From positions 1 to 24,947 of IMG/VR virus record IMGVR_UViG_3300042465_002403: 24,947 nucleotides of DNA. One strand, given 5' to 3'. Positions 1 through 24,947 of this stretch are shown piece by piece. Numbering within the stretch: the stretch's first letter is position 1; each line of letters begins with the position of its first letter. Below the pieces are notes generated by a model. The model was not told the origin of the DNA, searched no databases, and was given only the letters and a program-made list of their open reading frames with translations. The position numbers and the translations under genes are program-made. The stretch comes from a virus.

Positions 1-308
1 CAGAAGGCAAAACCTTTGTTTGGAATCCCGAACTAATCATTTTAGTCTACGAGGTTGGACATATCTGCACCGAGTGGGGCAAGGATAAGGAAGGCAATCA
101 AACGTGCGTTAAACAAAGCGAAAAGGTCGCTGTGGACATCGTTTGGGTTGACGAGGTGCTGCCAGCGTTTGTTCCTTACTTAGTGTGGCCGAAGCCAGTT
201 GGTGTATCGTCTATGGGTTACGCCTTAGACGCCGAGTATGCGAAAGCCTACTGCGTTGCCAACCCTGCTGCTGCTTATTGCCAACCGCCTAAACCGATTG
301 AGTTGTGA
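1..308 (+). CDS. Unidentified phage protein, C-terminal part
   Basis: The reading frame is open from the window edge (first full codon at base 3) to TGA at 306-308, leaving about 101 C-terminal residues. The visible part is rich in aromatic residues, valine and proline and has four cysteines, one of them in HICTEW and two in AYCVANPAAAYCQPP near the end. No transmembrane segment or catalytic motif is apparent. The next gene starts with GTG inside its last codons (4-base overlap), so it belongs to the same transcript as the lysis genes. It could be the tail of a virion protein, but I do not recognise the family. Confidence 0.75.
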   Translation, partial: EGKTFVWNPELIILVYEVGHICTEWGKDKEGNQTCVKQSEKVAVDIVWVDEVLPAFVPYLVWPKPVGVSSMGYALDAEYAKAYCVANPAAAYCQPPKPIEL

Positions 309-604
309 GCCAATTCCCTATAAGCGAAACTATTACTGGAATCGTAGCTGCTGCCATTGCTTGGTTTAGCGGCGGCAAGTACGCTGCCAAAGGAACTGAA
401 ATCGATAATACAGCTAAATTAATTGAGTTGTGGGAGAAAGCTAATCATAATTGTCAGTCGGAATTAGACGAAGTCAGGAAGGAAATTAAAGACCTTCGCA
501 GTTTTTATGAGTCAGAAGTTTTGAAAAGAGATTCGGATATACTAAGTTTACAGCAGAAAGTCAAGGTGTTGGAAAACCACATCAAGAAGCTGGAAGCAAA
601 ATGA
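305..604 (+). CDS. Small membrane-anchored coiled-coil protein (possible holin or lysis accessory)
   Basis: This 99-residue protein starts with GTG inside the GTGA overlap with the previous stop. A single hydrophobic stretch (about residues 10-25, TGIVAAAIAWFSGG) is followed by a charged helical region of about 60 residues with heptad-like leucine/valine spacing, which suggests a coiled coil. One membrane anchor plus a coiled coil, two genes before the phosphoesterase and close to the endolysin, fits a lysis accessory protein or holin. Topology alone does not prove this, because many small phage membrane proteins look alike. It overlaps the next gene by 4 bases (ATGA). Confidence 0.7.
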   Translation: MSQFPISETITGIVAAAIAWFSGGKYAAKGTEIDNTAKLIELWEKANHNCQSELDEVRKEIKDLRSFYESEVLKRDSDILSLQQKVKVLENHIKKLEAK

Positions 605-852
605 CAAACAAAGAGCTTGCATTTCATATCTTATCCGAGCAGTATAAGCTGGCTGGATTGACTATGGAGGAAGCCTTGTTATTATCTCCTGATGAATTTG
701 ATAACATTAAGATTACCGAACAGCAAAGCAGAGAGTGGTATATTTGGGCGGTTGATTTTGTCAGTAAAACGAAAGGCTGGACAAAAAAGACTGCAAGAAA
801 AGAAGTTGGAATGGTTGACCTGATGGCAGGTCTAAATGTAAACTATGATTGA
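601..852 (+). CDS. Hypothetical protein, 83 aa
   Basis: This is a small soluble, mostly helical protein with mixed charge. It starts in an ATGA overlap with the upstream stop, and the next gene starts 8 bases before its own stop, so it is translationally coupled on both sides. The middle carries QSREWYIWAVDF, and the C-terminal third is basic (TKKTARKEV). I recognise no domain. Its position between the membrane/coiled-coil protein and the phosphoesterase is the only functional hint. Confidence 0.7.
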   Translation: MTNKELAFHILSEQYKLAGLTMEEALLLSPDEFDNIKITEQQSREWYIWAVDFVSKTKGWTKKTARKEVGMVDLMAGLNVNYD

Positions 853-1705
853 ACGTATTAGTAGAAACATCCATAAAGTTGCGGTCGAAAAATCGCAGCT
901 TTTTTTATTGCTGTCTGATTTGCATTGGGACAACCCTAAGTGCGAACGTGACCTTTTAAAGAGACATCTAAAGCAAGCAAGAGAACGAGGGGCAAAGATT
1001 GTTATTAACGGAGATTTCTTTTGTATGATGCAGGGAAAGTACGACCCACGCAGAAGTAAAAAAGACATACTACCCGAACACAACAAAGCGAACTACATTG
1101 ATGCGGTTGTCGAAGATGCGGTAAAGTGGTGGACTCCTTATGCTGATATGATTCTCTTAATTGGATATGGCAACCACGAAACAGCCATCATTAAGAACTT
1201 AGAAACCGATCCTTTACAGCGTTTCGTTGACCTCTTAAATATGACCTGCGGAACTAACGTGCAAGTCGGTGGCTATGGTGGTGTATTGGATTTTAAAATT
1301 ACCAACGCAGCTAACGGAGGAACGAAAGTAGTAATGAAATATTACCACGGCTTTGGCGGTGGTGGTGCTGTTACTAAAGGTGTAATACAGGACCAGCGAA
1401 TGGTGGCACAATTAGATGGCTACGACATTATTTGGATGGGCCACGTTCACGAATCATACCACCACGTTAATATGGTTGATTCTTATGACTCAGCTAAATA
1501 CGAAATCAACCACAAAGAAGTCCACCAGCTAAGAACGGCAGCCTACAAAGAGGAGTACGAGGATGGCTTCGGAGGCTTTCATATTGAGCGTGGCAGACCA
1601 GTCAAACCTTTGGGTGGGTATTGGATGACCTTGTCAAGTAATAGAAGGCAAGAGCAAGGCTATCGCAAATTGAGTGCTGAAATATCATTTACCAAAACTG
1701 ACTAA
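845..1705 (+). CDS. Calcineurin-like metallophosphoesterase
   Basis: This 286-residue protein has the ordered metal-binding motifs of the calcineurin-like phosphoesterase superfamily: DLH at 25-27, NGD at 55-57, GNHE at 109-112, a histidine at 168 (YYHGF) and GHVH at 199-202. The family uses a two-metal centre to cleave phosphomonoesters or phosphodiesters; the substrate cannot be read from sequence. A glycine-rich stretch at 169-174 follows the fourth motif. The chosen ATG overlaps the upstream gene by 8 bases, and the stop overlaps the endolysin start by one base. Placement just before the endolysin is notable. It could act on nucleic acid, nucleotides or an envelope phosphoester. Confidence 0.88.
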   Translation: MIERISRNIHKVAVEKSQLFLLLSDLHWDNPKCERDLLKRHLKQARERGAKIVINGDFFCMMQGKYDPRRSKKDILPEHNKANYIDAVVEDAVKWWTPYADMILLIGYGNHETAIIKNLETDPLQRFVDLLNMTCGTNVQVGGYGGVLDFKITNAANGGTKVVMKYYHGFGGGGAVTKGVIQDQRMVAQLDGYDIIWMGHVHESYHHVNMVDSYDSAKYEINHKEVHQLRTAAYKEEYEDGFGGFHIERGRPVKPLGGYWMTLSSNRRQEQGYRKLSAEISFTKTD

Positions 1706-2070
1706 TGACAAAAAACTTTAAACTTGAGGAATTTGCCTGCAAGTCAGGCGCACCGATGCCTTTGTCCGTTCGCACAAATGTAGAACGGCTGGCAAAGAAC
1801 TTGCAAGTGTTAAGGGATGAATTAGGCAAAACCATAACCATCACGAGTGGGTACAGGTCGCCTGAACATAACCGCAAGATAGGTGGCGCACAATTTAGCC
1901 GTCACGTTGTTGGTGATGGTGCTGATTTTAAAGTGGCAGGCATGAAGCCTAAAGAAGTGGCAGAGGTAATTGAGCGACTTATATTAGAGGGCAAGATGGA
2001 GCAAGGTGGTTTAAAGGCTTACGCTACATGGATTCATTTTGACGTAAGGGGTACAAAAGCACGATGGTAA
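1705..2070 (+). CDS. M15-family peptidase, probable endolysin
   Basis: This 121-residue protein has the layout of peptidase M15 enzymes, zinc D,D- or L,D-peptidases that cut peptidoglycan stem peptides. Visible marks are TSGYRS at 47-52, SRHVVGDGAD at 65-74 supplying zinc ligands His67 and Asp74, and WIHFDVRG at 109-116 with the third ligand His111. Its length matches single-domain M15 lysins, and no signal peptide or cell-wall-binding domain is present. It therefore probably needs a holin to reach the wall. It overlaps the next membrane protein by 7 bases, as expected in a lysis cassette. Confidence 0.9.
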   Translation: MTKNFKLEEFACKSGAPMPLSVRTNVERLAKNLQVLRDELGKTITITSGYRSPEHNRKIGGAQFSRHVVGDGADFKVAGMKPKEVAEVIERLILEGKMEQGGLKAYATWIHFDVRGTKARW

Positions 2071-2606
2071 ACGAACTAAAGGCATATCGAATAATCTTCG
2101 CTCTAACAGCTTTTATTCTTATCAGCATAGCGGTACACCAATGCAGTAGAGATAGTGCGCCACAGCCCACGAGAATAAGCGAGAGCGCTATCCTTTACGA
2201 AATGGCAGTCACGGAAAGAAAGCAAGCCAAGCTATTGTTGGATTCCGTTAGCCTTCTGCAAAGGGAACGAGATACTTTATACATTAGCCGAACCCGAACG
2301 ATAACAAAATGGGATTCGCTTATCCGAACGCTACCAGCCGACCAAGCCATCCCGGTCAGGTTGGATTCCTGCTTAGAGGTCGGAGAGATTGTTTTGACTG
2401 AATTAGCAGCTTGCGATTCCGTTGTCGAATACCAATACAAGATAATTAACCACTTAGAGGCTGGGTTTGTCAAGATGGATTCAAGCAGAACTGAATTAGC
2501 CAAGCATTTAGATTATGTCAATCGTGAGGTGGTCAACCAGCGCAACCAAAAAAGACTTGCGTGGATAACTGCTGGCGCAATTGCTTTGCTTTCGATAATA
2601 TATTAA
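2064..2606 (+). CDS. Membrane coiled-coil protein, spanin-like
   Basis: This 180-residue protein has an N-terminal membrane segment (about residues 8-25), a long charged region with heptad-like hydrophobic spacing (about 45-160), and a second short hydrophobic segment at the very C terminus (about 165-179). It overlaps the endolysin gene by 7 bases. Inner-membrane proteins with periplasmic coiled coils placed directly after an endolysin are often i-spanins, which help disrupt the outer membrane of Gram-negative hosts. The second hydrophobic end is not typical of Rz. Cys27 follows the first segment but lacks a good lipobox. The role is inferred from position and topology. It is the last gene before the 2650-2682 terminator. 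Confidence 0.72.
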   Translation: MVNELKAYRIIFALTAFILISIAVHQCSRDSAPQPTRISESAILYEMAVTERKQAKLLLDSVSLLQRERDTLYISRTRTITKWDSLIRTLPADQAIPVRLDSCLEVGEIVLTELAACDSVVEYQYKIINHLEAGFVKMDSSRTELAKHLDYVNREVVNQRNQKRLAWITAGAIALLSIIY

Positions 2607-2649
2607 GCATCTTTGTTCACCGCTTCATCTCGGGTTTTTGTTTATGTGT

Positions 2650-2682
2650 ATCCCTCGGCAGTCGGTCGGGGGATTTTTTTTT
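2650..2682 (+). terminator. Rho-independent terminator after the lysis genes
   Basis: The left arm ATCCCTCG (2650-2657) pairs with CGGGGGAT (2667-2674), including one G-T wobble, across a 9-base loop, followed by a run of nine T. It ends the 1-2606 transcription unit and separates it from the promoter at 2704-2733. Confidence 0.85.
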
Positions 2683-2703
2683 ACTTATTTTTTTTATAAA
2701 TGG

Positions 2704-2733
2704 TTGCACTTTAAATAATAGTTATTATATTTG
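2704..2733 (+). promoter_or_regulatory. Bacteroidota-type promoter
   Basis: TTG at 2704-2706 is followed after 19 bases by TATATTTG at 2726-2733. This matches the known Bacteroidota consensus TTG-N19-ish-TAnnTTTG. Transcription would begin near 2740, giving a short A-rich leader (TTAAACCAAAACAAG) before the ATG at 2756. It lies directly downstream of a terminator. Confidence 0.8.
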
Positions 2734-2740
2734 CAGACAC

Positions 2741-2759
2741 TTAAACCAAAACAAGATGA
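2741..2759 (+). repeat. Translation-start leader repeat, copy 1
   Basis: TTAAACCAAAACAAGATGA is identical to 3093-3111, and its last 12 bases (AAAACAAGATGA) recur at 8699-8710. Each copy ends on the ATG of a gene. The repeat is purine-rich and has no Shine-Dalgarno core. Confidence 0.8.
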
Positions 2760-3037
2760 AAATTCAAGACATTCAAAAGGACAGCAAGCCTAACGAAATC
2801 ACTTACGCAACTGGTTATGTAACCGGGGTTGCTGGTTATGCTGGTGCAGTCAACACTCATGCTTACAACGTTACTAAGCAGGTGAAATCAATTAAGGAGG
2901 ACACGATCATACAGTACAATGGTGCTGTTCAAACATTCCGTAAATTCATAGAGTTAGAGGATGGAACGCTAATTCGTATGTTTTGGGGAACTAAAGGTCG
3001 GCACTACGCTTCCAATATTTTTTGGGATGCTCTCTAA
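2756..3037 (+). CDS. Hypothetical protein, 93 aa
   Basis: The frame stays open upstream to 2561, but that extension runs through the terminator and promoter, so the ATG at 2756 directly behind the promoter leader is the start. The product is soluble, with TGYVTGVAGYAGAVNTH near residues 19-35 and an aromatic C terminus (WGTKGRHYASNIFWDAL). I do not recognise it. As the first gene behind a strong promoter it is probably expressed early, but the sequence does not prove timing. A 19-base repeat of its leader occurs again before the gene at 3108. Confidence 0.75.
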   Translation: MKIQDIQKDSKPNEITYATGYVTGVAGYAGAVNTHAYNVTKQVKSIKEDTIIQYNGAVQTFRKFIELEDGTLIRMFWGTKGRHYASNIFWDAL

Positions 3038-3092
3038 ATTGACAACGGAATCTTTAAATAACCAAACGAGGGGTGCGACTCGGTAACGCACT

Positions 3093-3111
3093 TTAAACCA
3101 AAACAAGATGA
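3093..3111 (+). repeat. Translation-start leader repeat, copy 2
   Basis: This is an exact 19-base copy of 2741-2759, ending on the ATG of the 54-residue gene at 3108. Just upstream, GTGCG (3073-3077) and CGCAC (3087-3091) can form a small hairpin. No TAnnTTTG box precedes this copy, so the gene may be read from the upstream promoter. Confidence 0.8.
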
Positions 3112-3272
3112 GTAAACTAAATTACACCACGTCAATGATTCAAAAGCGAGTTCCTGACGAAATCAAAGCAGAGTTAATCGAAATGATTGACATTCGGGTT
3201 GCATCCTTTAAACGCAGCGAAGCAAGCAAAAGGCTGATGGTTGCTAAAGTAAAGGAGGCAGCAAATGGCTGA
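3108..3272 (+). CDS. Small hypothetical protein, 54 aa
   Basis: The ATG follows the A-rich leader repeat, and the frame ends at TGA 3270-3272, overlapping the next start by 8 bases. The product begins MSKLNYTTSMIQKRV and is helical and basic towards the C terminus (SFKRSEASKRLMVAKVKEAA). It has no membrane segment. The shared leader and coupled overlap support it as a real gene. Function is unknown; size and charge would fit a small DNA- or protein-binding factor. Confidence 0.65.
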   Translation: MSKLNYTTSMIQKRVPDEIKAELIEMIDIRVASFKRSEASKRLMVAKVKEAANG

Positions 3273-3498
3273 TACATTTGATAGCGATTTGAACGCTTAC
3301 AACAGCGCATACGATGCGAGGGCAGAGCGTGAGGAAGAACTTGCCGACTATATTACCGACCTTTATATCGGTAGTGAATATGCTGACTTATACCAAAACG
3401 GCAGATACCGAGGCTGGTTAAACCTTGAGGAAGCAATCACTCGTGTATTGGAAGATGATGATAATGACGAATGGACTATTAATGACGAGGAAGAATGA
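3265..3498 (+). CDS. Acidic hypothetical protein, 77 aa
   Basis: This is a strongly acidic protein ending in a dense Asp/Glu tail (LEDDDNDEW ... NDEEE). The ATG has an unusually clear Shine-Dalgarno-like AAAGGAGG at 3251-3258, which supports the start even though it lies inside the previous gene's end. The body has many tyrosines. Acidic small phage proteins sometimes mimic DNA or bind nucleic-acid proteins, but no family was recognised and that idea is only a possibility. The stop overlaps the next ATG (ATGA). Confidence 0.7.
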   Translation: MADTFDSDLNAYNSAYDARAEREEELADYITDLYIGSEYADLYQNGRYRGWLNLEEAITRVLEDDDNDEWTINDEEE

Positions 3499-3650
3499 AA
3501 ACGACATATCCAAAAACAACGATGGCTTTCAATGAGTGGGCGCAATACATACACTCCGAAGCAGCTAAAGTGCATCCGTGCTTGATTGATTACATTAAAT
3601 ATCCGCAAGTATATCAATCGCAGCTTGAAAAATTAATTGATAAGAAGTGA
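3495..3650 (+). CDS. Small hypothetical protein, 51 aa
   Basis: The ATG sits in an ATGA overlap with the preceding stop, and the frame ends at TGA 3648-3650. The product begins MKTTYPKTTMAFNEWAQYI and ends in a basic helix (QLEKLIDKK). No domain is recognised. Tight coupling to the acidic upstream gene argues that it is translated. The probable promoter for the recombination genes overlaps its 3' end. Confidence 0.6.
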   Translation: MKTTYPKTTMAFNEWAQYIHSEAAKVHPCLIDYIKYPQVYQSQLEKLIDKK

Positions 3651-3669
3651 AATAATTATTGTATATTTA
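3637..3669 (+). promoter_or_regulatory. Candidate promoter for the recombination genes
   Basis: TTG at 3637-3639 precedes TATATTTA (3662-3669) by 22 bases. The box differs from TAnnTTTG in the last base. An A-rich leader follows to the ATG at 3685. The -33 part lies inside the end of the preceding gene. Confidence 0.5.
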
Positions 3670-3684
3670 ATAAACAAAAAAAAG

Positions 3685-4221
3685 ATGAGCAAAACAATCC
3701 ACACCGCACTACTAAGTGCCAAGCAAGAGTTAGGCAAAGTGCCTAAGAACTCAACCAACCCTTTCTTTAAGTCCAAGTATTTCGACATCAACGGACTGCT
3801 GGAAGTGGTAGAGCCTATTTTACACCGCAACGGCTTGTTCGTGATGCAGCCGATTATTGATGGCAGCGTTGTAACTCAAATCATCCACGCTGAAACTGGG
3901 CAGATGATTCAAAGTTCGATGAAGCTGTCAAACATTGTTGATCCGCAGAAGCAAGGCAGCGAGGTAACTTACTATCGGAGGTACACGCTTCAATCTTTAT
4001 TGGCAATGCAAGCAGACGATGATGATGGTAACGCAGCCAGCAAAGCACCGCAGAAGCTGCCAGCATTACCCGAACTAACACCAAAGCACGACAAGTGGTT
4101 AGGTGCTGTCAAGTCATTAGCAGAAGGCAAAGTAACTATGGAGAAAATAGAATTACGCTACTTTCTTACCGACGATAATCGTGAAATACTAATCTCGGAG
4201 GCAGCCAATATTTATGCTTGA
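3685..4221 (+). CDS. erf: ERF family single-strand annealing recombinase
   Basis: This 178-residue protein shows the ERF hallmark near residues 86-117: DPQKQGSEVTYYRRYTLQ, followed by LLAMQADDDDGNAA. The N-terminal region (NPFFKSKYFDINGLLEVVEP) is also typical. ERF proteins anneal complementary single strands in phage recombination. The upstream in-frame ATG at 3637 lies within the promoter region and the previous gene, so 3685 behind the A-rich leader is chosen. An SSB-tail mini-protein two genes downstream strengthens the recombination reading. The C-terminal 50 residues are variable and helical. It overlaps the next gene by 8 bases. Confidence 0.9.
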   Translation: MSKTIHTALLSAKQELGKVPKNSTNPFFKSKYFDINGLLEVVEPILHRNGLFVMQPIIDGSVVTQIIHAETGQMIQSSMKLSNIVDPQKQGSEVTYYRRYTLQSLLAMQADDDDGNAASKAPQKLPALPELTPKHDKWLGAVKSLAEGKVTMEKIELRYFLTDDNREILISEAANIYA

Positions 4222-4654
4222 CCTTATCCAACTAACCAGCAAGCAGCTATCTAAGCAGTCGCTTAACGACTGGTCGCAAGACATGATAAAGCTAATCGAA
4301 GGGGGTGACATTAACCCCCTCGAAGCACACGCCAAGGCTAAAGCAATTAGAACAGCCTTAGATACTGTTTTAAAGTCCATAGAGGACTTAGCACATGACG
4401 AGGCAATGAAGTATGGGGCAAAGACATTTGAGGCGTTTGGAGCGAAGGTAACCCTAAAGGATGGCGCAACCACTCCCAGCTATGAGGAAGATTCGGTATG
4501 GGCAGAACTCAAAGAGCAACTTAAAGCAAGGGAGGAACTAATCAAGTTAGCCTTCAAAGCTAAAGATGTGGAAATCATAGACACCATTACTGGCGAGGTG
4601 GTAAAAAAGGTATCGCCTAAATATTCTAAATCTTCAATCTCAATCCAATTTTAA
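4214..4654 (+). CDS. Hypothetical helical protein next to ERF
   Basis: This 146-residue, mostly helical protein is charged throughout and contains a likely coiled-coil region (about residues 85-115). It starts 8 bases inside the ERF gene, so the two are translationally coupled. No catalytic motif is visible. Position suggests a partner of annealing or single-strand metabolism, such as a nuclease-inhibitor-like or structural accessory protein, but this is inference. The DNA at 4300-4320 carries a perfect 7-bp GC-rich hairpin inside the coding sequence (AGGGGGT / ACCCCCT, 7-base loop) with no T run. Confidence 0.72.
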   Translation: MLDLIQLTSKQLSKQSLNDWSQDMIKLIEGGDINPLEAHAKAKAIRTALDTVLKSIEDLAHDEAMKYGAKTFEAFGAKVTLKDGATTPSYEEDSVWAELKEQLKAREELIKLAFKAKDVEIIDTITGEVVKKVSPKYSKSSISIQF

Positions 4655-4656
4655 TC

Positions 4657-4890
4657 ATGGCATACGAAACAAAACCAGGAGATGTGAGCATCTTCAAAAA
4701 CAACACCGAGAACCCGAAAGCACCGCAGTACACAGGTACGTGCATCGCACCTGATGGAACGACCTACCGCATTTCATTGTGGGTAAAGGAAGGCGCAAAG
4801 GGTAAATTCTTTTCGGGTAGGATGGAAACACCTAACGCACCGAAGTTAGTTGAACCATTTAACTTAGAAACCAATGACCTCCCTTTCTAA
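4657..4890 (+). CDS. Mini-protein with SSB-like C-terminal tail
   Basis: This 77-residue protein has a compact beta-rich core (about residues 8-60, including TYRISLWVKEGAKGKFFSG) and ends in NLETNDLPF. Bacterial single-strand binding proteins end in an acidic peptide finishing DIPF or DLPF, which recruits repair and replication partners. The match in position (very last residues) and composition is good. The core is shorter than a classical OB-fold SSB. It follows the ERF partner by 2 bases and overlaps the next gene by 17 bases. It may bind single-stranded DNA itself or mimic the SSB tail. Confidence 0.75.
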   Translation: MAYETKPGDVSIFKNNTENPKAPQYTGTCIAPDGTTYRISLWVKEGAKGKFFSGRMETPNAPKLVEPFNLETNDLPF

Positions 4891-5164
4891 ATCACTCGAA
4901 CAAGTAGTTGTACCGATAGACAACTATTACGATAACATCCTTTATTTTTCTAAGGGATGGATAGCGCAGCAAGGGCAGTTTACTACCGAGGTACTGCGGT
5001 CTGCATACGAGAGCCAAACGACCTTAATACCAGCAGAGCCGAGAGTTTATGGTGCGGTAGTCAAAGACCTACAAAAGGAAAAGATGATCCAGCACTACGG
5101 TTATACGACGGCGCAAAATAAACAAGCGCATAATCGACCGATAAGTGTTTGGAAAGTGAATTAG
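4874..5164 (+). CDS. Winged-helix-like hypothetical protein
   Basis: This 96-residue protein has a predicted pattern of helices followed by a wing-like C terminus (IQHYGYTTAQNKQAHNRPIS, then VWKVN). That ending resembles small phage proteins whose C terminus reads roughly GR-x-VRVW and which are thought to be winged-helix DNA-binding proteins. The similarity is remembered, not computed. It starts 17 bases inside the SSB-tail gene and is the last gene before the regulatory leader at 5148-5280. A role in replication or recombination regulation would fit. Confidence 0.68.
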   Translation: MTSLSKSLEQVVVPIDNYYDNILYFSKGWIAQQGQFTTEVLRSAYESQTTLIPAEPRVYGAVVKDLQKEKMIQHYGYTTAQNKQAHNRPISVWKVN

Positions 5165-5178
5165 TTTTTGTATTTTTG
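5148..5178 (+). promoter_or_regulatory. Bacteroidota-type promoter before the paired-loop leader
   Basis: TTTG at 5148-5151, inside the end of the upstream gene, is followed after 19 bases by TATTTTTG at 5171-5178. This is a close match to the TTTG/TAnnTTTG consensus. Transcription would start near 5185, almost exactly at the left arm of the hairpin at 5187. Confidence 0.8.
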
Positions 5179-5184
5179 TAAAAG

Positions 5185-5271
5185 TTAATCGCATAGAAGT
5201 AAGAGCCTATGCGATTGACCTAAGTGTTAATCACACAGCCCCCTTTCGCTCTTACCGATTGGGGGCTTTTT
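5185..5271 (+). ncRNA. Candidate short leader RNA or sRNA with two hairpins and complementary loops
   Basis: Between the promoter and the initiator gene lies about 87 bases with two hairpins. Hairpin 1 is a perfect 10-bp stem, AATCGCATAG (5187-5196) with CTATGCGATT (5207-5216), and a 10-base loop. Hairpin 2 is the terminator at 5237-5271. Loop 1 contains GTAAGAGC (5199-5206), the exact complement of GCTCTTAC (5248-5255) in loop 2. In addition, AATCG (5187-5191) is complementary to CGATT (5256-5260), allowing a mutually exclusive fold. The RNA could act in cis as an attenuator or be released as a small RNA. Start and end are inferred. Confidence 0.6.
5237..5271 (+). terminator. Terminator hairpin directly before the initiator gene
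   Basis: AGCCCCC (5237-5243) pairs with GGGGGCT (5261-5267) across a 17-base loop, and T runs to 5271. It lies only about 90 bases after a promoter and 8 bases before the ATG at 5280, so it looks conditional rather than an operon end. Its loop is complementary to the loop of the preceding hairpin. Confidence 0.8.
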
Positions 5272-5279
5272 CATTAAAT

Positions 5280-6011
5280 ATGAAAGACCCAGCATTTTTA
5301 TTTTACAGCAGCGATTGGCTAACTGGTTGCCAATTTATGAGCATGAACGAGCGAGGAGAATATATCACCTTGTTAGCTGCCCAGCATCAAAACGGACACC
5401 TTGACCCCAAAAGGCTTGGGTTTCTTTTGGGTTATGGTTGGGATATGGTTTCGGATATTGTCAAGTCAAAATTCGTTTTAGACGAAAATGGTTTGATTTA
5501 CAATGAGCGTTTAGAGGCAGAAGCAGAGAAGCGTAGCCAATACGCTGATAAGCAGCGCAATAACGGAATGAAAGGTGGCAGACCTAAGAAGGATGAAAAC
5601 CCAAACGAAACCCAAACACAAACCCAACTACAAACCCAAACTAAACCCAAAAATAACCCTACTGAAAATGAAAATGAAAATGAAAATAGAGTTAGAATAG
5701 AAGATAATAAAAAGGTGTGGTTTGATGTTTTTTGGGATAAGTATGAAAAGAAGCAAGACAGCAAGAAGTGTTTGGAAAAATGGATGAAGCTGTCGGATAA
5801 GGAAATCAACGCTGCGCTGGACAAAGTGGAAGCATACGTTAAATCAACTCCCGATGTCACATACCGAAAAAATCCGCTAACTTGGCTCAACGGAAAGTGC
5901 TGGGAAGATGAAATTATTATCCCTACCTTAAACACAAAAATAAGCAACTTTGAAAAAGCAGTAAAAACCGATCTTCACTCAATGATTATTTATGATAACG
6001 ACAACGACTAA
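5280..6011 (+). CDS. Phage replication initiator / replisome organiser (DUF1376-like N terminus)
   Basis: The frame is open from 5259, but that part lies in the terminator hairpin, so the ATG at 5280 is the start (243 residues). Residues 1-80 resemble the DUF1376-like domain of phage replication proteins (PAFLFYSSDWL, then MNERGEYITLL). Residues 105-136 are a low-complexity linker of Gln/Thr and Glu/Asn. Residues about 146-212 form a C-terminal domain common in phage replisome organisers, with FWDKYEKK and PLTWLNGKCWED. Such proteins bind the origin and help load the helicase. The DNA of the linker carries an 11-12 bp repeat array followed by an AT-rich block, as in lambda O. It overlaps the next gene by 20 bases. 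Confidence 0.78.
   Translation: MKDPAFLFYSSDWLTGCQFMSMNERGEYITLLAAQHQNGHLDPKRLGFLLGYGWDMVSDIVKSKFVLDENGLIYNERLEAEAEKRSQYADKQRNNGMKGGRPKKDENPNETQTQTQLQTQTKPKNNPTENENENENRVRIEDNKKVWFDVFWDKYEKKQDSKKCLEKWMKLSDKEINAALDKVEAYVKSTPDVTYRKNPLTWLNGKCWEDEIIIPTLNTKISNFEKAVKTDLHSMIIYDNDND
5597..5652 (+). repeat. Iteron-like array of five AAACCCAAAC repeats (candidate origin)
   Basis: Copies begin at 5597, 5608, 5620, 5632 and 5643; copies 1, 2 and 4 are identical, and copies 3 and 5 differ by two bases and one base. Spacing is 11, 12, 12 and 11 bases, about one helical turn. Because 11 is not a multiple of three, the repeats occupy different reading frames of the initiator gene, so the conserved unit is DNA, not peptide. 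Confidence 0.65.
5664..5715 (+). other. AT-rich block after the repeats (candidate unwinding element)
   Basis: Four tandem GAAAAT units (5664-5687) are followed by a further AT-rich stretch to about 5715, strongly purine-rich on this strand. It directly follows the five AAACCCAAAC repeats. The order iterons, then AT-rich element, inside an initiator gene, is that of the lambda origin. It may instead be a simple-repeat linker encoding Glu-Asn. Confidence 0.5.
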
Positions 6012-6768
6012 CAGCCAAGCGGTGCAAGCCTATCAAGGCAAGCAATGCGCTGAAATGCCACAGCAAGATTTGCTACCCGAAATCCTTAACCAGTACAAAA
6101 TGGTTTGCGCTTACGCTGGGCAGCAAGTAACCAGCGACCAGCATTCACTTAACCTTATAGTGCGTATGATTGAGGCTGACTTGAAAAAGGCACGATGTAC
6201 CATTGACCAGTTTAAGATAGCTGTCAACGAAGGTATGAGGTCTGGAGAGGTATATTCAGCAAACGCACCAGCTACCTATTTGAAATGGGTGTATGCCTAC
6301 TTAGATAAAGTCAAGATGGAACTGGCAGCGCACCGCAACAATCAATCCTTTCAACCGTATGAAATGAGCGAAGCGGAAAAACTAAACACAGCCATTGAGC
6401 ATATCTTAACAATGTACCAAAAGTTCAAAAGCGGTCAGTCCTTTTTGGATGGCGGTAGTGCTGGGTATTTATGGCTTGAAAAGATAGGGCAGATAAATGT
6501 ATCAATAGACGAAAAGGCAGAGATGTTTGAAAAGTCAAAGGATCGAGCCATCGCAGCTATTAAAGCGAAAAGGGATAACGCTGAAAGGTACGAGGCACGG
6601 ACTATTCAATCACTTTTAAACGCTATTGAGCAGCGACCGAAAGACGTACCCGAACTTAGATTTGAGCAGATAAAGATTTGCAGGGATGATTTGTTGAGGC
6701 GGTATTTTAGAGCAAACGAGGTGACCTTTGACTTTTTAAAGCAATGCTATGAAGCAGTCAAAAAATAA
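5992..6768 (+). CDS. Hypothetical replication-region protein, 258 aa
   Basis: This 258-residue soluble, largely helical protein starts 20 bases inside the initiator gene. A conserved-looking aromatic region lies at about residues 95-110 (ATYLKWVYAYLDKV). No Walker motif is visible, so it is not a DnaC-type loader of the usual kind. Its place directly after the initiator and before a nuclease fits a helicase-loading or primosome accessory role, but I do not recognise the family. It overlaps the next gene by 20 bases. Confidence 0.72.
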   Translation: MITTTTNSQAVQAYQGKQCAEMPQQDLLPEILNQYKMVCAYAGQQVTSDQHSLNLIVRMIEADLKKARCTIDQFKIAVNEGMRSGEVYSANAPATYLKWVYAYLDKVKMELAAHRNNQSFQPYEMSEAEKLNTAIEHILTMYQKFKSGQSFLDGGSAGYLWLEKIGQINVSIDEKAEMFEKSKDRAIAAIKAKRDNAERYEARTIQSLLNAIEQRPKDVPELRFEQIKICRDDLLRRYFRANEVTFDFLKQCYEAVKK

Positions 6769-7000
6769 AAATACGGAGCCTTTAGGTATGCTTGATTTAT
6801 GTTTAGGTGATATGATTAGAGATATTGAAGATGGCGACTGCTATTATGAGGGCATAGTAGTTTCTTTAAATCCTATCGCATATAAAGTAACTCAAGTTCT
6901 TTGGTGTAATGAGTTAGACAACACTATGAATGGCGAGATTTTAGAATTGCAATGGTATTGTTTAGAAAAACTACATGGCAATAAATGGTTTAGATTATGA
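6749..7000 (+). CDS. Hypothetical protein, 83 aa
   Basis: This is a small acidic protein with three Cys and many aromatic residues, possibly beta-rich (YYEGIVVSLNPIAYKVTQVL). It starts within the last 20 bases of the upstream gene and ends in an ATGA overlap with the VRR-NUC gene. Its codons look more AT-rich than its neighbours, suggesting recent acquisition, though this was judged by eye. Function unknown. Confidence 0.62.
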   Translation: MKQSKNKNTEPLGMLDLCLGDMIRDIEDGDCYYEGIVVSLNPIAYKVTQVLWCNELDNTMNGEILELQWYCLEKLHGNKWFRL

Positions 7001-7344
7001 AGCATCAAGAAGCTGAACTGCAAAAGGCTTGCGTACGCTGGCACAGCTTGCAGTACCCGAAGGACTACTATCTGCTTTACATGAACCATCAAAACGGAAA
7101 GAGCGCAGCAGAGCAAGGCAGACTTAAAACAATGGGGTTAGTACCGGGCGTTGCTGACCTTACGTTGCTAAGCCGAGGGCGTGTGGATTTTTTTGAGTTA
7201 AAGGTGGGCAAGAACAAGCAGACTGAAACGCAGAAAGCATTTCAAAAGGAGGTTGTGGCTGTGGGTTATTATTACACGGTCGTTTATAGCCTTGACCAAT
7301 TTATTGATTTAGTAACCGAGATAAAAAACTATCACCCATCATGA
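6997..7344 (+). CDS. VRR-NUC domain nuclease
   Basis: This 115-residue single-domain protein fits the VRR-NUC branch of the PD-(D/E)XK nucleases. Visible marks are Glu6 in the first helix, GVAD at 51-54 supplying the active-site Asp, and ELK at 67-69, followed by the usual Gln-rich helix (KQTETQKAF) and a final strand (YYYTVVYSLDQF). Phage stand-alone VRR-NUC enzymes are thought to cut branched or flapped DNA. It overlaps both neighbours by 4 bases, placing it within the replication operon. Length is normal for the family. Confidence 0.9.
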   Translation: MKHQEAELQKACVRWHSLQYPKDYYLLYMNHQNGKSAAEQGRLKTMGLVPGVADLTLLSRGRVDFFELKVGKNKQTETQKAFQKEVVAVGYYYTVVYSLDQFIDLVTEIKNYHPS

Positions 7345-7589
7345 AGCAAGACATACACAATTTAGCCACCCGATTAAACTTTGGCATTGACGATTTGCTG
7401 TCGGTGGATGCGGTGCTGATTAAGAAGTATCTAATTATCTACCGACTAAGCAAGACGTACAGCATTCAGGAAATAACCGATGCCTTCGGCTACTCCAATC
7501 GGCAAAGCGTTTATTCAGCTATCCGCAAGGCGAGAGGATGGATAAGCGTTGACAAAGAGATTAAAGCTATGTGGGAGGCATTAAAATGA
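7341..7589 (+). CDS. DnaA domain IV-like helix-turn-helix protein
   Basis: This 82-residue protein is all helical. Its central and C-terminal part (YSIQEITDAFGYSNRQSVYS) follows the pattern of the DnaA C-terminal domain, in which a helix-turn-helix is followed by a basic signature. The signature here, NRQSVYSAI, departs from the classical DHTTVLHA, so the match is looser than in the gene at 9566. It may bind a phage origin or act as a regulator. It is coupled to the nuclease and methyltransferase genes by ATGA overlaps. Confidence 0.7.
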   Translation: MKQDIHNLATRLNFGIDDLLSVDAVLIKKYLIIYRLSKTYSIQEITDAFGYSNRQSVYSAIRKARGWISVDKEIKAMWEALK

Positions 7590-8227
7590 AAGTATTAAAT
7601 TTATATGCTTGCCTGGGCGGTAACCGGTACAAGTGGACTGACTGCGAAGTTACAGCTGTTGAACTTGATCCAGAACTTGCAAGACTATACCAAGAAAGAT
7701 TTCCAAACGACACGGTAATTATTGCAGATGCGCACCAATACCTTTTAGACCATTACAAAGAGTTTGATTTTATATGGTCAAGTCCTCCATGCCCAAGTCA
7801 TTCAAGGGTTAGGTTTGGCCAAGCTAATAGCAAAAGAGAAAACTACGATCCAATTTATCCCGATATGACTTTGTATCAAGAGATAATTTTCTTAGATAAT
7901 TATTACGAAGGGAAGTGGGTAGTAGAAAATGTAATTCCGTTTTACGAACCTCTAATACCTGCTCAAAAAAGAGGAAGGCACTTATACTGGTGCAATTTTA
8001 AACTTTCTTCTAATTTAAACGGAAGGCCGCAGCCAAAAGGATTTATTGATACAGGAAGCAAGCCAAACGAAATATTTCACGGGATTGATCTAAGCAATTA
8101 TAAAGGCGAGCAGCGAAAAGATAAAATAGCACGCAACCTTGTTGACTATGAAGTAGGTTTAAGCATCTTTAATATTGCTCGTGGAATTATCCAGGCAAAC
8201 AAGACAAGCCAGCTTGAAATGTTTTAG
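7586..8227 (+). CDS. Compact C5-cytosine DNA methyltransferase
   Basis: This 213-residue protein starts at the ATG overlapping the previous stop. Motif I is LNLYACLGGN (4-13), the acidic motif II is AVELDPE (24-30), and motif III is IIADAHQY (45-52). Catalytic motif IV is SSPPCPSHS (65-73) with the nucleophile Cys69, and motif VI is ENV (114-116). RGRHLYWCNF (129-138) matches motif VIII. The region between VIII and the C terminus is short, so a normal large target-recognition domain is missing, as in some compact phage enzymes. It probably methylates cytosine in phage DNA; specificity is unknown. The gene looks more AT-rich than its neighbours. Confidence 0.85.
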   Translation: MKVLNLYACLGGNRYKWTDCEVTAVELDPELARLYQERFPNDTVIIADAHQYLLDHYKEFDFIWSSPPCPSHSRVRFGQANSKRENYDPIYPDMTLYQEIIFLDNYYEGKWVVENVIPFYEPLIPAQKRGRHLYWCNFKLSSNLNGRPQPKGFIDTGSKPNEIFHGIDLSNYKGEQRKDKIARNLVDYEVGLSIFNIARGIIQANKTSQLEMF

Positions 8228-8277
8228 CTGCTGTAAATTATTTTTATTTAAAGAGATACAAGTAATGTGAATAAGTG

Positions 8278-8285
8278 TATATTTG
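8278..8285 (+). promoter_or_regulatory. Bacteroidota -7 promoter box
   Basis: TATATTTG precedes an A-rich leader and the ATG at 8307. The gap 8228-8306 holds no gene. No TTG is present at the ideal distance upstream, so the -33 part is weak. Confidence 0.6.
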
Positions 8286-8306
8286 TAAACAATTAAACAA
8301 CTAAAG

Positions 8307-8699
8307 ATGAAAAACAAAGCACAAGTATTAAGGGAGTATTCAGAATACAAGACCTTAATTAACGCAGTCGTTAACCGTATCGGTTTAGACAGCGTGGAAG
8401 ACGTTAATTGTTGCGGAATAGACAAAGGCTTCAATATGTTTATTTACTACACCGACACTCATTCGTTTGCCATGCGTCACCGCAAACAAATTTTATCACT
8501 TGCGAAAAATATGGCTGACCAGTTGGACTACGAAAACTTTTACGATATGGTGATGGATTTTAAATGTGTGAATAACGATGATGATATTTATGAAGATTTA
8601 TGCAAATATGCAGCTGGCAGTCCTTGCCAGCCAAACATTGTAACAAATGCAATGGCTTGGTTTGCAGCAGAAGAAGTATGTAGAATGTTTGAAAACTAA
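8307..8699 (+). CDS. Hypothetical protein, 130 aa
   Basis: This soluble protein of mixed charge is the first gene behind the 8278 promoter box. It contains NCCGIDKGFNMFIYYTDTHS (about residues 34-53) and a Cys/Asp-rich middle, then AAGSPCQPNIVTNAMAWFAA. The start is set by the A-rich leader. It resembles other Bacteroidota phage accessory proteins in style, but I cannot name the family. No transmembrane segment. Function unknown. Confidence 0.7.
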   Translation: MKNKAQVLREYSEYKTLINAVVNRIGLDSVEDVNCCGIDKGFNMFIYYTDTHSFAMRHRKQILSLAKNMADQLDYENFYDMVMDFKCVNNDDDIYEDLCKYAAGSPCQPNIVTNAMAWFAAEEVCRMFEN

Positions 8700-8705
8700 A
8701 ACAAG

Positions 8706-8945
8706 ATGAAAGCACAAATTCAAATCCATTTACGCAGCCAGCACCTTAGTTGTGCTGCTGCAAGGTTTAGGCTTCGCAATCGCAAAGACCTGAAGTATTA
8801 CGAGAACTTTGATTCGTTGAGAGATGCGCGTCAGTACCTACTTGACCTCTCGCAAGATTTAGAGGACACCGAGTTGGGTGACGATTGGTTGTCTTACGAC
8901 AGCGTTACGGCTTATATTGTAACTGAAAAGGAGGAGATGCTATGA
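8706..8945 (+). CDS. Hypothetical protein, 79 aa
   Basis: The ATG follows AAAACAAG, the same short leader as at 2756 and 3108. The N-terminal half is basic (ARFRLRNRKDL) and the C-terminal half acidic (DLEDTELGDD), which would suit a small regulator or DNA-contacting protein. Its end overlaps the next ATG (ATGA) after GAAAAGGAGG, a Shine-Dalgarno-like motif for the following gene. Function unknown. Confidence 0.65.
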   Translation: MKAQIQIHLRSQHLSCAAARFRLRNRKDLKYYENFDSLRDARQYLLDLSQDLEDTELGDDWLSYDSVTAYIVTEKEEML

Positions 8946-9103
8946 GGGCGTTTTATTTTATAGTGGCATTCTTTGCGGTGCTTGTGGAGAGCGACCGAGT
9001 TGACCAGTTCGTCTGCTGGGTAATTGATGCGCTGGCATTAACTACATTTTGTATCTTCTTAGCTTTCTTTGGCACGGTAGCCATAGGCTTAATTTTTAAC
9101 TAA
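8942..9103 (+). CDS. Small two-span membrane protein, 53 aa
   Basis: This short gene starts in an ATGA overlap preceded by AGGAG and ends at TAA 9101-9103. It encodes two hydrophobic spans (about residues 3-16 and 28-51) joined by an acidic/polar stretch (ESDRVDQFVCW). A holin-like or membrane-accessory role is possible. However, it lies in an early-type accessory region, far from the lysis genes, so host-membrane interference is as likely. Confidence 0.6.
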   Translation: MRAFYFIVAFFAVLVESDRVDQFVCWVIDALALTTFCIFLAFFGTVAIGLIFN

Positions 9104-9104
9104 T

Positions 9105-9323
9105 ATGAAAACACCTATCGAACTATTAAAAGAAACATTAGATTCTGAAATAAAGTTAGGAACTAAGATGATTGTAAATTGGGATATGTACTTAGAGAAG
9201 GAGAAAGAGCAATCAATTAGCATACTTACTAAATATCATAATAGTTTATTTTCTTTGCCATTAAAGGATGGTGAAGCAGAAGCAATATATAACCATATTG
9301 TTAATACCAACAAAATGGTCTAA
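9105..9323 (+). CDS. Hypothetical protein starting MKTPIEL, 72 aa
   Basis: This acidic helical protein begins MKTPIELLKETLDSEIKLG. It starts one base after the previous stop. The same seven N-terminal residues open the gene at 9343, but the rest diverges. The gene looks AT-rich. Function unknown; the paired N termini suggest an old duplication or a shared regulatory start region. Confidence 0.6.
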   Translation: MKTPIELLKETLDSEIKLGTKMIVNWDMYLEKEKEQSISILTKYHNSLFSLPLKDGEAEAIYNHIVNTNKMV

Positions 9324-9342
9324 CCTTTAACACTAAAGACAA

Positions 9343-9579
9343 ATGAAAACACCAATAGAATTAGCAATCGAAGTGATTGCCGACCTTCCGACCGAGGTGC
9401 TGAACGCATCCAGTATCAAACAAGTAGTTATCGGCTTACTCAAACAAGCAGCCGTACACGAAAGAGAACATTTAACCCTTGCTTTTATGGAAGGGCAATC
9501 AACACCAAAGGCATCCTTTGAAATGTGGTTTAACAAAAAGTATAAAAAGACTGAAAGGACAAACGATGACACCGAATGA
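9343..9579 (+). CDS. Hypothetical protein starting MKTPIEL, 78 aa
   Basis: This helical protein begins MKTPIELAIEVIADLPTEVL and ends in a charged tail (KKYKKTERTNDDTE). It shares its first seven residues with the gene 238 bases upstream, and the coding bases there are also nearly identical. It overlaps the DnaA-like gene by 14 bases. Function unknown. Confidence 0.62.
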   Translation: MKTPIELAIEVIADLPTEVLNASSIKQVVIGLLKQAAVHEREHLTLAFMEGQSTPKASFEMWFNKKYKKTERTNDDTE

Positions 9580-10006
9580 AATAATCGAAAGGGTAGCAAT
9601 ATACCGAGGCGTAAGCATCCAGCAAATCTTAGGTAAATCAAGAAAGCAAGAGATAGTAAACGCACGACATGGGGCGCAGTATTTAGTAATGAAGCATTGT
9701 TCTAAGATGAAGCAAGAGGCAATGGCTGCACCTTTTAATCGTGACCGCACTACTCTATTACACGCAAGGGATGCGGTAAATGATTCGCTTGCTATAAACG
9801 ATGGGCAGTTCCGATGGATCAACAATGTAGAACTCGGCAAAGGCTACGGAGATAAAGTCTTAGAAAAGCTATTTGCTGTAAAGGAGTGTATGGAAAAAGG
9901 ATATACTGGCGAGGCAAAGAAGATAGTAAACGATGCGATTGAGTTACGCCAATCGTTTCTTGACAGCTTGGAGGAGTTGAAATTGCAACAACTAAACGCT
10001 AAGTAA
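9566..10006 (+). CDS. DnaA domain IV-like DNA-binding protein
   Basis: The ATG at 9566 is chosen over the longer open frame because residues upstream only shadow the neighbouring gene. The 146-residue product starts with the pattern of DnaA domain IV: VAIYRGVSIQQILGKSRKQE, a helix with NARHGAQYLVM (32-42), and NRDRTTLLHARDAV (58-71), close to the DnaA signature DHTTVLHA. No AAA+ domain is present, so it is a stand-alone box-binding domain with a helical C-terminal extension. It may bind DnaA boxes at the phage or host origin, competing with host DnaA or regulating transcription. Confidence 0.85.
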   Translation: MTPNEIIERVAIYRGVSIQQILGKSRKQEIVNARHGAQYLVMKHCSKMKQEAMAAPFNRDRTTLLHARDAVNDSLAINDGQFRWINNVELGKGYGDKVLEKLFAVKECMEKGYTGEAKKIVNDAIELRQSFLDSLEELKLQQLNAK

Positions 10007-10294
10007 ATGAAATATCTTCACGTTCCTACTGGCGTACTCTATGACCACATCCATTTAACAAACTACCACCCCAACGATTTTAAGCTGGTAGAGAAAGAAC
10101 CACACTACAACCAGCAACCGATTGAGGTAATTGATATGATGCTGGCGGTGTACGGCAAAGAGGCTGTTATACATTTCTGCTTGCTGAATTCTTTTAAGTA
10201 TAGAATGAGGGCAGGGCATAAAGACGATGCTATTAAGGATATAGACAAAGCGGTTTGGTACGAAAAAAAAGCTAAAGAGTTGGAAATGAAATAA
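10007..10294 (+). CDS. DUF3310 family protein
   Basis: This 95-residue protein contains the DUF3310 core: HYNQQPIEVIDMM (33-45), then FCLLNSFKYRMRAGHKD (57-73) and an AVWYEKK ending (82-88). DUF3310 proteins are frequent in phages and sometimes fused to nucleotide kinases; the biochemical role is not established. It starts directly after the previous stop. A short N-terminal extension (residues 1-30) precedes the core. Confidence 0.85.
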   Translation: MKYLHVPTGVLYDHIHLTNYHPNDFKLVEKEPHYNQQPIEVIDMMLAVYGKEAVIHFCLLNSFKYRMRAGHKDDAIKDIDKAVWYEKKAKELEMK

Positions 10295-10310
10295 TTTGAC
10301 TATATTAGCA

Positions 10311-10326
10311 GCCGTGAAAGCACGGC
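10311..10326 (+). promoter_or_regulatory. Hairpin at the start region of the sigma-like gene
   Basis: GCCGTG (10311-10316) and CACGGC (10321-10326) form a perfect 6-bp stem with loop AAAG. It spans the GTG candidate start and ends 8 bases before the ATG at 10335. It could be an operator or an RNA element that controls start choice. Confidence 0.45.
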
Positions 10327-10889
10327 AAATCATAATGAATCTATATGATTCAGGAGAGTTAATGAAGGCTTGCAAGTCAATCGGCAGCACTTACCATGAC
10401 GATTTATGTCAGGAGGTGCTGCTTTGTCTTTTTGAGAAACCCGAGGCAAAGATATTAGAGGCACACGAAAAGGGGTATTTTAGATTTTACGTTGTGAGGA
10501 TCGTTATGAACTTTGCTAACTCTAAAAACTCCAGCTTTCACAAGAAGTACCGAAATCGTGACGAGGTTATCCCGATAGACCACCTCGGGCAAGTAGGCGA
10601 GATGCCAGTCGAATCTTATCTTGAATCGCATGGAATAGACTTAACTGCTGGGGAATACGACTACCAAAAGGATTTAGACACGCAGGGGAAGATAGACCGA
10701 TTAGAGGTGGCGTATTTAAGATTAAACAATGAAAGTGAGTTTCCCTACGAACAAAAACTGCTTGACTTACATTTAACACTAAGGAACAAAAGAGCGGTCA
10801 GCCGATTGACCGGGATACCTTATCGCACCGTTTGTCACAATTTAGACACAATCTATAAATCTTTGAAAGATGCAGCACTTAATTATTAG
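10314..10889 (+). CDS. Sigma-70-like phage transcription factor
   Basis: The product, about 191 residues, has a region 2-like segment (DDLCQEVLLCLFEKPEAK, from about residue 29, then FRFYVVRIVMNF) and a C-terminal region 4-like helix-turn-helix (NKRAVSRLTGIPYRTVCHNL). This two-part layout matches sigma-like proteins of Bacteroidota phages, which may switch on late genes. The start is uncertain: TTG 10296, GTG 10314 or ATG 10335. GTG is preferred because it keeps the N-terminal helix (ARQIIMNLYDSGELMKA). A perfect hairpin covers this area. The C terminus overlaps the next gene by 20 bases. Confidence 0.75.
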   Translation: MKARQIIMNLYDSGELMKACKSIGSTYHDDLCQEVLLCLFEKPEAKILEAHEKGYFRFYVVRIVMNFANSKNSSFHKKYRNRDEVIPIDHLGQVGEMPVESYLESHGIDLTAGEYDYQKDLDTQGKIDRLEVAYLRLNNESEFPYEQKLLDLHLTLRNKRAVSRLTGIPYRTVCHNLDTIYKSLKDAALNY

Positions 10890-11094
10890 CGCACTTGCTG
10901 GCTTGGCTGGCTATTCATTTGTCATGTTAGCAGGCTTCAAGCTAAAGGGTAAGCCTTTAAACTGCCAAGTATGTATGGCTTTTTGGTTTGGCTTGATTAC
11001 CTCTTTATTAGTTGAGCCTTCTTTTTACGCACCAGCCGTAGGGTTTGGGGCAATGTGGTTTGCAGCAATGGCACAAAAAACTTTACTAAAATGA
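10870..11094 (+). CDS. Small membrane protein with CxxC motif
   Basis: This 74-residue protein has two or three hydrophobic spans (about 3-25, 38-50 and 52-70) with a polar turn containing KPLNCQVCMAFW, whose CxxC (Cys33, Cys36) could bind metal or undergo redox chemistry. It starts 20 bases inside the sigma-like gene and overlaps the next gene in ATGA. Similar small CxC/CxxC membrane proteins are common in Bacteroidota phages, in my recollection. Holin or envelope roles are possible but unproven. Confidence 0.7.
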   Translation: MQHLIISALAGLAGYSFVMLAGFKLKGKPLNCQVCMAFWFGLITSLLVEPSFYAPAVGFGAMWFAAMAQKTLLK

Positions 11095-11393
11095 ACCAAG
11101 ACCAATATTTACAACTAAGGGCAGCACGACCTTACCTTGACCAATACCACGCTGTGGGGAGTGTATCTATTCCGCACGATGTCGCACAAATGATGCAAAA
11201 GGTACATGGTGAACTTTACGGAGGTGGCTTTAACAACTGGTGCCAGGCTTGCGTTATTGAAGCACTTACAAAATTGATGGTTGCTTTTGATAATTACGAA
11301 ACCAAAAGCGCACCGGTAATTGTTTCAACAGGTCAAACAGCAAAAGCCAATGTCACCAAGCGAAGCAGCAAACGTAATTCAAATCCTGACTAA
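11091..11393 (+). CDS. Hypothetical protein, 100 aa
   Basis: The ATG at 11091, in an ATGA overlap with the membrane gene, is chosen over an earlier in-frame ATG at 11055 that lies in that gene. Residues 1-65 look folded (LYGGGFNNWCQACVIEALTK); the C terminus is a basic disordered tail (KANVTKRSSKRNSNPD). Function unknown. A 46-residue gene overlaps its end by 44 bases. Confidence 0.7.
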   Translation: MNQDQYLQLRAARPYLDQYHAVGSVSIPHDVAQMMQKVHGELYGGGFNNWCQACVIEALTKLMVAFDNYETKSAPVIVSTGQTAKANVTKRSSKRNSNPD

Positions 11394-11490
11394 TACGCTG
11401 GAGGCTATCTGCGACACGGAGGTAGATAATGCGTACGAAGTAAAACAAAAGCTAATCGATAAAATTAGCGAATTAATAGACAAACTATGA
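11350..11490 (+). CDS. Small hypothetical helical protein, 46 aa
   Basis: This short frame begins at ATG 11350 inside the previous gene and ends at TGA 11488-11490, overlapping the ParB-like start by ATGA. It reads MSPSEAANVIQILTNTLEAI, then an acidic linker and KLIDKISELIDKL, an amphipathic helix. Continuous coding from the upstream gene to the ParB-like gene would otherwise leave a 93-base gap, which supports it. Function unknown. Confidence 0.6.
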   Translation: MSPSEAANVIQILTNTLEAICDTEVDNAYEVKQKLIDKISELIDKL

Positions 11491-12077
11491 CGACAACACC
11501 CATTAACAAAATCAAATCGAACCCCAATAATCCAAGGGTAATAAAAGACGAAAAGTTTAAAAAGCTGGTGCAGTCTTTAAAAGACCTACCCGAAATGGCG
11601 CAAGTGCGACCGATAGTAGTCAATCAAGATATGATTGTATTAGGTGGTAATATGAGGCTAAAGGCAATGAAAGAAGCAGGCTGGAAGGAAGCACCAGTAG
11701 CCGTAGTGGATTGGGATGAGGACAAACAAAGGCAGTTTATCATTAAGGACAACGTAGGATTCGGTGAGTGGGATTGGGATATGTTAGCCAACGAGTGGGA
11801 TGCGGAGAGTTTAGGTGAGTGGGGGTTAGATGTTGGCGGCTTTGATGTAAACGCATCAGACATGACTGATGAATTTAGTTTACCTGATGGCGACAAAGCA
11901 CCATTTCAGCAAATGACTTTTACACTTGCGGATGAACAAGCGATGCAAATACAAAACGCAATAGCTGATATAAAAGCCACAGAAGAATACAAGTACGCTG
12001 AAACTATGGGCAACGAGAACAGCAATGGAAATGCTTTGTATTTAATTGTAATGCAATGGGCAGAGCAAAGGAAATAA
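11487..12077 (+). CDS. ParB/sulfiredoxin-like nuclease-domain protein
   Basis: This 196-residue protein has an N-terminal ParB-like domain (about residues 3-95): IKSNPNNPR (9-17), RPIVVNQDMIVLGGNMRLKA (41-60) and a following strand (PVAVVDWDED). GGNMRLKA replaces the GERR motif of chromosomal ParB. Residues about 125-196 form an acidic to helical C-terminal part that I do not recognise. In phages such domains occur with DNA-modification enzymes and may act as NTP-dependent switches or nucleases. Here the next gene, overlapping by 22 bases, is a Mom-like enzyme. Confidence 0.85.
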   Translation: MTTTPINKIKSNPNNPRVIKDEKFKKLVQSLKDLPEMAQVRPIVVNQDMIVLGGNMRLKAMKEAGWKEAPVAVVDWDEDKQRQFIIKDNVGFGEWDWDMLANEWDAESLGEWGLDVGGFDVNASDMTDEFSLPDGDKAPFQQMTFTLADEQAMQIQNAIADIKATEEYKYAETMGNENSNGNALYLIVMQWAEQRK

Positions 12078-12721
12078 TCGTTAAGGTAATACCTGCAAAG
12101 ATTGCTAATGAGTTTGTAAAGCAACATCATTATTCAGGTAAAGTTGTGCCTAATTCAACCTTACATTTTGGTTGCTTTTTGGATGACAAGTTGCATGGCG
12201 TTATGAGTTACGGTCCAAGTATTAACAAAAAAGGAACAATAAATTTAGTAGAAGGAACTGGATGGAATGAATTTATTGAATTAAATAGAATGGCTTTTGA
12301 CAATTACCTGCCTAAATACTCTGAAAGCAGGTGCATAGCAATTAGCATTAGGTTAATAAAAAAACATGCTCCTCAAATAAAATGGGTTATTAGCTTTGCC
12401 GATGGTACTCAATGCGGTGATGGTACAATTTATAGAGCAAGCGGATTTAGTTTAGTAGGCATAGTTGACAATACCTCATTGCGAATTAATCCAAAAAATG
12501 GAGAAGCTATTCATGTAATACAAGCTCATCATTTAAAAATAAGCAGCGAGTTTAGAGGGTGGAAGGCATTTGAAGGTAAGCAATTAAAGTATATCTATTT
12601 AATTGACAAGACTTGCAAGATAAATATACCAATAATGCCATTTAGTAAAATAGACGAGCTTGGAGCTGGTATGTATAAAGGAAAGAAAGTATCTTTGGCA
12701 GACAGAAAACAAACAACATGA
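12056..12721 (+). CDS. mom: Mom-like adenine-modification protein (GNAT fold)
   Basis: This 221-residue protein carries the marks I associate with phage Mu Mom: HHYSG (24-28), ELNRM (75-79), ESR (90-92), VISFADG (111-117) and GTIYRASGF (123-131). Mom proteins have an acetyltransferase-like fold and convert adenine in DNA to a carbamoylmethyl form that blocks many restriction enzymes. The start overlaps the ParB-like gene by 22 bases. The gene appears clearly more AT-rich than flanking genes, a sign of transfer. No Com-like regulator is recognised nearby. Residues 180-221 form a basic C-terminal extension. Confidence 0.83.
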   Translation: MGRAKEIIVKVIPAKIANEFVKQHHYSGKVVPNSTLHFGCFLDDKLHGVMSYGPSINKKGTINLVEGTGWNEFIELNRMAFDNYLPKYSESRCIAISIRLIKKHAPQIKWVISFADGTQCGDGTIYRASGFSLVGIVDNTSLRINPKNGEAIHVIQAHHLKISSEFRGWKAFEGKQLKYIYLIDKTCKINIPIMPFSKIDELGAGMYKGKKVSLADRKQTT

Positions 12722-12933
12722 AAACGGGAATTTTTGCATACGCCAAAGAGCATTACTTAAATGGAAAATATATTGGCTCCACTATTAGCGAAACACCTGA
12801 CCGAGACATTACTGGTTACGACGGAAGGCAAAACCATTTGGCTAAAGAAAAAATAATGTTAGAGAAAAAAGTTATTAAAGCAGGTCAACAATATCAAACT
12901 ATTTTAATACCTTTAAGCGGCAGACAAAAATGA
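12718..12933 (+). CDS. Hypothetical protein, 71 aa, next to mom
   Basis: This basic protein of 71 residues starts in an ATGA overlap with the Mom-like gene. It contains KYIGSTISETPDRDITGYDG and a C-terminal basic segment (PLSGRQK). It shares the AT-rich look of mom and may have moved with it. It has no zinc-finger cysteines, so it is not a Com homologue. Function unknown. It ends 11 bases before the tRNA. Confidence 0.62.
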   Translation: MKTGIFAYAKEHYLNGKYIGSTISETPDRDITGYDGRQNHLAKEKIMLEKKVIKAGQQYQTILIPLSGRQK

Positions 12934-12944
12934 TTGCAAAATAT

Positions 12945-13018
12945 GCGGCAGTAGCTCACTTGGGAGAGCGCTTGGCTTCCAGCCAAGAGGGGGCGTTCGA
13001 TGCGACCGTGCCGCTCCA
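12945..13018 (+). tRNA. tRNA-Gly(UCC), slightly imperfect
   Basis: The sequence folds as a tRNA. The acceptor strand GCGGCAG pairs with GTGCCGC except for a G-G mismatch at the seventh pair. The D arm is GCTC/GAGC. The anticodon arm is CTTGG/CCAAG with loop CTTCCAG, giving anticodon TCC. The T arm has loop TTCGATG and a stem (GGGCG/CGACC) with one central mismatch. The 3' CCA is encoded, and the variable loop is only about 3 bases. The anticodon reads GGA/GGG glycine codons. The mismatches suggest a decaying or specialised tRNA. Confidence 0.72.
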
Positions 13019-13040
13019 AAATTTAGAGGGAATATAGAAA

Positions 13041-13400
13041 ATGGCGAACGAACATAATCTTATCCCTGCTAAAAAGGGTGAAGTAAGAAACCCAACTGGC
13101 AGACCGAAAGGAACACGCAACCGCAGTACTATCGTTAAAGAATGGCTGGAGGTACAGCAATCGGTTAAAAACCCCATTACGGGCGAGCAGGAGGTATTAG
13201 AGCAGCAGGATATAATGACCTTGGCTTTGATAAAGAAAGCACGTGAGGGCGATGTTAATGCGTATCGGGAACTAATGGACAGCGCACACGGCAAGCAGAC
13301 AAATCAAATCGAAGGCTCTATGCACTTGACTGGTTTAAAGGTTGAGGTGGTTGATAGCGGATTCAGTACCTCATCTTCCGAGAGTGAAATAATCGACTGA
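13041..13400 (+). CDS. terS: Small terminase subunit-like protein (DUF5681-like)
   Basis: This 119-residue protein begins with a basic N terminus containing NPTGRPKGTRN (about residues 18-28), the hallmark of DUF5681-like phage proteins found just upstream of large terminases. A helical middle (EWLEVQQ ... MTLALIKKAREGDVNAYREL) and an acidic serine-rich C terminus follow. Small terminases recognise phage DNA and load the packaging motor. The adjacent large terminase starts one base after its stop. The assignment is from motif and position. Confidence 0.75.
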   Translation: MANEHNLIPAKKGEVRNPTGRPKGTRNRSTIVKEWLEVQQSVKNPITGEQEVLEQQDIMTLALIKKAREGDVNAYRELMDSAHGKQTNQIEGSMHLTGLKVEVVDSGFSTSSSESEIID

Positions 13401-13401
13401 T

Positions 13402-14571
13402 GTGTTTGAGGGTTCGGTTTTATTTAAAGACAACTATGCTGCCAAGGATAAGGTCGTAGTCAACCAAGGTGGATCATCTTCGGGCAAGACTTACTCCATC
13501 CTTCAGGTGCTATTTCTTAGAGCCATAGAACACCCTCGCAGCGTTACGACTATCGTAGGTGAAACTATACCCAACCTTAAATCAGGTGCGCTTAGAGATG
13601 CGCAGACAATTGTGGCGAATTCTCCAATTTTAACAAAGCTGATTGCAAGCTACAACGCTACCGACCGAGTGTACACTTTATACAACGGCTCGGTATTGGA
13701 GTTTAAAAGTTACGAAACCAGCCAATCTGCTAAGTCAGGTAAGAGGCAGTTTCTCTTTGTGAACGAAGCCAACGGCATATCGTATGAGATTTGGAACGAG
13801 TTGTACTTACGCACAACCATTCAGGCGTTTATTGACTATAATCCAAACGCTGAATTTTGGGTGCATGAAAAGATAATTGGCAAGGATGGGGTAAAGCTAT
13901 TCATCTCCGACCATAGGCATAACCCTTATGTATTACCAGCCATTCGTGAGAAGATTGAAGGTCTAAAGGATATAGACTTAGAGTTGTGGAAGGTGTATGC
14001 AAGAGGGCGTACTGGTCGCATCGAAGGTCTTGTATTCCGTAACTGGGATATTTGCGATTCGATTGACAAAGTTAGATGCAAGCTGGTAGCTTTAGGAATG
14101 GACTGGGGTTTTACGAACGATCCGACTGCCTTATGTGCGGTGTGGAAGGATGGCGAGCATTTGTATATTGAGGAACTCTTATATGAACGAGGACTGACAA
14201 ACCAAGACATCGGTGCGAGGCTGAAGGATATGGCTATCGGCAGAACGATGGAGATAATAGCAGACAGCGCAGAGCCTAAGAGTATTGAGGAAGTGCATAG
14301 AATGGGGTTTAATATCCACGGAGCGAACAAGGGCAAAGATTCAATTCAGAACTCCATTGATATTTTAAAGCGGTACAAGCTGCACGTTTTGCGTGGTTCG
14401 GTCAACCTGATAAAAGAACTGAACTCGTATAAGTGGAAGCAGGACAAGAACGGCAACCCACTAAACGAACCAGTTGACTTTCAAAACCACGCCATTGATG
14501 CGCTTAGATATGTGGCACTCAATAAATTAAAGGTGGCTAATTCAGGAAAATATTTTATATTGCAAGCCTAA
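13402..14571 (+). CDS. terL: Large terminase subunit, packaging ATPase/nuclease
   Basis: This 389-residue protein has Walker A GGSSSGKT (23-30), a Walker B-like strand FLFVNEA (118-124), and an RNase H-like nuclease domain with acidic residues at Asp234 (LGMDWGFTNDP), Asp288 (IIADSAEPKS) and Asp366 (NHAIDALRY). It uses ATP to pump DNA into the prohead and cuts the concatemer. The start is GTG at 13402; the ATG at 13400 lies in another frame. Length is slightly short but normal for the Terminase_3/6-like group. No portal gene follows, which is unusual. Confidence 0.93.
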   Translation: MFEGSVLFKDNYAAKDKVVVNQGGSSSGKTYSILQVLFLRAIEHPRSVTTIVGETIPNLKSGALRDAQTIVANSPILTKLIASYNATDRVYTLYNGSVLEFKSYETSQSAKSGKRQFLFVNEANGISYEIWNELYLRTTIQAFIDYNPNAEFWVHEKIIGKDGVKLFISDHRHNPYVLPAIREKIEGLKDIDLELWKVYARGRTGRIEGLVFRNWDICDSIDKVRCKLVALGMDWGFTNDPTALCAVWKDGEHLYIEELLYERGLTNQDIGARLKDMAIGRTMEIIADSAEPKSIEEVHRMGFNIHGANKGKDSIQNSIDILKRYKLHVLRGSVNLIKELNSYKWKQDKNGNPLNEPVDFQNHAIDALRYVALNKLKVANSGKYFILQA

Positions 14572-14582
14572 ACGACAACGAG

Positions 14583-14966
14583 ATGAATATAATACCTAAA
14601 GAGGCAGCCTTAGATATGCTAAAGCATTCAGCCTTAAAACGAACAAATGACTTTGCAGAATATTGGTTTTTTTCTGCGCCATCGGTTGTGGTAAAACCGA
14701 ATGATGGAAGCAAAGGTTTTAGATGCAGCCTGGTTGATTTGGCATGCTTTGCCTATGACTTATGCAAGGCAGAGCAAGAAGTACCACAACACAAGTACAC
14801 GCATCCTCAATCTGTAAGAGATGTTTTTGATTGGAATTGGCCAAACATAGATTGGGAACAGCCTGACAAGATATTTATAGAACAAGAGTATATTGACCGT
14901 ACTTTTTTAAAGCTAACTGTCAAAGAAGCGTTGTGCTATGCCTACAACCTAAAGCCAAACGAATGA
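14583..14966 (+). CDS. Hypothetical protein, 127 aa
   Basis: This soluble protein starts 12 bases after the terminase stop. It is rich in aromatic residues (YWFFSAPSVVV; VFDWNWPNIDWEQPDKIFIE) and has a helical C terminus. No family recognised. It overlaps the first glycosyltransferase-like gene by 4 bases (ATGA), so it belongs to that gene group rather than to packaging. Confidence 0.68.
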   Translation: MNIIPKEAALDMLKHSALKRTNDFAEYWFFSAPSVVVKPNDGSKGFRCSLVDLACFAYDLCKAEQEVPQHKYTHPQSVRDVFDWNWPNIDWEQPDKIFIEQEYIDRTFLKLTVKEALCYAYNLKPNE

Positions 14967-15625
14967 AAGCGCAAACCTTTATTTTCGTACACGACCAGCA
15001 GATAGTCATTGACTACATTCAGGCTGGTAAGTTTGACCAGCTACCCGATGTGAGATATGTGTTTTTAGGGCAGCGACCTATTGACCTATTAGACCAGTAT
15101 GTCGGAGAAAAGAAAGTTATCGTAGCGAGAAACCTACCTGATAACATCGAACATTTACCAAACTTAGTAGCTTGGACTGGCTGGTATGCAGTAGCACGGA
15201 ACGGACTGATAACAGCCGATGTAGTTAATTTATTCGAGTACGACATCAACCTAACTGATTGGAAGCAGCCAATGACCTCAACCGCTTACTTTTGGCATCC
15301 CTACGCTGATAATACCTGGTGGAACTACAACAACATAAAGACCGAACTAAGAAGGCTGGAGGTAATGGTCAGCAACGATCCTTTACCAATGACCTCAAAC
15401 TACACTTTGTTTGTAGATAAGATTCATCCGTTTGTAAAGAACTTAATGGCAAGCGACTTAGATCCAGAGCATGAGCAAGCTGGTCACATCGTGGAGAGAT
15501 ATTGCAGCGCATACTTTCAGTTTAAGGTCACGGCTGCTGGTGGACTTACGCACCTTTACGCTGACAGCCACGGCACGCAAGGCAGAGGGCAAAGCTACCA
15601 AGAGATAAAATCAAGGCTGATATGA
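14963..15625 (+). CDS. Putative glycosyltransferase-like protein 1
   Basis: The ATG at 14963, overlapping the upstream stop, is preferred over 14933. The 220-residue product has alternating strands and helices (TFIFVHDQQIVIDYIQ; DVRYVFLGQRPIDLL; DVVNLFEYDINLT) as in nucleotide-sugar binding folds, with NLFEYDINL in the place where GT-A enzymes carry an acidic metal motif. The assignment depends partly on the clearer glycosyltransferase-like gene just downstream. Substrate unknown; a virion or DNA glycan is possible. Confidence in the enzyme class is modest. Confidence 0.6.
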   Translation: MKAQTFIFVHDQQIVIDYIQAGKFDQLPDVRYVFLGQRPIDLLDQYVGEKKVIVARNLPDNIEHLPNLVAWTGWYAVARNGLITADVVNLFEYDINLTDWKQPMTSTAYFWHPYADNTWWNYNNIKTELRRLEVMVSNDPLPMTSNYTLFVDKIHPFVKNLMASDLDPEHEQAGHIVERYCSAYFQFKVTAAGGLTHLYADSHGTQGRGQSYQEIKSRLI

Positions 15626-16215
15626 TTAGAGTTGTAAACTACGGAAGCGGTAAATACGAGCATTTGGCAAATACGCAGTTCGTTAATGGCTTGCCTTTGA
15701 GAACTTATACCAACCCATCCCCTAAAGGCAGGGGAGATAATTGGTGGAGGTGGAAGCCTGAAATACTCTTAAACACCATGACGAAATACAAGGGTGATTT
15801 TATCCTTTACATTGATGCTGGTGACTACCACACGGAAGATTTTTGGAAGTGGCTAACTGCCTACGTTGTCGTTTCGGATAACCTATTTGTCAGTCGTGGG
15901 TATTTGCATAGAGAGTGGACTAAAGCCGACTGCTTAGAGGCAATGGGGATGCTGCCTTGCATTGAGCGAATAGACCACCAATTAGAAGCTGGCTTAATAG
16001 GTCTAAGGGCAAACGATGAAAACATCGCACTTGTAACCGAGTGGCGAGAATGGATGCAAGACGAGCATTTAGTAAACGATGCACCAAGCCAAATACCAAA
16101 CCATCCCGATTTTAAGGAGCATAGGCACGACCAAGCTATTTTAACAAATTTAGTGCTTAGAGATAAATACCCGATTCAACGAGTAAATCACGTAATATGG
16201 AACGCAAGACATTAG
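15622..16215 (+). CDS. Putative glycosyltransferase-like protein 2
   Basis: This 197-residue protein shows GDNWWRWKPEILL (38-50), a strand ending in YIDAGD (63-68, DxD-like metal motif), LEAGLIGLRANDENI (121-135) and HRHDQAILTNL (167-177). That order resembles small GT-A-type glycosyltransferases from phages and bacterial glycan clusters, where the DxD binds the metal and nucleotide sugar. It overlaps the previous gene by 4 bases and the methyltransferase by 19. Donor and acceptor are unknown. Confidence 0.72.
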   Translation: MIRVVNYGSGKYEHLANTQFVNGLPLRTYTNPSPKGRGDNWWRWKPEILLNTMTKYKGDFILYIDAGDYHTEDFWKWLTAYVVVSDNLFVSRGYLHREWTKADCLEAMGMLPCIERIDHQLEAGLIGLRANDENIALVTEWREWMQDEHLVNDAPSQIPNHPDFKEHRHDQAILTNLVLRDKYPIQRVNHVIWNARH

Positions 16216-16703
16216 AGAAATTAGACTACTCACATCCGTGGGTAACAGCAAAGGAACACATTTTGCAAGTGTATGACGAAGCCAAAAGGTTAAAAGGTCA
16301 CGCATTAGACATCGGCTGCTTCCAGGGCCATTCGGCTTTAGCTATGGGTTTGGCTGGTATGGAAGTATCGTTAGTGGATATTCATATAGATTACTTAGAC
16401 AAAGTAACCGACTTGCTGGAAGGTCACGGCTGCAAGGTAAACACCGCAGCAATGTGCGAAAGCGCAAAGGTTCTAAATTGGATTGAGCCAGTTGAATTGA
16501 TAATGCACGATGCAGAACACGGACAAGCCATTGTGCCTGAATTGCTTTTATTTTGGGATAAGGTAAAGCCAGGCGGTACGTTTATCATCCACGACACCGA
16601 CCAAATAGATTTAGCTGGCTTTATAAAAGCATTAGGCTACCCCGAAAATAAAACCACAGCAGACGAGCGTGGAAGGTGCTTGTCTATATTTTACAAGCCA
16701 TGA
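16197..16703 (+). CDS. Class I SAM-dependent methyltransferase
   Basis: This 168-residue Rossmann-fold protein has ALDIGCFQGHSAL (36-48, SAM-binding glycine loop), VSLVDIH (57-63, acidic end of strand 2), LIMHDAEHG (101-109) and KPGGTFIIHDTD (124-135). The pattern fits the Methyltransf_24-like group, often acting on sugars or small molecules. There is no DNA methylase NPPY/DPPY motif. Together with the two glycosyltransferase-like genes it may finish a glycan. It starts 19 bases inside the previous gene. Confidence 0.83.
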   Translation: MERKTLEKLDYSHPWVTAKEHILQVYDEAKRLKGHALDIGCFQGHSALAMGLAGMEVSLVDIHIDYLDKVTDLLEGHGCKVNTAAMCESAKVLNWIEPVELIMHDAEHGQAIVPELLLFWDKVKPGGTFIIHDTDQIDLAGFIKALGYPENKTTADERGRCLSIFYKP

Positions 16704-17278
16704 AATTCATATCCCTAACAATCGACCAATTCCAGCGCATCGCAGCCATAGAAGCTACTGGTGACGAGCAAATCAAGAAGGTGGCTATCGTTGCCGTTCT
16801 TAAAGGACTATCCTTAGACGAAGCGAAAAGCCTACCTATGACCGAGGTTGGTAAAGCGTACAAGGCAATCGAAGACGAGATGAAAGACCTTCCGAAGTTG
16901 CGATATAAGGAAACCTTCACGCTGAATAAAAAGAAGTACAAGCTGTCGTTGTTTACCGATACGCTCACGGCTGGTCAGCTAATTGAAATGATGTCTTACG
17001 AAATGGCAGACGAGTACCAAGTAATACAAAACCTGCACAAGATAATGGCTACCCTTTCGAGGGAAAGGAAGTGGTTTAAGACCTTACCCTACGATGGGGC
17101 GAAGCACGGAGAAAGAGCAGAGGAGTTTAAGCAGCTTACAATGAAAGAGGTGTGGGGTGCGGTATCTTTTTTCTTATTAGCCTCCGAAGGCTTTATGACG
17201 ATTATCAAGGACTATTCGGAGGCGGTGTTGAAGACGATGGACAAGGAGTTAACCTCGCTAAGAAATACGGCTGGATAG
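16700..17278 (+). CDS. Tail assembly chaperone, unshifted product
   Basis: The ATG at 16700 overlaps the methyltransferase stop (ATGA). The zero-frame product is 192 residues, helical, with KLRYKETFTLNKKKYKLSLF near residues 66-85 and LTAGQLIEMMSYEMADEYQV after it. It ends at TAG 17276-17278. Size, position ahead of the tail genes and the slippery site at 17167 fit tail assembly chaperones such as lambda gpG, which coat the tape measure during assembly. The family assignment is by context and architecture; no catalytic motif is expected. Confidence 0.72.
   Translation: MKFISLTIDQFQRIAAIEATGDEQIKKVAIVAVLKGLSLDEAKSLPMTEVGKAYKAIEDEMKDLPKLRYKETFTLNKKKYKLSLFTDTLTAGQLIEMMSYEMADEYQVIQNLHKIMATLSRERKWFKTLPYDGAKHGERAEEFKQLTMKEVWGAVSFFLLASEGFMTIIKDYSEAVLKTMDKELTSLRNTAG
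17167..17192 (+). promoter_or_regulatory. Programmed -1 frameshift signal
   Basis: The heptamer T-TTT-TTC (17167-17173) sits exactly in the X-XXY-YYZ phase of the upstream frame. A 5-base spacer is followed by a stem-loop, AGCCT (17179-17183) and AGGCT (17188-17192), with loop CCGA. This is the classical layout of -1 frameshift signals, which commonly occur in tail chaperone genes. Confidence 0.68.
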
Positions 17279-17412
17279 TCGTTGTTGATTCTTTGGCTAT
17301 GGGTGACGTTCTCAAATGGGATGCCATCTTTAATCTCAACGCTCGGCAGTTCCTTAATTACGTTCAGTATTACGCAGACAAGAAAGAAGTCGAAGCAATG
17401 AAAAGCCAATAA
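17173..17412 (+). CDS. Tail chaperone C-terminal extension reached by -1 frameshift
   Basis: This frame runs past the zero-frame stop and encodes a well-formed domain (KKYGWIVVVDSLAMGDVLKW, then FLNYVQYYADKKEVEAMKSQ). It has no good start of its own: ATG 17152 lies before the slippery site with no ribosome site, and ATG 17299 would lose half the domain. Its frame is -1 to the upstream gene. Slippage at 17167-17173 would give a fused protein of about 237 residues, the gpGT equivalent. The alternative is a separate gene with an unusual start. Confidence 0.65.
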   Translation, partial: LISLRRLYDDYQGLFGGGVEDDGQGVNLAKKYGWIVVVDSLAMGDVLKWDAIFNLNARQFLNYVQYYADKKEVEAMKSQ

Positions 17413-17437
17413 AAGTGGGTGGGTACATTTACTTGTA

Positions 17438-18007
17438 ATGGACAAGCTATTACAAATCTCATCTATTGAAGGCACGGACTTTGTCGGGCTTAGCACGGCA
17501 GAACTGACTGGCGTTAAGAAGGTGCTGGGTGCGTTTGCAAAAAAGGTAGTAGAGGATTCTAAAGCCAACCTAATTAGGGGCAATCATATTGCATCAGACA
17601 GCTTAAACGCTTCAATCAAGCCTTTACCAGTTCAAGAGATTGGCGGTGGCTACATGGTCGAGATTCAGATGAACGACTACTGGAAGTTCGTCAATGAAGG
17701 CGTAAGGGGTGTAAAGAGTGGAGCAAAGGCGCAAGGCAGCCCATTCCAATACAAAACCAAAATGCCACCTCGCCAAGCCATTGAGGAGTGGATAACAAAC
17801 AAAGGTATAAACCCCGGTGGTACAAGGGGCGATCGGTTTGAAGCAAGAGCATCACTTGCAGGCGTAATACAAAGGCGCATCTATAACTTTGGTACTCCTC
17901 GAACCCTTTTCTTTGACAAGGCACTACCCGAATCACTTATGAAAGCATTAACCGAAGATGTAGCCGAGGCGTTCGGCAAGTCAATATCCATATCTATAAA
18001 AGTATGA
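17438..18007 (+). CDS. HK97 gp10-like head-tail/tail completion protein
   Basis: This 189-residue protein matches the general pattern of HK97 gp10-like proteins: an N-terminal amphipathic helix (LTGVKKVLGAFAKKVVEDSK), SDSLNASIKP, a strand with YWKFVNEGVRG, then FQYKTKMPPRQAIEEWITNK and a C-terminal helical region. Such proteins join head and tail or terminate the tail tube. It normally lies before the tail tube and chaperone genes; here it follows the chaperone. It overlaps the next gene by 4 bases. Confidence 0.75.
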   Translation: MDKLLQISSIEGTDFVGLSTAELTGVKKVLGAFAKKVVEDSKANLIRGNHIASDSLNASIKPLPVQEIGGGYMVEIQMNDYWKFVNEGVRGVKSGAKAQGSPFQYKTKMPPRQAIEEWITNKGINPGGTRGDRFEARASLAGVIQRRIYNFGTPRTLFFDKALPESLMKALTEDVAEAFGKSISISIKV

Positions 18008-19284
18008 GCGTAACTATTCTATCACAGCCAAGCGTTACACTAAGCGCAGACAACGCTTTGTTCGTTGTTTCAGGCAGTAACTTTGCAAGCGGTAACTACC
18101 GCTATGTCGCAGACGTAAGCGGAACGACTTTATTAAGCCGATTGAAGTGCGACAAGCTGCCAAACAATCAAGGCTTTTTTAACGTAGCAAGGGTAATCGA
18201 AACGCTTGTGCCTATTGCAAAACCAGCCGTTACTTTCTTTCAAGATCCGTTAATTGCATCGACTTATCGTGTAGGCTTTAGAGAGGAGTTTGGAACGCCA
18301 CCAGTAGTTGCAAGCGGACAAACCACAGCAAGCGGTATTGTATTCCAAGGGTACAAACGCCAATGGGAAGATTTTGTATCAAGCGGCTACTACACATCAG
18401 GCTCAACGGCTAAGATACTATCAAAGCAGCCTACAAAAAGAAAGATAAGAGCAGGCGAAAATGACTTTGTATCGGTGCTTTTCAGCATCCTTGGCGTAGT
18501 GCCATCAGGTCAAGTAGTAATCACTAACAACCTACGCAGCTTTTCAGTTACGTCAGGATTAGTTGTTAGCGACCCTTTGGATGGAATGTGGAATACTGGT
18601 CTTGCTGGTATCTCGTCACTTACAAGCGGTCAAACATCCGACAGCAAAGTAGGCAGCTATCAAATGGGTGCTTGGGATAATCAAAAGGAGTACGACTTTT
18701 ACAACGCAAGAGCAACAGCCGATGGTGCGGTAAGTGATTCCAACGCTTGTGCCTTTAACATCTTTGATGGCTTAGTGGATTTTTACAGCGATGGCGATTA
18801 TACTATTGCGGTTAAATATCTGAAACCTTCCGTAACCGATTATTACAGCGAGGGCAGAACAATCGAAGCCTATACCATAGACTATGAGTTTGAGGACTGC
18901 GAGCGGTTTGTACCGCAGCGTTTGTTTTTTAAGAACTCGTTGGGTGGCTTTGACGGCTATACCTTTACGATGAAAAACAAGAAGGTCGGCAATATGACAA
19001 AGCAGACCTTCGGCAAAAACCAAAACATCTACGGAACTAAGGTAGCGGAAACGATTTATTCGGGCGAGTTTGAGGAAACAATGACCTTAAACAGCGACTG
19101 GTTAATAGATGCTAACTGGATGTCGGAGTTGATTTACTCACCGCAAGTCTATCTGCAAATTGGTAATGAGTTGGTAGAGGCAATCGTTAACACCTCATCA
19201 TTCACGTTCCATACAAGACCGCAAGATAAGTTGCAGCAGCTTCAGGTTGATGTCAAGATAGCCTATAAAAATAGTGTGATATGA
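18004..19284 (+). CDS. Tail/baseplate structural protein, 426 aa
   Basis: This 426-residue protein is beta-rich with many Ser, Thr, Gly and aromatic residues, no membrane segments and no enzymatic motif, as expected for a virion structural protein. It is coupled to the gp10-like gene and to the 743-residue protein by ATGA overlaps. The C-terminal part (MTLNSDWLIDANWMSELIYS and following) is a recurring pattern in Bacteroidota phage tail proteins, as I recall. It may be part of the tail tip. Exact role unknown. Confidence 0.7.
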   Translation: MSVTILSQPSVTLSADNALFVVSGSNFASGNYRYVADVSGTTLLSRLKCDKLPNNQGFFNVARVIETLVPIAKPAVTFFQDPLIASTYRVGFREEFGTPPVVASGQTTASGIVFQGYKRQWEDFVSSGYYTSGSTAKILSKQPTKRKIRAGENDFVSVLFSILGVVPSGQVVITNNLRSFSVTSGLVVSDPLDGMWNTGLAGISSLTSGQTSDSKVGSYQMGAWDNQKEYDFYNARATADGAVSDSNACAFNIFDGLVDFYSDGDYTIAVKYLKPSVTDYYSEGRTIEAYTIDYEFEDCERFVPQRLFFKNSLGGFDGYTFTMKNKKVGNMTKQTFGKNQNIYGTKVAETIYSGEFEETMTLNSDWLIDANWMSELIYSPQVYLQIGNELVEAIVNTSSFTFHTRPQDKLQQLQVDVKIAYKNSVI

Positions 19285-21512
19285 GTACGCTGATAATCTA
19301 TCCGCTTGACGATAGTAACGTAGAAGTTCCGTATGTTTTAGACTGCGATGAGGTAGATATAAGCCTGACCTTTTCCGTGCAGGATATTCAAGATGTAACC
19401 AAAAGGAGAGGTTCGTTTAGCAAGACAATTACTCTCCCCGGTACTGGTGCGAACAACCAAGCCTTCGGACACGCTTATAACATCCAATCGTTTGTCGGTG
19501 GCTTTACCCCGAATAAAAGGATAAGGTGTACGCTATGGAACGAGGGCATCCAAACATTTACTGGCACTTTGCAGCTATTAAGTATCACTAAAACAAACGA
19601 GCAGATTAACTACGAGGTGGGAATATACTCGGAGGAGATAGCTTTTTTCAGGCAGATAAACGAAACCAAGCTGGCAGCTACCGCAGGCGTGAGTGGGTTT
19701 AATCATACCGTATCAGGCGCATCAGTAGTTAGCGGAACTTGGGTAGCACCAGCAGGAAGTGGCTACGTTTACGGCTTCTTAGATGGCTACGGATATACTG
19801 ACGTTGTGCCTTCGGCTTTAAGTTTCTTTGGCATTTCTTTGCTTATTCCTTACATTCAGCTTGTGCCTTCGTTTTATGTCAAGCAAATGGTTGACTTGAT
19901 ATTTGCTCAAAGCGGTTATAGGTACGAATCTGCATTTTTTAACACGGCTAATTTTAAAAAGCTGGTTATACCTTACGCTGGGGGTACGATGTTGCAGAAT
20001 GATTTGAGTGGCGAAAACAGCATAATGGAAGGTAGCGAGTTAACTGGCGGAGAGCCTGGTGCAGCTAACTGGAATTATTTAGGCGACTTTTATTATAGTG
20101 GTGTATTCCCATTTGATACCGTTATTACCGACCCACAAGGGTATTGGGATGATACTACTTATCAATTCACAAACGTAGCATTTTACAGCACTTGGACTGT
20201 AAACTATGAATTTACTTTAAAAAACTTAGCAAATAGAGTTGTTCAAATAGGCTTTGCGATTTGCGATTCCGTTACTGGACTGCCTATAAACGAAACTCTG
20301 CAAGACACCGTGGTTGATTTTATACAGCCATTACAAACAAAAAAGTTTCAGTTTCAAGGCGTTGTAAGATTAAACCCAAATCAGGTTGTCGATTTAAGGG
20401 CGTTTTTCTTTAGCATTCCTAACGACTACCCAATACAAATAGAAGCAAAGTCTAAAATTACAATGATTTGCACGGAAAATGCAGGTGCAAATTTAGCTGC
20501 TGATATGGTTCGGGCTTTACCGCCTGACATCACTCAAGCGGATTTGTTGAGCGACTTGCAGAAGATGTTTAATCTTTACTTTTATCAATCTCCGACCGAC
20601 CCTGACTTAATTTACATTGAGCCGTTTAATACGTTCTATTCAAGCGGTAGCGTAAACTGGACTGAAAAGATAGACAACACCGACAAGCATTTGTTGCAGA
20701 TGGGTGATCCACAAGCACGGAAGCAAATCACGTTTAAATACAAAGATTCAGGGGATGCGCTTGGCAAGCTATACAACGACACTTTTCCTGAAGGATACGG
20801 CTCACGGATATTTGAAACGGATAACTATTATGCAAAAGGCGAGCAAGTAGTCGAAACCAAGTGTGCAACGGTTATACCAGCTTCATTCCGTTCGGGGTTG
20901 CCTATCGGTAGGACTTTTGATATAGACTCAAACAACAAGCCAAAGGAAAGAGCGACTGGCTACCGCATTGCTCAATTTAACTATGTGGCTATTCCATCTT
21001 CGGCTGCGTGGTCAATGCTATTAGATTATACACCAACCTTTGCGCAGTTTACCTCTTTGCCTTTAATCGCTCACATAGACAACCCTTATGTGCCGACTTT
21101 TGACCTTGCATTTGGAATGCCTAAGAATTTATACTTTAAGGTGATTGATGGTGCTGGATATAAAGACTACGATAATAGAAACCTATTTAATGTATATTGG
21201 AGCAACTATATCGAAGAAACCACCAGCAAGGAATCGTTACAAATTGAGATACCAGTAATACTTGACCCAGTTGACATTTACCAGCTTGACTTTAGAAAGC
21301 CAATATACATTGAGGGCATCCTTTTTAGATTGCTTGAAGTCAGAGATTACACTATCGGAGGCTCTCAAAAATGCACAGCAATCCTTCGCAGAATCCTTAA
21401 TCTTGCACAACCAGCCACAGGCGCAGTAGAGGTAAACACCTTCTTTGACTCGTCGGATTTAGTCTTAGGCGAAATGAAACCACAAATAGTAACACCTAAC
21501 AATATTCAGTAA
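19281..21512 (+). CDS. Large tail/baseplate protein, 743 aa
   Basis: This 743-residue protein starts with a beta-rich domain containing VTKRRGSFSKTITLPGTGAN (about residues 39-58), a motif I associate with baseplate or distal-tail proteins of Bacteroidota phages. Long beta-rich regions follow, with EFTLKNLANRVVQIGFAI near the middle. No lytic or depolymerase motif is visible. It probably forms the tail tip or hub. It precedes the tape measure, whereas distal-tail genes usually follow it. Its stop overlaps the tape-measure ATG by one base. Confidence 0.75.
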   Translation: MSTLIIYPLDDSNVEVPYVLDCDEVDISLTFSVQDIQDVTKRRGSFSKTITLPGTGANNQAFGHAYNIQSFVGGFTPNKRIRCTLWNEGIQTFTGTLQLLSITKTNEQINYEVGIYSEEIAFFRQINETKLAATAGVSGFNHTVSGASVVSGTWVAPAGSGYVYGFLDGYGYTDVVPSALSFFGISLLIPYIQLVPSFYVKQMVDLIFAQSGYRYESAFFNTANFKKLVIPYAGGTMLQNDLSGENSIMEGSELTGGEPGAANWNYLGDFYYSGVFPFDTVITDPQGYWDDTTYQFTNVAFYSTWTVNYEFTLKNLANRVVQIGFAICDSVTGLPINETLQDTVVDFIQPLQTKKFQFQGVVRLNPNQVVDLRAFFFSIPNDYPIQIEAKSKITMICTENAGANLAADMVRALPPDITQADLLSDLQKMFNLYFYQSPTDPDLIYIEPFNTFYSSGSVNWTEKIDNTDKHLLQMGDPQARKQITFKYKDSGDALGKLYNDTFPEGYGSRIFETDNYYAKGEQVVETKCATVIPASFRSGLPIGRTFDIDSNNKPKERATGYRIAQFNYVAIPSSAAWSMLLDYTPTFAQFTSLPLIAHIDNPYVPTFDLAFGMPKNLYFKVIDGAGYKDYDNRNLFNVYWSNYIEETTSKESLQIEIPVILDPVDIYQLDFRKPIYIEGILFRLLEVRDYTIGGSQKCTAILRRILNLAQPATGAVEVNTFFDSSDLVLGEMKPQIVTPNNIQ

Positions 21513-23335
21513 TGGCAGACGTAAATAAGGAAATAGCACTAAAGGTCACGACCGATACCAGTCAAACGAATAGTGCGTTTAAATCAACCAAGCAAGAACT
21601 GCGAGAAACGCAGAAGGCAATGGTTGACTTGGCTTTAGCTGGCAAACAAGGCACGGAGGAGTTCAAGCGCTTAGAGCAACGTGCTGGTGTTATTAAAGAC
21701 ACCATCGGGGATATGGGGCAGCGTGTTAATAATTTAGCCAACGACACCCCAAGGCTCGAATTGTTAACCCAAGCAGCAACGGGTATTGCTGGAGGCTTTG
21801 CTATCGCACAAGGCGCAGCAGCTTTGTTCGGTGACGAAAACGAGGAGGTGCAGAAAGCCATAATGAAAACGCAAGCTGCAATGGCGTTGCTTAATGGTGT
21901 GCAGTCTATTGCCAACGTATTGAATAAGGATGCAGCATTAGGAGATATGCTTGCAGCTAAAGCCAAGGGGGTATTTACAGCAGCCGTAGGCGCATCAACT
22001 GGCGCACTAAAACTATTCCGATTGGCATTAATTGCAACTGGTGTGGGTGCTGCGGTTGTGGCTGTTGGTGCATTGGTTGCTAATTGGGACAAACTTACCA
22101 AGGCGGTAACTGAATTTATTAGCGGTTCGCCAATGCTTACAAAAGTCATTGGATATGTATCGGATGGCTTTACTAAATTAGGCAGAGCGATTGGCGTAAT
22201 ACCAAGCGAATCAGAAGCAGCGACCAAGCAGATGATTGCTGATTTAGAAAAGCAACAAAAGCTATTAGAGGCAGCAGGCGCAAACACTACATTCATTGAA
22301 AAGCGTTTGGCTGAATTACGCATTCAGTTAGCCAAAGAAACGGGCGAAGGATTAGCAGAAGCAGAGGAGGAGTTAACTTTATTTACTGCTGCCCAAGAAG
22401 CAAAGCGAGTTGAAAACGCAAAAGAAGCAGCCAAAAAACGTGCTGAAATAGAAAAGGCAGCAATTGAGAAATCTAAATCAGAACGCTTAAAAGCAGCCGA
22501 GGATCAAAAGGCATTTGACCAAATGGTCAAAGATTCAGAGGATGAAAGGGTAACAGCAGCACGAGAGGCAGCGCAAGAACTTGCGAGCATTCAAAACGAA
22601 ATCCGCAGAAACAAGCTAACAGACTACCAAAGGGAGCGTGAAGATTTCCTTTTGCAGCGTCAAAAAATGCTGGAGTTAATGCGTACAAGTGGAGTTGCGG
22701 AAATAGAGTTGCAGCTTTTTGCATCGAACACGGCACGAATGGTCCAGCAAATGGATGCTGCTAAAGACATAGAAATCTTAAACGCAACTGAAAAGACCAA
22801 GTTTGAAAACCGCCAGCAGTTTATGGTAAAGACTGCTGAAATGACGATGCAAGCATTAGGCGCATTGACATCGTTATACACAGCAAGCTTAGGGCAAAGC
22901 GAAAAAGACCAAAAGAGAGCATTTGAGGCGAACAAAAAGTTTAGCATAGCGCAAGCCTTAATATCTACGTTCCTTGCTGTAAACAATGCCTTGACTGCTG
23001 GTGGCAACCCAATCAAGTTAGCAACTGGTGCGCAGTTTGTAGAGGCTGGTATTGCCTTGGCTGCTGGTTTGGCTAACGTGATAAAGATTAGGAAAACAAC
23101 ATTCCAAAGCACAAGCGCGCCAAGCAGTTCAAGCGTAAGCACACCTGCTGCTGGCGGTGGTGGTGGTCAATTGCCTCCTGCAGCGTTTAATCCAAACGTA
23201 ACCGATACTAACCCGACTGGACAGCCAAACCCAATGGGGCAAGGTCAGCAGCCTTTAAGGGCGTATGTAGTTGATAGGGATATTGAGAACGCATCCAGCA
23301 GGAGAAATATGTTGAGGGACTTTGCAGCAATTTAA
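21512..23335 (+). CDS. Tape measure protein
   Basis: This 607-residue protein has the composition of a tape measure. It has a helical N terminus (TNSAFKSTKQELRETQKAMV), a hydrophobic segment at about residues 165-190 (LALIATGVGAAVVAVGALV), long charged coiled coil (about 240-450), a second hydrophobic region near 480-530, and a Ser/Gly/Pro-rich C terminus. It sets tail length and may form a channel for DNA entry. At about 0.15 nm per residue it would give a tail near 90 nm. It is the last gene before the terminator at 23365-23392. Confidence 0.88.
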   Translation: MADVNKEIALKVTTDTSQTNSAFKSTKQELRETQKAMVDLALAGKQGTEEFKRLEQRAGVIKDTIGDMGQRVNNLANDTPRLELLTQAATGIAGGFAIAQGAAALFGDENEEVQKAIMKTQAAMALLNGVQSIANVLNKDAALGDMLAAKAKGVFTAAVGASTGALKLFRLALIATGVGAAVVAVGALVANWDKLTKAVTEFISGSPMLTKVIGYVSDGFTKLGRAIGVIPSESEAATKQMIADLEKQQKLLEAAGANTTFIEKRLAELRIQLAKETGEGLAEAEEELTLFTAAQEAKRVENAKEAAKKRAEIEKAAIEKSKSERLKAAEDQKAFDQMVKDSEDERVTAAREAAQELASIQNEIRRNKLTDYQREREDFLLQRQKMLELMRTSGVAEIELQLFASNTARMVQQMDAAKDIEILNATEKTKFENRQQFMVKTAEMTMQALGALTSLYTASLGQSEKDQKRAFEANKKFSIAQALISTFLAVNNALTAGGNPIKLATGAQFVEAGIALAAGLANVIKIRKTTFQSTSAPSSSSVSTPAAGGGGGQLPPAAFNPNVTDTNPTGQPNPMGQGQQPLRAYVVDRDIENASSRRNMLRDFAAI

Positions 23336-23364
23336 TTATATTAGCGTTTCATAATTTAGGTTTG

Positions 23365-23392
23365 ACCCTGTGCAGAGATGCACGGGGTTTTT
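23365..23392 (+). terminator. Terminator after the tail genes
   Basis: ACCCTGTGCA (23365-23374) pairs with TGCACGGGGT (23379-23388), one wobble, with tetraloop GAGA and a T run to 23392. It ends the tail transcript. Confidence 0.88.
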
Positions 23393-23402
23393 AATTTATT
23401 AC

Positions 23403-23410
23403 TATATTTA
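23403..23410 (+). promoter_or_regulatory. Candidate -7 box for the lone small gene
   Basis: TATATTTA resembles TAnnTTTG and is followed by an A-rich leader (TTAAACACAATAAC) before the ATG at 23430. No TTG lies at the ideal distance because the terminator hairpin occupies that place. Confidence 0.45.
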
Positions 23411-23429
23411 CATACTTAAACACAATAAC

Positions 23430-23621
23430 ATGAACAAATGTGATTTCCAATTAGACAAAGTACAACAGCGAAAGGTGCGCATTGCTAAAATTCAAGTAGA
23501 CTTATCTAAAGCCCAAACCTTAGATGACTTTGATAAGGCTAACAAAGATTTCGATGCGCTTTACAACAGCAGTCAACAATGTAAGCAGCTTATAGATAGT
23601 TGGAACACAATGGGCAGATAA
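23430..23621 (+). CDS. Lone small gene between two terminators, 63 aa
   Basis: The ATG at 23430 follows an A-rich leader; the longer frame from 23370 crosses the terminator and is rejected. The 63-residue product is basic and helical (VRIAKIQVDLSKAQTLDDFD), with Cys4 and a further Cys at about residue 51. It stands alone between the tail terminator and another terminator, so it is an independent transcription unit resembling a moron. Function unknown. Confidence 0.68.
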   Translation: MNKCDFQLDKVQQRKVRIAKIQVDLSKAQTLDDFDKANKDFDALYNSSQQCKQLIDSWNTMGR

Positions 23622-23635
23622 AGTTGCTTAAAAAC

Positions 23636-23669
23636 AAAAAGCCCCGTTCTTAATAGTTCGGGGCTTTTT
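23636..23669. terminator. Strong, possibly bidirectional terminator
   Basis: AAAAAGCCCCG (23636-23646) and CGGGGCTTTTT (23659-23669) form a perfect 11-bp stem around a 12-base loop. Runs of A and T on the two sides could stop transcription from either direction. Confidence 0.88.
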
Positions 23670-23700
23670 GCATACTTAGCCTTTCGGTACATTTTAAGGC

Positions 23701-24282
23701 ATGGAGTTACCCCTTTACAAACTGACAATAGACGAGGAAAGCGAGGGCGTTGATTACGTTGCGCTGACCGATATGCCAGCAATCGAAAGAAACTTTCAGG
23801 CATTCTCACAAAAGCAAAGGTTCAAAGAATCAGCTAAACGAGTTATATCAGGTGCGTTGATGTTAGCCGATGTGCCTATCTACCGGAACGATTCTAAGAT
23901 GGGCGAGTACATGGTTGTATTCGATAAAGACACCGTGTATAAAATCGTGCAGAAGTTCTTTCGTCAAAACGCTACTCAAAATGTAAACGCTTACCACCAA
24001 ACCCCGATTGATGGCGTGTTTATGTTTGAATCTTACATCATAGACCGAGAGCGTGGTATTAACCCACCGAAAGGCTTTGAGGATGTAACCGATGGCAGCT
24101 GGTTTGGAAGCTACAAAGTAGATAACAACGAGGTATGGGATGCCTTTGTGACTACTGGTAAATTTAAAGGCTTTTCCGTTGAGGGTATGTTTGGGATGGA
24201 GAAAGTAGAGGATGCCATCGAAGTAGAAATGCACCGACTTGAAAAAGCCATTGACCTTTTTTGCAAACAATTTAAACTTTAA
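23701..24282 (+). CDS. XkdF-like prohead maturation protease
   Basis: This 193-residue protein has the pattern of the XkdF family of putative phage serine proteases. His99 lies in NAYHQTPIDG, followed by FMFESYIIDRERG (107-119) with Ser111, and GFSVEG closes the domain (157-162). VWDAFVTTGKFKGFSVEG is typical of this family. Such proteases mature scaffold and capsid proteins. The ATG at 23701 is the first start after the 23636-23669 terminator; no clear Shine-Dalgarno or TAnnTTTG box precedes it. A scaffold-like protein and the capsid follow. Confidence 0.83.
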   Translation: MELPLYKLTIDEESEGVDYVALTDMPAIERNFQAFSQKQRFKESAKRVISGALMLADVPIYRNDSKMGEYMVVFDKDTVYKIVQKFFRQNATQNVNAYHQTPIDGVFMFESYIIDRERGINPPKGFEDVTDGSWFGSYKVDNNEVWDAFVTTGKFKGFSVEGMFGMEKVEDAIEVEMHRLEKAIDLFCKQFKL

Positions 24283-24294
24283 TATTTATAAGCA

Positions 24295-24879
24295 ATGAAC
24301 ATCCTTGAAAAATTGCAGACACTAAGAGCCGCTTTCGAGCAAGCCTCTTTGAAATTTGCCGACTATATGTTGGGCGAATTGACCGTGCGTATCGAAGGAG
24401 AACCAGTAGTAGGAACTGCTGTAACTCTTTTAGATGCCGATGGAAACCCCCTCGATGCAACGGGCGAACACGTTATTCCCGAATTGGGAACAATCGTTGT
24501 TTCAAACGGAGTAATCGAATCAATTACCCCTATGGTAGTTGAAGCTGAAGAAGTACCAGCAGAAGCGGTTGAAGAAATCGTTAGCGTGGTAGAAGCAATC
24601 GCACCTGAAGCACCAGCCGAAGTGGTAGCTGCTATTTCAACCGAAGTAGTTGGCGAGATCATGGACAAACTGGATGAGATGGCAAGCGAGTTGGTAGAAC
24701 TTAAAAAGAAGATGATGGGTAAAGACGAGCGTGAGAAATCAATGTTCGAACTCATCGAAGCACTCGCAGCAGAACCAAGCGTTAAAAACGAAAAAGTAAT
24801 GTTTGGTCAGTTCAAAAAAGACGAAGTAGGCAACCTCAACAAAGTTGCATCAATCCTTAAAAACTTAAAAACTAAATAA
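24295..24879 (+). CDS. Scaffold-like head assembly protein
   Basis: This 194-residue protein has an N-terminal helix, then a small beta domain (VRIEGEPVVGTAVTLLDADG, ending near residue 75), a long Glu/Ala/Val-rich region (about 80-125) and a coiled-coil-like segment (IMDKLDEMASELVELKKKMM, about 121-140). It sits between a protease and the capsid gene, the usual place for a scaffolding protein. The GNPLDATGEHVIPELGTIVV segment resembles domains in Bacteroidota phage prohead proteins, as I recall. Confidence 0.72.
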   Translation: MNILEKLQTLRAAFEQASLKFADYMLGELTVRIEGEPVVGTAVTLLDADGNPLDATGEHVIPELGTIVVSNGVIESITPMVVEAEEVPAEAVEEIVSVVEAIAPEAPAEVVAAISTEVVGEIMDKLDEMASELVELKKKMMGKDEREKSMFELIEALAAEPSVKNEKVMFGQFKKDEVGNLNKVASILKNLKTK

Positions 24880-24881
24880 TC

Positions 24882-24947
24882 ATGGCATACAATTTTGGCA
24901 ACTTAGCCGTTTACACCGAGCAGCAGTCACTCCCACTTGTGGTGAAG
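24882..24947 (+). CDS. Probable major capsid protein, N-terminal fragment
   Basis: An ATG two bases after the scaffold stop opens a frame that runs off the window after 22 codons. It reads MAYNFGNLAVYTEQQSLPLV. The start MAY-x-FGNL followed by a Gln-rich stretch is like major capsid proteins of related phages, and protease and scaffold lie immediately upstream. With only 22 residues the call depends mostly on position. Confidence 0.65.
   Translation, partial: MAYNFGNLAVYTEQQSLPLVVK

Follow-up and report, generated by a model that had tools for sequence, protein, structure and literature searches.

A promoter-linked leader RNA with complementary hairpin and terminator loops, probably an uncatalogued brake on DNA replication in Bacteroidetes phages

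The leader and its setting

The window analysed here is an entire 24,947-base IMG/VR virus record, which encodes a terminase (phrog_5653), an ERF-type annealing protein (PF04404) and an endolysin. A leader occupies the space between a gene of unassigned function and a gene for a replication initiator or primosomal protein (Table 1). Elsewhere in the window, a gene for a Mom-like DNA modification protein (12056-12721; phrog_1384) lies directly 3' of a ParB-like / methyltransferase-like gene (11487-12077), and the two possibly form a DNA modification cassette. A single tRNA-Gly (TCC) gene (12945-13018) is located shortly before the terminase region.

A first-pass annotation of this DNA had described a TTTG-N19-TATTTTTG promoter, a perfect 10-bp hairpin and a terminator ending 8 bases before the initiator ATG, and all three were confirmed. 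Being of the Bacteroidetes type, the promoter escaped a sigma-70 scan of the window; transcription probably starts near 5184. The perfect stem of hairpin 1 (5187-5216), borne out by both sequence and fold, extends to 13 pairs. In the terminator, the arms AGCCCCC (5237-5243) and GGGGGCT (5261-5267) enclose an inner collar, TCG/CGA (5246-5248 with 5256-5258), and are followed by a T run (5267-5271). The 88-nt RNA is predicted to fold at -37.7 kcal/mol, compared to -17.1 +/- 2.9 for shuffles (z = -7.15), and the hairpin 1 pattern occurred in none of the window shuffles. The 8-bp complementarity of the two loops, likewise noted earlier, is exact: GTAAGAGC lies in loop 1, its complement GCTCTTAC in that of the terminator. 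Each of these sequences occurs once on the plus strand of the window, and no full 8-mer complement of either loop, that is, no other target, was found elsewhere in the window.

Table 1. Coordinates of the leader, its flanking genes and related features at other loci
Locus	Feature	Position	Strand	Evidence or remark
Window	Upstream gene, function unassigned	4874-5164	+	3' end overlaps the promoter
Window	Bacteroidetes-type promoter	5148-5178	+	Direct reading; -33 TTTG 5148-5151, 19-nt spacer, -7 TATTTTTG 5171-5178
Window	Hairpin 1	5184-5219	+	Fold; compensated stem changes among relatives; arms 5184-5196 / 5207-5219, loop 5197-5206
Window	Loop-1 kissing sequence GTAAGAGC	5199-5206	+	Complementarity preserved via compensated changes
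Window	Small middle hairpin GTGT/ACAC, in linker	5224-5236	+	Fold
Window	Intrinsic terminator	5237-5271	+	Terminator scan, fold; kept in all relatives
Window	Terminator-loop kissing sequence GCTCTTAC	5248-5255	+	
Window	Replication initiator / primosomal protein gene, 243 aa	5280-6011	+	phrog_9327 (E 5e-24), phrog_270, weak DUF1376
L053	Leader of HNH homing-endonuclease gene	6464-6545		Loops GTCGTCG or GAGTCGCAG in these four leaders
L064	Leader of HNH homing-endonuclease gene	6469-6543		
L177	Leader of HNH homing-endonuclease gene	10462-10507		
L192	Leader of HNH homing-endonuclease gene	11676-11754		
L045	Protein of about 62-70 aa	586-783		
L050	Protein of about 62-70 aa	2775-2978		
L059	Protein of about 62-70 aa	9351-9557		
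L093	Protein of about 62-70 aa	2710-2919		
L099	Protein of about 62-70 aa	3135-3320		
L013	Protein of about 62-70 aa	2477-2677		

Compensated changes among related leaders

In IMG/VR, the leader recurs in the window-type relatives, with the promoter, the terminator and the spacing to the ATG preserved and the -7 box present in all of them. Three loop pairs are represented: GTAAGAGC/GCTCTTAC in the window and L020, GTCGCAGT/ACTGCGAC in L002-L004, and ATGCGAGT/GCTCGCAT in L005, L007, L021 and L029. Every loop change in the close relatives is compensated. In the loop-loop helix of this family, four of the eight pairs show changes on both sides while all remain standard pairs (100% paired), and hairpin 1 adds five further pairs with both-side changes; when the 3' partners were slid as a control, only 0-2 such pairs remained. 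Cognate loop pairs are predicted to form at -9 to -14 kcal/mol, as opposed to only -1.6 to -3.6 for the six cross-type pairs tested. The small middle hairpin seems, on weak support, to recur with other letters (GTTAG..CTAAC in L005-type relatives, GGTTT..AAACC in family A, see below). An alternative pairing of AATCG with CGATT, which the first-pass annotation had set against hairpin 1, did not survive the comparison: L005-type relatives lack it, and in L002-L004 it is broken (AATCG vs CTCGTT).

The loops of the window and of L002-L004 share 50% identity, compared to 96-97% for the initiator gene and 85-92% for the upstream gene. The loops change faster than their surroundings, and their compensation is perfect, which reflects either selection on pairing combined with turnover of specificity or an exchange of alleles. 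The same RNA precedes different initiators (L020, L005) and follows different upstream genes (L005, L029), and thus the leader moves as a module.

Loci that were not selected by their initiator were collected by scanning IMG/VR with a terminator and linker pattern, AAACCNAAGCCAGN{12,26}CTGGCTTTTT, in which the loops were left free. This yielded family A, with 40 real members, 27 of them distinct, and three loop types that are always complementary (GTAGGAG/CTCCTAC, GTGGTAG/CTACCAC and GTGAGAG/CTCTCAC). Both-side changes were detected in three of the seven loop-loop pairs (100% paired), nine of the 12 pairs of hairpin 1 and all three pairs of the terminator-loop collar. A second subfamily, family B, was selected by the terminator-loop collar and includes four loop types, all compensated, with both-side changes in three of the eight loop-loop pairs (again 100% paired); in its outer terminator stem, the letters differ and the folding is retained. 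The terminator stem of family A and the collar of family B are fixed by the search patterns, so that their invariance proves nothing. Counted over whole structures, the pairs changed on both sides number 11 in the window family, 15 in family A (2-7 for its slid structures) and three in family B, against 0-7 in the slid controls. These comparative data show that the pairing is under selection rather than a product of chance. Relatives lacking both compensated loops and the terminator would have refuted the earlier annotation; the loops in fact compensate in several independent families and the terminator is retained, an outcome in its favour.

Hypervariability of the loops was considered as a general rule and rejected, given that no more than three loop types occur in family A; the stem of hairpin 1 in this family is more variable than the loops. 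The loop pairs of the three types are nearly equal in pairing energy (-9.1 to -9.3 kcal/mol).

The family A leaders stand in a constant position. The ATG follows the T run by 9-15 nt in 39 of the 40 members and by 2 nt in the remaining one, a truncated contig. At 27 loci, the next gene is a replication initiator, and these initiators have several unrelated N-terminal parts, namely, Lin1244_N (PF14297), HTH_36 (PF13730) and a DnaA-like replisome organiser (phrog_6251). A further 11 loci have one small frame first and then, no more than about 350 nt away, the beginning of an initiator motif. Every one of the 38 testable loci thus has an initiator as its first or second downstream gene; the other two contigs end too early. 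The -7 box has the form TAnnTTTG in 28 of the 40 members, compared to 3.3% of random stretches, and the looser form TAnnTT[TG] in all 40. The link to replication is strongly supported, because the RNA pattern, used by itself as the query, retrieved loci with initiators of several unrelated types. A covariance model (R2) gave no match among 395 Bacteroidota genomes, a result that carries no information without a positive control.

Spread of the architecture among Bacteroidetes phages

About 100 loci (1.3 Mb) surrounding distant relatives of the initiator were scanned with a script for a hairpin followed by a terminator, the two loops being complementary over 7 nt or more. There were 35 instances with TAnnTTTG just upstream, compared to 3-5 in second-order Markov copies, and 21 that also had TTG at -33, compared to 0-1. 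When no promoter was required, the excess was only slight (402 instances vs about 320), and hence the signal is carried by the promoter-linked class. Matches of at least 7 nt between loops were observed 16 times, compared to 3.4 when leaders were paired with the terminator loops of other leaders. The intergenic set consists of about 20 leaders that are unrelated in their letters, with the ATG mostly 8-50 nt behind the terminator; altogether, about 25 different loop pairs were found in Bacteroidetes phages.

A search of cultured phages with the leader itself (blastn) gave only weak, unrelated matches, and the cultured examples surfaced only through protein neighbours. Tenacibaculum phage JQ has a leader with a 10-bp loop pairing and a less typical TATATTAG box (35960-36051), which precedes a small gene and the initiator. 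Flavobacterium phage mumin9-1, accession MN812224, has one leader (GTGGAACG, 12714-12808) before an operon consisting of a small gene, a helicase and a primase, and a second one (GTCGTCG, 11676-11754) before an HNH endonuclease; Flavobacterium phage snusmum6-1, accession MN812234, has both of these and a third leader before a helicase (9722-9808, GCTTCGAC). The mumin leader and that of L011 are recognisably homologous, yet their loops pair through GTGGAACG and GTGAGATGC. In phages with several leaders, the loop pair is different in each. No leader was found near the initiators of P. gingivalis phage005 and Flavobacterium phage 1/32, and no promoter-linked instance was found in Cellulophaga phi46:1 or Nonlabens P12024S.

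The same kind of leader thus stands before initiator genes, helicase/primase operons, and HNH or GIY-YIG endonuclease genes. As HNH homing-endonuclease genes carry the same leader type (Table 1), the device is not specific to replication and may travel with selfish genes.

In many of the phages of this sample, a protein of about 62-70 aa, in several cases starting with MIYKF, is encoded between the leader and the initiator (Table 1); none of these proteins had a confident Pfam or PHROG match. Before another initiator, L012 (2937-3045) contains interleaved complementary segments, CGACTAAAATGA/TCATTTTAGTCG and TTGCCC/GGGCAA, directly 3' of a TATATTTG box, which resemble a pseudoknot of another kind that lacks a T run.

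Candidate mechanism, alternatives and known systems

The reading that we favour, with a probability of about 0.58, is that the leader is a transcription attenuator for replication genes, with the choice between ON and OFF made through the loop-loop helix. The layout fits: a promoter, a leader without a gene of its own and an intrinsic terminator precede the gene to be controlled. A promoter does not fit between the terminator and the ATG, from which it follows directly that expression of the initiator gene depends on read-through by RNA polymerase. Transcription would begin near 5184, with hairpin 1 forming first and exposing its loop; the terminator, which is transcribed some 40 nt further on, would present the complementary loop. 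We infer that read-through is set by the loop-loop helix as the conserved functional element. In what is the most likely wiring, pairing in cis during the emergence of the terminator would hinder its closure (ON), and terminated 88-nt RNAs, once accumulated, would act as competitors in trans by way of these loops, so that termination resumes (OFF). In the earlier interpretation of the leader as an attenuator or regulatory RNA that times replication, the connection with replication held up, whereas the AATCG/CGATT alternative did not, and the device also precedes genes other than initiators.

The trans step, type-specific feedback by the terminated RNA of about 88 nt, is put forward tentatively and by analogy. 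Among the RNAs known here, only the leader itself has the complementarity required, and its terminated product could therefore act in trans on new transcripts; against this, a loop-loop helix formed in cis in the finished RNA would mask both loops and weaken any action in trans. If the wiring is true, it would give self-limiting expression along with loop-type-specific exclusion between phages. The switching of loop types among near-identical phages resembles incompatibility or immunity groups such as those of IncK plasmids (PMC10724649). It is conceivable, if somewhat doubtful, that Bacteroidetes phages possess a self-recognising RNA immunity, in which a short RNA shuts off the replication operon of phages with the same loop pair; the loop types would then be incompatibility groups under diversifying selection.

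Among the alternatives, a free-standing phage sRNA gene that acts elsewhere is unlikely but fares best. Under this explanation, the pairing would provide compactness and nuclease resistance, and the downstream gene would be expressed by unregulated, leaky read-through. Consistent with it, the leader is a complete promoter-terminator unit that lacks an open frame and folds strongly, and the same RNA family precedes unrelated genes, including small ORFs and endonucleases. A free sRNA leaves unexplained, however, why all 38 testable family A loci precede initiators, mostly with the ATG 9-15 nt behind, and the loop 8-mers lack another full complement in the window. A separate RNA transcribed from the opposite strand that would bind hairpin 1, comparable to the control in pT181 or IncI plasmids, is much less probable, even though the position in an initiator leader and the specificity determined by a loop match IncK plasmids (PMC10724649). 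There is no minus-strand TAnnTTTG (the Bacteroidetes -7 box) between 5150 and 5654 of the window, and the nearest one, at 5655, lies far downstream and has no matching -33 box; a minus-strand antisense RNA was rejected because no promoter for it is present over the leader. About as improbable is an element acting at the DNA level, in which the inverted repeats would be origin hairpins or the binding site of a regulator: the repeat is perfect and adjoins the initiator, but the letters of hairpin 1 and the loops vary freely while the pairing, including G-U, is preserved, the promoter and T run have a fixed polarity, and the leader also precedes endonuclease genes. Two mutually complementary, covarying loops could also pair between molecules, as expected of a structural RNA that multimerises like the packaging RNA of phi29; this is very improbable, as the location before replication genes and a terminator hairpin as the partner do not suggest packaging, and several different copies occur per genome. 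Chance complementarity within an ordinary terminator, although loop matches of 7-8 nt do arise at a low rate, can be dismissed in view of the enrichment over Markov copies and is refuted by the compensated changes in several families.

To our knowledge, control of phage replication by short leader RNAs is known mainly from the enterobacterial phages P4 and P1, and also from plasmids. Heteroimmune relatives of P4 show compensated changes. The C4 antisense RNA of P1/P7 (RF01695) and IsrK are short RNAs that share a promoter with their target and whose loop specificity swaps between phages; C4 acts on translation of the antirepressor. The repZ pseudoknot of ColIb-P9, a plasmid of the IncI family, controls translation, with an antisense RNA counteracting it. 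The phage leader is like C4 in consisting of a short RNA made from the promoter of its target, with loop specificity that swaps, and differs in that C4 targets antirepressor translation; with repZ, which also precedes an initiator gene, it shares a first-hairpin loop that pairs with leader sequence further 3', whereas repZ is controlled at the level of translation, opposed by antisense RNA and devoid of a terminator.

The logic of the attenuator and its feedback appears, by analogy, closest to pT181 and P4. In satellite phage P4, an RNA derived from the leader stops transcription before the replication genes (PMC4825925). As in the P4 CI RNA (seqA/seqB/seqC), factor and complementary target lie within one leader before replication genes, where short complementarity leads to premature termination (PMC4825925), and in the phage leader specificity is switched by compensated change. 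Unlike the leader described here, the P4 RNA is cut out by processing and targets separate upstream and downstream sites; in the phage leader, the partner is the terminator's own loop, promoter and terminator are its own, and no sequence match exists. That an anti-terminator, a terminator and a kissing RNA can work together is shown by pT181, in which terminator sequence is sequestered by an upstream hairpin (ON) and then set free by a kissing RNA (OFF) (PMC4878617). The repC leader of pT181 is similar in preceding an initiator, in its intrinsic terminator, in an upstream hairpin that pairs with parts of the terminator and in the kissing start (PMC4878617), but it depends on a separate countertranscript and pairs the 5' arm of the terminator, whereas the phage leader pairs loop with loop. 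In the IncI-family/IncK plasmids, incompatibility is determined by the letters of a loop (PMC10724649).

None of the 4227 families of Rfam 15 matched the window or 12 related loci at the gathering threshold, the weak matches being at chance level; P4 CI RNA and C4 antisense RNA (RF01695) were found neither at the threshold nor among the weak matches. In the literature, of which coverage was partial, no description of such a leader was found for Bacteroidetes phages. The parts are of a known kind; what is new is that the terminator loop serves as the partner, that loop pairs turn over and that the leader is spread across unrelated replication genes. The leader is probably an uncatalogued RNA brake on phage DNA replication. 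The device is common across a phage group that has received little study; it is missing from Rfam, its letters changing while the architecture stays, and its presence in cultured Flavobacterium and Tenacibaculum phages makes it testable. It would, in addition, be a natural source of some 25 different kissing-loop terminator pairs.

The kissing sequences are biased in composition, one strand usually being purine-rich and starting with GT (GTAGGA, GTGAGA, GTGGAA, GTCGGA, GTAAGA). This bias is common to leaders without other similarity, for example, those at 5199-5206 of the window, 10178-10258 of L151 and 6180-6260 of L060.
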